Shown in pieces: positions 1 through 64,000 of a stretch of DNA of 64,000 nt. The stretch covers positions 1 through 64,000 of the forward strand of contig NZ_JAEUMN010000169.1 of assembly GCF_016793225.1 (NCBI RefSeq). The letters run 5' to 3'. The stretch comes from Phenylobacterium sp. GTDB taxonomy: Bacteria > Pseudomonadota > Alphaproteobacteria > Caulobacterales > Caulobacteraceae. Position numbers and translations under genes: made by a program. Numbering within the stretch: the first letter of the stretch is position 1; each line of letters opens with the position of its first letter. Below the pieces are notes generated by a model that did no database searches, was not told the origin of the DNA, and saw only the letters and a program-made list of their open reading frames with translations.

Positions 1-461
1 TAGCTGGCCAGGCCCACGCCTTCCCAGCCGAAGAACAGCTGCATGAAGTCGTTCGCGCTGATCAGCGACAGCATCGCGAACGTGAACAGCGACAGGTAGG
101 CGAAGAACCGCGGCTTGCTGGGATCGTCCGCCATGTACCCCCAGGAGTAGAGGTGCACGAGCGAGCTCACGGTGGTGACCACCACGAGCATCACCGCCGA
201 CAGGCCGTCCAGCCGGAACGCCCAGTTGGAGACGAAGTCGCCCACGTGGATGAACGGCGCGTAGATGACCGTGAACGGCTCGAGGCCGCCCCACGTCCAT
301 TGGGCGAACACCACCCACGACAGGATGGCCGACAGGAACAGGAAGCCCGTGGTGACGCCGCGGCTGAGATTGTCGCCCAGCCGGCGACCGAACAGGCCCG
401 CGGCGATCGCCCCGATCAGCGGGCCGAACAGGATGACGGTGACGAGGACTTTCGGATCCAC
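1..461 (-). CDS. nuoL: NADH-quinone oxidoreductase subunit L, N-terminal part (cut by window edge)
   Basis: Antiporter-like membrane subunit of complex I that takes part in proton pumping in the inner membrane. Only the first 153 codons lie in the window; the gene continues past base 1. The translation opens VDPKVLVTVILFGPLIGAI, shows several hydrophobic segments, and reaches the conserved QLFFGWEGVGLAS region typical of NuoL. The start is taken as GTG at 461, just downstream of the nuoK stop. It is the last gene visible in the minus-strand nuo operon. Identification is sure; the start codon is inferred. Confidence 0.93.
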   Translation of the reverse strand, partial: MDPKVLVTVILFGPLIGAIAAGLFGRRLGDNLSRGVTTGFLFLSAILSWVVFAQWTWGGLEPFTVIYAPFIHVGDFVSNWAFRLDGLSAVMLVVVTTVSSLVHLYSWGYMADDPSKPRFFAYLSLFTFAMLSLISANDFMQLFFGWEGVGLAS

Positions 462-467
462 TTGCGA

Positions 468-776
468 TCAGCCCTTCATCATCGAGGCGTCGTCCACGGC
501 GATGTCGCCGCGGTTGCGGAAGAAGGTGACGAGGATGGCCAGGCCGACGGCGGCCTCCGCGGCCGCCACGGTCAGCACGAACATCGCGAAGACCTGGCCC
601 GCGAGGTTGCCCAGGAAGACCGAGAACGCCACCAGGTTGATGTTCACGGCGAGCAGCATCAGCTCGACCGACATCAGGATGACGATGATGTTCTTGCGGT
701 TCACGAAGATGCCGAAGACGCCGATCGTGAACAGGATGGCGGCGACCGCCAGATAGTGCGCGAGCCCGATGGTCAT
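468..776 (-). CDS. nuoK: NADH-quinone oxidoreductase subunit K
   Basis: Small membrane subunit of complex I, 102 residues, the usual family length. Three hydrophobic helices are visible. The two membrane glutamates known to be needed for proton transfer are present at E38 (in MSVELMLL) and E74 (in AAAEAAVG). It lies between nuoJ and nuoL, separated from nuoJ by 96 bases that hold two small hairpins and from nuoL by a few bases. Confidence 0.98.
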
Positions 777-784
777 CCGCCTAC

Positions 785-817
785 GCTCCTTCGGAGCTAC
801 GGAGGATCGAGCCTCCG
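785..817. repeat. Two adjacent small palindromes between nuoJ and nuoK
   Basis: The nuoJ-nuoK spacer is 96 bases, long for this tightly packed operon. It holds a 5-bp hairpin (GCTCC/GGAGC, 785-797) followed at once by a 6-bp hairpin (CGGAGG/CCTCCG, 800-817). No T tract follows, so these are not intrinsic terminators. They could be an RNA-processing or stability element, or a remnant of a short intergenic repeat family. No second copy was found by eye in this window. Confidence 0.45.
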
Positions 818-872
818 GTTCGAGAATTCGGGCTCATGGATGCTCGTTCTTCAGAGCCTTGGCGGAGCAGGA

Positions 873-1496
873 TCATTCGCCGATCCCTTCGCCGGGCTTC
901 AGATTGGTGATCCGCATCCCCGTCTTCGGCGTGCGCAGCACCTGGTCCATGATCACCTGCCGTCGAACGCCGGGCTTGTGGCGCAGCGTGAGCACGATGG
1001 CGCCGATCATCGCGACCAGCAGGACCAGGCCGGCCGCCTGGAAGAAGTAGATGTAGTCCGTGTAGAGCACCCGCCCGATCGCCTCGGCGTTCGAGAGCGC
1101 GCTGCCGGCGCCCGAGGCCATCGGGTTCTCGTTGTCCTTGGCGGCGCCCGATCCGGCGACCGTGGCCGAGACCAGCACCATCTCAGCCGCCAGGAAGACC
1201 GCGATCAGCAGGCCCAGCGGCATGTACCGGGCAAAGCCCTGGCGCAGCGCCGCGAAGTCCACGTCGAGCATCATCACGACGAAGAGGAACAGCACCGCGA
1301 CGGCGCCCACGTAGACGACCACCAGCAGCATGGCGATGAACTCGGCGCCCATCAGGACGAAGAGCCCGGCCGCCGAGAAGAAGCTCAGGATCAGCCACAG
1401 CACCGAGTGCACCGGGTTGCGGGCCGAGACCACGCAGAATCCGGCCGCCACGGTCACCGCCGCCATCAGGTAGAATGCGATCGCCTGCAGGGCCAT
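873..1496 (-). CDS. nuoJ: NADH-quinone oxidoreductase subunit J
   Basis: Membrane subunit of complex I, 207 residues with five predicted helices. The N-terminal half carries the family pattern around SARNPVHSVLWLI and GAEFIAMLLVVVYVGAVAVL, where the pi-bulge helix of NuoJ lies. The C-terminal tail is polar. It sits between nuoI and nuoK in the nuo operon, 64 bases downstream of nuoI. Confidence 0.97.
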   Translation of the reverse strand: MALQAIAFYLMAAVTVAAGFCVVSARNPVHSVLWLILSFFSAAGLFVLMGAEFIAMLLVVVYVGAVAVLFLFVVMMLDVDFAALRQGFARYMPLGLLIAVFLAAEMVLVSATVAGSGAAKDNENPMASGAGSALSNAEAIGRVLYTDYIYFFQAAGLVLLVAMIGAIVLTLRHKPGVRRQVIMDQVLRTPKTGMRITNLKPGEGIGE

Positions 1497-1560
1497 TTCG
1501 GCTCTCTAAATCCCCTCGAATTACGCTTGCGGAAGCTGCGGCGGAATCGCGCCGCCTCTC

Positions 1561-2052
1561 CTATCGGTACGGTGCGTCCAGTTCCAGATTCTTCGCGATC
1601 TCCCGCTCCCAGCGGTCGCCGTTATCCAGCAGGCGCTCCTTGTCGTAGTAGAGCTCCTCGCGGGTTTCGACGGCGAACTCCAGGTTCGGGCCCTCGACGA
1701 TGGCGTCCACCGGGCAGGCCTCCTGGCACAGGCCGCAGTAGATGCATTTGACCATGTCGATGTCGTAGCGGGTCGTGCGCCGGCTGCCGTCGGCGCGCGG
1801 CTCGGCCTCGATGGTGATGGCCTGCGCCGGGCAGACCGCCTCGCACAGCTTGCAGGCGATGCAGCGCTCTTCCCCGTTCGGGTAGCGGCGCAGCGCATGC
1901 TCGCCGCGGAAGCGCGGGCTCTGCGGGTTCCGCTCGTGCGGGTACTGCACGGTCTTCTTGGGCCGCACCATGTACTTCATGCCGAGGCCGAAGGCCCCCA
2001 CGAAGTCCATCAGCGCCGCGCCCTTCAGCGCCTGTCCGATCCGGTTCAGCAT
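1561..2052 (-). CDS. nuoI: NADH-quinone oxidoreductase subunit I (2x[4Fe-4S])
   Basis: Peripheral-arm ferredoxin-like subunit that carries clusters N6a and N6b and passes electrons toward NuoB. It has 163 residues, as usual for alphaproteobacteria. Two CxxCxxCxxxCP motifs are visible, at C64/67/70/74 and C103/106/109/113. The start ATG directly abuts the stop of the small lipoprotein gene upstream, so the two are probably translated together. Confidence 0.98.
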
Positions 2053-2256
2053 CTACTTGTTCTTCTCGCAGGCGTAGTCGTCCAGGTACTGGGCGTCGCC
2101 GTTCCGTTGAAGCTTCAGGGCGCCGCCCTTGTCGGCGCAGGCCCTCTGCGCGGCCTTGATCTCGTCGTAGGTCGCCAGCCCCCCGGCCTTGCCGAAGCCG
2201 GCTCCCCCGCTGCACGCGGTGAGCGCCAGGGCGGCGATCAGTGCGAAGGCCCTCAT
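2053..2256 (-). CDS. Small predicted lipoprotein inside the nuo operon
   Basis: A 67-residue protein with a short signal peptide ending in the lipobox LTAC, so Cys15 would be lipidated and the protein anchored facing the periplasm. The remaining 50 or so residues are polar and include two further cysteines (ACADKGG and YACEKNK) that could form a disulfide. Its start overlaps the nuoH stop by 4 bases and its stop abuts nuoI, so it is cotranscribed and coupled with complex I genes. It is not a standard nuo subunit. Function is unknown; an accessory or assembly role is only inference. Confidence 0.8.
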
Positions 2257-3332
2257 CCCGGAAGCCCCGTATAGACCCGCCAGCCGGCCACCACCGCGAC
2301 GGCCACCAGAGAGGTCGGCAGGAACACCTTCCAGCCCAGCCGCATCAGCTGGTCATAGCGGTAGCGGGGCACGATGGAGCGGACCATCGCGTTCATGAAG
2401 AACACGAAGAAGGTCTTGGCCGCGTAGAAGAAGAGGCCGTGCAGGCCGACCAGCCACGCGGGCCAGGCGGCCAGGTATGGCGTCGGCCACGGCGCATTCC
2501 AGCCGCCCAGGAACAGCACCGCCATCAGGCCGCTCATCAGGACGATGTTCGCCGTCTCGGCCAGGTAGAAGAGCATGTAGGGCGTCGAGCCGTACTCGAC
2601 GGCGTAGCCCGCCACGAGCTCCGACTCGGCTTCCGGCAGGTCGAACGGCGGACGGTTCGTCTCGGCCAGGCCCGAGATGAAGAAGATCACGCCCATCGGG
2701 AACATGATCAGCACCAGCGGCCAGTTGACGTGCCAGTCCGGGCCGCCGCCGAACATGAACCAATGCCAGAACCCGCCCTCCTGGGCGCGGGTGATCTCGT
2801 TCAGGTTCATGGTGCCGGCCAGCAGGATCACGGTGATGATCACGAAGCCGATCGAGACCTCGTAGCTCACCATCTGCGCGGCCGAGCGGAGCGACCCTAG
2901 GAACGGGTACTTCGAGTTCGAGGCCCAGCCGCCCATGATGATGCCGTAGACGCCCATCGAGCTGACCGCGAACAGGTAGAGGATGCCGACGTTGATGTCC
3001 GAGACCGCCCAGCCCGGCGCGATCGGCATCACCGCCCAGGCGCCGAGCGCCAGGGTCACGCTGATGAGCGGCGCGAGCAGATAGACGGCCTTGTCGGCGC
3101 CGGCCGGGATCACGAGCTCCTTCACCAGGAACTTGCCCAGGTCGGCGAAGGACTGCAGCAGCCCGAACGGCCCCACCACGTTGGGGCCCTTCCGCGCCTG
3201 CACGCCCGCGAAGATCTTGCGGTCGCCGTAGATGATGAAGGCGATCGTCAGCAGCAGGACGACGGTGACGGCCAGGATGTGGGCCACCGTGATGATCGTC
3301 CAGCCGATCGGGGAGCTCCAGAATTCCGCCAC
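2253..3332 (-). CDS. nuoH: NADH-quinone oxidoreductase subunit H
   Basis: Membrane subunit of complex I that forms much of the quinone-binding chamber at the junction with the hydrophilic arm. 359 residues, about eight helices. Family signatures are visible: [21 protein letters not shown] near the N-terminus and [21 protein letters not shown] in the cytoplasmic loop with its run of acidic residues. It lies 4 bases after nuoG and overlaps the small lipoprotein gene by 4 bases. Confidence 0.98.
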
Positions 3333-3336
3333 GCCC

Positions 3337-5376
3337 CTACTCCGCTGCGATCTTGGCCGCGCCCGAGGCGAGCTGGGCGCATTCGGCCATCGTCACGCTG
3401 GCGCGCGCGATGGGGTTGGTGAGGTGGAAGCTGCGCACGGCGCCCGCGAACGGCGCGTCCGAGAGCTGGCCCTTCGCGCCCAGGGCGGCGAAGTCCACGG
3501 CGGCCGGCGTCTCGGCCACATAGCCGATGCGGCCGAAGCTCGGATGGTCGGCGAACAGTTTCGCGCGGAGCTGGTCAAGGCTGTCGTAGGGCAGCGTGGC
3601 GCCCACGCGTTCGCTGAGCGCCCGCAGGATGGCCCAGTCCTCCCGCGCCTCGCCCTTCGGGAACACGGCGCGGAAGCCCATCTGCACCCGGCCTTCGGTG
3701 TTCACATAGAGGCCGTTCTTCTCGGTGTAGGCCGCGCCCGGCAGGACCACGTCGGCGCGGTGCGCGCCGGCGTCGCCGTGCGTGCCGAGGTAGACGACGA
3801 AGGCGTCGGACTTCGACAGGTCGATCTCGTCCGCGCCCAGCAGGACCAGCAGGTCGGCGCCGCCCTTGGCCGCCAGTTCCGCGGCCGAGCGGCCGCCCTC
3901 GGCCGGCACGAAGCCCAGGTCGAGGCCGCCGACCCGGCTCGCGGCCGAATGCAGCACGTTCCAGGTCATGCCGAACGCCTTGGCGACGTCGGCGGCTGCG
4001 CGAAGCACAGCCAGGCTGTCGGGCCGGTTCAGAGCGCCCGCGCCGATCACGATCGCCGGCGCCTTGGCCTCCCTGAGCCGCTTCACGAAGTCGGACTTCG
4101 ACTTCGCGAGGCCCGCGAGCGAGGCCGGGCCCGCGCCCAGATGCTCGTAGCCGTAGGTCAGGTCGGCGGCCTCGCCGACCACGCCCACCCGGGTGGCGCC
4201 CGCCAGCCAGCGCTTGCGGATGCGCGCGTTGAGCACCGGCGCCTCGAGGCGCGGATTGCTGCCGACCAGCAGGATATAGTCCGCCTCTTCAAGGCCCTGG
4301 ATCGACGAATTGAACAGCCAGGTCTCGCGGGCGCCGTGGCCCAGCACCATGCCGTCCTGGCGGCAGTCGAGGCTGGTGACGCCCAGGCTGCCGAACAGGT
4401 CCTTCGCCGCCTTCATGGACTCGGCGTCCTGCAGGTCGCCGGCGATGACGCCGATGCGGTCTGGGTTGGTCGACCGCACCTTGGCGGCGACCACGTCCAG
4501 CGCCTCGGCCCAGGTGGCGGCGCGCAGCTTGCCGTTCTCGCGCACGAAGGGGCGGTCCAGCCGCTGACGCGACAGGCCGTCGACGGCGTAGCGGGTCTTG
4601 TCCGAGATCCACTCCTCGTTGACCGCCTCGTTGATGCGCGGCAGCACGCGCAGCACCGCGGGGCCGCGGGCGTCGACGCGAATGGCCGAGCCCAGGGCGT
4701 CCATGACGTCCACGCTCTCGGTCTTCTTCAGCTCCCAGGGCCGGGCGTTGAACGCGTACGGCTTGGAGGTCAGCGCGCCCACCGGGCAGAGATCGATCAC
4801 GTTGGCGCTCAGTTCGGACGCCACGGCCTTGTCGAGATAGGTCGTGATTTCAACGTCTTCGCCGCGCGAGATAAGGCCGATGTCCGGCACGCCGGCCACC
4901 TCGGTGATGAAGCGGACGCAGCGCGTGCACTGGATGCAACGGGTCATGACCGTCTTGATCAGCGGACCCATGTACTTCTCTTCGACGGCCCGCTTGTTCT
5001 CGGCGTAGCGGCTGTCGTCGCGGCCATAACCCATGGCCTGGTCCTGCAGGTCGCACTCCCCGCCCTGGTCGCAGATCGGGCAATCCAGCGGGTGGTTGAT
5101 GAGCAGGAACTCCATCACCCCGTGGCGCGCCTTCTTCACCATCGGCGTGTCGGTGAAGATCTCCTGCCCCTCGGCGGCCGGCAGCGCGCACGACGCCTGC
5201 GGCTTCGGCGGGCCGGGCTTCACCTCGACCAGGCACATGCGGCAGTTGCCGGCGATGCTCAGTCGTTCGTGGTAGCAGAACCGGGGGATCTCCTTGCCCG
5301 CCAGCTCGCAGACCTGGAGGACGTTCATCCCCGGCTCGAACTCGACCTCGACCCCGTCGACCTTGGCGATCGGCAT
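3337..5376 (-). CDS. nuoG: NADH-quinone oxidoreductase subunit G (Fe-S, molybdopterin-oxidoreductase fold)
   Basis: Largest peripheral subunit of complex I, 679 residues. The N-terminus holds the cluster ligands in order: [2Fe-2S] C34/C45/C48/C63, the His-ligated [4Fe-4S] H95/C99/C102/C108, and a second [4Fe-4S] C147/C150/C153/C197. The rest is the molybdopterin-oxidoreductase-like fold, which binds no molybdenum in this subunit. The length fits the short alphaproteobacterial/mitochondrial form that lacks the extra N7 cluster. It follows nuoF by 6 bases. Confidence 0.98.
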
Positions 5377-5382
5377 CTCGAC

Positions 5383-6696
5383 TTACTCCGCCGCGATCGA
5401 CGCGCCGGCGTAGGAGCCCTTGCGCGCACGATAGGTGTTGATGCGGTCCTCCACCTCATGGCGGAAGTGGCGGAAGAGGCCCTGGATCGGCCAGGCGGCC
5501 GCATCGCCCAGGCCGCAGATGGTGTGGCCCTCGACCTGGCTGGCCACGTCGAGCAGCAGGTCGATCTCGGACATCTCGGCCTCGCCGGTGACCATCCGCT
5601 CCATCACCCGCCACATCCAGCCGGTGCCTTCGCGGCACGGCGTGCACTGGCCGCAGCTCTCGTGCTTGTAGAAGTAGCTCGCGCGGGCGATCGCCTTCAC
5701 CAGGTCGGCGTCCTTGTCGAACACGATCATGGTGCCGGTGCCCAGGCCCGAGCCCCGCGCCTGCAGGTCCTCGTAGGTCATCACCGCGACCTCGGCCTCC
5801 TCGGCCGGGATCATCCGCACCGAGATGCCGCCGGGGATCACGGCCTTCAGGTTGCCCCAGCCGCCGCGCACGCCGCCCATGTGCTCTTCGATCAGCGTCT
5901 TCAGCGGAATGCCGACGGCGTCCTCGACCACGCAGGGCTTGTTCAGGTGGCCCGAGCCCGCGAACAGCTTCGTACCCGTCGACTTCTCGGTGCCGAACTG
6001 GGCGAACCAGTCGGCGCCGCGGCGCAGGATCGTGCCCACGACCGCGATGGTCTCGACGTTGTTCACCGTGGTCGGGCAGCCGTAGATGCCGGCGCCGGCG
6101 GGGAACGGGGGCTTCAGGCGCGGCTGGCCCTTCTTGCCCTCGAAGCTCTCCATCAGGGCGGTCTCGTCGCCACAGATGTAGGCCCCGCCGCCGTGCTGGA
6201 CGCGGACGTCCACGTCGTAGCCCAGGATGGATCCGGGCCCGAGCAGCTTGGCGTCATAGGCCTGCCTGATGGCGGCCAGCAGGCGCTCGCGCTCGTGCAC
6301 GTACTCGCCGCGGATGTAGATGTAGGCGTTGTGGCTGCGCATGGCGCGGCAGGCGATCACGCAGCCCTCGATCAGGAGATGCGGGTCGTTGCGCAGGATG
6401 TCGCGGTCCTTGCAGGCGCCCGGCTCGGATTCGTCGGCGTTGACCAGCAGGTAGTGCGGCCGCTCGCTCTCCTGCTTCGGCATGAAGGTCCACTTCAGGC
6501 CCGTGGCGAAGCCGGCCCCGCCCCGGCCCCGCAGGCCCGAGGCCTTGATCTGGTCGCAGATCCACTCGGGCGTCTGGGCGACCATGTCGGCCGTCCCGTT
6601 CCACGCCCCGCGCGCCTTCGCCCCCTCCAGGCCCCAGTCGCGCTGGCCGTAGAGGTTGAGGAAGATGCGGTCCTTGTCGGCCAGCAAACCGGGCAC
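5383..6696 (-). CDS. nuoF: NADH-quinone oxidoreductase subunit F (FMN, NADH-binding)
   Basis: NADH-oxidising subunit with FMN and cluster N3; 437 residues. The glycine-rich nucleotide/FMN segment [16 protein letters not shown] is at about residues 54-69. A second conserved stretch, [15 protein letters not shown], follows. The [4Fe-4S] ligands lie in [13 protein letters not shown] and the later GHTICGLGD near the C-terminus. It sits between the small membrane protein gene (6698-6907) and nuoG, almost without spacing. Confidence 0.98.
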
Positions 6697-6697
6697 G

Positions 6698-6907
6698 TCA
6701 GGAGTCTCCCTTGCGGCCGCGCAGGGCGGCCATGAACCACACCTGGACGGCGAAGCCGCCCACGACCGCCGCGATCACCACGGCGAGCGCCCAGGACTGG
6801 CCCTGGGCGTAAAGCACGATGCCCACGATGGCGACCAGCGCCGCCACCACGTTGGCGATCATCATCACGCTGCGCCGCCGCTTGATGGCCTCAACGTCGA
6901 GCGTCAT
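6698..6907 (-). CDS. Small two-helix membrane protein between nuoE and nuoF
   Basis: 69 residues starting [16 protein letters not shown], with two hydrophobic helices at about residues 16-34 and 38-60 and a basic tail. The start ATG overlaps the nuoE stop (ATGA) and the stop is 1 base from nuoF, so it is firmly part of the nuo operon. It matches no complex I core subunit. Genes of this sort are carried along in nuo operons of related bacteria (my recollection, not checked). Function is unknown. Confidence 0.8.
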
Positions 6908-7584
6908 GCGCTCACCTTCGGGGCCTTGCCGGCCTTCGGCGGCAGGTTCGGGATCTTGATCTTCTTGCCCAGCGAGCCGTCGAAGAGTTTCGGGTCGGTC
7001 AGCGTCAGCGGCCCGCCCTCCGGAGCCGAGCCCTGGCGGCCGATTTCCGATCCCGGCGGCGGCCCCTTCCCGGCCGCGAACGCGTCGAGCAGTTTCTCGA
7101 GGCCCTCGGGCGTGAGGTCCTCGTAGTAGCGGTCGTTGATGGCGGCCATCGGCGCATTGGCGCAGGCGCCCAGGCACTCGACTTCCTGCCAGTAGAACTT
7201 GCCGTCCGCCGAGCGATGGTTCTGCGGGCCGATCCGCCGCTTGCAGACCGCCATCAGCGCCTCGGAGCCGCGCGTCTGGCACGGCGTCGTGCCGCACACC
7301 TGCACCAGCGCGTGCGTGCCCACCGGCTCCAGCATGAACATGGTGTAGAAGGTGGCCACCTCCAGCACCCGGATCACCGGCACGCCGAGGAGCTCGGCCA
7401 CCGCGCGGATCGCGGGCTCGGGAACCCATCCCTCCTGCTTCTGGACCAGCCACAGGACCGGCACCATGGCCGACTGCTGGCGGCCCGGCGGGAAGTTGGC
7501 CATCCACTGCTTGGCCGCCTTCAGCGTCTCGGGCGCGAAGGTGAAGCTGGCGGGCTGGTTCGGCGAAAGGCGACGGACGCTCAC
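6904..7584 (-). CDS. nuoE: NADH-quinone oxidoreductase subunit E ([2Fe-2S])
   Basis: 24-kDa-type subunit with cluster N1a, 226 residues, GTG start at 7584. The [2Fe-2S] ligands are in VCGTTPCQTRG and VECLGACANAPM, as in thioredoxin-like ferredoxins. The C-terminal 60 or so residues are a Pro/Lys-rich extension, commonly seen in alphaproteobacteria. It forms an ATGA overlap with the small membrane protein gene downstream and lies 7 bases after the NTF2-like gene. Confidence 0.97.
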   Translation of the reverse strand: MSVRRLSPNQPASFTFAPETLKAAKQWMANFPPGRQQSAMVPVLWLVQKQEGWVPEPAIRAVAELLGVPVIRVLEVATFYTMFMLEPVGTHALVQVCGTTPCQTRGSEALMAVCKRRIGPQNHRSADGKFYWQEVECLGACANAPMAAINDRYYEDLTPEGLEKLLDAFAAGKGPPPGSEIGRQGSAPEGGPLTLTDPKLFDGSLGKKIKIPNLPPKAGKAPKVSA

Positions 7585-7591
7585 GCGGGCC

Positions 7592-7942
7592 TCACTTGCG
7601 GAAGTCCACGCGGGCGATCCGGCCGCCCGCGAGGGTGTAGATGGCGATCACCTGGAAGGCCTCGGTCACGCCGTCGCGGAACACCCGCTCGTGGTCGATG
7701 ACGGTATCCCCCACGCAGATGCGGTTCACCAGTTCGGCCCGGTTCTTCGGGAAGTCGGCGAAGACCTGCTGGTACTTCGCGCGGTAGGCGTCCTTGCCCT
7801 GGAGCGTGACGTCGCCGTTCAGGTCGGCCACCACCACGTCGTCGGCGAAGAACGCGCAGTGCGCGTCCAGGTCCTGGCGGTTGTAGGCCTCCAGCTGCCC
7901 GGCCGCGACGTCCAGCGGCGAGAGGGTCGCGGGCGCGGTCAA
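7592..7942 (-). CDS. SnoaL/NTF2-like protein inside the nuo operon
   Basis: 116 residues of the SnoaL/NTF2-like cone fold. Markers are the opening helix region [26 protein letters not shown], the central [13 protein letters not shown], and the closing strands [17 protein letters not shown]. The best start is TTG at 7942, which overlaps the nuoD stop codon and implies coupled translation. Such folds serve as small-molecule enzymes or ligand binders, and no catalytic set is obvious here. Its place between nuoD and nuoE suggests cotranscription only; a role with complex I is not shown. Confidence 0.82.
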
Positions 7943-9177
7943 CGGTCGATCTCCCCGAACACGATGTCGAGCGAGCCCAGGATGGCGGAGACGTCCGCCA
8001 GCATGTGGCCGCGGTTCATCCAGTCCATGGCCTGCAGGTGCGGATAGCCCGGCGCGCGGATCTTGAGCCGGTAGGGTTTGTTGGTGCCGTCGCTCACCAG
8101 GTAGACGCCGAACTCGCCCTTGGGCGCCTCGACGCAGGCATAGACCTCGCCGGGCGGGGTCCGATAGCCCTCGGTGAAGAGCTTGAAGTGGTGGATGAGC
8201 GCCTCCATCGAGCGCTTCATCTCGCCCCGGGCCGGCGGCGTGATCTTGTTGTTCTCGGCCTTCACCGGGCCGGGCGACTTCAGCAGCGCGTCGCAGCACT
8301 GCATCATGATCTTCGTGGACTCCCGCATCTCCTGCATCCGGCAGAGGTAGCGGTCGTAGCAGTCGCCGTTCACGCCCAGCGGGACGTCGAACTCCATGTC
8401 GTTGTAGGCCGCGTAGGGCTGGCTGCGGCGCAGGTCCCACGGGATGCCCGAACCCCGCACCATCACGCCCGAGAAGCCCCAGGCGATCGCCTCGTCCCGG
8501 GTCACCTTCCCGATGTCGACGTTGCGCTGCTTGAAGATCCGGTTGCCCGTGATCAGGCCCTCGATGTCGTCGCAGATGCGCGGGAAGTGGTCGCACCAGT
8601 CCCGGATGTCGCGGACCAGCGCCTCGGGCAGGTCCTGCCGCACGCCGCCGACGCGATAGTAGTTGGCGTGCATCCGGGCGCCCGACGCGCGCTCGTAGAA
8701 CACCATCAGCTTCTCGCGCTCTTCGAAGCCCCAGAGCGGCGGCGTCAGCGCGCCCACGTCCATGGCCTGCGTCGTCACGTTCAGCAGGTGGTTCAGGATC
8801 CGGCCGATCTCGTCATAGAGCGTGCGGATCAGCAGCGCCCGGTACGGGACCTCGACATCCAGCAGCTTCTCGATGGCCAGGCAGTACGCATGCTCCTGGT
8901 TCATCGGCGCCACGTAGTCGAGGCGGTCCATGTAGGGGATGGTCTGGCCGTAGGGCCGCGCCTCGATCAGCTTCTCCGTGCCGCGGTGCAGGAGGCCGAT
9001 GTGGGGATCGACCCGCTCGACCACCTCGCCGTCCAGCTCCAGCACCAGGCGAAGCACGCCGTGCGCGGCCGGGTGCTGCGGGCCGAAGTTGATGTTGAAC
9101 TTGCGGACCGGAGTCTCGCCTTCCCCGATCGTGCTCGGTAGGTCGGTCGCCGCCGCGGGTGCGTTCTGGCCGGTCAT
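7939..9177 (-). CDS. nuoD: NADH-quinone oxidoreductase subunit D
   Basis: 49-kDa-type subunit lining the quinone pocket next to NuoB, 412 residues. Signatures include [16 protein letters not shown] near the N-terminus (the quinone-side histidine loop), [24 protein letters not shown], and the C-terminal DIVFGEIDR. It overlaps nuoC by 4 bases and the TTG start of the NTF2-like gene. Confidence 0.98.
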
Positions 9178-9794
9178 TTCTCAACCTTCTCGTCGCCCGG
9201 CAGCGCCGGCGAGAAGCCCTTCTCCATCCCCTCCCACGGCGAGAGGAAGTCCCAGTTGCGCCATTCGACCGACTTCACGGGCTCGTAGACCACCCGCTTG
9301 AGCTCGTCGTCGTAGCGGACCTCGACGTAGCCGGTCATCGGGAAGTCCTTCCGCAGCGGATGGCCGTGGAAGCCGTAGTCGGTGAGGATCCGGCGAAGGT
9401 CGGGGTGCCCGTCGAAGAAGATGCCGTACATGTCGAACGCCTCGCGCTCGTACCAGTCGGCGGCCGGGAACAGCGACACCACGGACGGCACCGCGGTGTC
9501 CTCGTCGGTCTGCACCTTGAGCCGCACGCGGCGGTTCTTCGTCATCGACAGCAGGTGATAGACGACGTCGAAGCGCAGGGGCCGCTCGGGATAGTCCGCG
9601 CCGGCGAGGTCGATCAGCTGGTGGAAGCCCTGCGCGTGGCGCAGGTAGCTCAGCGCCTCGAGCACCCGGGCGGCCGGGGCCGTCAGCGTCAGCTCGCCGA
9701 ACGCGGTCGATGCGCCGGTGAAGACGCCCTTGGCCTCCTTGCAGATGGCCTTGCCGAGCTTCTCGAGCTCTGTCGCGGTCGCCGGCCAGCTCAT
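9174..9794 (-). CDS. nuoC: NADH-quinone oxidoreductase subunit C
   Basis: 30-kDa-type subunit, 206 residues, separate from NuoD as usual in alphaproteobacteria. The conserved block [31 protein letters not shown] is clear, as is [20 protein letters not shown]. The start ATG at 9794 overlaps the nuoB stop by 4 bases, and the stop overlaps the nuoD start by 4 bases. Confidence 0.98.
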
Positions 9795-10369
9795 CGCACA
9801 ATCGTCCCGGTGCGGCGGATCTTCTTCTGCAGCTGCAGCACGCCGTAGACCAGCGCCTCGGCCGTGGGCGGGCACCCGGGCACGTAGATGTCCACCGGCA
9901 CGATCCGGTCGCAGCCCCGCACGGTCGAGTAGCTGAAGTAGTAGTAGCCGCCGCCGTTGGCGCAGCTGCCCATCGAGATCACGTACCGCGGTTCGGGCAT
10001 CTGGTCGTAGACCTTGCGCAGCGCCGGGGCCATCTTGTTCACGAGCGTGCCCGCCACGATCATCACGTCGCTCTGCCGCGGGCTCGCGCGCGGGGCGAAG
10101 CCGTAGCGCTCCAGGTCGTAGCGCGGCATCGAGGCCTGCATCATCTCGACCGCGCAGCAGGCCAGGCCGAACGTCATCCACATCAGCGACCCGGTGCGGG
10201 CCCAGGTGATGAGGTCGTCGACGCCGGCGGTCACGAAGCCCTTGTCGGCGAGACGCTGCGAGACGCCGTCGAAGAACGGGTCGTGCAGCTTCGGGTCGTA
10301 GCCCTCGACGGTCGTCCGGCCCGCGGCGCCCGCGGGAACGCCCGAGCCAGGCGGAACGATCACTCCCAT
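9791..10369 (-). CDS. nuoB: NADH-quinone oxidoreductase subunit B (cluster N2)
   Basis: PSST-type subunit holding cluster N2, the last Fe-S centre before quinone. The start is set at ATG 10369 ([10 protein letters not shown]), giving 192 residues; an upstream in-frame ATG at 10390 would reach further into nuoA. Ligand cysteines lie in [11 protein letters not shown] (adjacent Cys pair), MGSCANGG and [11 protein letters not shown]. It overlaps the end of nuoA by 10 bases. Confidence 0.97.
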
Positions 10370-10737
10370 TCCAGGGCGCCCTTCTTCCACTCGTAGATGA
10401 AGCCGACGGTCAGGACGCCCAGGAAGGTCATCATCGACCAGAAGGCGTACTTGGCGACGTCGGGCGGTAGGTTCATCAGCGCGACCGCCCAGGGAAACAG
10501 GAACGCCACCTCAAGGTCGAAGATGATGAACAGGATCGAGACCAGGTAGAACCGGACGTCGAACTTCATGCGCGCATCGTCGAAGGCGTTGAAGCCGCAC
10601 TCGTACGACGACAGCTTCTCCGGGTCGGGCGCCTTGGGCGCGAGCACGGTCGCGAAGAGGATGAAGACGATGCCCAGCGCCGCCGCGATCCCCAGGAAGA
10701 TCACGATGGGCAGGTACTCGAGCAGGAAGGCGTTCAC
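10360..10737 (-). CDS. nuoA: NADH-quinone oxidoreductase subunit A
   Basis: First gene of the nuo operon; 125 residues with three membrane helices. The conserved loop [22 protein letters not shown] is present, as is the acidic membrane segment [15 protein letters not shown]. The GTG start at 10737 ([14 protein letters not shown]) fits the family N-terminus and has a GGAG ribosome site about 6 bases upstream. A longer reading from 10896 adds only Arg/Pro-rich sequence that reads through the promoter region. Confidence 0.97.
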
Positions 10738-10765
10738 GTAAGTCTCCGGCGGGAGTCGCGGCGCC

Positions 10766-10794
10766 CTTCTAGACCGTTCGACCGGGTGTTTCAA
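10766..10794 (-). promoter_or_regulatory. Candidate promoter of the nuo operon
   Basis: On the minus strand, TTGAAA and TAGAAG are separated by 17 bases, with the -10-like hexamer ending 28 bases before the nuoA GTG. Spacing and position fit a housekeeping sigma promoter. It is the only good match in the gap between nuoA and tRNA-Asp. No operator was recognised. Confidence 0.5.
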
Positions 10795-10872
10795 ACAGGG
10801 GTTTTGCGCTGCGAAACGCCGCGGCGGGGATGGTCGCGGAAGCGCCGCGCCGACGGGCGCCGCACTCTTCCG

Positions 10873-10901
10873 TTGACACGATTCCGACCCGCCCATATGA
10901 G
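10873..10901 (+). promoter_or_regulatory. Promoter of tRNA-Asp
   Basis: TTGACA (10873-10878) and TATGAG (10896-10901) are separated by exactly 17 bases and end 30 bases before the mature tRNA. The -35 hexamer matches the consensus. This gives a short 5' leader, as expected for a tRNA gene. Confidence 0.7.
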
Positions 10902-10931
10902 AGCCGCCTTCGCATCGCCGGACGGCTTTGC

Positions 10932-11008
<77 letters not shown>

Positions 11009-11097
11009 CGTCCGTGGCGCACCGAACATCCCACATTCGATCGTCGCGACGCCGGCCAGGCTACTCTCGTCGCGAATCGCCCTGCGCCGTTCCACGC

Positions 11098-11130
11098 AAA
11101 AAAAGACCCCCGATCCACGGGGATCGGGGG
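11098..11130 (-). terminator. Intrinsic terminator on the minus strand
   Basis: Read on the minus strand, an uninterrupted G+C-rich stem (CCCCCGATCC / GGATCGGGGG, short loop, 11107-11130) is followed by TC and seven T. The plus-strand reading has no T tract after the stem, so it works for minus-strand transcription only. No convincing protein gene lies upstream of it on that strand, which implies an RNA gene there. Confidence 0.85.
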
Positions 11131-11420
11131 CTTGAAGAGGGCCCGCAGGGCTAGGGACCCGCAGGCTCCCGCCAGAGCGGCCCCGGGGGCGGCCCCCCAG
11201 CCACCCTCCGAAACCGTCGCCGGACGAGTTGGGCTCGCACCGGCGAGCCCGGGGGAAGGTTCCGGCCTTCATGGCGTCCCGTTGGACGCGGCCCTCCTGC
11301 CGAGCCTGCGGGAGCTGGGCGACGGCGCCGGAGGACTGGGGCTTGTGGGCAAAGTGTCGGGTCTGCCCGGCCCCCGATAAGGCCTGAACCCACCGTGAGA
11401 AGACCAGCGATAGCCCTGAA
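11098..11420 (-). ncRNA. Putative structured non-coding RNA of unknown family
   Basis: The minus strand upstream of the terminator shows no credible protein but strong long-range pairing. Bases 11411-11418 pair with 11146-11153 (8 bp). Bases 11318-11334 pair with 11205-11221 (17 positions, one mismatch, two G-U). Bases 11302-11312 pair with 11158-11168 (11 bp perfect). The last two helices interleave, so both could form only as a pseudoknot. Local hairpins lie at 11231-11250 and 11255-11270. The universal core sequences of RNase P RNA are absent, as are a T-arm or CCA of tmRNA, an SRP Alu/S-domain loop and a simple 6S rod. The 5' end is not known; 11420 is a minimum. Confidence 0.5.
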
Positions 11421-11581
11421 TCGACATGGAGCGGTCCCGATCTTTCCCCGAGCAAACGCCGATCTTTCCGGCTTGGTGGCGACGGTTCGCCCCACTAGGT
11501 TAGCGGCGCGTCCGAGTCAGGGCTGTGGCGGGGATCGGCCGGGGGGCCGGCTCCGCGGATAGAACGGGACACAAGAGTTCG

Positions 11582-13156
11582 ATGCAACTGGCCCACGAGG
11601 CTGGCTTTTCCCTGGGTTCCCTGGAAGTGCGGCCGTCGACGCGCGAAGTCATTGCTTCCCACGGCCGCGAGGTCCTGCAACCCCGCGTGATGCAGGTGCT
11701 CGTCATGCTGGCGCAGGCCGACGGCGCGGTGGTCAGCCGGGACGACCTGATCGCCAGATGCTGGGGCGGCCGCGTCGTCGGGGAGGACTCGATCACCCTC
11801 GTGATGGGCAAGCTGCGAAAGCTCGCCACGCGAAGCGGCGGCGCATTCGCCATCGAGACGATCCCCCGGGTCGGCTACCGCCTCACGGTCCCCGACGCCG
11901 CCGAGCCGGTCCGTGTGGCGGCGCGGACGGCGGAGCCGTCGCGGCCCCGGATCGTGGTGCTCGAGTTCACCCACCAGCCCGGCGACGAGGATCAGGCCTG
12001 GTTCGCCGAAGCGCTGGCCGACGAGCTCACGGCCGGGCTCTCCAAGTCGCCACTGCTCGCCGTCACCCCCCGGCAGTCCCTGCTGTATTCGGACGTCGTC
12101 GGCGCGCCGCCCGGCGCGATCTGCACGCGCCTCGGGGTGGACTACGTCCTGGACGGCAAGGTGCGGGCCCTGGGCGGCATGGTCCGGATCTCGGTCGACC
12201 TGATCCAGGGCGCCGACGAGACCAGCGCCTGGTCCGGCCGCTACGATCGGCCGATGGTCGATCTCTTCTCGCTCATGAACGAGATCACCACCTCGATCAT
12301 CGGCACCGTCGAGCCCGCCGTGCTCGAGCGCGAGGAGACGAAGGCGCTCGCCACCCCCGAGCACAGCCTGCAGTTCTGGCGCCTGTTCGTGCAGGGCCGT
12401 CGCGCCTTCTGGCGCTCGACGCCCGAGGACGTGAGGGCGGCGGAAGAGCTTCTCGAGCAGGCCCTCAGGCTCGAGCCCAACGACGTCTCGGCCCTGTCCA
12501 TCCTGGCGCACTGCAAGCTCTACGACGTCTGGAGCGGCACGGCCCGGGAGCCGGCGTCCAACATCGCCGAGGCGCATCGCATCGCCCTCCTCGCCGTCAG
12601 CGCCGGCGCCAACGACGCCTTCGCGCACTTCACGCTGGGCGTGGTGCTGTCCCTCATGGACCGCCTGCCAGAGGCGAAGGCCGAGCAGCGGCGCGCCCTG
12701 GAGCTCAACCCGTACCTCGCCGCAGCCCTGGGCGAGATGGGCCGGCTGCTCGCGTTCGAGGGCGAGTCCGCCGAGGCAATCGCCTATTCGAGCCGGGCGA
12801 TCGCGGCGAGCCCGAACGACCCGCAGGCCTGGCTCTGGTTCCGGGCGAAGGCGCTGGCCCGCTTCGCCGCCGGCGACTACCACGAGGCGGCGCGGGACGC
12901 CGCCGACGCCCGCGCCCGCAAGCCCGAAAGGTTCTCGCTCTGCTATCTTCTTGCGGCCTGCTACAGCGCCGCCGGCCAGGTCGAGCAGGCCCGACGCGCC
13001 CTCGCCGAGGGCGACGCGCTCGCCCGCGAGCAGCATCCCGGCAAGGACGAGGGCTATTCGCTGGAGGCCCTCAGGACGGGCCATCCGTTCGTCAGGCCGC
13101 AAGATAGCGAACGCCTCGTTAAGGCTTTGCAGGCGATCGGCTGGAAAGGCCGCTGA
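11582..13156 (+). CDS. Winged-helix DNA-binding regulator with TPR repeats
   Basis: 524 residues. The N-terminus (about 10-105) is an OmpR/CadC-type winged helix, with VLQPRVMQVLVMLAQADGAVVSRDDLI and the wing motif IETIPRVGYRL. The middle (about 120-250) is a TolB-like alpha/beta domain seen in CadC/adenylate-cyclase-associated regulators. The C-terminal half holds at least four TPR-like helical pairs (for example AEELLEQALRLEPNDVSAL and AKAEQRRALELNPYLAAAL). There is no membrane helix and no receiver domain, so the signal is probably a protein or ligand sensed by the TPR part. The start ATG at 11582 was preferred to 11525 because the winged helix begins there. Target genes are unknown. Confidence 0.85.
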   Translation: MQLAHEAGFSLGSLEVRPSTREVIASHGREVLQPRVMQVLVMLAQADGAVVSRDDLIARCWGGRVVGEDSITLVMGKLRKLATRSGGAFAIETIPRVGYRLTVPDAAEPVRVAARTAEPSRPRIVVLEFTHQPGDEDQAWFAEALADELTAGLSKSPLLAVTPRQSLLYSDVVGAPPGAICTRLGVDYVLDGKVRALGGMVRISVDLIQGADETSAWSGRYDRPMVDLFSLMNEITTSIIGTVEPAVLEREETKALATPEHSLQFWRLFVQGRRAFWRSTPEDVRAAEELLEQALRLEPNDVSALSILAHCKLYDVWSGTAREPASNIAEAHRIALLAVSAGANDAFAHFTLGVVLSLMDRLPEAKAEQRRALELNPYLAAALGEMGRLLAFEGESAEAIAYSSRAIAASPNDPQAWLWFRAKALARFAAGDYHEAARDAADARARKPERFSLCYLLAACYSAAGQVEQARRALAEGDALAREQHPGKDEGYSLEALRTGHPFVRPQDSERLVKALQAIGWKGR

Positions 13157-13287
13157 GCGATCAACTTCTGCCACCTGTCGCGTCAGGATCTGCGAAGTCG
13201 TTCGCATCGCAAGATCTGCGCTTAACCCTAACTCAAGTCATGACCGGCCACTCTCACGATTAAAAGGTGGGGTAAGGTCTCGACAGG

Positions 13288-15480
13288 ATGACGAAGACAT
13301 CCAAGCCGCAGAAGGTGGCTATTCTGGGCGGCGGCATGGGCGGGCTTGCGACCGCGTTCAACCTATCGAACCGGCCGGGCTGGCAGGACGAGTACGAGAT
13401 CACCGTCTACCAACTCGGGTGGCGGCTCGGCGGCAAGTGCGCCTCCTCCCGCGGCGAGAACGCGCGCATCGAAGAGCACGGCATCCACGGCTTCGTCGGC
13501 AGCTACTTCAACGCCATCCCGATGATGCACGAGGTGTACGCCGAGCTGAACCGCCCGGCGGGGATGCCCCTGGCCACGTTCGACCAGGCGTTCCTGCGCT
13601 CGAACTTCGCCATGATGTGGGAGTTCGAGAACGGCGGCCTCAAGCCCTGGCCGACGCGCTTCCCCGAGAACAAGCTCTCGCCGATCGATACGTCGGACTA
13701 CCGGGGTCTCGAGAGCTGCCTCGAGGCGATCTTCTACGAAGTCGAGCAGATGCAGAGCTCGGTCGCGGGCGTGCCCAAGCTCGTCGAGCTCGCCATCTCG
13801 GCGCTTCTGGCCAGGGCGCGGGAGCAGGTGCGCGACATCCCGCTCTCCGCGGGTCCGAACCATCCGCTGGTCGGCGAGATCGAGGCCGCCCGCCGGCTTG
13901 TGCTGGGCTTCGTCGAGACGGTGGACGTCCTGGCGCCCGGCATCGCCGATCACTTCGACGACCTTCGCCATGCGCTGCTGACGCTGGACTTCTACGCGAC
14001 GATGATCATCGGCGCGCTCAAGGACAATGTCGTGGTCAACGGCTTCGACGTGCTCGACGACGAGAACTGGAGCGACTGGCTGATCCGCCACGGAATCCAG
14101 GCGGCGACCCTGAAGTCTCCCGTCGTGATGATCACGGTGAACATCTGCTACCAGAGCCCGAACGGCGACACCTCGCGCGCCGCGCGGATGGCCGCCGGCG
14201 CATTCCTGGACTGGACGCTGCGCACCTGCGCCTACCGCGAGGCCTTCCTCTGGAGCTTCGCCGCCGGGACCGGGGAGACCGTCGTGGCGCCGATGTACGA
14301 GGTGCTGAAGCGTCGCGGCGTGAAGTTCGAGTTCTTCCACAAGGTGGACGCCCTGCGCCTCAGCGCCGACCGTCGCGCCGTCGACGCGGTCGAGTTCACC
14401 CTGCAGGCGACCCTCAAGGACCCCGCGCGGGGCTACGAGCCGCTGATCGAGGTCAAGGGGCTGCCGTCGTGGCCGCACCGGCCCCTCTACCAGCAGCTGA
14501 ACGAAGGCGAGTTCATGCGGGCCCTGCAGCAGGATCTCGAGTCCTACTGGTGTCCGTGGCCGACGGCCGAGTTCCCGCACCTCAAGACGCCCAAGGTGCT
14601 GCGGCGCGGCGCGGACTTCGACCAAGTGGTCTTCGCCATCTCGCTCGGCGCCGCGCCGTTCCTGTGCCGCGAGCTGATCGACGAAAGCCCCCGCTGGCGC
14701 GACATGGTCGCTCACATCCCGACCGTGCAGACTCAGGCGATGCAGATCTGGCTTTCCAAGGACCTCTACGAACTGGGCTGGTCCGAGAAGCTGGACCCGG
14801 CCAAGAACGAAATCCCGATCAGCGGCACCTACTTCTGCCCGCCCAACGGCAACGCCGAGTACCACGACCTGATCAAGTACGAGGACTGGCCGGCGAACAA
14901 CCGACCCAAGGCGCTCTGGTACTTCTGCGGCCTGATGCCCGACTACGAGCCGATGCCGCCCTTTTCCGACCACGAGTACCCGGCGCGCCAGGCGCAGCGG
15001 GTCAAGGCCCAGTGCATTCAGTACCTGCAGACCTCGATCGGCACGATGCTGCCCAACGCCACCGTGCGGGCCAACAACCCGATCGGCGACCCGATGGGGC
15101 TCGACTTCGACCTGCTGGTCGACACCCGCGACGTCGACGCCCAGGGTGTCCAGCGCTTCGACAGTCAGTTCTGGCGCGCCAACATCGACCCCACCGAGCG
15201 GTACGTGACGACGCCGCCCGGGAGCGTGAAGTACCGCCTGGAGGCCTGGGGATCGGGCTTCGAGAACCTCACCCTCGCCGGGGACTGGATCTACACCGGG
15301 CTCAACGTCGGCAGCTTCGAGGGCGCGGCCATGAGCGGCAAGCTCGCCAGCTACGCCGTCGCCGGCTACCCGGCCCTGGACACGGTGATCGGCTATCCCA
15401 CGCAGCCGCGCCCGGCGGACGCGAACAGCACGCCCGCGCCCTGCTCGCGCCAGCTCCCACGCCTGCGCCTGGTGGGCTGA
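13288..15480 (+). CDS. Large FAD/NAD(P)-binding oxidoreductase (phytoene-desaturase-like superfamily)
   Basis: 730 residues. An N-terminal dinucleotide-binding fold is clear: VAILGGGMGGLATAFNLS, then the second Arg/Gly motif YQLGWRLGGKCASS. The C-terminal flavin motif LAGDWIYTGLNVGSFEGAAMSG matches the amine-oxidase/phytoene-desaturase class. It is about 200 residues longer than typical desaturases. The early motif RIEEHGIHGFVGSYFNAIPMM is characteristic of a poorly studied branch. No carotenoid genes are nearby. Substrate is unknown, and the gene appears to stand alone, 131 bases after the regulator. Confidence 0.8.
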   Translation: MTKTSKPQKVAILGGGMGGLATAFNLSNRPGWQDEYEITVYQLGWRLGGKCASSRGENARIEEHGIHGFVGSYFNAIPMMHEVYAELNRPAGMPLATFDQAFLRSNFAMMWEFENGGLKPWPTRFPENKLSPIDTSDYRGLESCLEAIFYEVEQMQSSVAGVPKLVELAISALLARAREQVRDIPLSAGPNHPLVGEIEAARRLVLGFVETVDVLAPGIADHFDDLRHALLTLDFYATMIIGALKDNVVVNGFDVLDDENWSDWLIRHGIQAATLKSPVVMITVNICYQSPNGDTSRAARMAAGAFLDWTLRTCAYREAFLWSFAAGTGETVVAPMYEVLKRRGVKFEFFHKVDALRLSADRRAVDAVEFTLQATLKDPARGYEPLIEVKGLPSWPHRPLYQQLNEGEFMRALQQDLESYWCPWPTAEFPHLKTPKVLRRGADFDQVVFAISLGAAPFLCRELIDESPRWRDMVAHIPTVQTQAMQIWLSKDLYELGWSEKLDPAKNEIPISGTYFCPPNGNAEYHDLIKYEDWPANNRPKALWYFCGLMPDYEPMPPFSDHEYPARQAQRVKAQCIQYLQTSIGTMLPNATVRANNPIGDPMGLDFDLLVDTRDVDAQGVQRFDSQFWRANIDPTERYVTTPPGSVKYRLEAWGSGFENLTLAGDWIYTGLNVGSFEGAAMSGKLASYAVAGYPALDTVIGYPTQPRPADANSTPAPCSRQLPRLRLVG

Positions 15481-15489
15481 CGCCGGTCC

Positions 15490-16017
15490 CTACCCCTCGC
15501 GCACAGGGGTCAAGGCCGTATCGACCATGATCTCGGCGGAGATCTCCTCAAGGGCGGCCTGCACGTCGGCCGCCCCGACGCCTGGCGGCAGCCGCAGCCG
15601 GGCCTCCAGGTGGAAGAGCACGCCGCCGGCGTGGGGCTCCGCGCTCAGGCGCGTGTCGAAGGCCTCGATGTTGACCTCGAGCCCGGCCAGCACGGCGGTC
15701 ACCTGCCGGACGATGCCCGGCCGGTCCTGGCCCACCAGGCTCAACAGCAGCGCCTCGCCGCCCTCGCCGCCCCCGGCAGGGACCGCAGGCGCGATCCGCA
15801 CCTCCAGCCCACGCGCGTCCACCGACGCCACCGCCTCGCGCAGCGCGTCGGTCCGGTCCTCGGCCAGCTCGACGAGAACCGAACCCACGTAGAGGCCGCC
15901 CAGGCGGCTCAGGTGGCTCTCCAGCCAGTTGCCGCCCGCGGACAGCACGGCCTGCGCAAGGGCCTCCGTAAGTCCAGGCCGGTCGCTGCCGCTTACGTTC
16001 AGGATCACCGACACCAT
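15490..16017 (-). CDS. Tandem ACT-domain protein (GcvR-like)
   Basis: 175 residues with two ACT domains. The first starts SVILNVSGSDRPGLTEALAQAV and the second LLLSLVGQDRPGIVRQVTAVLAGLEVNI, both with the DRPG turn that commonly binds amino acids. This layout matches GcvR-type regulators of glycine cleavage and related proteins. The start is ATG 16017, which overlaps the stop of the decayed amidohydrolase reading frame (TGATG); the reading frame extends 6 codons further upstream without support. Ligand and target are unknown. Confidence 0.8.
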   Translation of the reverse strand: MVSVILNVSGSDRPGLTEALAQAVLSAGGNWLESHLSRLGGLYVGSVLVELAEDRTDALREAVASVDARGLEVRIAPAVPAGGGEGGEALLLSLVGQDRPGIVRQVTAVLAGLEVNIEAFDTRLSAEPHAGGVLFHLEARLRLPPGVGAADVQAALEEISAEIMVDTALTPVREG

Positions 16018-16240
16018 CAGCGCTTGCCCTCCCACCAGTACGCGGCGCGCCTGCGCTCGCCGGTCACCACTTCGTCCATCGTCATCGGGTCATACAGGCG
16101 CCCGCCAAGCATCACGCGATGCACCTTCTCGCTGTTGCGGATATCTGCGGTCGGGTCGGCGTCGAGCACCACCAGGTCGGCGAGCTTGCCGCCGCGCCCC
16201 ATCCCGTGGCCGCCAGCGCCAGGAACACCGATACTCTCAT
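16017..16240 (-). pseudogene. Amidohydrolase with internal deletion (signal peptide joined out of frame to C-terminus)
   Basis: From ATG 16240 the minus strand encodes a signal-peptide-like start, MRVSVFLALAATG. It then continues out of frame over sequence whose other frame encodes the typical end of an exported amidohydrolase: GKLADLVVLDADP, then IRNSEKVHRVMLGGRLYDP, ending YWWEGKR and stopping at 16017. About 350 or more residues, including all metal-binding histidines, are missing, and the two remnants are in different frames. The simplest reading is a large internal deletion. The residual stop still couples to the ACT gene. Confidence 0.75.
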
Positions 16241-16379
16241 GCCGCGTCCTCGTCCTGGCGACGCCTCGAGCGCGCCACCCATGTCCTCAGCCCTGCGTAT
16301 CGCCCGCGCCCGTGCGAAGGAAGCCCGGCGTTCGAACCGGGGCTTTGCGGACCCCGCGGCAACCCGGTACCCCTCGGGC

Positions 16380-17219
16380 ATGTCCGAGCTCGCCATGCCC
16401 ATCGAGGTCCTCCGCTTCCAGAGCGGCGACGTTGAGATCACTGCGGATGTCGCCGGGCCGGCAGACGGGGCCCCGGTGATCCTGCTGCATGGCGGAGGGC
16501 AGACGCGCGGCGCCTGGGGCGGCGCCTTGGCCGAGGGCGCGCGGCGGGGCTTCCGCATGATCAGCGCCGACCTGCGCGGCCATGGAGAGAGCGGCTGGTC
16601 GCCGGGCGCGGACTACGGCATGGCCGCCCACGCCGGGGATATCCGGGCGATCGCCGCCGCATTGCCGCGGGCGCCCTTCCTGGTCGGCGCCTCGCTGGGC
16701 GGCATGGCGAGCCTTTGCTACGCGGCGCTTCAGCACCCCCTGGCGGGACTGGTGATGGTGGACATCGCGCCCACGGTGAACACCGCCGGCACGGACCGTA
16801 TCCTGGCCTTCATGCACAGCGCCCCCGAGGGCTTCGCCAGCGTCGAGGAAGCCGCCGACGCGGTGGCCGCCTATCTGCCGCACCGCAAGCGGCCGAAGGA
16901 CACCTCGGGCCTCCTGCGGAACCTGCGCCTGCGGGACGGGCGCTACTTCTGGCACTGGGATCCGCGCATGTTCCGTGAGGACCGCCCCGCGCGCGACGTC
17001 GAGGGGCTGCGCGATGCGGCGCGGCGGCTGACGACGCCCACGCTGCTGGTCCGCGGCCGCCTCTCCGATGTGCTGTCTCAGGAAGGGGTCGACGACTTCC
17101 TGCAACTGGTCCCGCATGCCGAGTACGCCGACATCGCGGGCGCCGACCACATGGTCGCCGGCGACCGCAACGACGCCTTCAACGCCGCCGTGTTCGCTTT
17201 CCTCGAGCGACATCGCTGA
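16380..17219 (+). CDS. Alpha/beta hydrolase
   Basis: 279 residues. It has the oxyanion-hole motif LLHGGGQTRGAW, the nucleophile elbow GASLGGM, an acid region near LLVRGRLSDVLS, and the late histidine in GADHMVAGD. This completes a Ser-Asp-His triad of the alpha/beta hydrolase fold. A cap region rich in Arg and Trp lies between. The start is ATG 16380 (MSELAMPIEVLRF); ATG 16395 is an alternative and an upstream reading adds only low-complexity residues. Substrate is unknown. Confidence 0.85.
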   Translation: MSELAMPIEVLRFQSGDVEITADVAGPADGAPVILLHGGGQTRGAWGGALAEGARRGFRMISADLRGHGESGWSPGADYGMAAHAGDIRAIAAALPRAPFLVGASLGGMASLCYAALQHPLAGLVMVDIAPTVNTAGTDRILAFMHSAPEGFASVEEAADAVAAYLPHRKRPKDTSGLLRNLRLRDGRYFWHWDPRMFREDRPARDVEGLRDAARRLTTPTLLVRGRLSDVLSQEGVDDFLQLVPHAEYADIAGADHMVAGDRNDAFNAAVFAFLERHR

Positions 17220-17233
17220 ACGGACGCGGCCGG

Positions 17234-19393
17234 TCACTCGCCCGGCCGGTACGTCCTCTCCACGTGGCCCTTCAGCTGGTCCGGGTGGAAGTAGACCTCC
17301 CGCAGGTCGCCCGCGGCGTAGCGATCGGCCTGGTCGTTGAAATGAGGGCTCTTCGGATCGCCGCTCTCGCCGCCGGCGCTCACCGCCCGCGCCCGGACGC
17401 GCGGCCCGAACTCGACCACCGCCACGAAGCTGTTGCCGCTCGTGCCGTAGTAGCGCCGCGTCCCGGGGTAGCGGCGGGCCCCGAACGACGCGAGCGAGCC
17501 CCAGGCCGCCGACGCGAAGGGCACGGCGATCGACGGCGCGTCGTCCCGGAACGTCTGGACAATGTCGCCGCTCAGCCGCTGGAAGCGATTGATCTCGCCC
17601 CACGGGACCTGCCAGCTCCCGAAATCCGCCGCCAGGCGGTCCGTGGCTTCCGACAGCGCCGCGAGCCGCTCGCCGGGGGGCCGCGCCGCCATGGCCTCGA
17701 GCAGCAAAAGGCTGCCGGGACGCCCCGGCGGGGTGCGGGCGGCCAGCGCCTCTGCCCAGAACACCGCCAGCGACGTCTCCGTCGACGTCGCCGACCACCG
17801 CCGGTCCCAGGCCCGCAGGCGCGCCACCGGTTCTGCGAGCCGGATTCTCACCGGGTCGCCGGGCGGAAGCGCATCCCAGGCGCTCGCCAGGGCCGGGATG
17901 AGGATGTCGAAGGCGGGAAGGTCCGGATCGTAGGCGGCGCGCAGGAGCGACTCCAGCGTGACGTCGCGACGTCCCTCGAGGACCCGCGTCGCGTGCAGCG
18001 TGCGCGCGTTCCGTCCAGCCACGTCCATGTAGCGCGGGAAGGCCTCGCGCCTGGGGCTCTCCGGACCGGCGCCCGAGTAGGGCCAGTCGTTGACGTTGAA
18101 CACCCAGCCGCCCTTCGGACTCACTACGTTCGGCCGCTCGGCGAAGGCGTGCAGCGGGCCCCAGTCCGTGGCCGGGTCCGAGCCGTCGACCACCTTGGCG
18201 TAGTCGAACCGGTCGTCGCGCCGGGGAATGAACTGGGGGTGCAGATAGGCGGTCGCGCCATTCCGATCGGCGAAGAGCGTATTGTTGGACGAGTTGGCCT
18301 TGGCGGCCTCGGCCACGCGCAGGAAACCCTCGAGGTCGGTCGCCTTCGTGCGGAGGAACGACTGCGTCAGGGCTTCGACCGGCTTGTACATCATGGCGAA
18401 CGCGATCCAGCGGTCGCCCTCGGCCCGCACGATGGGCCCGTGGTGCGTGCGGTGCACGGCGAACTGTCGGCTGCCGAGCGAGCCGTCCGCCCTCCGGAAG
18501 CTGACGCTGACCGTCGAGGTCCTGACCGGCCGCAGCTTGTCCCCGTAGCGGTAGGAAAGCCCGGTCGGGGTCCGCACGATCGTCTCGGCGAACTCGTCGA
18601 CCACGTCCACGCCGCTCGAGGTGTGCATCCAGCCGGCGTGGGCGTTGAAGCCCTGGTAGACGAAGAACTGGCCCCACGTGACGGCGCCGTAGGCGTTCAG
18701 GCCCTCGTCGCTCGTCATCTGCAGCTCCGAGCGGAAGAAGAAGCTGGTGTGCGGGTTGATCAACAGCAGGGCGTGGCCGTCGCGGGCGATCCGCGGTCCG
18801 ATCGCCATGCCGTTGGAGCCCGAAGGCTCCCGCAGCCTCTCCGGCGTCTCGGCCACGCTCGCCCGCCGATCCCCGCCGTAGAAGGCCTGCAGCCCGGCAA
18901 GCGGGATGCGCTCGATGTCGCCGCCGATGCTGCCCTCGGTGAAGCTGAGCGCCATCCAGGGCTCGAACCGCGTCAGCACCCTCGGCTTCACGTCCGGATG
19001 GGTCGCCAGATAGTGGTTGAGCCCGGCGGCCCAGCCCTCCATGAGCGCCCGCAGCCAGGCCGGCGCCGCGGCGTATCGGCGCTTCAGATCCGCTTCGTCG
19101 ACGAACAGCCTCTGGCGAAGGTCCTGCCAGATCGCGCCCTCGCCCTCCGCCTCCGCGAGTCGGCCCAGGTTCACGAGATAGTTCGTCTCCACGCGATTGA
19201 AGTCGTCTTCCGCCTGCGCATAGGCGGCGCCGAACACCGCATCGGCGTCGGTCTTGCCGCGAATATGGGCGATGCCCCAGTCGTCACGGACGATGGTCAC
19301 CCGCGCGGCCTGCGCCCGCCACTCCGCGCGGGGCTCGCCCATCGCCGGGGTCGCGATGAGCAGCGCCGCCGCGACCAGACCTTTCCACCCCAC
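17234..19393 (-). CDS. Penicillin-acylase-family N-terminal nucleophile hydrolase, exported
   Basis: 719 residues from a GTG start at 19393, preceded by a strong GGAGGGG ribosome site. A signal peptide (GLVAAALLIATPAMG) sends it to the periplasm. The family processes itself into two chains at Gly-Ser; the expected nucleophile is S193 in EPSGSNGMAIGP, where the usual GSNNW is GSNGM. Other family marks are VTIVRDDWGIAHIRGKTDADAVFGAAYAQAEDDF-like sequence at the N-terminus and NPHTSFFF. Members cleave amide bonds of beta-lactams, acyl-homoserine lactones or other acyl amides; substrate cannot be told here. Convergent with the alpha/beta hydrolase. Confidence 0.88.
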   Translation of the reverse strand: MGWKGLVAAALLIATPAMGEPRAEWRAQAARVTIVRDDWGIAHIRGKTDADAVFGAAYAQAEDDFNRVETNYLVNLGRLAEAEGEGAIWQDLRQRLFVDEADLKRRYAAAPAWLRALMEGWAAGLNHYLATHPDVKPRVLTRFEPWMALSFTEGSIGGDIERIPLAGLQAFYGGDRRASVAETPERLREPSGSNGMAIGPRIARDGHALLLINPHTSFFFRSELQMTSDEGLNAYGAVTWGQFFVYQGFNAHAGWMHTSSGVDVVDEFAETIVRTPTGLSYRYGDKLRPVRTSTVSVSFRRADGSLGSRQFAVHRTHHGPIVRAEGDRWIAFAMMYKPVEALTQSFLRTKATDLEGFLRVAEAAKANSSNNTLFADRNGATAYLHPQFIPRRDDRFDYAKVVDGSDPATDWGPLHAFAERPNVVSPKGGWVFNVNDWPYSGAGPESPRREAFPRYMDVAGRNARTLHATRVLEGRRDVTLESLLRAAYDPDLPAFDILIPALASAWDALPPGDPVRIRLAEPVARLRAWDRRWSATSTETSLAVFWAEALAARTPPGRPGSLLLLEAMAARPPGERLAALSEATDRLAADFGSWQVPWGEINRFQRLSGDIVQTFRDDAPSIAVPFASAAWGSLASFGARRYPGTRRYYGTSGNSFVAVVEFGPRVRARAVSAGGESGDPKSPHFNDQADRYAAGDLREVYFHPDQLKGHVERTYRPGE

Positions 19394-19540
19394 CGTACGC
19401 CCCTCCAGACCGTGGCTTTCGCCCCACCTCGCCCACGCCCGCAGCGAAAGTCCAGCCGTGACATCCGGCCACGCTTGGTGCTGGGCGGGACTCACGCTTC
19501 CTTGCCCGCCAAGGGGCTCAAGTCTGTGAGTGGAGTGCGC

Positions 19541-19741
19541 ATGCCCGACGCCACCTACGTCGCCTTCGTTCCCGCCGGAATGAGCGCAAAGCTGCGGTCC
19601 GTCCTGCAGTCCGAGGACACCGGCGCGCTGACGTGGCGTGAGCGCAGGGTGATGTTCGGCAGCGAGTTTTACTTCTCCGGCCCGCCCAAGCTCGCCCGGG
19701 CGACCCACGCCTACGTCAGCGAGTGGGTCGTCCGCCACTGA
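19541..19741 (+). CDS. Small hypothetical protein
   Basis: 66 residues starting MPDATYVAFVPAGMSAKL, soluble and mixed charge, with a plausible GTGGAG ribosome site about 7 bases upstream. No family was recognised. Its last 26 bases overlap the 3' end of the convergent lipoprotein gene. It lies divergent to the acylase gene, with about 147 bases between the two starts. Sequence composition looks protein-like rather than a shadow, but the call is tentative. Confidence 0.55.
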   Translation: MPDATYVAFVPAGMSAKLRSVLQSEDTGALTWRERRVMFGSEFYFSGPPKLARATHAYVSEWVVRH

Positions 19742-20165
19742 GGCCCGGCCGCAGTTCCAGCCGGTCGATCCTCCAGCGAAGTTCCTCGGCGCTTGCGCCC
19801 GGCGTGTCGTCGGCCCGCCGGACGATGGCGCGGCCCGCGGTCCTGTACGCCATGCCGGCCTGATCCAGCCCGTAGATGACGAACGGGACGGTCACATAGA
19901 TCGTGCCCGCAACCCTGCGGACGCGGACCGGCGGGCCGACCTCGGCCTGCAGGGTGCGGTAGGCCGAGACGTCCTCCTCCCGACCGTCGACGCGGAGGGC
20001 CGCGGCCTCAGCCGTCCGGCCGGCCTCGACCAGCCGGTAGTACCTCTCCACAGCCAGGGCGGCGCGTTCGCCGGAAGGCGGGGGATCCGCGCAGGCGGCC
20101 ACGGCGAGGGCCCCGAGCATGACCGCCAGGGCTCGCCGATCCGGGGCGATGCGCCGGGGCTGCAC
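19716..20165 (-). CDS. Predicted lipoprotein of unknown function
   Basis: 149 residues from GTG 20165, chosen because AGGGA lies 5 bases upstream and the resulting N-terminus is a clean lipoprotein signal peptide ending in LAVAAC. A longer reading from 20204 gives no better signal. The mature part has an alpha-helical start (ERAALAVERYYRLVEAGRTAEAAAL) followed by strands, resembling small NTF2-like lipoproteins. Function is unknown. Confidence 0.7.
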   Translation of the reverse strand: MQPRRIAPDRRALAVMLGALAVAACADPPPSGERAALAVERYYRLVEAGRTAEAAALRVDGREEDVSAYRTLQAEVGPPVRVRRVAGTIYVTVPFVIYGLDQAGMAYRTAGRAIVRRADDTPGASAEELRWRIDRLELRPGLSGGRPTR

Positions 20166-20321
20166 CTTATTCCCTGCGGCCAAGTGGGATTTCTCAACGT
20201 ACATGCGGCATGAACGCGTTTGCAGTCGCCCGATTCCGGCTTCCCGAGTGGGTCGAGCGGACCCTCCGCCTGACCGCTCCCGGCCGCCCCTTGGCCCTGG
20301 AGCCCGAGCGGGCCATAGCGG

Positions 20322-20771
20322 CTATTGCGCCGCGGCGGCCTGGTAGGCCGTCACCAGCTCTTGCCATTGCGCCATCTCCGGGAAGCGCGGGAAGCTTCGG
20401 CTGGCCGGGGTGACCGCCCAGGGCAGCCGTTCGTCCGTGAAGGTTTCCACGAAGGGCGTGAAGTCGCCCGCCTCGTCGAACATCGTGGCGCGTATGTTGA
20501 CCAGCCAGTCGGCGCCTTCCGGCCGCGTGTAGAGCCAGCTCATGCAGTGCGGGCAGAAGTAGTGCTGCGTCGGCCCATGCAGGCCGCCCATCACCGGCTC
20601 GCCCGAGAGCACCTCGAACGCTCCGGCGGGGTACATCGCGGAGAGGGAGAACGCGCTGGCCGTCATCCGCTGACACCCCGTGCAGTGGCACGCCATGGTC
20701 AGCAGCGGCGGGGCGGTGGTCCGGAACCGCACCTGGCCGCAGCGGCAGCCGCCCTCGCGCACCTGCGTCAT
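20322..20771 (-). CDS. GFA-family zinc protein (CENP-V/GFA domain)
   Basis: 149 residues. The zinc-binding cysteines of the GFA fold are all visible: GGCRCG near the N-terminus, CHCTGCQ at about 28-34 and FCPHCMSW at about 72. The family is named for glutathione-dependent formaldehyde activation, but most members have no proven activity. The start ATG 20771 has GGAGG 6 bases upstream, favoured over 20804. Confidence 0.9.
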   Translation of the reverse strand: MTQVREGGCRCGQVRFRTTAPPLLTMACHCTGCQRMTASAFSLSAMYPAGAFEVLSGEPVMGGLHGPTQHYFCPHCMSWLYTRPEGADWLVNIRATMFDEAGDFTPFVETFTDERLPWAVTPASRSFPRFPEMAQWQELVTAYQAAAAQ

Positions 20772-20844
20772 ATGGGCCTCCCGGGATTGAACGCGCGCCA
20801 GCATGGCCCCTGAGCTGATCGGGGCAAAGGGCGTTTCCTTGCGC

Positions 20845-21165
20845 TCACGGCCGGCGCGGCGCGATGGAAAGCTGGATCTCGATGCGATCCCCGGCGGTCA
20901 CGCCGACCTTGCGCCGCACGGCGTCCTTGAGCGGAACGAGATAGGTCCCGTCGCGCGGGAAAAGCGAGGTGGTGAACGTCACCCCGTCCAGCATCGCCGA
21001 CACCGGGACGACGCCCCAACCGTAGCTCGCGAGCCGCGCGGCGGCCCTCATGTCGTCGGCCAGGTCGCGCGGAACGACGGCGAAGAAGAACGGGCTCGGG
21101 CCGCGCCAGTGAATGACCTCCGCCTCGAAGGCGATGCTCGCGTGCGCGGGCAGGTCAGGCTTCAT
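20845..21165 (-). CDS. DUF1905-family protein
   Basis: 106 residues matching the DUF1905 fold, a small AbrB-like beta barrel. Marks are FEAEVIHWRGPSPFFFAVVP, YGWGVVPVSAMLDGVTFTTSLFP and the ending VGVTAGDRIEIQLSI. Function is not known for the family. Its start overlaps the thiL stop by 11 bases, so it is probably the last gene of the nrdR-rib-nusB-thiL unit. Confidence 0.85.
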   Translation of the reverse strand: MKPDLPAHASIAFEAEVIHWRGPSPFFFAVVPRDLADDMRAAARLASYGWGVVPVSAMLDGVTFTTSLFPRDGTYLVPLKDAVRRKVGVTAGDRIEIQLSIAPRRP

Positions 21166-22123
21166 CCGCGCCAGCCTGCCCGTGGCGCCATCCGCCGGCG
21201 CCCGGATCGACCACGGCTCCGGCGGCGCGCACCTCGATGCCGGCCCCTTCCCTAACCTCGCCCACGACGGTGAAGCCCGGGGGCTTGCGGACGCCGGGCG
21301 GGGCCGTGCAGACGACCTCGTAGTCGTCGCCGCCCGAACCGAGGCGCAGGAGCGCCGCTGGGATATCGGGCTGGGCTTCCAGCCAGGTGGCCGCGCCGCC
21401 GGACAGGGGAAGCTGGTCGAGGTCGATGACGATCTGGACGCCGCTGGCGTCGGCGATATGGCGCGCGTCCGCGATCAGGCCGTCCGAGACGTCGGCCGCC
21501 GCCGTCGCCACGCGGCGCAGCGCATCCCGCAGGTCGAGGCGCGGCTCGGGGAGCCGGTAGCGGAAGGCGAGCTGCCCGCTGGGGTCGGAGATCTCGCCCC
21601 GGACGGCCGCCAGCCCCAGGGCGCCGTCGCCGATGGTGCCGCTGACCAGCAGCCGGTCGCCTGGGCGGGCGCCCGCGCGCCGCACCATCCGGCCCTGGGG
21701 GACCCAGCCCATGACCGTCAGGCTGGCCATCAACGGCCCGGGGGTGGAGACGGTGTCGCCGCCCAGGAGGCTGACGCCGAAGGTCTCGAAGTCGGCGGCG
21801 AGGCCCAGGGCGAAGCGTTCCCGCTCCCGTTCGCCGGTGGCCGCCGGCCACGCTATGGCGAGGAAGGCGGCGAACGGCTCGGCGGCCTTCGCGGCGAGGT
21901 CCGACAGGTTCACGCGCGCCAGCTTGCGCGCCACGAGGTCCGGGGCCTCCCCCACCGGGAAGTGGACGCCTTCCACGATGGCGTCCTTGGTGACCACGAT
22001 GTCGTGGCCCTTGCGGCTGGGCAGTATGGCCGCGTCGTCCTTCAGCTCCAGAGCGCCGGGCGCTCCTCGCGTCAGCGGCCGGAAGAGCCGCGCGATCTCG
22101 CCGAATTCATCCAGGCCGGACAT
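21155..22123 (-). CDS. thiL: Thiamine-monophosphate kinase
   Basis: Phosphorylates thiamine monophosphate to the active diphosphate cofactor in the cytosol. 322 residues of the PurM/ThiL fold: [10 protein letters not shown] at the start, the Asp-rich metal site LKDDAAILP, then [16 protein letters not shown] and [14 protein letters not shown], and the late [10 protein letters not shown]. The start ATG 22123 overlaps the nusB 3' end by 17 bases. The nusB-thiL pairing is common in proteobacteria. Confidence 0.95.
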
Positions 22124-22568
22124 CGCGCGCGACGGCGTCCAGGGCGCCGTTGACGAAGCCCGGCTCGGTCCCCTCGAAGAAGCTCTTCGCGATCTCCACG
22201 TATTCGTCGATGGCCACTTCGGTCGGAACGTCCGGGCGGTGGGTGAGCTCATAGGCGCCCGCCCGCAGGATGGCGCGGACCGTGGCGTCCAGGCGCTCCA
22301 GCCGCCAGTTCTCCGCCAGCCTGCGCGCGATCGCGGCGTCCACCTGCGCTTGGCGGGCCACCACGCCGCGCACCAGCTCGGCGAAGAAGCCTTCGTCGGC
22401 GGACGCCAGCCTCTGCCCCTCCCCGTCCGGCCCTTCCACGTCGCGGTCGAAGCGGTGGTCGGTGAACTCGCGGATGACGTGCTCCACGCCTGCCGCCGAG
22501 ACCTCCATCTGGTAGAGGGCCTGCACGGCCGCGAGACGCGCGACCGAGCGCGAGGCGTGCGAGGTCAT
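22107..22568 (-). CDS. nusB: Transcription antitermination factor NusB
   Basis: 153 residues, all helical. It binds boxA RNA with NusE (S10) to allow antitermination on rRNA operons. The N-terminal helix pattern [17 protein letters not shown] and the conserved C-terminal [34 protein letters not shown] region are typical. The start ATG 22568 overlaps the ribH stop by 4 bases. Confidence 0.96.
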
Positions 22569-23029
22569 CGACGCCCGCCCGTGAGCTGCCGCTTCAGGGC
22601 GATCATCGAGAGGGCGGCCCGCGCGGCGCCGCCGCCCTTGTCGCCCTCGCTGATGCGCGCGCGCGCCCAGGCCTGCTCGTCGTCCTCTGTGGTGAGGATG
22701 CCGTTGCCGATGCACAGGCGCTTGCCGACCGTCAGCTCCATGATGCCCCGGGCGCTCTCGTTGGAGACGATCTCGAAGTGGTAGGTCTCGCCGCGGATGA
22801 CGCAGCCCAGGGCCACGTAGCCATCGTAGTGCTTGCCGGTGGGTCGGTGGGAGGCTTCCTCGGCGAGCGCGATCGCGCCGGGGATCTCCAAGGCGCCCGG
22901 CACCGTGACCACGTCGTACTCGGCCCCGAAGGCCGAGAGGGCCTGGGTGGCGCCCTCGAGAAGGGCGTCGGCGAGGTCGTCGTAGAATCGCGCCTCCACG
23001 ATCAGGAGGTGAAGCGGCTCGTCGCTCAT
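22565..23029 (-). CDS. ribH: 6,7-dimethyl-8-ribityllumazine synthase
   Basis: Condenses the ribityl-aminopyrimidine with dihydroxybutanone phosphate, the penultimate riboflavin step. 154 residues with [30 protein letters not shown] and [24 protein letters not shown]; the last contains the active-site His. It lies 31 bases after ribE, exactly where a ribBA gene is expected in related genomes. Confidence 0.97.
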
Positions 23030-23060
23030 GGCGGTCCCTGCAGGCAGTTGGAAGCTGCTC

Positions 23061-23651
23061 TTAGGCCGTTTCGCGCCACCGGGCGAGATAGCGCGCGAGC
23101 ATGTCGATCTCGAGGTTCACGCGCGCGCCCGGTCGCAGGCGGCCCAGGGTGGTGACATCCCAGGTGTGCGGGATCAGGTTCACCCCGAAGACGTCGTCCT
23201 CCACCGCGTTGACGGTCAGGGACACGCCTTCCACGGTGATCGAGCCCTTGGGCGCGATGAAGCGATGCAGGGGCCGCGGCGCGCGGATGCGGACACGGTG
23301 CGATCCGCCCTCGCTCTCGACCGAAAGCACCTCGCCCACGCCGTCGACGTGCCCGGAGACAATGTGGCCGCCCAGTTCGTCGCCCACCCGCGCGGCGCGC
23401 TCGAGGTTGACCGGATCCCCCGCCTTCCAGTCGGAGAGGGTCGTGAGGCCGAGGGTCTCGCCCGACACCTCCACCGCGAACCAGCCGTCGCCCTTCTCCA
23501 CCACGGTGAGGCAGCAGCCCGCGTGGCTGACGGACGCTCCGATGTCGATCGTGGACAGGTCGAACCGGGTCTCGATCTCGAACCGCCGATCGCGGTTGGT
23601 GTCGCGGACCGCGCGCACGCGCCCCACGTCGGTGACGATGCCGGTGAACAT
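23061..23651 (-). CDS. ribE: Riboflavin synthase alpha chain
   Basis: Dismutates two lumazine molecules to riboflavin. 196 residues made of two repeated lumazine-binding barrels. The family start [12 protein letters not shown], the [17 protein letters not shown] segment of the first barrel and [24 protein letters not shown] of the second are visible. The gene is 1 base from the ribD-like gene upstream. Confidence 0.96.
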
Positions 23652-23652
23652 C

Positions 23653-24297
23653 TCAGATCCTCGCGTAGCGCTCCCAGAGGTCCTCGCCGAGCTGGCTCAC
23701 CTCCACGCGCCGGAAATGGGGGACTTCGGCAAGCGCCGCAACAGCGAGCGAGCCCACGCCGGGCCGCCCCTCGCCGCCGATCACGATCGGGGCGCGAAAC
23801 CACTCGATCGCGTCCACGAGCCCGCAGCGGAGAAAGCTGCCCGCCACCTGCCCGCCGCCTTCCACCAGGAGGTCCGCCAGGCCTTCCCGCGCCAGCGCCT
23901 CCACCGCCTTGTGAAGGTCGGGCCGATCCTCGCCGAGCGCCGGCACGGTCACCACCCGGACGCCCGCCGCGGTCAAAGCCGGGTCCGGCTCGCCGGTGGC
24001 CACGACATAGGTGGACGTCTCGCGCGCCGTGCGCACGAGCGTGGCGTCAAGCGGCAGCCGCTGGCGGCTGTCCAGGACCACGCGCGCGGGCTGGCGGCCA
24101 TCGTATCCCGCCAGCCGGACCGTGAGGGCGGGATCGTCCGCCAGGACCGTCTCGATTCCCACCACCACGGCCTGATGCGCCGCCCGGAGACGATGGGTCT
24201 GTTCGCGGGCGGCGGGTCCGGTGATCCACTTGCTCTCGCCCGATGCGGTCGCGATCCGTCCGTCCAGCGAGGTGGCCAGCTTCAACGTGATCGTCAC
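23653..24297 (-). CDS. RibD-type reductase domain without the deaminase domain
   Basis: 214 residues covering only the C-terminal reductase half of bifunctional RibD (reduction of the ribosyl-aminopyrimidine with NADPH). Marks are TLKLATSLDGRIATASGESKWITG, the DPxLTVR stretch, RVVLDSRQRLPL, and LLVEGGGQVAGSFL. The usual N-terminal zinc deaminase (HAE and PCxxxGxxxPC motifs, about 145 residues) is absent, and only 4 bases separate the start from the nrdR stop. The deaminase must be encoded elsewhere if riboflavin is made. Confidence 0.88.
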   Translation of the reverse strand: MTITLKLATSLDGRIATASGESKWITGPAAREQTHRLRAAHQAVVVGIETVLADDPALTVRLAGYDGRQPARVVLDSRQRLPLDATLVRTARETSTYVVATGEPDPALTAAGVRVVTVPALGEDRPDLHKAVEALAREGLADLLVEGGGQVAGSFLRCGLVDAIEWFRAPIVIGGEGRPGVGSLAVAALAEVPHFRRVEVSQLGEDLWERYARI

Positions 24298-24301
24298 GCC
24301 G

Positions 24302-24775
24302 CTACCTCGGCTCGGCCCCGGCCTCGCTCAGCCCTTCTTCACCCAGGAACCGGGCGAAGTCCTGGGTCTCGCGGAAGTCGCGATAGACCGAGGCATAGCG
24401 GACGTAGGCGACGTCATCGACCTGCTTGAGCTGCTTCATCACGAGTTCGCCCACGGTCGACGACGGCAACTCGGTTTCGCCCATGCTCTCGAGCTGGCGC
24501 ACGATGGTCGAGATCATCCGCTCGACCCGCTCGGGCTCGATCGGGCGCTTGCGGATGGCGATGGAGATCGAGCGGGCCAGCTTGTCCCGGTCGAACGGCG
24601 TGCGGCGGCCCGAGCGCTTCAGGATCGTCAGCTCGCGCAGCTGCACGCGCTCGAAGGTCGTGAAGCGGCCCTCGCACGCCGGGCACAGGCGGCGACGGCG
24701 GATGGCGGCGCCGTCCTCGGACGGACGGCTGTCCTTCACCTGGGTCTCGTCATGACCACAGAACGGGCAACGCAT
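24302..24775 (-). CDS. nrdR: Transcriptional repressor NrdR
   Basis: 157 residues. A zinc ribbon ([15 protein letters not shown] and [12 protein letters not shown]) leads into an ATP-cone domain ([27 protein letters not shown]). It represses ribonucleotide reductase genes in response to ATP/dATP. It heads the rib cluster, 31 bases after glyA; the glyA-nrdR-ribD order is common in alphaproteobacteria. Confidence 0.97.
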
Positions 24776-24806
24776 ATCTAGCCCCTCCTGCAGCCACTTA
24801 ACGCTA

Positions 24807-26108
24807 TTAGCTGTAGATGGGGAAGCGCCTCGTCAGGGCCACGACCTCGCTCCGGACCTTCTGCTCGACGGCCGAGGAGTCCTCGCCGGTGGAAACCGCG
24901 TCGAGAACCTCGCCGATCCAGCGGCCGACCTGGCGGAATTCCTCCGGTCCGAAGCCTCGCGTCGTGCCGGCCGGCGAACCCACCCGAAGCCCCGACGTCT
25001 GCATCGGCGGCAGCGGATCGCCTGGGATCGAGTTCTTGTTCGTGGTGATCCCGGCGCGTTCCAGCGCCACCTCGGCCTGGGCGCCCGAGACGTTCTTGGG
25101 CGTCAGGTCGACCAGCATCAGGTGGCTGTCGGTGCCGTTGGACACGATCTTGAAGCCGACGCTCTGCAGGCTGTCGGCCAGGGCGCGCGCGTTCGCGATG
25201 ACCTGCTTCGCATAGGTCTTGAACTCGGGCCGCAGCGCCTCGCCGAACGCCACCGCCTTGGCGGCGATGACATGCATCAGCGGTCCGCCCTGGAGCCCCG
25301 GGAAGACGGCCGAGTTGAGCTTGCTCGCCAGCTTCTTGTCGTTGGTCAGGATCAGGCCGCCGCGCGGTCCCCGCAGCGTCTTGTGGGTCGTCGTCGTGAC
25401 GATGTGGCTGTGCGGGAACGGGTTGGGGTACTCGCCCGCGGCCACCAGGCCCGCGTAGTGCGCGATGTCGCTCATCAGCAGCGCGCCCACTTCGTCCGCG
25501 ATCTGCCGGAACTTCGCAAAGTCGATGTGGCGCGAATAGGCCGACCCGCCGGCGATGATCACCTTGGGCTTGTGCGCCCGGGCGACCTCGGCGGCCTCGT
25601 CGTAGTCGATCAGGTGGTCCTGGGCCCGCACGCCGTAGGCGACAGGGTGGAACCACTTGCCGGACTGGTTGACGCTCTTGCCGTGCGTCAGGTGGCCGCC
25701 GTGGTCCAGGTTCATGCCCATGAACGTGTCGCCGGGCGTCATGGTGGCCATGAAGACCGCCTGGTTGGCCTGGCTGCCGGAGTGCGGCTGCACATTGGCG
25801 TACTCGCAGCCGAACAGCTGCTTCGCGCGGTCGATCGCCAGCAGCTCGGCCTCGTCGACCACCTCGCAGCCGCCGTAGTACCGCTTGCCGGGGTAGCCCT
25901 CGGCGTACTTGTTGGTCAGCACCGAGCCCTGGGCGTCGAGCACGGCCTTGGAGACGATGTTCTCCGAGGCGATCAGCTCGATCTGGTCCTGCTGCCGCTT
26001 CAGCTCTCCGTCCAGGATCCTGGCGATGGCCGGGTCGGTCTGGCCGACTCCCCCCTGGAAGAAGTCTTCGGACGGGCGCTGGGACTGGACGTGCAGGTTC
26101 AAGGGCAA
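24807..26108 (-). CDS. glyA: Serine hydroxymethyltransferase
   Basis: PLP enzyme interconverting serine and glycine and charging tetrahydrofolate with one carbon. 433 residues. The PLP lysine lies in [55 protein letters not shown] and [13 protein letters not shown] are family hallmarks. Divergent from mucR, with about 190 bases of shared upstream region. Confidence 0.98.
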
Positions 26109-26299
26109 GGCCTTTCGCGGGAGCGCCGAGTCTGAGCGGCGGAGGCGCCTCCTTTACTCCCGAACGCCTCCCGCTCCAACCGCGGCCGCCCGCAGTATTT
26201 CTGGGAACTCGTTTCGATCTCCGCACGTTGCGGCCAAAGGCCGGGGACGCCGCGGGCGGTGGTCTGGCGGTCGCGTGGCTTATCGAGGGGGGCGTAAGT

Positions 26300-26734
26300 A
26301 TGACTGCAGGGATGAACGACGAGGGCTCGGCCGGCGAGGACGTCCTGCGCCTGGGCGCAGCCATCGTGGCGGCCTATGTGAGCCGCAACCAGGTGCCGAT
26401 CGCGGAGGTGCCCGACATGATCCGCACCGTGCATCAGGCCCTCGCGCAGCTTTCTTCGGGCGGATCGCCCGCGCCTGTCGAGGAGCGGCCCAAGCCGGCG
26501 GTGCCCGTCGGGCGCTCGGTCCAGCACGACTACATCGTCTGCCTGGAGGACGGGAAGCGGCTGAAGATGCTGAAGCGCTACCTGCGCTCCCGCTACAACA
26601 TGAGCCCCGAGGACTATCGGCGCCGCTGGGGACTGCCGCCGGACTACCCCATGGTCGCGCCGGCCTACGCGGCGCGCCGGTCCGACTTCGCCAAGCAGAT
26701 CGGCCTCGGCCGGGGCGTGCGCCGGCGGAAGTGA
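26300..26734 (+). CDS. MucR/Ros-family transcriptional regulator
   Basis: 144 residues from ATG 26300, preceded by a GAGGGGGG ribosome site. The N-terminal half (AAYVSRNQVPIAEVPDMIRTVHQAL) is the oligomerisation region. The C-terminal half (HDYIVCLEDGKRLKMLKRYL, then RYNMSPEDYRRRWGLP and YPMVAP) is the Ros/MucR DNA-binding domain. Cys and Asp of the classical finger remain, but the two zinc histidines are tyrosines (KRYL, SRYN), so the domain probably folds without zinc as in some relatives. In Caulobacter MucR proteins act with SciP on cell-cycle promoters. Confidence 0.92.
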   Translation: MTAGMNDEGSAGEDVLRLGAAIVAAYVSRNQVPIAEVPDMIRTVHQALAQLSSGGSPAPVEERPKPAVPVGRSVQHDYIVCLEDGKRLKMLKRYLRSRYNMSPEDYRRRWGLPPDYPMVAPAYAARRSDFAKQIGLGRGVRRRK

Positions 26735-26762
26735 CGATCGGCCCGGCCTGCGCACCGGAGGA

Positions 26763-26785
26763 CGCCCCTGCGCGAAGCAGGGGCG
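26763..26785 (+). terminator. Hairpin after mucR, possible terminator
   Basis: A 9-bp perfect stem (CGCCCCTGC/GCAGGGGCG) with a GCGAA loop starts 28 bases after the mucR stop. No T run follows, so intrinsic termination would be weak. It may instead stabilise the 3' end. The remaining bases up to 26977 hold nothing recognised. Confidence 0.35.
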
Positions 26786-26977
26786 CCCTGGGACTCCACC
26801 CCTATGTCGGGTTGTGGTGGCGCAGAGCCCTCTCCTGCAGTTGAGCACGCCTCGGCCTTGGCCGCGTTGCGCCATGGCGCCGCAGACGAGAGCGCCGTCA
26901 GGGCGCGCGCATGCGCAGCCCGTCGCGCAGGCGCGCGAGGCCGAGGGTTCGCCCGGAATTCGTATCCGAAGGCCGCC

Positions 26978-28207
26978 TCAGGCGGCGTAGCCGCCCACGC
27001 GTTGCACGTTGCAGCGGACCCACAGCGCTTCGAGGACCTCGACGAGCTCGTCCATCATGCGGTCGTCGTGGGCCGGCGACGGGGTGAACCGAAGACGCTC
27101 GGTGCCGCGAGGGACCGTGGGGTAGTTGATCGGCTGCACGTAAACGCCGTGATCCTCGAGCAGGATGTCCGAGATCATCTTGCAGTGGACCGGGTCGCCG
27201 ACCAGCACCGGCACGATGTGGCTGACGCTGGGCATGACCGGAAGCCCGGCCTTGCGGAACTTGGCCTTCAGCGCCGCAGCCCGCTCCTGGTGCGCGACGC
27301 GGACCTCGTCGTGTTCCTTCAGGTAGCGGATCGAGGCCACCGCGCCTGCGGCAAGCGCCGGCGGCAGCGAGGTCGTGAAGATGAAGCCGTCCGCGTAGCT
27401 GCGAATCGCGTCGCAGATCACGGCGTCCGCGGCGATGTAGCCGCCCATGACGCCGAACGCCTTGCCCAGCGTGCCTTCGACGATGTCGATCTCGGCCATC
27501 ACGCCGTCGCGCTCGGCCACGCCGGCGCCGCGCGGGCCGTACATGCCGACCGCGTGCACCTCGTCGAGGTAGGTCATGGCCCCGTACTTCTTCGCGAGCG
27601 CGACCGTGCCCCGCATGTCGGCGATGTCGCCGTCCATGGAGTAGACGCTCTCGAACGCGATGAGCTTCGGCACGGCCGGGTCGGCGGCGGCCAGAAGTTC
27701 CTCGAGGTGCGCCAGGTCGTTGTGCCGGAAGACGACCCGCTGCTCGCGCTTGCCGGCGCGGATGCCGCTGATCATCGAATTGTGGTTCAGCTCGTCGGAG
27801 AAGATGATCAGGCCGGGCAGGATCTTGTAGAGCGTCGACAGCGAGGCTTCGTTGGACACGTAGCCCGACGTGAAGAGCAGCGCCGCCTCCTTCTGGTGAA
27901 GGTCGGCCAGCTCGCGCTCCAGTTCGACGTGGTAGTGGGTGGTGCCCGAGATGTTGCGCGTGCCTCCGGAGCCGGCGCCGGCTTCCTCGATCGCCTTGTG
28001 CATCGCATCGAGCACGATCGGGTTCTGGCCCTGGCCGAGGTAGTCGTTGGAGCACCACACGGTGACTTCGGAGGTCGAGCCGTCGTCGCGGGTCCAGGTC
28101 GCCCGCGGGAAGGCGCCGCGATGCCGCTTGAGATCGGCGAAGACCCGATACCGCCCCTCGGACCGGACGCGCTCAAGCGCCGTCGCAAAAGCCTGCCTGT
28201 AGTCCAT
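26978..28207 (-). CDS. hemA: 5-aminolevulinate synthase
   Basis: First step of the C4 haem pathway: glycine plus succinyl-CoA to ALA, PLP-dependent, typical of alphaproteobacteria. 409 residues from ATG 28207 ([14 protein letters not shown]), which fits the family start. The longer frame from 28300 adds about 31 disordered residues. Active-site features: [51 protein letters not shown] and the PLP lysine in [17 protein letters not shown] supply links it to hemB at 33054 and to the haem-rich proteins further on. Confidence 0.97.
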
Positions 28208-28379
28208 CGACTCGATCCCGGCTGCGGGCCCTTGCGAGCGCGCGTTCCCCGGCCCCTCTTCAACGCCTGCCTTTTGGCGCCCTGATTTCAGGTTGTCCAT
28301 TGGTTCGGCTGTCGCACGCGGGCCACGTTTCGTGAACGAGTACCTAGAATTCGTGAACGACGCTCGGCTTTGACGCCGA

Positions 28380-29288
28380 TCAACTCGTCCGCTGCTGCGC
28401 AGGCGGCAGATTGCCGCGCAGCATCTCCAGGATTCCGGAGAAATCCTTCCCGCCGCCGCCCAGCCGGTCGAACAATGCGTAGAGCCCCTCCGCGGCGGCG
28501 CCGAGCGGCGCGGCCGCTCCCGCCTTGGCTGCGGCGTCCTGGGCGAGCTTGAGGTCCTTCAGCATCATCGCCGTGGCGAATCCGCCCTCGTAGCCGCGAT
28601 TCGAAGGGGCGGCGGGCACCGGTCCGGGCCATGGGCAATAGCTGGTCAAGCTCCAGCACTGGCCCGACGACTGCGACGAAATCTCGTGGAACTTCACGGG
28701 GTCCAGGCCCAGCTTCTCGGCGAGCGCGAGGGCCTCGCAGACGCCGATCATCGAAATGCCGAGCACCATGTTGTTGCAGATCTTGGCGGCCTGCCCGGCG
28801 CCGTGATCCCCCGCGCGAATCGTCGCACGCGACATGGGCCGGATCGCGTCCTCGACAGCGGCGAAGTCGGCCTCGTCGCAGCCCACCATGAACGCCAGCG
28901 TGCCCGCATCGGCCGCCGCCACGCCGCCCGAGACCGGCGCGTCGGCGAAGCGGAAGCCGGCGGCCTTCGCCTGGGCGGCCACGGCGCGCGCGCTGTCGAC
29001 GTCGATGGTCGAGCAGTCGATCAGGAGGGCCGTCGGCGGCGCATTCGGCAGGATGTGCTCGGCGTAGACGCTGCGCACGTGCGGCCCGGCGGGCAGCATG
29101 GTGATCACGACCTCGGCGGCGCTGACCGCGTCGGCGATGGAACCGGCCCTGCGGCAGCCGGCGCCTGCAGCCCTCTCCACGGCGGCAGGCGACAGGTCGA
29201 AGGCCATGACCTCGCGCCCCGACTTCGCCTGGTTTGCGGCCATCCCGCCGCCCATGTTGCCCAGGCCGATGAACGCAACGCGGGTCAT
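28380..29288 (-). CDS. mmsB: 3-hydroxyisobutyrate dehydrogenase
   Basis: 302 residues. NAD-dependent oxidation of 3-hydroxyisobutyrate in valine breakdown. The N-terminal Rossmann motif [13 protein letters not shown], the substrate loop [21 protein letters not shown] and the catalytic lysine helix [18 protein letters not shown] are present. It belongs with the hydrolase and acyl-CoA dehydrogenase upstream, though a methyltransferase-like gene is placed between. Confidence 0.93.
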
Positions 29289-29310
29289 GACTACCTCTTC
29301 GATCTCGTGA

Positions 29311-30066
29311 CTATCTGGGCTTGCGGAACTTGTAGATGAACTGGTCGGTGCGGCCCCGGATGGCGGGGTCGAACACCGCCTTCGCGTGGTCGTCGGCGGG
29401 ATTGCGCAGCAGCGTGCTCTCGCCCTCGAACTTGAAGCCCGCGGCCTCCACTTCCTTGCGCACCAGCGCCGGGTCGATGCGATGCAGCCGGTCCTGCGGA
29501 TCCGGGGGCGTGCCCGCGGCGGCGGCGTGGTCCAGCACGACGAAGACGCCGCCCGGCTTCAGGGCGTCGAAGATGGCCTTGGTCGCCTTGCGCCCGTTCT
29601 CGGGGTTGCGGACGTAGACGTCGTGGTAGTTCTGCGACGTCCAGACCAGATCGACCGGCGCCGGCAGCTTCATCTCGACGAGCGGAACCTGCACGACCTC
29701 GATGTTGCCGTAGGCCGGGTCGGCCGCCACAGCGCGGATCGGCGGCGGGTTCGCCGGAGGGGCCGCGCCCGCCGGCGGTGCGTTGATCACGGCATAGACC
29801 TTCCCCTTGGGCCCGACGGCCTTGGCGAAGATCCGCGTGAAGTATCCGCCGCCCGGGATGAAATCCGCCACCGCCTGGCCCGGCCTGACCCCCGCGAACT
29901 CCAGCATCTCAGCCGGCTTGCGGTCGGCGTCGCGCTTCGTGTCGGCTTCCGGTCGGGACTTGTCGGCCACCGCGGCGAGCTGGTTCGCGGTGGGCGCAGC
30001 GCTTGCGGACGCTGACGAGGACAGCGATGCGGCGGCGCATGCGGCCAGCAACAGGATCGGCTTCAT
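29311..30066 (-). CDS. Class I SAM-methyltransferase-like protein with signal peptide
   Basis: 251 residues from ATG 30066, with a good GGAGG ribosome site. A signal peptide (MKPILLLAACAAASL then an Ala/Ser-rich stretch) suggests export, unusual for an enzyme needing SAM. The fold is a class I methyltransferase: VRPGQAVADFIPGGGYFTRIFAKAVGPKGKV-like motif I, then LVWTSQNYHDVYV and ALKPGGVFVVLDH. Homologues are annotated as methyltransferases without known substrate. It may be non-catalytic. It lies within the valine catabolism gene group on the same strand. Confidence 0.82.
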   Translation of the reverse strand: MKPILLLAACAAASLSSSASASAAPTANQLAAVADKSRPEADTKRDADRKPAEMLEFAGVRPGQAVADFIPGGGYFTRIFAKAVGPKGKVYAVINAPPAGAAPPANPPPIRAVAADPAYGNIEVVQVPLVEMKLPAPVDLVWTSQNYHDVYVRNPENGRKATKAIFDALKPGGVFVVLDHAAAAGTPPDPQDRLHRIDPALVRKEVEAAGFKFEGESTLLRNPADDHAKAVFDPAIRGRTDQFIYKFRKPR

Positions 30067-30103
30067 GGGGTTCCTCCCGCCGGCCAGCACCGGCCGGTCG
30101 CGG

Positions 30104-31156
30104 TCACGTTAGAGGCGACCACTCCTCGTTGGAAGGCAGCGGGGCGAAGATGGCGTCCAGCGTCGCCTCGCTCACGTCGTGCGGACGCGGTTCGCTCCAC
30201 GTCGGCGCATTGTCCTTCTCCACGATCACGGCGCGCACGCCCTCGATGAAATCGTGCCGCTGCACGACCCGCGCGCCGATGCGGTACTCCATCGCCATGT
30301 TCTCGGCGAAGTCCTTCGCCCGGGCCCCCAGCTGCAGCTGGCGGAACGCGACCTTCATGGTCTGGGGCGACTTGGTGGCCATGACCTTTAGCTGCTCGCG
30401 GGCCCAGTCCGTGTCGGCCGCTTCAAGCGCCGCGACGATGGCCTCGACGCTGTCGCCCGAGAACAGGCGCGCGATCTCGTCCTGATGCTGGGCGATCGGA
30501 GGCCGTCCGGAGTCCCCCTCGAACTCGGTGAGCAGCGTCTCGATGCGCGTCGGCTCGGCGAGGATCGCAGCCTTGAGGTCGGCGACCTTCCCGCTCTCCA
30601 CGAAGTCCGTCGCCAGGCCCAGGAGCTCGCAGTCCGCCGCCTTGATCCGCGCGCCCGTCAGGGCCAGCCACAGGCCGATGTGGTCGGGCATCCGGCTCAG
30701 GTACCAACCGCCGCCGACGTCGGGGAACAGGCCGATCCCGGTCTCCGGCATCGCGAACGTCGTCCGCTCGGTCGCCACCCGGTAACGGCAGGGGCGCGAG
30801 AGGCCCACGCCGCCGCCCATGGTCACGCCGTCCATGATCGCCGCGGTGGGCTTGGGATAGTGGAAGAGAAGGTGGTTGAGCCGGTACTCGACGAAGAAGA
30901 ACTCGCGGGCCAGCCGTCCATCACCCGCGCCGCTCTCCGCCAGCATGCGGATGTCGCCGCCGGCGCAGAAGCCGCGCTCGCCCGAGTGGTCGAACAGCAC
31001 CAGGTCCACCGCCGGATCGTCCCGCCACGCCACCAGCGCGTCGGTCATCAGCCGGCACATGTTGGTGGTGAGCGCGTGCAGCGCCTGCGGCCGGTTCAGC
31101 GTGATCCGCCCCACGCGCCCCTCGACCCGACAGAGGACTTCCTGCGCTTCGCTCAT
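30104..31156 (-). CDS. 3-hydroxyisobutyryl-CoA hydrolase (enoyl-CoA hydratase/isomerase family)
   Basis: 350 residues. The crotonase fold with [14 protein letters not shown] and [11 protein letters not shown] oxyanion-hole loops, plus [19 protein letters not shown], and a long C-terminal part matching the HIBCH type rather than short hydratases. It would release 3-hydroxyisobutyrate from its CoA ester for the dehydrogenase at 28380. The start overlaps the acyl-CoA dehydrogenase stop by 4 bases. Confidence 0.9.
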
Positions 31157-32292
31157 GACCGGAACAGCTCCCTGGCGGTGATGACCCGCATGATCTCGTT
31201 GGTGCCTTCGAGGATCTGGTGGACCCGCAGGTCGCGGACGATCCGCTCCAGCGGATAGTCGCGCAGATAGCCGTAGCCGCCGTGAAGCTGCAGGGCCTGG
31301 TTGGCGACCTCGAATCCGGCGTCGGTGGCGAAGCGCTTGGCCATGGCGCAGTAGCGCGTCGCGGCGGGATCCCTGTTGTCCAGCGCGTGGGCGGCCCGGC
31401 GCACCATCAGGCGCGCGGCGTCCAGCTCGGTGGCCATGTCCGCGAAGCGCCACTGGAGCCCCTGGAACTCCCTCAGCGGCTGACCGAACTGCCGGCGCGT
31501 CTCGAGGTACGCCTTGGCGGTGTCGAGGGCCAAGCCCGCGCCGCCCAGCGAACACGAGGCGATGTTGATGCGTCCGCCGTCGAGGCCCGCCATGGCGATC
31601 TTGAACCCCGATCCCTCTTCGCCGACGCGGTTCGCCACCGGCACGCGGCAGTCGTCGAAGTTCACCTGGGCCGTCGGCTGGGCGTTCCAGCCCATCTTGC
31701 GCTCCTGGGCGCCGAACGAGAGTCCCGGCGTCCCCTTCTCCACCACAAGCGTCGAGACGCCCTTGGCGCCCGGCCCCCCGGTTCGGACCATCACCACATA
31801 GACGTCCGAGCTCCCGGCGCCCGAGATGAAGGCCTTGGAGCCGTTGACCACATAGTGATCCCCGTCGCGCACGGCCGTCGTCGTCAACGCGGCCGCGTCC
31901 GAGCCGGAGCCGGGCTCGGTCAGGCAGTAGGAGGCGATAAGCTCCATGGTCGTCAGCTTCGGCAGGAAGCGGCGCCGCAGGTCCTCGTCGCCGAACCGGT
32001 CGATCATCCACGAGGCCATGTTGTGGATCGAGATGAAGGCGGCCGTGGTCACGTCGCCGTAGCTCAACTGCTCGAAGACGATCGAGGCGTCGAGCCGGGA
32101 CAGAGCCGATCCGCCCACGTCCTCGCGGACATAGAGGCCGGCGAAGCCGAGCTCCGCCGCCTTGCGCATCACCTCGACGGGGAAGGTCTTCTCTTCGTCC
32201 CAGCGGGCGGAATTGGGCGCGAGTTCGGCGAGGGCGAAGGCGCGGGCGGCGTCCTCGATCGCGCGCTGGTCTTCGGTCAGGTCGAAATCCAT
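31153..32292 (-). CDS. Acyl-CoA dehydrogenase (probably isobutyryl-CoA dehydrogenase)
   Basis: 379 residues from ATG 32292 ([20 protein letters not shown]). FAD-dependent alpha,beta-desaturation of an acyl-CoA. Conserved blocks include [36 protein letters not shown] and the C-terminal [21 protein letters not shown], then ILEGTNEIM. With the hydrolase and 3-hydroxyisobutyrate dehydrogenase it makes three steps of valine degradation. The substrate is inferred from the neighbours. Confidence 0.92.
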
Positions 32293-32384
32293 GGGCGCGG
32301 TTGAGCGCGGCGCGCTCGGGCTGTCAATCGGCGCCATATCGGCGACGCTATTGCGAGCTTGGCTGCGTCGACGGGAGGGCGCGT

Positions 32385-32984
32385 ATGCACGTGGTGGAGA
32401 GCGCGCTGGAGCTGCGTGGGCTCGCCCGCCGTCGCGGCCGGTTGCTCCTGACCCTCATCCTCTCGCTCGCCCTCCACGGCGGCGTGCTCGGCTGGTTCGC
32501 GCTTCGCCAGGACAGCGCGACGCCACCCTCCGAGACGCCGGCTATCGAGGTGCAGCTGGTCGAAGCCCCGCGGCAAGCCCGCGCGGACCCGACCGCATCG
32601 TTGTCCCGCCGCGCCGATCCTGCGCGCACGACGCCCGACGCCACGGACCCGCAACCCCGCTACGCCGCGCCGCCGACCCACGGCGCAGGCGGTGAGCAGG
32701 GCGGCGTCGACCTGTACGGCCCCGTGTTCGCTGACGGACGCTGGCCGCGACCACGCCTCGTGCTGCGGCGCTGCGATCCACTGAAGGATCCCGACCTCAG
32801 TTCCCCCGAATGCCGGCGCGAGCGTGAGATCGACGCCGCCGTGACCCGCAACGCCGACCCCGCCAACGGCGCCGGCGACTTCGCCCGGGAGGCGCGGCAC
32901 AACGAGGCCCTTCGCCGCTACCGGGAAGCGCCGGGGGCTGCGGGCTTTCCGGGAGTCCGCTGCCACATCCTGCATCGGTGCTAG
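32385..32984 (+). CDS. Membrane-anchored Pro-rich protein, TonB/TolA-like N-terminus
   Basis: 199 residues from ATG 32385 with a strong GGGAGGG site upstream. One helix at about 20-40 ([21 protein letters not shown]) is followed by a Pro/Ala/Arg-rich linker. The IEVQLVEAP stretch resembles the start of TonB/TolA-type energy transducers. The C-terminal part has three cysteines ([23 protein letters not shown]) and no recognisable TonB C-terminal domain. It is probably periplasm-facing. Function is unknown. Confidence 0.7.
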
Positions 32985-33053
32985 CCGCCGGCTCGGTCGC
33001 CCGCCGCGTCGCGGGGGTTGCGTCGATCGTGAAGCGGGTTCAAACGCCCGCGC

Positions 33054-34070
33054 ATGACCAAGGCTCGCCTCGCCGCCTATCCCGCCCTGCGCATGCGGCG
33101 GCTTCGACAGTCGGACTGGATCCGCCGGCTCGTCCGCGAGACGGTGCTCACCCCGGCCGACCTCATCTGGTCGATGGTGGTGCACGAGGGCGAGGGCCAG
33201 GTCCCGGTGGGCTCCATGCCCGGCGTCGCCCGCCTGTCCGTGAAGGACGCGGCCGCCGCGGCCCGGGAGGCGAAGGCGCTGGGCATCCCGGCGATCGCCG
33301 TCTTTCCGCACATCGACGGCGCCAAGAAGGACGCGAGCGGCAGGCTCGCCGCCGACCCCGACGGCCTCGTGTGTCGCGCCGTGAAGGCCATGAAGGACGC
33401 CGCGCCCGAGGTCGGGATCATGTGCGACGTCGCGCTGGACCCCTTCACCGACCATGGCCATGACGGGCTCCTTCAGGACGGCCGGATCGTCAACGACGCC
33501 ACGGTCGAGGCGCTGGTCGCGCAGGGCCTGGTCCAGGCGCAGGCCGGCTGCGACATCCTTGCGCCCAGCGACATGATGGACGGCCGCGTCGGCGCGCTGC
33601 GCACCGCCCTCGAGGCCGAGGGCCTGCAGGACGTGATGATCATGTCCTACGCCGCGAAGTACGCGTCGGCCTTCTACGGGCCGTACCGGGAGGCCATCGG
33701 CTCGGGCAAGCTCGGCACGGGTTCGGTCGAGAACCCCGGCGACAAGAAGACCTACCAGATGGACTCCGCCAACCACGCCGAGGCGCTGCGCGAGGTGGCG
33801 CTCGACATCGCCGAGGGGGCCGACATGGTGATGGTCAAGCCGGGGATGCCCTACCTCGACATCGTCCGGCAGGTGGTGGACGCCTTCTCACTGCCGACCT
33901 TCGCCTTCCAGGTCTCGGGCGAGTACGCCATGATCATGGCCGCGGCCCGGAACGGCTGGCTCGACGAGGAGCGCTCGATCCTCGAAAGCCTCGGCGCCTT
34001 CAAGCGCGCGGGCGCCGCCGGGGTCATCACCTACTTCGCCCCGCGGGCGGCGCGGCTGCTGGGGGCCTGA
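33054..34070 (+). CDS. hemB: Delta-aminolevulinic acid dehydratase (porphobilinogen synthase)
   Basis: Joins two ALA molecules to porphobilinogen, the second step after hemA. 338 residues. Motifs: AVFPHIDGAKKD, GIMCDVALDPFTDHGHDG, VAQGLVQAQAGCDILAPSDMMDGRV-like metal/Schiff-base region, SYAAKYASAFYGPYRE with the active lysine, and MVMVKPGMPYLDIV with the second lysine. The Asp-type metal site points to a magnesium-using enzyme rather than the three-cysteine zinc type. Confidence 0.97.
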   Translation: MTKARLAAYPALRMRRLRQSDWIRRLVRETVLTPADLIWSMVVHEGEGQVPVGSMPGVARLSVKDAAAAAREAKALGIPAIAVFPHIDGAKKDASGRLAADPDGLVCRAVKAMKDAAPEVGIMCDVALDPFTDHGHDGLLQDGRIVNDATVEALVAQGLVQAQAGCDILAPSDMMDGRVGALRTALEAEGLQDVMIMSYAAKYASAFYGPYREAIGSGKLGTGSVENPGDKKTYQMDSANHAEALREVALDIAEGADMVMVKPGMPYLDIVRQVVDAFSLPTFAFQVSGEYAMIMAAARNGWLDEERSILESLGAFKRAGAAGVITYFAPRAARLLGA

Positions 34071-34072
34071 AC

Positions 34073-34936
34073 TCAGGGCCAGCCCGCCCGACCCGCATCG
34101 ACCTCGGCCGCGATCACCTTGCCGGTGCGCCCGGCCGCGCCGCCGCCGAGCCCCGCCGCCGTCAGCATGAAGAGCGTGCGTCCCGCCTCGCCCCCCAGCA
34201 TGCAGGCGTAGCAGGGCTGCCCCGTCTCGATCACCTCCAGAACCTTGCCGCCTTCCGCCACGCGGACGCACTCTGGCGCGCTGGGATTGGCGACCCAGAC
34301 GGCCCCCTCGTCGTCGAGGCAGATGCCGTCCGGGACCCGGGCGCCGAGCTCGGCCCAGACGCGGCGGTTCGACAGCCCGCCGTCCGGAGCGACGTCGAAG
34401 GCCGTGAGGACGCGGCCGAAGCTCTCCCCCAGGATGAGCGTCCTGCCGTCCGGCGTGATGACCGTCCCGTTCGGAAAGGCCAGGTCGTCGGCCACGACGC
34501 GCGCCCGTCCATCCGGCGACACATAGGCGAGCTTCGCCTTGACCATGCCGGCGGCCACGCCGCCCTTGGCCATCGCGGCGTCCAGATCGAAGCCGAAGTT
34601 GCCCACGTAGGCCCCGCCCTGCGCGTCCACCACCATGTCGTTGCAGTGGAAGGTGGCGATGTGGCCGAGGTCGGCGTGCACCGAGATCCGGCCGTCGGGC
34701 GTGCGACGCAGAAGCTGGCGGCGCGTCATCGAGACGATCAGCATGGAGCCGTCCGGCTGCCAGCCCAGTCCCGACGGCTGGTCGTCGATGGTGAACTCCG
34801 TCCGCAGGTCCCCCGCGGGCGACACGGATTTCACCGCGTGATCGTAGAAGTCGCTGAACCAGAGGCGGCCGTCCCGCCAGCGAGGCCCCTCCCCGAACTG
34901 AAGCCCGGCGGCCACCTCCCGCGTCGTCCGTCCCAT
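34073..34936 (-). CDS. SMP-30/gluconolactonase-family protein
   Basis: 287 residues of the six-bladed SMP-30/lactonase propeller. Visible marks are GLQFGEGPRWRDGRLWFSDFY with the metal Glu, HCNDMVVDAQGGAYVGNFGFD with the metal Asn, AFPNGTVITPDGRTLILGES and VPDGICLDDEGAVWVANP with the metal Asp. Members hydrolyse sugar lactones or related esters. Convergent with hemB at 2 bases spacing. Substrate is unknown. Confidence 0.9.
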   Translation of the reverse strand: MGRTTREVAAGLQFGEGPRWRDGRLWFSDFYDHAVKSVSPAGDLRTEFTIDDQPSGLGWQPDGSMLIVSMTRRQLLRRTPDGRISVHADLGHIATFHCNDMVVDAQGGAYVGNFGFDLDAAMAKGGVAAGMVKAKLAYVSPDGRARVVADDLAFPNGTVITPDGRTLILGESFGRVLTAFDVAPDGGLSNRRVWAELGARVPDGICLDDEGAVWVANPSAPECVRVAEGGKVLEVIETGQPCYACMLGGEAGRTLFMLTAAGLGGGAAGRTGKVIAAEVDAGRAGWP

Positions 34937-34998
34937 CTGCGTCTCCCCGAGCGTGCGGCGCCCATGATCGGCCGTGCGACCCGGGCTGTCACCCGCGA

Positions 34999-35871
34999 TC
35001 AGCCCGGCCCGGGAAGCCACTCGCCCAGGATGGCGTTGACCTTCTCCGGCGCCTCCTGCTGCACCCAGTGGGAGACCTTGGGCAGGCGGCGAATGGTGAG
35101 GTCGCGCACGAACTCGTCCGTGCCGTCGAGGAGCTCGACGCCCAGCGCGGCGTCCTCCTCGCCCCAGACGATAAGCGTCGGCGTCTCGATCCGCGGCCAG
35201 GGGCCGCGCATCTTGCCCCCCAGCTGGAAGGCCGCGCGGTACCAGTTGATCATGCCGCGGATGGCTCCGGGCCGCTGGGCGTCGCGCGCATAGCGGTCGA
35301 GGACGTCGTCGCCGAAGTTGGACTTGTCGACCGCCATGCCGTGGAACGCGCGGCGGATGGCGCGGGCGTCGCTCGCGGTCATCATCGCCTCGGGCAGGCC
35401 CGGGATCTGAAAGAAGAACATGTACCAGGAGCGGCCCAGCTGGCGCAGGTTGCCCTTCGACAGGTGCCGCGCCATCACGCCGGGGTGCGGGACGTTCATG
35501 ATCACCAGGCGCTCCAGCGGACGCGGCGCGTGGGTCGCGAACGTCCAGGCCAGCCCCGCCCCCCAGTCGTGGCCGATGAGCGTGACCTTCCGCGCCCCGC
35601 TGGCGTCGATGAGCGCGGCGACGTCCTCCATCAGCCGGTCGATGAGATAGGCCTTCACCTCCGCGGGCTTCGGCTCGGTCTCGCCGTATCCGCGCAGGTC
35701 CGGCGCCCAGGCGCGGTAGCCCATGCTGGCCAGGAACGGCAGCTGGAAGCGCCAGGAGAACCGGCTCTCCGGGAAGCCGTGCAGGCAGAGCGCGAGATGA
35801 TCGCCCTCCCCCGCCTCGTCGACGGCGAAGCGGAAGCCATTGGCCTCCACGGTGCGGGTCGTGATCGTCAT
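34999..35871 (-). CDS. Alpha/beta hydrolase, epoxide-hydrolase type
   Basis: 290 residues. The oxyanion motif LCLHGFPESRFSWRFQLP and nucleophile elbow LIGHDWGAGLAW put an Asp, not Ser, at the nucleophile. That is the pattern of soluble epoxide hydrolases and haloalkane dehalogenases. The general base His lies in KVSHWVQQEAPEKV near the end. Epoxide hydrolase is the more likely activity; substrate is unknown. Confidence 0.9.
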   Translation of the reverse strand: MTITTRTVEANGFRFAVDEAGEGDHLALCLHGFPESRFSWRFQLPFLASMGYRAWAPDLRGYGETEPKPAEVKAYLIDRLMEDVAALIDASGARKVTLIGHDWGAGLAWTFATHAPRPLERLVIMNVPHPGVMARHLSKGNLRQLGRSWYMFFFQIPGLPEAMMTASDARAIRRAFHGMAVDKSNFGDDVLDRYARDAQRPGAIRGMINWYRAAFQLGGKMRGPWPRIETPTLIVWGEEDAALGVELLDGTDEFVRDLTIRRLPKVSHWVQQEAPEKVNAILGEWLPGPG

Positions 35872-35878
35872 GTGGCCC

Positions 35879-36388
35879 TCAGGGACATGTGAAATGCGCG
35901 CTCTCCCGGTCCATCCCGGGAAGCTGGATGACGCCCCGGTAGGTGAAGCCCACCTTCCGGAGCACCGCCATGGAGGCGAAGTTCTCGAGCGTGGTTATCG
36001 CCGCCAGCGCCGGGATGCCGAGCGGCCCCTGCGCATGGGCCAGCACCGCGGCCGCGGCCTCCTGGGCGTAGCCCTGGCCCCACACCCGCTCGATGAAGGC
36101 GTACCCGACGTCGGGAACATCCAGCCCCTCGCGCCGCACGAGGCCGGCCATGCCCACGGGCGCGCCGTCGCGCTTCTGGACCGCCACCCACATGCCGAAG
36201 CCGTGCTCGCGGTAGCTCGCGCGCATGCGGTCTTCGATGAAGCGCGCCGCGTCCGCCACGTTCCGCACGCCCCGGTCGCCGATGTTTTCCAGGAAGCCCG
36301 GGGAATTCAGGAGATCGACCAGGAACGGCGCGTCGTCGTCCTCGACGTCGCGCAGGACCAGCCGCTCGGTTTCAAGAACCACCGCCAC
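35879..36388 (-). CDS. GNAT-family N-acetyltransferase (RimJ-like)
   Basis: 169 residues. The opening VVLETERLVLRDVEDDDAPFLVDLLNSP and the acetyl-CoA motif GYAFIERVWGQGYAQEAAAAVLAHAQ are typical of the RimJ/RimL branch of GNAT enzymes. The ending VLRKVGFTYRGVIQLPG also fits. Acceptor is unknown. It lies 7 bases before the epoxide-hydrolase gene on the same strand. Confidence 0.9.
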   Translation of the reverse strand: MAVVLETERLVLRDVEDDDAPFLVDLLNSPGFLENIGDRGVRNVADAARFIEDRMRASYREHGFGMWVAVQKRDGAPVGMAGLVRREGLDVPDVGYAFIERVWGQGYAQEAAAAVLAHAQGPLGIPALAAITTLENFASMAVLRKVGFTYRGVIQLPGMDRESAHFTCP

Positions 36389-36470
36389 GCCGCAACTCCC
36401 CCTCGTGCAACACCATCTTAACGCGGCTCGCGCAGTTTGCCCGGCGAAACACAGTTAAGGCGGGTGAACC

Positions 36471-37379
36471 ATGGCGGTGGGCGGCGACCAGCCGATCATC
36501 CTCAAGCGGATCAAGAAGGGTGGCGGCGACGGGCACCACGGCGGCGCCTGGAAGGTGGCCTACGCCGACTTCGTGACCGCGATGATGGCGTTCTTCCTGC
36601 TGATGTGGCTGATCAACACCACCTCGCCCGAGCAGAAGCGCGGCATCGCCGACTACTTCGCCCCCGCCAGCGTGTCGCAGACCAGCTCGGGCGCCGGCGG
36701 CATCCTGGGCGGCGCGGCGCTGGCCAACGACGGCTCCAAGGCCTCCGGCTCGTCGGACGTGATCGAGGAGTTGGCGCCGTCCTCCCGCAATCCGAACGAC
36801 GGCGACTCGAAGGAAGGCGGCAAGCCGATGACCGCCGAGGAGGCCGCCGCGGCCGAGCAGGCGGCCGCCCAGGCGGCCCGGGAGGACGCGGCGTTCGCCT
36901 CTGCCGCCCAGTCCCTGCGGCAGGCGATGCAGTCGATGCCCGAACTGGCCGAGCTTTCGAAGAACATCATCATCGACGAGACGCCCGAGGGCCTGCGCAT
37001 CCAGCTCATCGACCAGGAAGGCCGGTCGATGTTCAACCAGGGCTCCACCCAGCCGAACGACCGGGCCAAGCTCCTGTTGCGGGCGGTTTCCAAGGTGATC
37101 AACCAGCTTCCGAACAGGATCTCGATCTACGGCCACACCTCGGCGAGCGCCAACGGCGCCAAGCCGGAATCGGACTGGTCGCTCTCGTCGGCCCGGGCCG
37201 ACAGCTCCCGCAAGGTGCTGCAAGGCGCCGGCGTCGACCCCGACCGCGTCTACCAGGTGTCGGGCAAGGCCGGGTCCGAACCGCTTTATCCCGACGATCC
37301 GATGCTGCCCGGCAACCGCCGCATCGCCATCGTGTTGCTGCGTGAGGCGCCGGTGCTGCCTCCGGAACCGGGACTCTAG
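36471..37379 (+). CDS. motB: Flagellar motor protein MotB
   Basis: Stator subunit that anchors the motor to peptidoglycan and carries the proton-binding Asp. 302 residues. The single helix YADFVTAMMAFFLLMWLIN has that aspartate at D33. A long Ala-rich linker follows, and the C-terminus is an OmpA-like domain (ISIYGHTSASANGAKPE with LSSARADSSRKVL). motA is not in the window, so the stator genes are not adjacent here. Confidence 0.95.
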   Translation: MAVGGDQPIILKRIKKGGGDGHHGGAWKVAYADFVTAMMAFFLLMWLINTTSPEQKRGIADYFAPASVSQTSSGAGGILGGAALANDGSKASGSSDVIEELAPSSRNPNDGDSKEGGKPMTAEEAAAAEQAAAQAAREDAAFASAAQSLRQAMQSMPELAELSKNIIIDETPEGLRIQLIDQEGRSMFNQGSTQPNDRAKLLLRAVSKVINQLPNRISIYGHTSASANGAKPESDWSLSSARADSSRKVLQGAGVDPDRVYQVSGKAGSEPLYPDDPMLPGNRRIAIVLLREAPVLPPEPGL

Positions 37380-37460
37380 CGTAGTCCTTGCGTGGAGGCC
37401 GCGCATGACGCCTAATCTCGGGCGAAAGGCGCTCGACGCGAAAAGGGCGACCGCGGATCC

Positions 37461-38222
37461 GTGACGCAGCATTTTCCCACCCGACAGCTCCGGTTCTTCC
37501 TGACCGCGCCGTCGCCGTGTCCCTATCTGCCCGAGCGGTTCGAACGGAAAGTCTTCGCCCACCTGCCGCTGTCGGACGGCGCCCAGGTCAACGACAGCCT
37601 GACCCAGGTCGGCTTCCGCCGGTCGCAGAACATCGCCTATCGGCCCGCGTGCGAGGCCTGTTCCGCCTGCGTCTCCGCCCGGCTTCCCGCCGCCGACTAC
37701 GTCTTCTCGCGCTCCGAGCGGAAGATCCTCGCCCGAAACGCCGACATCGAGCGCCACCTCGTCGAGGCCGAGGCGACGATGGAGCAGTTCGACCTGCTCC
37801 GCCGCTACCTGCTGGCGCGCCACGCCAGCGGCGGCATGGCCGAGATGACCTGGCCCGACTATGTCGCCATGGTCGAGGACACGGCGGTCCGCACGCACAT
37901 CATCGAGTATCGGCTCAAGACACGGGACGGCGGTCCGGGCGACCTCATCGCCTGCGCCCTGGTGGACCTGATGAGCGACGGCCTGTCGCTGGTCTACAGC
38001 TTCTACGACCCCACCCTCGCCCGGCGCAGCCTCGGGTCGTTCATGATCCTGGACCATGTCGTCCAGGCGTGCCTCACCGCGCTGCCCTATGTGTATCTGG
38101 GCTACTGGGTCCGCGGTTCCGAGAAGATGGACTACAAGGCCCGCTTCTCCCCCATCGAGCTCCTCAAGCCCGACGGCTGGACGCTGGCCGCCGCGCGGGA
38201 CCTGCCGGTGCGTCCGGCCTGA
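37461..38222 (+). CDS. bpt: Aminoacyl-tRNA--protein transferase (Bpt/ATE type)
   Basis: 253 residues. Transfers Leu (or Arg) from tRNA to protein N-termini to mark them for ClpAP in the N-degron pathway. The N-terminal cysteine cluster CPYLP ... ACEACSACVSARLP and the ATE1-type C-terminal segments AEMTWPDYVAMVEDT, SLVYSFYDPTLARRSLGSFMIL and YVYLGYWVRGSEKMDYKARF are clear. The bacterial leucyl form (Bpt) is expected in alphaproteobacteria. Specificity is inferred. Confidence 0.9.
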   Translation: MTQHFPTRQLRFFLTAPSPCPYLPERFERKVFAHLPLSDGAQVNDSLTQVGFRRSQNIAYRPACEACSACVSARLPAADYVFSRSERKILARNADIERHLVEAEATMEQFDLLRRYLLARHASGGMAEMTWPDYVAMVEDTAVRTHIIEYRLKTRDGGPGDLIACALVDLMSDGLSLVYSFYDPTLARRSLGSFMILDHVVQACLTALPYVYLGYWVRGSEKMDYKARFSPIELLKPDGWTLAAARDLPVRPA

Positions 38223-38317
38223 CCCTGTGAAACCCGGGGGCGGCGTTCGCAACCTGTGGCAAGCCGCCGAAGAAGCCCATAGACTGCGGGCGTGAAGTCA
38301 GCCCCTCGATCAAGCGC

Positions 38318-38980
38318 ATGGCGCGGCAGCTTCGGCTGAACCTCGGCAGGGAGACGCCTCCCTCCTTCGGCGACTTCGAGCTCGGCCCGTCCAACGCGAC
38401 CGCCGTGGACGCCGTCCTGGCCTACCCGCGGTGGCCCGGCGGGTGCCTGGCGCTGATCGGCCCGCAGGGCGTCGGCAAGAGCCACATCGCCCAGGCCTGG
38501 GCTCGGCGGGCCGAGGCTGCGCGGACAGATCCTGAATCGCCCGATCTCGCGGCCGCCGCGGGCCGGCCGGTTCTGCTGGAGGACGTCGACCGCGGCTTCT
38601 CGGCCGAGGGCCTTTTCCACCTGATCAACCTGGCGGGCCGCGCCGGCGGCGGCCTGCTGCTGACGGCCCGAACGCGGCCCGCCACCTGGCAGACCGACCT
38701 GCCCGACCTGCGGTCTCGCCTCAACGCGTTGCCGGTGGCCGAGATCGCCCCGCCCGACGATGCGGTGCTCGAGGGCGTGCTGCGGCGCTTCTTCCGGAAC
38801 CGCAACATCCGGCCGCCCGAGGAGGTCTATCCTTACCTCCTGGCGCGCATGAACCGGTCGATCCCCGACGCCGAGGAGATCGTGCGCCGCCTGGACGAGG
38901 CCGGCGACGCGGGATTCCGGCCGGTCACCCGCGTGCTGGCGCGGCAGATTCTCGAGGACGCGCAGCAACTCGACCTGTGA
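38318..38980 (+). CDS. hdaA: DnaA-inactivation AAA+ protein HdaA
   Basis: 220 residues of DnaA-like AAA+ fold without the DNA-binding domain. It stimulates ATP hydrolysis by DnaA after replication starts. The N-terminal clamp-binding motif QLRLNL is at residues 4-9, Walker A (GPQGVGKS) at about 48-55, a Walker-B-like LLEDVD near 90, and the sensor-2 region LNRSIPDAEEIVRRLDEAG-like near the end. Length and motifs match Caulobacter HdaA. It lies 95 bases after bpt. Confidence 0.92.
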   Translation: MARQLRLNLGRETPPSFGDFELGPSNATAVDAVLAYPRWPGGCLALIGPQGVGKSHIAQAWARRAEAARTDPESPDLAAAAGRPVLLEDVDRGFSAEGLFHLINLAGRAGGGLLLTARTRPATWQTDLPDLRSRLNALPVAEIAPPDDAVLEGVLRRFFRNRNIRPPEEVYPYLLARMNRSIPDAEEIVRRLDEAGDAGFRPVTRVLARQILEDAQQLDL

Positions 38981-39075
38981 GGGCCGAAATATTTTCCGGC
39001 GCGATAGACAAACCGATTCTTTTTCCTCCACTGGTTCGACCCGTGGCGGCGGGGCCACGGCTTCGGGACGTTCGG

Positions 39076-40653
39076 ATGCTTGCGCCAGGCCCAGGGACGG
39101 CGGCGCCTGAGCTGGAACTCAAGTTTCAGCTGGGCGATGGCGCCGTCGAAGCCCTTCAGGCGCTTTTCCCCGTCGAGGCGGCTCGCATCGCCCGCCTGCA
39201 CGCCGTCTATTTCGACACCGCCGATCACAGGCTGCGGGACGGCGGCTTCAGCCTTCGCGTCCGCCGCAGCGACGAAACCTACATCCAGACGCTCAAGCAC
39301 CGGAACGGCGGCGGCCTTTTCCAGCGCGACGAGTGGGAGACCGAAGTCGCCGGCCCGGACCTGGACCTCGCCGCCCTTGCAGGCACGCCGGCCGCGAACG
39401 TGCTGGCCGACGCCGCCGTGAACCCGGCCTTCACCGTCGAGGTCGAGCGGCGCACGCATGCGTGGGTGCGTGGCGAGATCCACATCGAGGTCACCTTCGA
39501 CACCGGCGTGATCACGGCCGGCGAGAGGACCGAGCCGGTCGCGGAACTGGAGCTGGAGCTGATCTCGGGCAGCCAGCAGGACCTCTTCGACCTCGCGCGC
39601 GACCTTCAGCAGCGCGCCGCGCTGACGCTGTCGTTCGAAAGCAAGGCCGAGCGGGGCTACCGGCTGGCGGGCCACGACGGCGTCGCGGCGCTCAAGGCCC
39701 AGTCCCCGGCCATCGGACCGGACACGACCGGAGCGGCCGCGTTCCAGTCGATCGCGCGCGACGCCCTCGTCCAGATCGCGGGCAATGCGCGCCTGCTGCA
39801 GCGGGCCCACAACCCGGACGTCCTGCACCAGTTGCGGGTGGGCCTGCGGCGGCTGCGCGCGGCGCTTTCGGTCTTCCGGAACATGCTCGACCCGAACGGG
39901 CTCAACCTGGCGCGCTCCGAGACGCGGTGGCTCGCCGGCGAACTCTCGGAGGCGCGCGACCTCGACGTGTTCCTGCAGCTCGCGGCGACGCCCGACGAGA
40001 TCGAGGAAAGCGCCGGCCGCGCGGCGTTCTTCCGCGCGCTGCGTCACGCCCAGGCCGAAGCCTATGAGAAGGCCTTGGCGGCCGTCCGCTCCCAGCGCTT
40101 CCGCAGCCTCCTCGTGACGCTCGGCGAGTGGATCGAGGTCGGCGCGTGGCAGGGTCTCGCGAACGAACGGGCCCGGCGCCTGCGCGAGGGATCGGCCGCC
40201 GCGCTGGCGGCCGCCCTCATGGACCGCCAGGACCGGCGCCTGCGCCGCCGCTCGCACGGCTTCCGGCGGCTCGACCCGGAGGCGCGGCACGACCTGCGTA
40301 AGGAGGCCAAGAAGCTCCGCTATGCCGCCGCTTTCTTCGGCGAGACCTTCCCGCAGCATCCGAAGCGACGCGCGCGCTTCATGACGGTGCTGCGGGCCCT
40401 GCAGGACCGGCTGGGACTGCTGAACGACATCGCAGTCGCCCGCACCGTGGCCGCGCGGGCTGTCGGGCGGCGTGGCGGGGAGCTCGCGTTCGCGGCCGGG
40501 CTTGAGGTGGGGCGCATCGCGAGAGGCGAAGATAACGCCATCGACGCGGCCAACGCGACGTTCAAGGCGTATCGGAAGCTGAAGCCCTACTGGTCGGCCC
40601 CGAACGATCATGAGGACCTTAACCTTTCGAGACCACGTTTAGAGAGCGTCTGA
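39076..40653 (+). CDS. CYTH-CHAD domain protein (polyphosphate-associated)
   Basis: 525 residues. The N-terminal CYTH tunnel domain (about 1-205) starts with the ELELKF signature and has several basic and acidic strand residues for triphosphate and metals. The C-terminal CHAD domain (about 225-500) carries conserved His/Arg helices such as LHQLRVGLRRLRAAL and RHDLRKEAKKLRYAAAFF, which bind polyphosphate. It is followed within 18 bases by ppk and then ppx. An inorganic triphosphatase or polyphosphate-binding role is a reasonable inference. The start is ATG 39076; upstream residues to 38977 look non-conserved. Confidence 0.9.
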   Translation: MLAPGPGTAAPELELKFQLGDGAVEALQALFPVEAARIARLHAVYFDTADHRLRDGGFSLRVRRSDETYIQTLKHRNGGGLFQRDEWETEVAGPDLDLAALAGTPAANVLADAAVNPAFTVEVERRTHAWVRGEIHIEVTFDTGVITAGERTEPVAELELELISGSQQDLFDLARDLQQRAALTLSFESKAERGYRLAGHDGVAALKAQSPAIGPDTTGAAAFQSIARDALVQIAGNARLLQRAHNPDVLHQLRVGLRRLRAALSVFRNMLDPNGLNLARSETRWLAGELSEARDLDVFLQLAATPDEIEESAGRAAFFRALRHAQAEAYEKALAAVRSQRFRSLLVTLGEWIEVGAWQGLANERARRLREGSAAALAAALMDRQDRRLRRRSHGFRRLDPEARHDLRKEAKKLRYAAAFFGETFPQHPKRRARFMTVLRALQDRLGLLNDIAVARTVAARAVGRRGGELAFAAGLEVGRIARGEDNAIDAANATFKAYRKLKPYWSAPNDHEDLNLSRPRLESV

Positions 40654-40671
40654 CGCCGCCCGAGAGTCTGC

Positions 40672-42885
40672 ATGCCCAACGACGCCGTTCCGATCAGCGC
40701 CAACACGCCCGCGCCGGCTGACGCCGGTGCGCTCGCGATGGAGGACCTGTCCGGCTCGCCGTTGCGCTTCTTCAACCGCGAGCTCTCGTGGCTGGCCTTC
40801 AATCGCCGGGTCCTGGCCGAGAGCATGAACCCGCGGCATCCGCTGCTCGAACGCCTGCGGTTCCTGGCCATCAGCGCCAACAACCTCGACGAATTCTACA
40901 TGGTGCGGGTCGCGGGTCTGAAGGCGCAGGTCCGCGAGGGCATACGCGTCGTGAGCCAGGACGGCCTGACCGCGGCCGAGCAGCTGGTCAGGGTGAACGC
41001 GGCCGCCGCCGAGCTGATGGCCGACCAGCAGACCCGCTGGCGCGAGCTTTGCGCCGAGCTGTCCACCGAGGGTCTGCGATACGTTTCCGCCGCCGAGGTC
41101 ACCGACGCCGAGCGCGCGGGTCTCGAGGAACGGTTCCTGAACGACCTGTTTCCGGTGCTGACCCCGCTGGCCATCGATCCGGCGCATCCGTTCCCGTTCA
41201 TCCCGAACCTGGCGTTCTCGCTGGTGCTGAAGATCCGCCGGACCGCCGACGGTCGGCAACTCTATGCGCTGGCGCCGCTGCCGGCCCAGGTGGCGCGTTT
41301 CTGGGACATCGCCCCCGGCCGCCAGAGCACGCGGCGCAAGGCCGAACGACGGGTGATCTCGCTGGAGAGCATGGTCACCCTTTTCCTCGACCACCTGTTC
41401 CCCGGCTGTGAGATCGAGGAACAGGGCGTGTTCCGGCTGATCCGCGATTCCGACGTGGAGATGGAGGAAGAGGCCGAGGATCTGGTGCGCGAGTTCGAGG
41501 CGCGCCTGAAGCAGCGGCGCCTGGGCTCCGTCGTTCGCATCGAGATCGAGGACGACATGCCGGAGGAGCTGCGCAGCTTCATCCTGCAGAGCCTGCGCGT
41601 GGAGCCCGAGGACGTCATCGTCTTCGACGGCCTGCTGGGACTGGACGAGCTCACCCAGATCATCCCGGCCGACCGCCCCGACCTGAAGTTCAAGCCCTTC
41701 GAGCCGCGGTTCCCGGAACGCATCCGCGACCACGGCGGGGACTGCTTCGCCGCGATCCGCGAGAAGGACATCCTGGTCCACCACCCGTTCGAGAGCTTCG
41801 ACGTGGTGGTCCAGTTCCTGCGCCAGGCGGCGCGCGATCCGAACGTGCTGGCGATCAAGCAGACGCTCTACCGCACCAGCCAGGACAGCCCCATCGTCGC
41901 GGCGCTGATCGAGGCCGCCGAGAACGGCAAGAACGTCACCGCCGTCGTCGAGATCAAGGCGCGCTTCGACGAGGAGGCGAACCTGAAGTGGGCGCGAGAC
42001 CTCGAGCGGGCCGGCGTGCACGTCGTGTTCGGCTTCATCGAGTACAAGACGCACGCCAAGCTTTCGACGGTCGTCCGGCGCGAGGGCGACGTCCTGCGCA
42101 CCTACTGCCATTTCGGGACCGGCAACTACCATCCGATCACCGCGCGCATCTATACGGACCTGTCGCTGTTCACGACCGATCCCGCCTTCGGCCGGGACTC
42201 GGCGAAGCTCTTCAACTACGTCACCGGCTACGCCCAGCCGGTGAGCCTTGAACGGCTGTCCTTCTCGCCGGTCACCATGAAGCGGGATCTGCTGCGGCTC
42301 ATCGGCGAGGAAAGCGTCAACGCGCGCGCCGGCCGGCCGGCCGGGATCTGGGCCAAGATGAACTCCCTGGTCGACCCGGAAGTGATCGACGCGCTCTACG
42401 AGGCCAGCCGGGCGGGCGTTCCCGTCGACCTCGTGATTCGCGGGATCTGCTGCCTGCGTCCCGGCCTGCCGGGGCTCTCCGAGAACATCCGGGTCAAGTC
42501 CATCGTCGGGCGGTTCCTCGAGCACGGGCGGATCGTGGCCTTCGCCAACGGCCACGCGATGCCCTCGCCCCATGCCCGGGTCTTCATCTCCTCGGCCGAC
42601 TGGATGCCGCGCAACCTCGACCGGCGGGTCGAGTGCATGACGCCGGTCGAGAACCCCACCGTCCACCAGCAGGTCCTGCAGCAGATCATGCTCGCGAACC
42701 TGAAGGACGAAGCGCAAAGCTGGACCCTCGACGGCGACGGCGGCTATAGGCGTGATCCTGCCTGGGACCACCCGAACGCCTTCTCGGCGCACGAGTACTT
42801 CATGACCAATCCGAGCCTTTCCGGTCGTGGGCAGAGAGTGAAGGACATGCCGCGCGCGATCGAAAATGTGGCCTCGCGAGGATAG
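40672..42885 (+). CDS. ppk: Polyphosphate kinase 1
   Basis: Makes polyphosphate from ATP through a phospho-histidine. 737 residues. [20 protein letters not shown] at the start, [14 protein letters not shown], the PLD-like segment [14 protein letters not shown] with the phospho-acceptor His, and [19 protein letters not shown] are present, with a second PLD-like site near [19 protein letters not shown]. It overlaps ppx by 20 bases. Confidence 0.97.
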
Positions 42886-44362
42886 CGCGCCGCGCTCCGA
42901 CGGCCGGCAGGCCGCGGTCATCGACGTGGGATCCAACTCCGTCCGCCTCGTGATCTACCGGGTGGACGGCCGGGCCCTCTGGACCATCTACAACGAAAAG
43001 GTGGTCGCCGGACTTGGCCGCGACCTTCCGGCCACGGGCCGGCTGAACGCCGAGGGCGTCGAGGCCGCGGTGGGCGCCCTGCGACGCTTCCGCGCCCTGC
43101 TCGAAGGCTGGCGCGCCGAGGAGGTGAGCGCGGTCGCCACCGCCGCCGTGCGCGAGGCGGCGGACGGGCGCGCGTTCCTGAAGCGCGTCCTGGACCAGAC
43201 GGGCCTCGACGTCCGCGTCCTCTCGGGCGAGGAGGAGGCCCGCTACGCCGCCCTGGGCGTGCTGTGCGGCCAGCCCGAGGCGGACGGCGTGGTCGGCGAC
43301 CTGGGCGGATCCAGCCTCGAGCTGGTCCGGCTCGGGGGCGTGGCGAATCCGGAGGGCGTCACGCTGCCCCTGGGTCCCTTCTCCCTGGGCGCTCCCAAGA
43401 GCCTCAACATCGAGCGCACGCGCCGCATCGTCGACGACCATCTCGCGCCCCTGGCCCGGCGCTTCGCGAGCCCGGCGTTCCATGCCGTTGGGGGCGCCTG
43501 GCGCAACCTCGCGCTGCTGCACATGCAACTGGCGGACTATCCCCTGCACGTGGCGCATCAGTACGAGATCGGCCGCAGCGATGCGCTGGATCTGGCCCGG
43601 TTCGTCCAGCGGCAGTCCCGCTCGTCGCTCGAAGGCATCGATGGCCTTTCGAAGAAGCGCTTCGATACGCTGCCGTACGCCGCGCTGGTGCTCGAGCGCG
43701 TCCTCGAGCGGCTGGGCGTGGAAAAGGTGGTAGTGAGCGCCTACGGGGTGCGGGAAGGCATGCTTCTCGAGGCCATGCCCCCCGAGGTCCGCCGCCTCGA
43801 TCCCCTCATCGAGGGCTGCGAGGCGCTGACGGCGCAGCGCGGAATCTCGCCGGTGCTGGGACACGCGCTGGAAGCCTGGGTCGGGCCTCTCTTCGAGAGC
43901 CTTCCGCCGCTCTTCGGGGATCGCGACCGGGTCCTCGTCGCCGCCGCCTGCCGCCTGGCCGACCTCGGCGCGCGGCTACATCCCGACCACCGGGCGGATC
44001 TGGCGTTCGACCAGGTGCTGCGCGCGCCTCTGGCCGGCATGCGGCATCCCGAGCGCGTCTTCCTGGCCGCCGTCGCCTTCTCGCGCCACTCGGCCGCGCA
44101 GCCGCCCCACCCGACGGTGGCGCGCGTGCTCAGCGCCGAGCGCCGGCAACGAGCGCGGGCGCTCGGCTCCGCGATACGGCTGGGCTGCGACCTCTCGGGC
44201 CACAACCCGCGCCTGCTCGAGAAGTCGGGCGTGACGATCCGCGGCGATCGCCTGGCGTTGAACGTGCTGGCGGGCTGGGAAGACATGCTGCTCGGCGAGC
44301 AGACGACGCGCCGGGCCCAGACGCTCGCGCAGGCGCTGAAGCTGAAGCTCGAGATGGGCTGA
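42866..44362 (+). CDS. ppx: Exopolyphosphatase (Ppx/GppA family)
   Basis: 498 residues. Degrades polyphosphate from its ends, or ppGpp precursors in the GppA branch. ASKHA-fold motifs: [58 protein letters not shown]. The C-terminal half is HD-type helical sequence. The start lies within the last 20 bases of ppk, so the two are coupled. Ppx is more likely than GppA because of the ppk partner. Confidence 0.94.
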
Positions 44363-44953
44363 CGCGAAGAGGGGGGCGGCCGCGAGGCGCCCCCGTCCCC
44401 GAACCTTCGGCCATGGCCCTCGAGCGGGTGCTGACGGGCGGCAGGGCCGCAGGGTCCATACGAAGAGGGCGGCGCCCCGGTCGCCCGGAACCCCGCCCTC
44501 TCTTCCAGATCCGTTGGGGGATCTGAGCCTTCGAGGTGGATGGCCGTCTCGACTTCGCTGGGCGAACCCAGCTCGGCGTCGACCGCACCCTCCGTGCCAC
44601 CTCCGGAACCGCCGGCGCCACCTGGGGTCGCCCCCGTGTCGCACCGCCTGCCCTGGAGAGCCTCCTGCCCGCTCCGCGTTCCGGTCGCCCGGTCCGCCGC
44701 GCCGCAGTCCCTCTCGGCAAGTGGAGCGTCTCAGAGGCCCGCCCAGGGCGCAACCGCCGCACGGCGCGGGGCTGTGGAGCGACGGCGGCGCCGCGGGTGG
44801 AGGACCTGTGGAGCGCCGGAGGAGCGTTCGCCAAACGGCCGTCTTTCCCGAGGCTTGGACTTATCCGCAGATTCAGCGGCCGCACGCTGCGCTTGCCGGC
44901 CCCCGGGTAAGGCGGATCAATAGAGTCGGGCGAAGCACAAGCGGAGTACGGAC
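44363..44953. other. 591-base gap with hairpins, no convincing gene
   Basis: The gap follows ppx. It holds three inverted repeats: GGGGGCG-type arms at about 44369-44391; a longer one, GAAGAGGGCGG paired with CCGCCCTC-T-CTTC, at about 44462-44505; and AGATCC/GGATCT at about 44506-44523. None has a T run. Several open frames exist on both strands, but their translations are Pro/Arg/Ala-rich and unlike real proteins. A promoter for the monooxygenase operon must lie near the right end. I cannot say whether the rest is leader RNA, decayed sequence or an RNA gene. Confidence 0.5.
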
Positions 44954-46192
44954 GTGTCGGCGTATGACCTGATCATCGTGGGCGGCGGGATCGGCGGATC
45001 AGCTCTGGCGACCGTCATGGCGCGCGCCGGGGCGTCCGTCCTCCTCCTGGAGCAGTCGGCGGCCTATGAGGACCGGGTGCGCGGCGAGTGGATCGCGCCC
45101 TGGGGCGTCGACGAGGTGAAGCGCGTCGGCCTCTACGACCTGCTGATCGAAGCCGGCGGCCATCACCTGCACCGCCACGTCACCTACGACGAGACCCTGG
45201 ACCCCGCGGCGGCCGAGGCCCGGACGCTGCCGCTGGGCATCTTCCGGCCCGATGTGCCCGGACCGCTCTGCCTCGGCCATCCGCACCACTGCCAGACGCT
45301 GTTCGACGCCGCGTCCGCCGCCGGCGCCGTCACGCTGCGGCAGGCCCGCGTGACCGAGCTCCAGGGCGGCCCCACGCCCAGGGTCGTGTACGAGGTCGAC
45401 GGCGAGACCTTCATCGCCACCGCGCGCCTGCTGGTGGGCGCCGACGGCCGCACGTCGCAGGTCCGCGAGGCGGCCGGCATCACCCTGCACCAGGACAAGC
45501 CCCACCACTGGTTCGGGGGCCTCCTGATCGACGGCGCGGACGAATGGCCCGCCGACATGCAGGCGATCGGCACCGAGGGCGACTTCGCCTTCCTCGCCTT
45601 CCCGCAGGGCGGCGGCAAGGTGCGGATCTACGGCGGCTACGCGCTCGACCAGGCCCAGCGGTTCAAGGGCCCGGACGGCGCACGGCGCTTCCTGGACGCC
45701 TTCGCCATGAGCTGCAGCCCGCAGAACCGCCACCTGGTCTCGGGCGAGCCGGCGGGCCCGCTCTTCAGCTACTTCAACAACGACTCCTGGACCGACGAGC
45801 CGTTCGCGCCGGGCGTCGTCCTGGTGGGCGACGCCGCGGGATGGAACGACCCCATCCTGGGACTGGGCCTGTCGATCACCTACCGGGACGTGCGGATCGT
45901 CAGCGAACTGCTGAAGGAAACCGAGGACTGGGCGGAGCTGTCGTTCGCCCCGTACGCTGAAGAGCGCGCCGAGCGCATGCGGCGCCTCCGATTCGCGGCC
46001 CGGATGCAGGCGGCGCTCGACATGGAGTTCGACGAGGCCGCCCGCGCCCGCCGCGCACGCGTCTTCGCCAAGTCGGCCGCCGACCCCAGCTTCAAGGTCC
46101 AGGGCTTCGCCGTCATGGCGGGGCCGGAGGCGCTGCCGGCGGAAGCCTTCACGCAGGAAGCCTGGGACCGCGTCATGGGAGAGCCCGCATGA
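44954..46192 (+). CDS. FAD-dependent aromatic-hydroxylase-type monooxygenase
   Basis: 412 residues, GTG start 44954 with GGAG upstream. FAD-binding motifs of the p-hydroxybenzoate-hydroxylase class: YDLIIVGGGIGGSALATVMARAG (first GxGxxG), LLVGADGRTSQVREAAG (DG motif) and GVVLVGDAAGWNDPILGLGLS (GD motif, with WNDPILG in place of the usual P-x-x-G-x-G). Expected chemistry is NAD(P)H-dependent hydroxylation or epoxidation. It overlaps the NTF2-like gene by 4 bases. Confidence 0.9.
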   Translation: MSAYDLIIVGGGIGGSALATVMARAGASVLLLEQSAAYEDRVRGEWIAPWGVDEVKRVGLYDLLIEAGGHHLHRHVTYDETLDPAAAEARTLPLGIFRPDVPGPLCLGHPHHCQTLFDAASAAGAVTLRQARVTELQGGPTPRVVYEVDGETFIATARLLVGADGRTSQVREAAGITLHQDKPHHWFGGLLIDGADEWPADMQAIGTEGDFAFLAFPQGGGKVRIYGGYALDQAQRFKGPDGARRFLDAFAMSCSPQNRHLVSGEPAGPLFSYFNNDSWTDEPFAPGVVLVGDAAGWNDPILGLGLSITYRDVRIVSELLKETEDWAELSFAPYAEERAERMRRLRFAARMQAALDMEFDEAARARRARVFAKSAADPSFKVQGFAVMAGPEALPAEAFTQEAWDRVMGEPA

Positions 46193-46533
46193 GCCTCGAC
46201 ATCGCCGCCTACAACGCCGACTGGCTGAAGGCGTGGAGCGACAAGGACGTGGATCGCCTGTGCGCCTTCTACGCCGAGGACTGCGTCTACAAGGACCCGC
46301 AGACGGCCGCCGGCCTCACCGGCGCCGCCGCGCTGCGCCAGTATCTGACCGGCCTGTTCGGCGCGACGCCGAAGATGACCTACACGCCCGACGAAACCTG
46401 GCCGATCCCCGGCGGATTCTGCGGCCGCTGGTACTGCGACATCGAAGGCGGCGGACGGATGCGGGGGTTCGACCTGGTGATCCTCGACGGCGACAGGATC
46501 GCGCTCAACGAAGTCTACGTGCACCAGCTGTGA
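46189..46533 (+). CDS. NTF2-like (SnoaL-type) protein
   Basis: 114 residues: YNADWLKAWSDKDVDRLCAFYAEDCVYKDP at the start, a middle helix LRQYLTGLF, and the closing strand pair RMRGFDLVILDGDRIALNEVYVHQL. The fold makes a hydrophobic pocket used by cyclases, isomerases and dehydratases. It is translationally coupled on both sides, so it probably acts on the same compound as the monooxygenase. The exact reaction cannot be told. Confidence 0.85.
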   Translation: MSLDIAAYNADWLKAWSDKDVDRLCAFYAEDCVYKDPQTAAGLTGAAALRQYLTGLFGATPKMTYTPDETWPIPGGFCGRWYCDIEGGGRMRGFDLVILDGDRIALNEVYVHQL

Positions 46534-47615
46534 CCGTCCTCGCCCGACCCGACATCCGCCGGCCCGAGGCGATCGACGCGGCCTGGCTGACGGCCGTGCT
46601 GCAGTCCGCCGGCGTCGACGCGGTCGTCCGCAGCTTCACGGCCAAGGGCGTGGGCACCGGCCAGATCGGCGACAGCGTGCGCTTCAAGCTCGAGTACGAA
46701 CGCGGCGGCGAGAGCGCCCCGGCCTCGCTGGTGGGGAAGTTCCCCGCGGCCGGCGACGAGAGCCGCAACACCGGCATCGCGCTCGGCAACTATGTGCGCG
46801 AGGTCCGCTTTTACCAGCGCCTGGCGCCCACGGCCCTGATCCACACGCCCAGGTGCTGGTTCACCGATGTCGACGAGGCGACCAGCGAGTTCGTGCTGAT
46901 GATGGAGGATCTGGCGCCCGCCGAGCAGGGCGACCAGTTGCAGGGCGTGAGCCTGGAGCAGGCGCGCCTGGTCACCATCGAGGCCGCCAAGCTGCACGCA
47001 TCCCACTGGGGCGACGACGCCCTCGACGACATGCCCTTCGTGTCGGGCTCGCGCGCGGCGCCGGCCAGCGCGGCCAACCCCGACGCGGTGAAGATGCTGT
47101 GGGAGGCCTTCAAGGGGCGCTACGGCCCGCACCTGGCCCCTGAGTGGATCGAGGCCGGCGAGTGGCTCGCGCCCCGCTTCGGCAGCCTCGGCGCGTCGCA
47201 CGACGGACCCCGCTGCCTGACCCACAACGACTTCCGGCCCGACAACATGATGTTCGCCACCGCGGCGGGCGGCTACCCGGTCACGGTGCTCGACTGGCAA
47301 TCGTACGCGTACGGGTCTGGCCCCACCGACCTGGCCTACTTCCTGGCAGGCGCCCTGCCTCGCGACGTCCGCCGCGCGCACGAGGACGAGTTCCTGCAGC
47401 TCTACCTCGACACCCTCACGGGCCTCGGCGTGCAGGGCTACGGGATGGACGACCTGCGGCGTCACTATGCCCGCGGCGCCTACCTCCTGTTCGGGACGGC
47501 CTTCTTCGCGGCCATGATCGTCACCCAGACCGAGCGCGGCGACCGCATGTTCCTGCAGATGCTGGGCTCGGCCGCCGACCACATGTGGGACCACGGCGTC
47601 GTCGGCGGCGACTGA
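46530..47615 (+). CDS. Phosphotransferase of the aminoglycoside/CHK kinase-like family
   Basis: 361 residues, start GTG 46530 overlapping the previous stop. Kinase-like fold: LVGKFPAAGD for the ATP lysine, VLMMEDLAPAEQGDQ for the hinge, CLTHNDFRPDNMMF for the catalytic loop, and VTVLDWQSYAYGSGPTDLAYFL for the metal aspartate. Members phosphorylate small hydroxylated molecules. It may phosphorylate the product of the monooxygenase, which is inference. It is followed by a good terminator at 47737. Confidence 0.88.
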   Translation: MTVLARPDIRRPEAIDAAWLTAVLQSAGVDAVVRSFTAKGVGTGQIGDSVRFKLEYERGGESAPASLVGKFPAAGDESRNTGIALGNYVREVRFYQRLAPTALIHTPRCWFTDVDEATSEFVLMMEDLAPAEQGDQLQGVSLEQARLVTIEAAKLHASHWGDDALDDMPFVSGSRAAPASAANPDAVKMLWEAFKGRYGPHLAPEWIEAGEWLAPRFGSLGASHDGPRCLTHNDFRPDNMMFATAAGGYPVTVLDWQSYAYGSGPTDLAYFLAGALPRDVRRAHEDEFLQLYLDTLTGLGVQGYGMDDLRRHYARGAYLLFGTAFFAAMIVTQTERGDRMFLQMLGSAADHMWDHGVVGGD

Positions 47616-47736
47616 CCGCCAACCCGCGGCGGCGCCGAGAAGGCGTCTTCTATCCGTCACGGCGCCGACACGCCCGGCGGCTAGTCTGCTGACGTTACCT
47701 CGCAGATCTCTCCAAGCGGCGCCCCCAAGCCGCAAC

Positions 47737-47773
47737 GGCCGCGACCTCCCCCTCGGTCGCGGCCGTCTTTTTC
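47737..47773 (+). terminator. Intrinsic terminator after the monooxygenase operon
   Basis: A perfect 9-bp stem GGCCGCGAC/GTCGCGGCC with a CTCCCCCTCG loop, followed by GTCTTTTTC. It ends the plus-strand trio 44954-47615 and lies just before the end of the convergent metallophosphoesterase gene. Confidence 0.9.
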
Positions 47774-47779
47774 TGCGCC

Positions 47780-48571
47780 TCAGGCGGCGAGCGCGAGCGC
47801 CGCGCGCGAACCGAGCGTCTTGCGGGCGGCAAGCCAGTTCACGATGCGGAAGCGGCCGTCGAAATCCTCGACGAGCGCGGTGCAGCTTTCGACCCAGTCG
47901 CCGTCGTTCAGATAGACCACCCCGTCCATGTCCCGGATCTCGGCCTTGTGGATGTGGCCGCAGATGACGCCCTGGACGCCGCGGCGGCGGGCCTCGTCGG
48001 CCATGGCGGCCTCGAAGCGGTCGATGAACGCCACCGCGTCCTTCACCTTGTGCTTCAGGAAGGCCGAGAGGCTCCAGTAGTTGAGGCCCAGGAGCCGGCG
48101 GACGCGGTTGAAGTGGGTGTTGATCGCCAGCAGCAGGCGGTAGCTCCAGTCGCCCAGGAACGCGAGCCAGCGGGCGTTCTGCACCACGCCGTCGAACTCG
48201 TCGCCGTGGGTGACGAGGTAGCGCCGCCCGTCGGCGGCCTCATGGATGGCGTCGCGGGCCACGACCACGCCGCCGAAGTGGACGCCGCAGAAGTCCCGCA
48301 CGCGGTCGTCGTGGTTGCCGGGGATGTAGACAACGTTCACGCCCTTGCGCGCCAGCCGCAGGATCTTCTGGACGACGTCGTTGTGCGCCTGCGGCCAGTA
48401 CCAGCCCGACTTCATCTTCCAGCCGTCGACGATGTCGCCGACGAGGTAGAGCGTCTCGCACTCCAACTCCCGGATGAACTCGAGCAGGAGCTCGGCCTGA
48501 CAGCCGCGCGTGCCCAGGTGGGTGTCCGAAATGAACGCCGTCCGGCAGCGGACGGCAGGGTCGTGGTCCAT
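47780..48571 (-). CDS. Calcineurin-like metallophosphoesterase (UDP-2,3-diacylglucosamine-diphosphatase family)
   Basis: 263 residues. The five metallophosphoesterase motifs are all visible: FISDTHLG, LVGDIVDGW, YIPGNHDDRV, VTHGDEFDG and ICGHIHKAE. The ISDTHLGTRGCQAELLLEF start and the long helical insertion match the LpxH-related UDP-2,3-diacylglucosamine hydrolase group, though alphaproteobacteria often use LpxI for that lipid A step. The start ATG 48571 was preferred to a TTG at 48589. Confidence 0.9.
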   Translation of the reverse strand: MDHDPAVRCRTAFISDTHLGTRGCQAELLLEFIRELECETLYLVGDIVDGWKMKSGWYWPQAHNDVVQKILRLARKGVNVVYIPGNHDDRVRDFCGVHFGGVVVARDAIHEAADGRRYLVTHGDEFDGVVQNARWLAFLGDWSYRLLLAINTHFNRVRRLLGLNYWSLSAFLKHKVKDAVAFIDRFEAAMADEARRRGVQGVICGHIHKAEIRDMDGVVYLNDGDWVESCTALVEDFDGRFRIVNWLAARKTLGSRAALALAA

Positions 48572-48640
48572 GTTGCTTCGAGCCCCCAACGGCCAGCCGC
48601 TTCCGAGGCTCCGGCGAGTCGATGACGGTGCGGTGACGGC

Positions 48641-49333
48641 TCAGCCGTCCGCGTCTAGCGCGTAGCCGGCGGACCTCACCGTGCGGATGAGATCGGGCTC
48701 CCCGTTCTGGCGAAGCGCCTTGCGGAGCCGGCCCACGTGGACGTCGACCGTGCGGACCTCGACGTAGGTGTTCGCGCCCCAGACGGCGTCGAGCAGCCGC
48801 TCCCGCGAGAAGACGCGGCCGGGCCGCTGCATGAAGAAGTCCAGCAGCCTGTACTCGGTCGGGCCGAGATGGATGTCGCGTCCGCTTCGGGTGACCCGGT
48901 GCCGGGCCCGGTCCAGCACGAGGTCCGCGTACTCGAGGCGCTCCTCGAGCAGTTCAGGACGCGTGCGGCGCAGGAGCGCCCGGATGCGGGCCACCAGTTC
49001 ACTCATGGCGAACGGCTTCACCACGTAGTCGTCGGCGCCGGTGTCGAGGCCGCGCACCTTGTCGGCCTCCTCGCCCCGGGCGGTCAGCATGAGCACGGGC
49101 GTGCGGCGGGTCTCCACGCCGGCCCGGAGCTGTCGGCAGACCTCCACGCCGGACACCTTGGGCAGCATCCAGTCCAGGACCACCAGATCCGGCGGCTCCT
49201 CGGCGACCCGCAGCAGAGCTTCCTCGCCATCGGCGGCGCGTTCGACCCGGAAGCCCTCCTTGACGAGGTTGTAGTCGAGCAGGGTGGCGAGGGCGTCCTC
49301 GTCCTCCACCACCAGCAGGTAGGGCGTCGTCAC
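48641..49333 (-). CDS. phoB: Phosphate regulon response regulator PhoB
   Basis: 230 residues. The receiver domain has VVEDEDALATLL, the phospho-acceptor Asp in VVLDWMLPKVSG, and the signalling LMLTARGEE and VVKPFAMSEL. The OmpR-type winged helix ends TVDVHVGRLRKALRQNGEPDLIRTVRSAGYALD-like. GTG start 49333 overlaps the phoU stop. Regulates phosphate-starvation genes, here in a locus that also contains phoR and phoU. Confidence 0.95.
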   Translation of the reverse strand: MTTPYLLVVEDEDALATLLDYNLVKEGFRVERAADGEEALLRVAEEPPDLVVLDWMLPKVSGVEVCRQLRAGVETRRTPVLMLTARGEEADKVRGLDTGADDYVVKPFAMSELVARIRALLRRTRPELLEERLEYADLVLDRARHRVTRSGRDIHLGPTEYRLLDFFMQRPGRVFSRERLLDAVWGANTYVEVRTVDVHVGRLRKALRQNGEPDLIRTVRSAGYALDADG

Positions 49334-50028
49334 GCGCCGCCCTCCGTTCCGAGCTCGGGCAAGCTCACCTTGGGGCGCTCGCCCACCAGTTCCTCGCCCG
49401 TCATCTGGAAGTGCAGGATCTCGGCGATGTTGGTGGCGTGGTCGCCGATGCGTTCGAGGTTCTTGGCCACGAACAGCAGGTGCGCGCCCGCCGCCACCGA
49501 GTTGGAGTGGTTCTGCATCATCGCGAGGAGTTCGCGGAACAGGCTCTCGTAGTGCTCGTCCACCTCGCCGTCCCGTCGCCAGACATCCAGCGCCGGCTCC
49601 ACGTCTCCGGCGGCGTAGGCGTCGAGCACCTCGCGCAGGCGCGCGGCCACCAGACGTCCCATCCGCTCGATGGCGCCCGTGAGGGGCAGGACAGGCTCGC
49701 CGGCCGAGAGGACGAGGCTGCGCTTGGCGATGTTGCGCGCCAGGTCGCCGCAACGCTCGAGGTTCATCGCCAGCTTGAGCGTCGAGATCGCCCGACGCAG
49801 GTCGGCGTCGCCCGGGCGGTGACGGCGGATGAGGTCTAGGGCCCGGCGTTCGACCTCGCTCTGCAGCGTATCCAGCCGCAGGTCGCGGACGATGAGGGCC
49901 TGCGCCAGCGGGACGTCGCGCCGGACCACGGCGTCCACGGCGTCGACCACCTGGGCTTCGGCAAGCCCGCCCATGCGGATGACCTCGGCCACGAGCTGGC
50001 GCAGTTCCGCCTGATACGAACGAGTCAC
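49330..50028 (-). CDS. phoU: Phosphate signalling protein PhoU
   Basis: 232 residues with two three-helix PhoU repeats. The conserved metal-binding pattern is seen in RAISTLKLAMNLERCGDLARNIAKR and again in LFVAKNLERIGDHATNIAEI. It links PstSCAB transport activity to PhoR. It lies 65 bases after phoR and overlaps phoB, with none of the pst genes that usually come before it in related genomes. Confidence 0.96.
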   Translation of the reverse strand: MTRSYQAELRQLVAEVIRMGGLAEAQVVDAVDAVVRRDVPLAQALIVRDLRLDTLQSEVERRALDLIRRHRPGDADLRRAISTLKLAMNLERCGDLARNIAKRSLVLSAGEPVLPLTGAIERMGRLVAARLREVLDAYAAGDVEPALDVWRRDGEVDEHYESLFRELLAMMQNHSNSVAAGAHLLFVAKNLERIGDHATNIAEILHFQMTGEELVGERPKVSLPELGTEGGA

Positions 50029-50093
50029 GAAGCCCTCTCTCGGTCCGCGGGCAAAGTACTGCGGTCCGACGACACTTTTGCGACAGCGTCGCC

Positions 50094-51227
50094 CTACCCC
50101 GCCGCCGCCAGCGGCAGGTAGACGCTGAAGGTGGCCCCCTCGCCTTCCGCGCTCTCCACCATCAGGCCGCCCCGGTGACGGTTCACCACGTGCTTCACGA
50201 TGGCCAGGCCCAGGCCCGTCCCACCGCTCTTCTGTCCCTCGACACGATAGAAGCGTTCCGACAGCCTCGGCAGATGCTGGCGGGCGATGCCGGGGCCCTG
50301 GTCGATCACCCGCAGCACCACGTAGCCCTGGCCGTCGGCGGCGTCCGGCGACAGCAGCGACAGCCCGACGCCCTGGCGGCTGGGCGCCCGCGCGGCCTCG
50401 AGCGACGACGCGGCCTCCAGCGCCACCTCAACGCGCCCCCCAGGCGGCGTGTACTTCACCGCGTTGTCGACGAGGTTCTGGATGACCTGCACCAGCTGAT
50501 CGCGGTCCCCCGTCACCGAGCCCACGCCAGGACCGGCGCGGGTGGCGATCGAGACCTTGCGCTCCTCGGTGAGGGGCCGGATCGCATCGGCCACGTCCTG
50601 CACCGTGCGGGCGAGGTCGACCTTGCCGGACGGCGCGATGTGTTCGTTGAGCTCGATGCGGCTGAGCGAGAGCAGGTCGTCCACGAGGCGGGCCATCCGC
50701 GTGGCCTGCTGCGCCATGATGCCCAGGAACTTCTCGCGCGCCTGGGCGTCGTCCTTCGCGTGGGTGCGCAGGGTCTCGACGAACCCCGCCAGCGACGCCA
50801 GCGGCGTACGCAGCTCGTGGCTGGCGTTGGCGAGGAAGTCGGCGCGCATGCGCTCGGTCCGCCGCGCATCCGTCTCGTCGCGCAGGACCACCACCAGCTG
50901 ACGCTGCCCGTCGACCGGCTCGAGCGGCCGCGCGAAGGCGCGCCAGTAGCGCGGCTGCACGCCGATGGTCTCGAAGGCGACCTCCACGCCCGTCGAGGTG
51001 GACAGCGCCTCCTCGATCGCTTCCAGCACCTCCGGGCGGCGAAGGGCCACCCCGAGGGGCGCGCCGGCGAGCTCCACCCGGAACACCTCCCGCGCCGCCT
51101 GATTCCCGTAGGCGATCTCGGGCGCCTCGCCGTCCCGGCCGCGCACGAGGATGACGGGCTCCGGCAGCAGCTCCAGGATCATCTGGGCGGCCGCGCCGGC
51201 GCCGGCGGAGGTGATGGCCCCGCCCAT
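50094..51227 (-). CDS. phoR: Phosphate regulon sensor histidine kinase PhoR, no membrane segment
   Basis: 377 residues from ATG 51227. A PAS-like domain (about 15-125, starting MILELLPEPVILVRG) is followed by HisKA with the phospho-acceptor in FLANASHELRTPLASLAGFVETLR and HATPase motifs LVDNAVKYTPPGGRV, VIDQGPGIARQHLPRLSERFYRVE and GGTGLGLAIVKHVV. PhoR proteins usually begin with one or two membrane helices; none is found here or in the upstream in-frame extension to 51341. It could sense PhoU-Pst from the cytosol or be truncated. The stop of ccmI is 5 bases upstream. Confidence 0.88.
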   Translation of the reverse strand: MGGAITSAGAGAAAQMILELLPEPVILVRGRDGEAPEIAYGNQAAREVFRVELAGAPLGVALRRPEVLEAIEEALSTSTGVEVAFETIGVQPRYWRAFARPLEPVDGQRQLVVVLRDETDARRTERMRADFLANASHELRTPLASLAGFVETLRTHAKDDAQAREKFLGIMAQQATRMARLVDDLLSLSRIELNEHIAPSGKVDLARTVQDVADAIRPLTEERKVSIATRAGPGVGSVTGDRDQLVQVIQNLVDNAVKYTPPGGRVEVALEAASSLEAARAPSRQGVGLSLLSPDAADGQGYVVLRVIDQGPGIARQHLPRLSERFYRVEGQKSGGTGLGLAIVKHVVNRHRGGLMVESAEGEGATFSVYLPLAAAG

Positions 51228-51231
51228 GGCG

Positions 51232-52440
51232 TCAGGCGCCCGGCACGCCGAGCTGGGCCGCCGCGTCGCGGAGCGCCTTCTGCTCGGCGGGCGCGCCGGC
51301 GAAGGCTCGCGTGGCGTCGCGGTAGGCCTGGGCCGCTTCATCCCTTTGCCCCAGGACCATCCGCGCCCGCATCAACCGCTCCCATCCGGCCCGGTCGCGG
51401 GGGTTCTGCTTGAGCCGCTCGGCAAGCCCGCCGACCATCCCCTGGATCATCTGCTGGCGGTCGCCCTCGCTCATGTCCTGGGCCGCCGCCATCTGCTCGG
51501 CCGTTGGCCCCCGCGGCGCGGCGCCGACGCCGGGCGGCATCGCCTGGCCCTGGGCCATCGGCGCCGGCGGGAGCCGCCCGGTGAGGTCGATCTTGCGCTC
51601 GGCGGCCACCTTCTCGACGAAGGCGCGGACCTCCATGGCCCACGGCGCCTCAGGCGGCGCGGAGCGGATGAGCGCGATCCAGTCGTTCATGGCCCCGTCG
51701 CGATCGCCCGACTGGTCCTTCGCGACCGCCAGGTAGTAGCGGGCCCGGGGATCGCCCGGGTCGGCCGCCACAGCGCGGCGGAAGAGCGCCTGCGCGGCGG
51801 GCCCCACCTGCCCATCCTGGCTGAGCACCGTGGCCTCGCCCTGCGCCGACAGGTACTCCGCGTTGTCGGGGTCGAGCGCCACCGCGCGGCCGTAGGCCGT
51901 GGCCGCCTCGGCGTTGCGGCCCGTCTGCAGGTAGGACCAGCCCAGCATGCGCCAGCCCTCGGCGTTGTCGGGCCGCTGGGCCATCTGCTGCTCCAGCATG
52001 GCGATCATGGCGCCCACGTCGCCCTGCGGGTGGTCTCCGGGCAGATCGCCGGCGGATGCGGCGGCCTTCGGCAGCGCGGGCTTCGCCGGGACGTCGGGAC
52101 GCCCGATGTTCAGGTAGAGCCCGGTGCCCGCGAGCGTGACGATGGCGACCACGCCCAGCGCCACGATCAGCAGGGTGCGTTCGGCGAACGGCCGGGCCGG
52201 CGCGTCCGGGCGACGCCCTTCGGCCAGCACGCGGCGCTTCAGGTCGCTCTTGAGCGCCTCGGCCTCGGGCTCGGCGATGACGCCCGCGGCGGCCTGCGCC
52301 TCGATCTCGCCGAGCTGGTCCTTGAGGACCGTCACGGCGTCGGCGCGCTGCGCGCGCTGGGCGTCGCGGCGGCGCACGAGCGGCACGGCGAGGCCCACCG
52401 CCGCAAGCACCGTCATCAGCGTCAGGATCATCCAGAGCAT
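51232..52440 (-). CDS. ccmI: Cytochrome c maturation protein CcmI (TPR)
   Basis: 402 residues. Two membrane helices near the start (MLWMILTLMTVLAAVGLAVPLV and about 90-112, LLIVALGVVAIVTLAGTGLYL) flank a cytoplasmic zipper loop. The C-terminal half holds TPR units such as GWRMLGWSYLQTGRNAEAATAYGRAVAL-like repeats that present apocytochrome c to the haem lyase. It lies 1 base or less from ccmH. Confidence 0.93.
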   Translation of the reverse strand: MLWMILTLMTVLAAVGLAVPLVRRRDAQRAQRADAVTVLKDQLGEIEAQAAAGVIAEPEAEALKSDLKRRVLAEGRRPDAPARPFAERTLLIVALGVVAIVTLAGTGLYLNIGRPDVPAKPALPKAAASAGDLPGDHPQGDVGAMIAMLEQQMAQRPDNAEGWRMLGWSYLQTGRNAEAATAYGRAVALDPDNAEYLSAQGEATVLSQDGQVGPAAQALFRRAVAADPGDPRARYYLAVAKDQSGDRDGAMNDWIALIRSAPPEAPWAMEVRAFVEKVAAERKIDLTGRLPPAPMAQGQAMPPGVGAAPRGPTAEQMAAAQDMSEGDRQQMIQGMVGGLAERLKQNPRDRAGWERLMRARMVLGQRDEAAQAYRDATRAFAGAPAEQKALRDAAAQLGVPGA

Positions 52441-52905
52441 TCAGCCCGCCTTGTCGGAATTGAGCAGTCGCGCGGCCTCGGCCTCGTCCTCGGCGGTGAG
52501 CGCGCCCACCTTCTGCGGCGCACGGCTGCGCATATAGGCGTAGGCGCCGAGCCCGCCCAGGAGCAGGACGCCCAGCGGCCCGAACCACAACGCGAGGGTG
52601 TCGGCCCGCAGGGGCGGCTTGAGCTGGACGAAGCTGCCGTAGCGCTGAACCAGGAAATCCACGGCCTCCTCGTCGGACGCGCCCGCGGCGATCCGTTCGC
52701 GCAGGATGATCCGCAGGTCGCGGGCGAGCGCCGCATCGGAGTCGTCGATCGACTGGTTCTGGCAGACCACGCAGCGCAGCTCCTTGCTGAGCTTGTGCGC
52801 GCGGGCCTCCAGCGCCGGGTCGGCGAGCTGCTCGTCCGGGTTCACGGCCGCGGCCGGCCCGGCCATCAGGGCCAGGGCCAGGGCGGCGACGGCCATGCGC
52901 CTCAC
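52441..52905 (-). CDS. ccmH: Cytochrome c maturation protein CcmH/CcmL
   Basis: 154 residues. Signal peptide, then the redox motif LRCVVCQNQSIDDSDA (CxxC) that reduces apocytochrome c cysteines, then LRIILRERIAAGASDEEAVDFLVQRYGSFVQLKPPL and a C-terminal membrane anchor. The short length matches the alphaproteobacterial form without a fused TPR part, which is CcmI here. It overlaps ccmG by 4 bases. Confidence 0.96.
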   Translation of the reverse strand: MRRMAVAALALALMAGPAAAVNPDEQLADPALEARAHKLSKELRCVVCQNQSIDDSDAALARDLRIILRERIAAGASDEEAVDFLVQRYGSFVQLKPPLRADTLALWFGPLGVLLLGGLGAYAYMRSRAPQKVGALTAEDEAEAARLLNSDKAG

Positions 52906-53438
52906 GATTCGCTCCTCAGCTTGGCCATCAGGGGCTCGATCTTCCCGCTCCAGACCTCGGGCGTCACGGCGCCCACGTGCCGATAGCGCACGCGGCCCTG
53001 CTTATCGATGACGAAGGTCTCCGGCACTCCGGCCACCCCGAGCTCGATGCCGATGCGGCCGGTGGGATCATCGCCGACACGGACGTAAGGGTCTCCGTTT
53101 TCCGCCAGCCAGCGCAGCCCCTGCCCCGGCTGGTCCTTCCAGTTCAGCCCGTGGATGATCACGCCCTGGGCCCGAAGCCGCATGAACACCGGATGCTCGA
53201 CTCGGCAAGGCCCGCACCAGGAGGCGAAGACGTTCAGCAGCACCGGCCCGCCGGTCTGCAGGTCGGCGGCCGACAGCCCCACGTCGCCCGGCCTTAGCGG
53301 CGGCGCGGTGAACGCCGGCAGGGGCTTGTCCTGATAGACCGTCGGAAGCCGGCTGGGGTCGCGCCCGAGGCCTGCGAAAAACACCACCAGGACCGCGACG
53401 AACGCCACGGCCGGAGCCAGGAACAGGAGACGCTTCAT
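52902..53438 (-). CDS. ccmG: Thiol-disulfide oxidoreductase CcmG/DsbE
   Basis: 178 residues. One N-terminal membrane anchor, then a periplasmic thioredoxin domain with the active site FASWCGPCRVEHPVF and the cis-proline loop GVAGVPETFVIDKQG. It keeps CcmH and apocytochrome reduced. The ATG at 53438 overlaps the ccmF stop. Confidence 0.96.
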   Translation of the reverse strand: MKRLLFLAPAVAFVAVLVVFFAGLGRDPSRLPTVYQDKPLPAFTAPPLRPGDVGLSAADLQTGGPVLLNVFASWCGPCRVEHPVFMRLRAQGVIIHGLNWKDQPGQGLRWLAENGDPYVRVGDDPTGRIGIELGVAGVPETFVIDKQGRVRYRHVGAVTPEVWSGKIEPLMAKLRSES

Positions 53439-55411
53439 TCGGCGGGCGCGGCGTAGGGTTGCGGCCGCGTGGGGGCGGCCTTGGCGGTGGATCCGATCCG
53501 CAGACGCCGGTCGCTGAGCGAGACCGCGCCTCCCAGCGCCATCACGACGCCGCCGATCCAGACCCAGATGATGAGCGGGTGATGCCACAGGCGCACGACG
53601 ATCCCCTGCGCCGACTCTTCGCCGACCGAGACATAGAGGTTGCCGCTCAGTCCCACGCGGATGCCCGCCTCGGTGGTCTGCGACTGGGCCGACGGGAAGA
53701 AGCGCCGCTCGCTGCGGAACTGGAAGTCGGGTCCCGGACCCTTCACGGCGAATCGGGCGGTCCGGGCCTCCCAGTTGGGGCCCCGGGTGGTCTCCACCGT
53801 CGTGAGGGTGAGCTCGCGGCCGGCGAAGGCGACGGTCTGGCCGGGCTGCATGTTGAGGACCTTGTCCGTCTCCCAGGCGGTCACGCCGGTGATGCCGAGC
53901 GTCAGCAGGCCAAGGCCGGCATGGGCGAGCGTCAGCCCGACGATCGCCCTGGGCGTCGTGAGGATCGACCGGGCCAGATAGGCGCGCCCCGCCCACCAGC
54001 GCCGGGCCAGGATCGCGATCGAGCCCGCCAGAAGCCAGGTCGCCAGCGCCAGGCCGCCCGCGGTCACCAGGCCCTTCACGCCGCCCGTGACGGCGGCGGC
54101 CGCCAGCACCAGCGCGGCCAGCGCGGCAGGGATGCGCAGCCTCTGGAAGACGCGCTTCGCCTCGTCGCGCTTCCAGTTCAGCATCGGCCCCGCCACCACG
54201 AGCAGCATGAGCGCCGCGGCGAACGGCATGAAGTTGAGCGTGTAGTACGGCGGGCCGACCGAGATCTTGTCGCCGTTGGCCAGCTCGATGAAGACCGGCT
54301 GGAAGGTGCCCCAGAACACGACGGCGCAGAGCACGCTGAGGAACAGGTTGTTCAGGATGATCCCGCCCTCGCGGGATATCGGGGTGAACACCGCCCCGGG
54401 CCGCAGGGCCGAGGCCCGCCAGCCGTAGAGCCCGAGCGCCAGGCCCGTCGTCAGGATGATGATGCCCAGGATGTAGACCCCGCGTTCCGGGTCGACGGCG
54501 AAGGCGTGGACGCTGGTGAGGATGCCGGAGCGGACCAGGAACGTGCCCACGAGGCTGAGCGAGAAGGTCAGGATCGCGAGCAGGATCGTCCAGCTCACCA
54601 GCGCGCCGCGCCGCTCCAGCACGAGCGCCGAGTGCAGGAGCGCCGTGCCCAGCAGCCAGGGCATCAGCGAGGCGTTCTCGACGGGATCCCAGAACCACCA
54701 GCCGCCCCAGCCGAGCTCGTAGTAGGCCCAGGCGCTGCCCAGGGTGATTCCCAGGGTCAGCGGAACCCAGGCGGCCAGGACCCACGGCCGCACCCATCGC
54801 GCCCAGGCCGCATCGACCCGGCCCTCCATGAGGGCCGCGACCGCGAAGCAGAACGCGATCGAGAAGCCCACGTAGCCCAGGTAAAGCAGCGGGGGGTGCA
54901 TCACCAGCCCAGGGTCCTGGAGCAGCGGATTGAGCTCACGCCCTTCGATGGGCGCGGGATCCAGCCGCAGGAAGGGGTTGGACGTGAAGACCAGGAATCC
55001 CAGGAAGCAGACGGCGATCAGCCCCTGGACGCCGATCACCCGGGCCTGCAGCGTCTCGCGCAGCGTGCCGCCGAAGAACGCCACTCCGGCGCCGTAGAGC
55101 GCGAGAATCAGCACCCAGAGCAGCATCGAGCCTTCGTGGCTGCCCCAGGTCGCGGCGAACCGGTAGGCGGCCGGCTGCGCGGTGTTGGCGTGGTTGGCGA
55201 CCAGGGTCACCGAGAAATCGCAGGTCATGAAGGCGTACGCGAGGCAGCCGAAGGCCAGCGTCACGAAGCCGACCTGCAGCAGGGCGGCCTGCCGGCCGAG
55301 CGCCATCAGCACCCGATCGCCCCGCCACGCGCCGACGAGCGGCGCGAGTGACTGGACGAGCGCCAGCAGGAGCGCCAGAATCAGCGCGAACTGACCGACT
55401 TCCGCCGACAT
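53435..55411 (-). CDS. ccmF: Cytochrome c haem lyase subunit CcmF
   Basis: 658 residues, about 14 helices. The WWD haem-handling motif lies in ELGWGGWWFWDPVENASLMPWL, and the conserved histidines are in NHANTAQPAAYRFAATWGSHEGSMLLW-like and later periplasmic loops. It attaches haem covalently to CxxCH motifs. It begins the ccmF-G-H-I unit and is divergent from the decahaem cassette, with 133 bases between. Confidence 0.97.
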   Translation of the reverse strand: MSAEVGQFALILALLLALVQSLAPLVGAWRGDRVLMALGRQAALLQVGFVTLAFGCLAYAFMTCDFSVTLVANHANTAQPAAYRFAATWGSHEGSMLLWVLILALYGAGVAFFGGTLRETLQARVIGVQGLIAVCFLGFLVFTSNPFLRLDPAPIEGRELNPLLQDPGLVMHPPLLYLGYVGFSIAFCFAVAALMEGRVDAAWARWVRPWVLAAWVPLTLGITLGSAWAYYELGWGGWWFWDPVENASLMPWLLGTALLHSALVLERRGALVSWTILLAILTFSLSLVGTFLVRSGILTSVHAFAVDPERGVYILGIIILTTGLALGLYGWRASALRPGAVFTPISREGGIILNNLFLSVLCAVVFWGTFQPVFIELANGDKISVGPPYYTLNFMPFAAALMLLVVAGPMLNWKRDEAKRVFQRLRIPAALAALVLAAAAVTGGVKGLVTAGGLALATWLLAGSIAILARRWWAGRAYLARSILTTPRAIVGLTLAHAGLGLLTLGITGVTAWETDKVLNMQPGQTVAFAGRELTLTTVETTRGPNWEARTARFAVKGPGPDFQFRSERRFFPSAQSQTTEAGIRVGLSGNLYVSVGEESAQGIVVRLWHHPLIIWVWIGGVVMALGGAVSLSDRRLRIGSTAKAAPTRPQPYAAPAE

Positions 55412-55544
55412 GGACTTTATGCTCCCCTCGACATGCGGCGCGTGGTAGCGCGTTCAGCTAAGTTGGGAAATGTTACAGTGCCGGGGAGAGCCGTGAAGGC
55501 GTAGTCGGTGCGGCGGGGGCCGTCGGTGCTGGGGGCGTTCGGGT

Positions 55545-57998
55545 ATGTCGGAAGTCTATAAGATCGCGATCATCGGATCCGGTCCGGCCGGGATGAGCGC
55601 GGCCGCGCGCGCGGCCAAGAAGGGCATCAGCCACATCCTGCTCGAAAAGACCGACCACCTCTCCGACACGATCTACCGCTACCAGAAGGGCAAGCACGTG
55701 ATGGCGACGCCGTCCGTGCTGGTGCTGCGCGCGGAATGCGAGTTCGACGCGGGCAAGCGCGAGAAGATCCTCGACCAGTGGAACAACGACGTCAAAGCCG
55801 CCGGCGTGAACGTGAAGTTCAACGCCGAGGTGAAGGCGATCAGCGGCGACAAGGGCGCCTTCACGATCGAGTTGAAGGCCGGCGGCGCCATCCAGGCCGA
55901 GAACGTGATTCTCGCCGTGGGCACCCAGGGCAACCCGAACCTGATGCGCTGCGAGGGCGGCAACCTGCCGCACGTGCAGTACAGCCTCGACGATCCCGGC
56001 GAGTACACCGACGAGCACATCACCGTCGTGGGCGGCGGCGACGCCGGCATCGAGAACGCGCTCGGCCTCATCGCCGACGCCGGGCAGAACAACACCCTGA
56101 CGCTGCTGAACCGCGGCGCCGACTTCCCGACGGCGAAGAAGCCGAACGTGGACGCGCTGCTCGCCGCCCGCGACGCCGGGCGCATCACCGTCATGACCGA
56201 GACCCAGGCCGCCCTGGTGGAGCCGGGCTGGCTGACGGTGGACACCCCGCAGGGCCAGACCCGCTACAAGTGCGACCGCATCATCGCGCGCATGGGCGCT
56301 GCGCCGCCCCGGGCCTTCGTGGAAGCAGCCGGCGTGCAGTTCGCCAGCCCCGACCGCAGCGCCTTCCCGACGCTGACGCCCACGTTCGAGAGCACCAGCA
56401 AGCCGGGCATCTACGTGATCGGCGCGCTCGCGGGCTACCCGCTGATCAAGCACTGCATGAACCAGGGCTACGACGTCGTCGAGTTCATCAGCGGCAACAC
56501 CACCCTGGAACCCGCCGACGAGCCGCTGCTGCAGGAGAAGCTCAAGGGGCTCCCCGGGCGCCGCAGCGTCTCGGAGTGGCTCGAGTTCCTGCGCAGCCGG
56601 GTCGAGATCCTGAACGGCCTCTCGCCCCTGCAGATGCGGGAATTCCTCCTGGACTCCCAGGTCCGCGCCTACAAGGCCGGAGAGCCCATCTTCGTCCGCA
56701 ACGAGCCGGGATCCTCCCTGTTCGGCATCGCCGAGGGCTCCGTGAAGGTGGAGGTCGACCCCTCCAACCCGAACATCACCGTGCCGATCGGCGAGAGCTC
56801 CATCTTCGGCGAGGTCGGCCTGATCTCGGGCCGCAAGCGCGGCGCCACGATCCGCGCCGCCGAGCCGACGATCTGCGTCGAAATCCCCCGCATGGCCGCC
56901 CTGAAGCTGATGAGCCAGGTGCCGCAGGCTCGCGAGACGGTGCAGCGCATCACCACCGAGCGCCAGGTGCTGCAGATCTTCAAGTCCGGCCTGACCCCGG
57001 CCGACATCGCCGAGGTGCTCGCAGGCGCCGAGGTGTTCGAGGTGAAGCCCGGCGAGGCGATCATCAACGAGGGGGACATCTCGGACGACCTCTACATCAT
57101 CCGCTCGGGCTCCATGATCGTGGAGAAGAACCTGGGCGGGAAGCCCGTGTTCATGTCCTACGTCCCCGCCGGCTCGTACTCCGGCGAGATGGCGATGATC
57201 GAGCGCAGCCCCCGCGTCGCCACGGTGAAGGCCGCCATCCGCTCCACCGTCGTCAAGCTGCCGGCGGAGCCCTTCCGTGCGCTGCTGGCCCGCAAGCCCG
57301 AGCTCGCCAAGCGCATGACGGACGAGATGCGGGCGCGGCGCGAGATCAACGAGTTCATCGAGAGCCAGAAGGAGGAGTTCGGCGGCGCCGTCGACATGTA
57401 CTCCTCGGTCGCCAACTTCCTGATCAAGCAGGGCATCGGCGAGGCCACGGACGTGCTCCTCATCGACGAGAGCCTCTGCGTCGGCTGCGACAACTGCGAA
57501 AAGGCCTGCGCCGACAGCCACGACGGGCTCTCGCGCCTGAACCGCGAGGCGGGCACCACCTTCGCCAACATCCACGTGCCGACCTCGTGCCGCCACTGCG
57601 AGCACCCGCACTGCATGAGCGACTGCCCGCCCAATGCGATCCGCCGGGGTCCCGACGGCGAGGTGTTCATCAACGAGACCTGCATCGGCTGCGGCAACTG
57701 CCAGCGCGCATGTCCCTACGGCGTGATCCAGATGGACAAGCCGCCGCCGAAGAAGCCGCCGCTCTGGGAGTGGATGCTGTTCGGCAAGGGCCCCGGCCCC
57801 GGCCAGCCGCCCTATGAATGGCGCAAGAAGGCCGCCAAGGCCGAAGGCGGCGAGAGTCCGAAACTGGCGATCAAGTGCGATATGTGCTCGGGCAAGGCGG
57901 GGGGCCCGGCCTGCGTGAGAGCCTGTCCAACGGGGGCGGCGATCCGGGTGACGCCCGACGCCTTCCTCTCCGTGGCCCGCATAGAGAAGGCCGGGTAG
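55545..57998 (+). CDS. Flavoprotein fused to two cyclic-nucleotide-binding domains and four [4Fe-4S] clusters
   Basis: 817 residues. Part 1 (about 1-320) is a pyridine-nucleotide-disulfide-oxidoreductase fold: FAD motif GSGPAG (11-16) and NAD(P) motif GGGDAG (163-168), without the CxxC of thioredoxin reductase, as in YpdA/ferredoxin-reductase relatives. Part 2 has two cNMP-binding domains (about 355-470 and 480-595), each with a full phosphate-binding cassette (FGEVGLISGRKRGATIRA; SGEMAMIERSPRVATVKA). Part 3 is a DmsB/HycB-like ferredoxin with C645/648/651/655, C682/685/690/694, C713/716/719/723 and C778/781/790/794. The fusion suggests NAD(P)H-linked electron transfer gated by a cyclic nucleotide. 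First gene of the three-gene cassette. No start ambiguity; ATG 55545. Confidence 0.92.
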   Translation: MSEVYKIAIIGSGPAGMSAAARAAKKGISHILLEKTDHLSDTIYRYQKGKHVMATPSVLVLRAECEFDAGKREKILDQWNNDVKAAGVNVKFNAEVKAISGDKGAFTIELKAGGAIQAENVILAVGTQGNPNLMRCEGGNLPHVQYSLDDPGEYTDEHITVVGGGDAGIENALGLIADAGQNNTLTLLNRGADFPTAKKPNVDALLAARDAGRITVMTETQAALVEPGWLTVDTPQGQTRYKCDRIIARMGAAPPRAFVEAAGVQFASPDRSAFPTLTPTFESTSKPGIYVIGALAGYPLIKHCMNQGYDVVEFISGNTTLEPADEPLLQEKLKGLPGRRSVSEWLEFLRSRVEILNGLSPLQMREFLLDSQVRAYKAGEPIFVRNEPGSSLFGIAEGSVKVEVDPSNPNITVPIGESSIFGEVGLISGRKRGATIRAAEPTICVEIPRMAALKLMSQVPQARETVQRITTERQVLQIFKSGLTPADIAEVLAGAEVFEVKPGEAIINEGDISDDLYIIRSGSMIVEKNLGGKPVFMSYVPAGSYSGEMAMIERSPRVATVKAAIRSTVVKLPAEPFRALLARKPELAKRMTDEMRARREINEFIESQKEEFGGAVDMYSSVANFLIKQGIGEATDVLLIDESLCVGCDNCEKACADSHDGLSRLNREAGTTFANIHVPTSCRHCEHPHCMSDCPPNAIRRGPDGEVFINETCIGCGNCQRACPYGVIQMDKPPPKKPPLWEWMLFGKGPGPGQPPYEWRKKAAKAEGGESPKLAIKCDMCSGKAGGPACVRACPTGAAIRVTPDAFLSVARIEKAG

Positions 57999-58003
57999 AC
58001 GTC

Positions 58004-58882
58004 GTGACGCAGGCCGGGGGGCATACAGAACGCGTCAGGCAGAGGACCCACGAAGGGTTCCTCCGCCACAAGGGGTTCCTGTGGGCGCAGGTCGCCACAG
58101 GGCTGTGCGTCGTGGTCATCGGGGTCTACTGGCTGACCGCGATCCGGCTGCACGAGCCGCCCAGCGGGGGCAGCTGGCTGGGCTATCTTCTGGGCACGAT
58201 GGGCGCGGGCCTCATCGTCTGGCTGGCGTGCCTGGGCGTGCGCAAGCGGGTGATCACGGCCGGACACTATTCGCTCAAGGCCTGGGTGTCGGCGCACGTC
58301 TACCTTGGCCTCTCCCTGATCGTCATCGCGACGCTCCACACGGGCTTCCAGTTCGGCTGGAACATCCACACCCTGGCGTACGCCCTGATGATGCTGGTGA
58401 TCGCCTCCGGGGCGGTCGGGATCTGGGCCTACGCCACCCTTCCCGAGCGCCTGCACGGCAATCGCGGCGAGACCACGCGGCGGCAGATGCTGGACATGAT
58501 CGAGAGCCAGGACCGGCAGCTGCACGAGCTGGCGCAGCCGCTCGACCGGGACGGCGCGGCCGTCGTGCGCCTGTCGATCGAGGACACGGACCTGGGCGGC
58601 GGATTCTGGAAGCGACTGACCGGCAGCTACGACGACTGCGCGAACCGCAGGGCCCTGGCGCGCCTGCGCAACCTTCCCTCTCCCACCAGCGCCAAGCAGG
58701 CCGAGGCCCTGACCAAGATCGAGCAGGTCATGCAGCAGAAGGCCGAGACCCTGGCGCTGGCGCGACGCCAGATGCAGATCACCGCCGTACTCGAGGGCTG
58801 GCTCTTCGTGCACATACCCGCAACCTTCGCCTTGCTGGCGGCGCTGACGGCGCACATCGTGTCCGTCTTCACGTACTGGTGA
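58004..58882 (+). CDS. Cytochrome-b-like five-helix membrane protein
   Basis: 292 residues from GTG 58004, 5 bases after the flavoprotein stop. Helices at about 24-46, 58-79, 93-112, 122-144 and 262-288. Histidines in or near helices (H88, H98, H112, H122, H270, H284) are well placed to bind two haems b. A cytoplasmic or periplasmic helical region of about 115 residues separates helices 4 and 5. It resembles membrane haem proteins that serve as quinone or cytochrome partners of Fe-S subunits, but no named family was recognised. It would connect the cytosolic Fe-S domain to the decahaem protein that follows. Confidence 0.85.
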   Translation: MTQAGGHTERVRQRTHEGFLRHKGFLWAQVATGLCVVVIGVYWLTAIRLHEPPSGGSWLGYLLGTMGAGLIVWLACLGVRKRVITAGHYSLKAWVSAHVYLGLSLIVIATLHTGFQFGWNIHTLAYALMMLVIASGAVGIWAYATLPERLHGNRGETTRRQMLDMIESQDRQLHELAQPLDRDGAAVVRLSIEDTDLGGGFWKRLTGSYDDCANRRALARLRNLPSPTSAKQAEALTKIEQVMQQKAETLALARRQMQITAVLEGWLFVHIPATFALLAALTAHIVSVFTYW

Positions 58883-58886
58883 TCCG

Positions 58887-60746
58887 GTGGCGCAGGACTT
58901 CCAGCTCAAGCTCATCACCGAGCGCGCCGGCGGCGGCGACCCGATCGTCCGCGAGCGCCGCGTCGAAGGCCCTCAGGCCTCGATCGGCCGCGGGGCCGAC
59001 AACGACATCGTCCTGGCGGACCTCAGCGTCGACCCGATCCACGCCCGCCTGAGGTTCACCGGGCCCGGCCGCGTGAGCATCGAGGCCGCCACCGGCCTGA
59101 CCGTGGAAGTGAACGGCAAGGCCGTGCCGCGCGCCGACCTCAGCGCCGCCAGCCGCCCCGTCGTGCGCATCGCGAGCTACACCCTCGCCTTCGAGCCCGG
59201 CGAGGGCGAAGGCGTCGTCATCACGGTCACGCGCGAGGCGGACGAGCGCCACCTCACGCCGTCGGTGTTCTCGCTGCAGTCGCGGGTGTTCGGCCGGCGG
59301 AACATGGCCTGGGCGTTCGGGTCGGGCATCTTCCTCGTCTGCCTGCTGGTCCCGCTACTGGCGGTGCTCTGGTTCAACGAGAACAAGCTCATTCACCCTG
59401 ACGAGCAGTGGTCGAGCGGGCCCCTCTCGACGGCGCACGCATTCCTCGAGAGCGACTGCAAGTCGTGCCACGCCAACGCCTTCGTGGCGGTGCGTGACGA
59501 CGCCTGCCTGTCATGCCACCAGGCAGGCGAGTCCGGACCGAAGGCCCTGGCGCGCGCCAAGGAGGCCGGAAGTCCCTTCCAGCCGCTGCTGGTGGTGGAC
59601 CACGCGCCCCGCGAGCGTCTCTCGAAGGGCACGCCGTTGCCCGACGGCATCGGCGCCAAGATCAGCACGGTCATCCAGCGCGCCGTGGGCCATCCGACGG
59701 ACCGGTGCGCCAGCTGCCACATCGAGCACACGAAGCCCACGGCCAAGCCGGTCGACGCCGCGGCGCCGCTCACCGACAAGCCGACGCTGGTGGTCGTCAA
59801 CGACTGCCAGAGCTGCCACGCGCGCCTCAAGATGCGGCTGTCGGACACCGAACTCGTCGACACGCCGGACTGGAACCGCCACCCGGCCTTCAAGCCGCTG
59901 ATCATGACGGCGGCCGGCCCGAAGCCGCAGTTCCAGCGGGTGGCGCTGACGTCCGGACCGCAAGAGCGCAACGGCCTCACCTTCCCGCACCGGATGCACA
60001 TGGATCCGCGCGGCGGCGTCGCCCGCCAGGCCATCGAACTGGGCAAGGCGGCCGGCTACGGGAGTCCGCTCGACTGCGGCTCCTGCCACGAGGCCAAGGG
60101 CGTCGGTTTCCGCCCCATCGAGATGGAGAAGGACTGCGGCACGTGCCACAGCCTGGCGTATGCGCGGAACGCCGACGGCTCGCTGAAGCTGCTGCCGCAC
60201 GGCGAGCTGCAGAAGGTGGTGGACACCCTCGCCGGCCGCACGCTCGCCGCGCCCGGCGGCGCCGGCCGCGAGCGGCCCGGCACGATCCGCCCCACGATGT
60301 TCGCAGCCTCGGGCGCCAGCGCCTACCGCGCGACCTTCTCGCCCGGCGGCACGTGCTACGACTGCCATTCCATCAACTGGGAAGGCGACGTCGTGAAGAT
60401 GGCGCCGGTGAAGCTCACCCAGCGCTACATGCCGCGCGGCGCCTTCGACCACTCGATCGCCGAGCACGGGGCGCTCGGCAAGACGGGCAAGGCCGGTGCA
60501 TTCAAATGCGCCGACTGCCACAAGGCCCAGACGTCCGACCGCGCCTCGGACGTCCTGGTGCCGGACCTGGCGAAGTGCTCCACCTGCCACGGCCAGCCCA
60601 CGAGCAAGATCGCGGCGGCGGACGACGCCGACTGCACGACCTGCCACGCGTTCCACCAGCCGGGCGAGGCCACGCCCAAGCCCGGCCACCCGCCGCTGAA
60701 CACCCTGCGGTGGACGCAGATGATGTCGCGCCGGCCGGGCGCCTGA
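58887..60746 (+). CDS. FHA-domain decahaem cytochrome c, membrane anchored
   Basis: 619 residues, GTG start 58887. An N-terminal FHA domain (about 8-115) has ASIGRGADNDIVL with R35 and H52 of PIHARL, but the phosphate-binding Ser of the usual SRxH is Asp49. One helix (about 141-163) follows. The rest is periplasmic with ten CxxCH haem sites: CKSCH (191), CLSCH, CASCH, CQSCH, CGSCH, CGTCH, CYDCH, CADCH, CSTCH and CTTCH. Extra histidines can serve as second haem ligands. This gives a cytoplasmic signalling domain tied to a multihaem electron store or conduit. Haem attachment would need the Ccm system encoded next door. Confidence 0.93.
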   Translation: MAQDFQLKLITERAGGGDPIVRERRVEGPQASIGRGADNDIVLADLSVDPIHARLRFTGPGRVSIEAATGLTVEVNGKAVPRADLSAASRPVVRIASYTLAFEPGEGEGVVITVTREADERHLTPSVFSLQSRVFGRRNMAWAFGSGIFLVCLLVPLLAVLWFNENKLIHPDEQWSSGPLSTAHAFLESDCKSCHANAFVAVRDDACLSCHQAGESGPKALARAKEAGSPFQPLLVVDHAPRERLSKGTPLPDGIGAKISTVIQRAVGHPTDRCASCHIEHTKPTAKPVDAAAPLTDKPTLVVVNDCQSCHARLKMRLSDTELVDTPDWNRHPAFKPLIMTAAGPKPQFQRVALTSGPQERNGLTFPHRMHMDPRGGVARQAIELGKAAGYGSPLDCGSCHEAKGVGFRPIEMEKDCGTCHSLAYARNADGSLKLLPHGELQKVVDTLAGRTLAAPGGAGRERPGTIRPTMFAASGASAYRATFSPGGTCYDCHSINWEGDVVKMAPVKLTQRYMPRGAFDHSIAEHGALGKTGKAGAFKCADCHKAQTSDRASDVLVPDLAKCSTCHGQPTSKIAAADDADCTTCHAFHQPGEATPKPGHPPLNTLRWTQMMSRRPGA

Positions 60747-60771
60747 CCCGCGTCCGGCGACCTCCGCACAA

Positions 60772-60804
60772 GAAAAGCGCCGCCTCGGTGTCCCGAGGCG
60801 GCGC
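60772..60804 (-). terminator. Intrinsic terminator of gdhA
   Basis: Read on the minus strand, a perfect 12-bp stem GCGCCGCCTCGG/CCGAGGCGGCGC with a GACA loop is followed by TTTTCTTG. It lies 27 bases past the gdhA stop and 25 bases past the stop of the convergent decahaem gene, for which it has no T run. Confidence 0.9.
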
Positions 60805-60831
60805 GCTTGGTTCGGCGATGGTCGAGCCGAC

Positions 60832-62190
60832 CTACACCACGCCGTAGGCCAGCATGGCGTCGGCGACCTTCTTGAAGCCGGCGATGTTGGCGCCCTTCAC
60901 GTAGTCGACGACCTTCGAGCCCGGCCGGCCGCCGTACTCGACGCAGCGTTCGTGGATGCCGGACATGATGTCCACCAGGAGGCGCTGGAGCTCCTCTTCC
61001 TTCCACGAGATGCGGGCCGAGTTCTGGCTCATCTCCAGGCCCGAGACCGCCACGCCGCCGGCGTTGGCCGCCTTGCCCGGCGCGAACAGGATCCCGGCCG
61101 CCTTGAACTTGTGCACGCCGTCCAGGTCGGTGGGCATGTTCGCGCCTTCCGACACCGCGATGCAGCCGTTCTTGAGCAGGACCTCGGCGTCGGCGCCCTT
61201 GAGCTCGTTCTGGGTGGCGCACGGCAGCGCCAGGTCGCACTTGACGCCCCAGGGAGTCTTGCCGGCGTGGAACTCGGCGCCCTTGAACGCCTTGGCGTAC
61301 TCGCTGATGCGGCCGCGCCGCCGGGTCTTCAGGTCCTTCACCCAGTCGATCTTCTCCTGGGTCATGCCGTCCGGGTCGTAGATGAAGCCCTCCGAATCCG
61401 AGAGCGTCAGCACCTTGCCGCCGAGCATAGTGCACTTCTCCGCGGCGTGGGTGGCCACGTTGCCAGACCCAGAGATCACGACCGAGTGGCCCGCGATGTC
61501 CTTGCCCTGCGTCTTCAGCATGTTCTGCAGGAAGTAGGTCGCGCCATAGCCGGTGGCCTCGGTGCGGATCAGCGAGCCGCCGTACTCCAGGCCCTTGCCG
61601 GTGAGGACGCCGGTGAAGTGGTTCGTGATGCGCTTGTACTGGCCGAACATGTAGCCGATCTCGCGCGCGCCCACGCCGATGTCGCCGGCGGGAACGTCGA
61701 CGTCGGCGCCGACGTGGCGGTAGAGCTCGATCATCAGGCTCTGGCAGAAGCGCATGACCTCGTTGTCGGACTTGCCCTTCGGGTTGAAGTTCGACCCACC
61801 CTTGCCGCCGCCCATCGGGAGCCCCGTCAGGGCGTTCTTGAACGTCTGCTCGAAGGCCAGGAACTTCAGCGTGCCCTCGGTCACCGAGGGGTGGAACCGG
61901 ATCCCGCCCTTGTAGGGGCCGATCGCGTTGTTGTTCTGCACGCGCCAGGCGCGCTGGACGCGGATGTTGCCGTTGTCGTCTTCCCAGCAGACGCGGAACG
62001 AGATCACGCGGTCCGGCTCGGCGATGCGCCGCAGGATCTGCGCCTTGTGATACTGTTCCTTGTCCTGGATGAAGTCGAAGATGTCCTCGGCGACTTCCTG
62101 AACCGCTTGCACGAACTCGGGTTGCCCCGGATTGCGGCGCTTCACGCCTTCGATGAAGGTCGCAAGATCGACGTGGTCGCTGACTGCCAT
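60832..62190 (-). CDS. gdhA: Glutamate dehydrogenase
   Basis: 452 residues from ATG 62190 (MAVSDHVDLATFIEGV). Interconverts 2-oxoglutarate plus ammonium and glutamate. Family marks: RVQNNNAIGPYKGGIRFHPSV, the catalytic lysine in LPMGGGKGGSNFNPKGKS, VPAGDIGVGAREIGYMFGQYKR, and the nucleotide fold VVISGSGNVATHAAEK. Size and sequence match the about-450-residue hexameric class, usually NADPH-linked; cofactor use is inferred. Confidence 0.96.
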   Translation of the reverse strand: MAVSDHVDLATFIEGVKRRNPGQPEFVQAVQEVAEDIFDFIQDKEQYHKAQILRRIAEPDRVISFRVCWEDDNGNIRVQRAWRVQNNNAIGPYKGGIRFHPSVTEGTLKFLAFEQTFKNALTGLPMGGGKGGSNFNPKGKSDNEVMRFCQSLMIELYRHVGADVDVPAGDIGVGAREIGYMFGQYKRITNHFTGVLTGKGLEYGGSLIRTEATGYGATYFLQNMLKTQGKDIAGHSVVISGSGNVATHAAEKCTMLGGKVLTLSDSEGFIYDPDGMTQEKIDWVKDLKTRRRGRISEYAKAFKGAEFHAGKTPWGVKCDLALPCATQNELKGADAEVLLKNGCIAVSEGANMPTDLDGVHKFKAAGILFAPGKAANAGGVAVSGLEMSQNSARISWKEEELQRLLVDIMSGIHERCVEYGGRPGSKVVDYVKGANIAGFKKVADAMLAYGVV

Positions 62191-62368
62191 GTAGTTCCCC
62201 CATTCGGCTGGGCCGGATCGCCCTGCCCGCACTTCCCGCGGAACCTTAGCCGCGAATTTCGTACGGGCTAGCGGCAATCACGGACGCACGTGAGCCGGCG
62301 CCTCTTTCAGGCTTCACAAGTCGTAGGAATTTGCGACAACTCAAAGCTGGCTGGGATGGGGGAATACG

Positions 62369-64000
62369 ATGACCAAGGCTTCCGATCTGTTCGTGCAATG
62401 CCTTGAGGAAGAGGGCGTCGAGTATGTCTTCGGCGTTCCGGGCGAAGAGAACCTGGACTTCCTCGACAGCCTCTCCCGCTCCAAGAAGATCAAGCTGATC
62501 CTGACGCGCCACGAGCAGGGCGCGGGCTTCATGGCGGCCACCTTCGGCCGCCACACCGGCCGGACCGGCGTCTGTGTCGCCACCCTCGGCCCCGGCGCCA
62601 CCAACTTCGTCACCGCGGCGGCCTACGCCACGCTCGGCGGCATGCCGATGATGATGCTGACCGGCCAGAAGCCGATCAAGAAGTCCAAGCAGGGTCGGTT
62701 CCAGATCCTCGACGTGGTCGACATGATGAAGCCGATCACCAAGTACACGCACCAGCTTGCGTCGGCCGACAACATCCCGAGCCGCGTGCGCGAGGCTTTC
62801 CGCCTCGCCGAAGAGGAGAAGCCGGGCGCCGTCCACATCGAGTTCCCAGAGGACGTGGCCGACGAGCAGACCGACTCGACCCCCCTGTCCAAGAGCAACG
62901 CGCGCCGCCCGGTCGCGGACGAAAAGTCGATCCGCGCGGCCACCAAGCGAATCGAGCAGGCGAAGAGCCCCATCCTGGTGATCGGCGCCGGCGCCAACCG
63001 CACCATGACCAGCCGCATGCTCACCCAGTTCATCGAGAAGACGGGCATCCCCTTCGTCTCGACGCAGCTGGGCAAGGGCGTCGTCGACGAGATGAACCCC
63101 AAGTTCATGGGCTGCGCCGCGCTCTCGGCGGGCGACTTCGTGCATCGCGCCATCGAGGCCGCCGACCTGATCGTCAATATCGGGCACGACGTGATCGAGA
63201 AGCCGCCGTTCTTCATGCAGCGCGGCGGCACCGAGGTGATCCACATCAACTTCCGTTCGGCGGAGGTCGATCCGGTCTACTTCCCGCAGTACGAGGTGAT
63301 CGGCGACATCGGCAACGCCATCTGGCAGATCAAGGAAGACATCCTTCCCCAGTCCAGCTGGGACTTCTCGGCCATGCACAAGGCCCGCGCGGCCGAGGTG
63401 GAGCACACCGCCAAGTACGACGGCGACACGCGCTTCCCGATCTATCCCCAGTACCTGGTCAAGCAGATCCGCGAAGCGATGCCGGACGACGGGATCATCT
63501 GTCTCGACAACGGCGTCTACAAGATCTGGTTCGCCCGCAACTACCCGGCCCGCAAGCCGAACACCGTCCTGCTGGACAACGCGCTCGCCACCATGGGCGC
63601 CGGTCTGCCGTCGGCGATGGCCAGCGCCATGGTCTACCCCGACCGCAAGGTCATGGCGATCTGCGGCGACGGCGGCTTCATGATGAACAGCCAGGAGATG
63701 GAAACGGCCGTCCGGCTGAAGCTGAACATCACCGTGCTGATCCTGAACGACAACTCCTACGGCATGATACGCTGGAAGCAGGCGAACATGGGCTTCAAGG
63801 ACTGGGGCCTCACCTACGACAACCCCGACTTCGTGAAGTACGCCGAGAGCTACGGCGCCAAGGGCTTCCGGATCGACTCGGCCGCCTCCTTGCCGAAGGT
63901 GCTGCGCGGGTGCCTGGACACTCCCGGCGTGAACCTGATCGACTGCCCGGTGGACTACTCGGACAACGATCCCATCCTCAACAAGCAGATCAAGGAACTG
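62369..64000 (+). CDS. Acetolactate-synthase-like thiamine-diphosphate enzyme (3' end beyond window)
   Basis: 544 codons are present, with no stop before the right edge; family length is about 550-570, so little is missing. ATG 62369 has GGGGGA upstream. The catalytic Glu is E49 in LILTRHEQGAGFMA. TPP/Mg site: CGDGGFMMNSQEMETAVRL, then ILNDNSYGMIRW. The sequence matches the acetolactate synthase large-subunit group nearest to catabolic, FAD-independent or weakly FAD-binding members; no small subunit is in view. Divergent from gdhA with 178 bases shared. Confidence 0.88.
   Translation, partial: MTKASDLFVQCLEEEGVEYVFGVPGEENLDFLDSLSRSKKIKLILTRHEQGAGFMAATFGRHTGRTGVCVATLGPGATNFVTAAAYATLGGMPMMMLTGQKPIKKSKQGRFQILDVVDMMKPITKYTHQLASADNIPSRVREAFRLAEEEKPGAVHIEFPEDVADEQTDSTPLSKSNARRPVADEKSIRAATKRIEQAKSPILVIGAGANRTMTSRMLTQFIEKTGIPFVSTQLGKGVVDEMNPKFMGCAALSAGDFVHRAIEAADLIVNIGHDVIEKPPFFMQRGGTEVIHINFRSAEVDPVYFPQYEVIGDIGNAIWQIKEDILPQSSWDFSAMHKARAAEVEHTAKYDGDTRFPIYPQYLVKQIREAMPDDGIICLDNGVYKIWFARNYPARKPNTVLLDNALATMGAGLPSAMASAMVYPDRKVMAICGDGGFMMNSQEMETAVRLKLNITVLILNDNSYGMIRWKQANMGFKDWGLTYDNPDFVKYAESYGAKGFRIDSAASLPKVLRGCLDTPGVNLIDCPVDYSDNDPILNKQIKEL

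Follow-up and report, generated by a model that had tools for sequence, protein, structure and literature searches.

A conserved flavoprotein, haem b and decahaem cytochrome cassette in Phenylobacterium, a candidate cyclic-nucleotide-regulated electron conduit

Three adjacent genes in a 64,000-nucleotide stretch of Phenylobacterium DNA (hereafter, the window) encode a flavoprotein fused to cyclic-nucleotide-binding and Fe-S regions (G1), a membrane protein with paired histidines (G2), and an FHA-decahaem cytochrome (G3). Judged from sequence, this cassette is on balance the inner-membrane module of a cyclic-nucleotide-regulated trans-envelope conduit that would take electrons from NAD(P)H and pass them outward.

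Gene layout and neighbouring cytochrome c maturation genes

G1 (55545–57998, 817 amino acids), G2 (58004–58882, 292 amino acids, GTG start) and G3 (58887–60746, 619 amino acids, GTG start) are intact open reading frames on the plus strand, and their coordinates confirm the spacers of 5 bases (G1 to G2) and 4 bases (G2 to G3) given in the first-pass annotation. Divergent from G1, the minus strand carries ccmF (53435–55411; PF16327, 2.8e-92; TIGR00353 above cut-off), followed by ccmG/dsbE (52902–53438; TIGR00385 above cut-off), ccmH (52441–52896; PF03918, 5.4e-50) and a ccmI/cycH TPR protein (51232–52440; TIGR03142 above cut-off; PF23914, 9.6e-22), all belonging to cytochrome c maturation. The same ccmF-G-H-I block lies divergently upstream of the cassette at many Caulobacteraceae loci and at some sphingomonad and Rhizobiales loci, and in L126 ccmF and ccmH come after G3 in the same orientation, as might be expected if the cassette fed reductant to the adjoining maturation machinery or kept the envelope in redox balance. 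We consider this very improbable and rate it low as the main role of the cassette: Alphaproteobacteria in general possess c-type cytochromes and the means to mature them, whereas G1 is absent from 349 of 385 genomes of the class, and many cassette loci have no ccmF, ccmG or ccmH nearby. The placement of a multihaem system beside its own maturation genes explains the co-location.

G1 fuses a flavoprotein, two CNB domains and four Fe-S sites

G1 consists of a flavoprotein domain (residues ~5–310), two CNB domains (~350–600) and a region with four predicted [4Fe-4S] sites (~637–802). Pfam matches to Pyr_redox_3 (2.6e-33), cNMP_binding (PF00027, 4.6e-33, in two stretches) and several Fer4 families, together with the Fe-S family PF13247 (8.5e-11), bear out the flavin/cNMP/Fe-S fusion recognized at first reading and add a second CNB domain to it. 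The tandem CNB domains (approximately 56592–57344, plus strand) fall within residues 338–603, whose PDB matches are PKA/PKG-type regulatory domains, and the four-cluster ferredoxin-like region (approximately 57453–57950, plus strand) matches formate hydrogenlyase subunit 2 (7.6e-22).

The FAD and NAD(P) domains resemble those of YpdA/Bdr, which align over G1 residues 7–296; in G1 they are fused to CNB and Fe-S parts. A role as thioredoxin or bacillithiol reductase was rejected, because G1 scores 128 of the 339.9 bits required by the NCBIfam equivalog TIGR04018 (YpdA/Bdr) and residues 1–310 hold cysteines only at positions 65, 136, 243 and 304, with no CXXC.

In an alignment of 86 G1 proteins (760–1100 amino acids, duplicates L001 and L085 excluded), the NAD(P) motif is conserved and the sixteen Fe-S cysteines are identical in every sequence. 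The same holds for E423/R432 of CNB1 and E548/R557 of CNB2, a Glu and Arg that we take to be the phosphate-binding-cassette motif. These residues support the cyclic-nucleotide input suggested by the first-pass annotation, and so do enzyme genes nearby: a phosphodiesterase and, less often, a cyclase. The residue after the CNB2 arginine is T or S in 74 of the 86 sequences and V in the window, and the one after the CNB1 arginine is G in 80; these patterns are not decisive as a guide to a cAMP-versus-cGMP choice.

G2 is a predicted di-haem cytochrome b

G2 is predicted to be a five-helix membrane protein with the motifs W94x3H98x13H112, S135GxxG139 and W266x3H270x13H284. Both WX3HX13H motifs recur in all 25 aligned G2 proteins and SGXXG in 24, and the two invariant HX13H pairs support the presence of two haems b. 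The window's G2 has no Pfam match below 0.05; all 24 other rows of the alignment match cytochrome b561 (PF01292) at E ≤ 10, with a best value of 4.2e-7, and four of the 25 rows match PF01794 weakly (best 0.011). Helices are visible in the predicted model (mean pLDDT 75.6), for which Foldseek returned no PDB match at E ≤ 0.001, so the haem b assignment rests on the motifs and PF01292 rather than on the fold. Judged by charge distribution, H98/H270 face the cytosol and H112/H284 the periplasm.

In two genomes of one genus, G1 and G2 form a single fused reading frame of 1107 and 1118 amino acids, which fits a direct docking of G1 on G2. Two transmembrane HX13H haem b pairs fed by a cytosolic flavin are also features of the NAD(P)H oxidase/ferric reductase and cytochrome b561 families. 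The cassette differs from these families in that the flavin sits on a separate protein and four Fe-S clusters would relay its electrons to the haem.

G3 is an FHA-decahaem cytochrome

G3 comprises a predicted cytosolic FHA domain (residues ~4–116; Pfam 2.2e-6), one membrane helix (137–163) and a periplasmic decahaem domain (~184–590) with c7/c3-type Pfam matches. The window's G3 contains ten CXXCH motifs, as do all called G3 proteins of at least 560 amino acids. Five shorter ones have fewer; four of these (L001, L024, L068 and L084) are truncated where the stretch ends, and L043 (530 amino acids, 7 CXXCH) stops near a contig end. Across 82 aligned sequences (560–700 amino acids, duplicates L001 and L085 excluded), nine histidines beyond the CXXCH motifs are invariant. 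Taken along the redox chain, the ligand basis thus comprises the NAD(P) motif, 16 Fe-S cysteines, four haem b histidines, ten CXXCH motifs and these nine extra histidines.

The FHA fold is predicted with a block-mean pLDDT of 86–98 over residues 1–120, with 8p5x as its best Foldseek match (4.9e-6), and the model also contains the helix at 137–163. The haem part is poorly modelled (whole-model pTM 0.36) and was left uninterpreted; the single G3 sequence gave no match to solved structures at E ≤ 0.1. Within the FHA domain, G34/R35 are present in 82 of 82 sequences and H52 in 80, N76 occurs in 24%, and the serine position holds Ser in only five. Gly-Arg, Ser-x-x-His and Asn at these positions are presumably the phosphothreonine-binding residues, and the set is incomplete in G3 across the 82 sequences. 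With the usual binding serine so seldom kept, phosphothreonine binding as the basis of the FHA input proposed at first reading appears doubtful.

The three genes are inherited together

G1, G2 and G3 are all present at 77 of the 80 loci fetched, and at the other three (L021, L037 and L049), which have no G3, the contig ends at most 64 bases from the last match; the grouping is therefore not due to chance. Among 385 alphaproteobacterial genomes, G1 (E ≤ 1e-100) occurs in 36 and strong G2 (E ≤ 2.3e-74) in 37, with an overlap of 36. The two genes are neighbours by coordinates in 32 of these 36 genomes and lie apart in G553, G606, G694 and G764; in G648, which lacks G1, the neighbour of G2 is a 4-haem gene. 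Whether the genes stay together in other genomes had been named beforehand as a test that could overturn the claim of a new system; they do, with the exceptions listed. The fetched loci include culture-collection strains such as Brevundimonas denitrificans, Novosphingobium hassiacum and Erythrobacter cryptus. Genes were called with a home-made caller that assigned wrong strands or missed genes in, for example, L023, L025, L031, L142, L143, L149, L181 and L184; the genes of L181 and L184 were taken from tblastn instead, and the G1 of L117 and L146, missed by the caller, was recovered by genome search.

The same contig encodes a candidate outer part

The window's own contig (C76) encodes, 1.5–14.7 kb past the window end, a phosphodiesterase, a cyclase, a decahaem LVIVD-propeller protein, a likely barrel, an HbpS-like protein and a tetrahaem cytochrome. 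The three genes are thus not the stand-alone system described in the first-pass annotation; they form the inner-membrane portion of a larger locus, which also encodes a likely barrel of the outer membrane and the decahaem LVIVD protein. The latter (E ≤ 1e-50) is found in 29 of the 385 genomes, every one of them among the 36 with G1 (hypergeometric 2e-37, ignoring relatedness). Within Phenylobacterium, it is present in 7 of 7 cassette-positive genomes and in none of 11 cassette-negative genomes, drawn from 29 without a G3 match. Twelve loci (L139–L141, L147, L154–L156, L161, L163 and L165–L167) contain the same-strand run G3, HbpS-like, barrel, LVIVD.

The barrel-like protein (C76:73834 to ~75663) belongs to a set of 19, all of which end in Y or F and have N-termini that look signal-like by eye; four of the 19 show weak Alginate_exp matches (best 0.0015). 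An alternation score as high as theirs was reached by 37 of 500 shuffles, which is not significant, and the alignment matched nothing in the PDB at E ≤ 1. The tetrahaem (c554-like) homologue (C76:77805–78701) is cut by the contig end and has 2 CXXCH motifs in its visible part, which is 78% identical to a protein of L185 with 4 CXXCH.

This modest evidence for the barrel leaves room for a shorter path, in which the electrons would serve a periplasmic or surface enzyme, with the LVIVD or HbpS-like protein acting as a reductase (of an oxyanion or peroxide, for example) and no long-range export. The LVIVD protein has a region resembling ExtM, a c-type cytochrome of selenite/tellurite reduction operons (4.8e-23, below cut-off), and for the HbpS-like domain the Pfam name alone points to haem degradation. 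We regard this path as unlikely: four genomes (G502, G542, G553 and G790) keep G1, G2 and G3 with another outer set, made of a 4-haem and a 5-haem cytochrome and a second barrel-like kind, and a general conduit fits this exchange better.

Cyclic-nucleotide enzymes linked to the cassette

The two nucleotide enzymes past the window end are a CpdA/SpdA-type phosphodiesterase and a CHASE2 class III cyclase, whose relatives at other loci were sought among called genes. In 44 of 66 loci G3 is immediately followed by a phosphodiesterase gene (14 of the 80 were set aside for having no called G3 or less than 900 bases after it), and in L126 such a gene lies upstream of G1; the remaining 22 loci are mostly from Caulobacteraceae. 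Among these loci, linkage of a cyclase was observed at five: the window's own contig, L184, L185, L126, and L145, where it is near a second G1 copy. The phosphodiesterase scores better as SpdA (2',3'-cyclic-nucleotide, 7e-39) than as CpdA (3',5'-cAMP, 6.7e-27), with both below the NCBIfam cut-offs (134.1 of 400 bits for SpdA NF050112 and 94.7 of 225 for CpdA NF008359). The Phenylobacterium cyclase has Val at the position of the Asn that is catalytic in most class III cyclases. The genome holds five cyclase matches, so the linked cyclase need not be the source of the nucleotide.

Comparison with known electron conduits

The closest described relative is PCC4, a porin-cytochrome conduit predicted by He et al. 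2017 (PMC5566968). As its main text describes it, PCC4 combines 10-haem and 4-haem cytochromes and a porin with a five-helix protein of the inner membrane that bears SGXXG and two WX3HX13H motifs; in subgroup II, an Fe-S gene (PF13247) lies upstream of the gene for that protein. The signature of G2 is that of this inner-membrane protein, and the cassette locus shares the 10-haem cytochrome next to the inner-membrane gene, the upstream PF13247 Fe-S gene and a tetrahaem homologue. It differs from the PCC4 so described in three respects: its Fe-S protein also contains a YpdA-like flavoprotein and two CNB domains, its 10-haem cytochrome carries an FHA domain and a membrane anchor, and its outer part is made up of a barrel-like protein of another kind together with HbpS-like and decahaem LVIVD proteins. 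In addition, two references for the PCC4 pentahaem cytochrome gave no match at 1e-5 in the window or in C76:60001–78701, up to the contig end, and for this reason we do not file the cassette as PCC4. The terms cyclic nucleotide, cNMP, CRP, cAMP and FHA do not occur in the main text of PMC5566968.

We fetched 14 loci with distant G2 relatives (L121–L124 and L128–L137; a fifteenth, G708, lies outside the sample). Ten of them (L124 and L129–L137) could be aligned as PCC4-like loci, matched to PCC4 by gene content and not by the sequences of PMC5566968 itself, and the Fe-S donor carries CNB domains in all ten. L121, L122 and L128 have no Fe-S donor gene called beside G2, and in L123, which was miscalled, genome search finds a match to G1 residues 506–802 near G2.

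The PCC3 inner-membrane protein is of the same kind as G2, whereas PCC3 cytochromes, as described there, usually hold many more haems. PCC3, like PCC4, was put forward as a route of electron uptake in iron oxidizers, in which the inner-membrane protein would feed quinone (PMC5566968), and a protein with an FHA domain and ten haem motifs is recorded in 27 of 87 Gallionellaceae iron oxidizers (PMC10734462). In Table 1 of the latter source this 'Forkhead-associated protein', which we liken to G3 by description only, is given no function, and its cluster is filed under 'Other' with no system assigned. These precedents favour inward flow through the same parts: an external donor, Fe(II) or Mn(II) for example, would supply electrons that reach NAD(P)+ through G1 or the quinone pool by way of G2. 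The chain begins, however, with an NAD(P)H-type flavoprotein and Fe-S clusters in one polypeptide, and it is from this start that outward flow is deduced. Transfer from Fe(II) or Mn(II) to NAD(P)+ would be uphill, and no ion-coupling unit was recognized in G1–G3. The cassette hosts, moreover, are mostly heterotrophs. Inward flow thus seems improbable to us.

The locus also resembles MtrCAB, MtoAB and PioAB in pairing a decahaem cytochrome with an outer-membrane barrel (here a likely one) as conduit. G3, however, lies outside the MtrA family (TIGR03508, MtrA/DmsE decahaem, E 0.075), and the membrane entry here would be a di-haem cytochrome b that receives electrons from a soluble flavo-Fe-S protein, in place of CymA.

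A literature search in which most subscription journals were outside the scope recognized no paper describing the G1-G2-G3 combination. The earlier statement that no characterized system has this make-up therefore holds for the combination and needs qualifying for its parts: PCC4, as described, pairs a b-haem protein of the same signature with a 10-haem cytochrome and an Fe-S gene, and the FHA-ten-haem protein was already on record in Table 1 of PMC10734462. On our best reading of the sequences, the locus is a variant of the porin-cytochrome kind of conduit, new in its proposed cyclic-nucleotide-gated NAD(P)H entry.

Proposed mechanism and implications

The conserved ligands support the path from NAD(P)H through FAD, Fe-S and haem b to ten haems c laid out at first reading. 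In the outward conduit that we favour, NAD(P)H would reduce the FAD of G1, and electrons would then travel one at a time along the four [4Fe-4S] clusters. In G2 they would first reach the haem b on the cytosolic side (H98/H270), then move across to its periplasmic counterpart (H112/H284), and from it enter the ten haems of membrane-anchored G3. From there, periplasmic and outer-membrane partners would carry them to an acceptor at or beyond the outer membrane; in the genome that holds the window the candidate partners are the tetrahaem c554-like protein, the likely outer-membrane barrel and the decahaem LVIVD-propeller protein, possibly at the surface. Nucleotide binding to the two CNB domains, placed between flavin and Fe-S parts, may open or close the flavin-to-Fe-S step, with the linked class III cyclase and CpdA/SpdA-type phosphodiesterase setting the nucleotide level.

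We propose more tentatively, as something a little short of probable, a wider principle: that a second messenger binds the electron donor itself and so gates the passage of electrons from NAD(P)H out of the cell. This principle would be common to two related conduit families, the flavo-CNB-Fe-S type and that of the PCC4-like CNB-Fe-S donors, and would operate in Alphaproteobacteria regarded as ordinary aerobes; in some lineages the locus itself also holds the cyclase and phosphodiesterase genes.

To our knowledge, known outer-membrane electron conduits are controlled by transcription or by acceptor supply. An entry enzyme with its own cyclic-nucleotide receptor, and in some lineages with the cyclase and phosphodiesterase genes close by, would let the messenger control electron export directly, and a conduit gated in this way would be a ready part for bioelectronics. 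The occurrence of G1 in about one in ten of the alphaproteobacterial genomes sampled (36 of 385), culture-collection strains included, makes the proposal testable in the laboratory. If it is true, a small messenger switches an outward electron current on and off in an ordinary soil and water bacterium.

The G1–G2–G3 cassette

In the 4.6 Mb draft genome containing the window, the genes G1 (55545–57998), G2 (58004–58882) and G3 (58887–60746) follow one another on the plus strand with gaps of 5 and 4 bases, the same ORFs, strand and spacing as in the first-pass annotation. The domain order, ligands and gene linkage of this cassette are direct observations. Upstream of G1, in divergent orientation, lie the cytochrome c maturation (ccm) genes ccmF, ccmG, ccmH and ccmI, and downstream of the cassette lies a glutamate dehydrogenase gene on the minus strand. 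Searched against Rfam at gathering threshold, the window gives a single match, a tRNA gene at 10932–11005.

By Pfam content, G1 consists of a pyridine-nucleotide flavoprotein, two cyclic-nucleotide-binding (CNB) stretches, of which one had first been described, and several 4Fe-4S families. The flavin part misses the YpdA family cut-off, and its closest PDB entry is YpdA/Bdr (7a7b, 1.2e-18); the CNB part resembles PKA/PKG-type regulatory domains in the PDB and the Fe-S part formate hydrogenlyase subunit 2 (7.6e-22). Arg190 and the sixteen Fe-S cysteines do not vary across 86 aligned G1 proteins, nor do the Glu and Arg of either CNB phosphate-binding cassette; conservation along the NAD(P) motif G163-G165-D-A-G-I-E-N171 is 97–100%.

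G2 is a predicted di-haem b membrane protein whose H98, H112, H270 and H284 are invariant across 25 aligned proteins. Both His pairs have the form HX13H with a Trp four residues ahead of the first His (both motifs in 25/25), and SGXXG is found in 24. Charge distribution points to a cytosolic position for H98 and H270, the leading His of the two pairs, and the long helices of the predicted model are compatible with five membrane spans. Cytochrome b561 is matched at E ≤ 10 by the 24 aligned G2 proteins other than the window's (best 4.2e-7); the window's own G2 has no such match. A structure search with the G2 model found no PDB relative.

G3 has a single helix at residues 137–163 and ten CXXCH motifs in every called protein of at least 560 amino acids, the window's and those of the fetched loci alike. 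In 82 sequences, nine His beyond those of CXXCH are invariant, as is the phosphothreonine contact Gly34-Arg35. The FHA fold is predicted with high model confidence, with GarA/OdhI as the nearest structures. The FHA input first proposed thus holds as a predicted fold; its role as a phosphothreonine input is unproven, and the usual contact Ser is present in only 5 of the 82 sequences. A search of the genome for Ser/Thr kinases gave one match.

Co-inheritance of the three genes

The first-pass annotation had asked whether the three genes co-occur in other genomes. Among the 80 contigs with the best G1 matches, 79 carry G2 and 77 carry G3, the remaining three terminating at that point. In a sample of 385 genomes across Alphaproteobacteria, G1 (E ≤ 1e-100) occurs in 36, strong G2 in 37 and both in 36, with eleven further genomes carrying only a distant G2. 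By coordinates, G1 and G2 adjoin in 32 of the 36; the four exceptions, where they are separate, are G553 and a trio from a single genus (G606, G694, G764). Genome G648 lacks G1; on its 4.8 kb contig, G2 has a 4-haem gene on one side and a haem protein on the other. Across the phylum (398 genomes), strong G2 (E ≤ 1.2e-56) occurs in 15 genomes including the window's, with G1 in all 14 others, and four genomes have distant G2 without full-length G1. Outside the class, two genomes from a single genus have G1 and G2 joined in one ORF, of 1107 (L119:3100–6423) or 1118 amino acids (L120:5850–9206), with a nine-haem G3 after it.

In genus f137/g356 (L148:4183–10297, L150:1199–7310), G1 adjoins the LVIVD decahaem gene, not G2, and G2–G3 lie several kilobases or one contig away. 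Some G2 matches have a single in-frame stop inside the matched stretch (L106 and, among the class genomes, e.g. G588, G731, G781).

Outer gene set and signal genes

The cassette was first delimited at three genes; those genes stand, and the extent does not, since an outer gene set lies further along the same contig (C76), just beyond the window end. On the minus strand are an LVIVD-propeller decahaem gene (69849–73826), a barrel-like gene (73834 to ~75663), an HbpS-like gene (75850–77808) and a tetrahaem cytochrome (from 77805, cut off by the contig end at 78701). The order G3, HbpS-like gene, barrel-like gene and start of the LVIVD gene, all on one strand, is seen in 12 alphaproteobacterial loci. 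There the barrel-like protein, likely an outer-membrane barrel, has ~600 amino acids and a C-terminal Tyr/Phe; the LVIVD protein, where complete, has ~1240–1380.

Of the 385 class genomes, 29 encode the LVIVD protein, all within the 36 with G1 (hypergeometric 2e-37, ignoring relatedness), and in a hand-picked sample in 16/16 cassette-positive versus 0/11 cassette-negative genomes. Seven G1 genomes lack it, of which six (all but G472) were inspected. Four of these (G502, G542, G553, G790) have 5-haem, 4-haem and second barrel-like proteins in its place, which in G553 adjoin G2, with G1 on a separate contig; a 4-haem gene was seen in G494 and G679.

A CpdA/SpdA-type phosphodiesterase is the next gene after G3 in 44 of the 66 loci with room to show one. 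On the window's contig, the phosphodiesterase (65526–66359) and a CHASE2-cyclase (66363–68237) stand side by side, with the inner gene set on one flank and the outer on the other, as in the Phenylobacterium loci L184 and L185. L126 reads cyclase, phosphodiesterase, G1, G2, G3, ccmF, ccmH, and in L145 a cyclase is two genes away from a second G1 copy. Against a simple messenger story count the Val replacing the usual catalytic Asn in these three Phenylobacterium cyclases, the higher score of the phosphodiesterase as a 2',3'-cyclic-nucleotide enzyme, and four other cyclase matches in the genome. In all three Phenylobacterium contigs read, glutamate dehydrogenase and phosphodiesterase are separated by a thiamine-diphosphate (TPP) enzyme (62369–64015 on C76) and an aldehyde dehydrogenase (64041–65474).

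Relation to predicted conduits

The kind of conduit is already known, as a prediction. He et al. (2017) predicted the porin-cytochrome conduits PCC3 and PCC4 (PMC5566968); PCC4 is described there with a porin, 4-, 5- and 10-haem cytochromes and, in one subgroup, an Fe-S gene, and its inner-membrane protein shares the motif set of G2. The main text of that paper contains none of the terms cyclic nucleotide, cNMP, CRP, cAMP or FHA. By gene content, as opposed to comparison with the paper's own sequences, the distant-G2 loci L124 and L129–L137 look PCC4-like. All ten distant G2 proteins checked (nine from these loci, plus L122) have both WX3HX13H motifs and SGXXG. Each of the ten aligned Fe-S donors from these loci has CNB domains, in which a phosphate-binding Glu (149) and Arg (158) never vary. 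In several loci (among L124:4405–10382 and L129–L137) the flavin is on a separate FAD/NAD/2Fe-2S-type reductase gene, a swapped electron-input module, and the genes for the CNB-4Fe-4S, haem-b and decahaem proteins remain grouped. In a 2023 study (PMC10734462), 27 of 87 Gallionellaceae iron oxidisers are listed as having a 'Forkhead-associated protein' that bears ten haem motifs, entered under 'Other'.

Two PCC3-like clusters were also seen. A distant G2 relative immediately precedes a 24-CXXCH protein in L121:8163–10978, and another stands next to proteins with 13 and 21 CXXCH in L128:1–9350, with ccmF-G-H-I running divergently from it, a recurrence of the ccm neighbourhood. On another contig of the window's genome (C80:5260–8640, fetched as L186:5260–8640) is a second small cluster, which encodes a 235-aa protein with 7 haems, a 243-aa membrane protein resembling G2 (27% to it) and a FAD/NAD/2Fe-2S reductase of 652 aa. 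The 12 kb read there showed no recognisable porin-like gene.

Proposed electron path

From these features we infer electron transfer, its direction, its gating and the location of the parts. G1 would pass electrons from NAD(P)H to FAD and on to four Fe-S clusters, the two haems b of G2 would carry them across the membrane, and the ten haems c of G3, then the outer partners, would deliver them to an acceptor located at the outer membrane or outside it. Within G1, the CNB domains may alter the flavin-to-Fe-S step when they bind nucleotide. Taken as a whole, a cyclic-nucleotide-responsive G1–G2–G3 path from NAD(P)H to such an acceptor is the reading we favour by a modest degree. Four features are new relative to the predicted conduits: the flavo-Fe-S entry with its putative gating, the FHA anchor of G3, the outer set with the LVIVD protein, and the messenger genes linked to the cassette.
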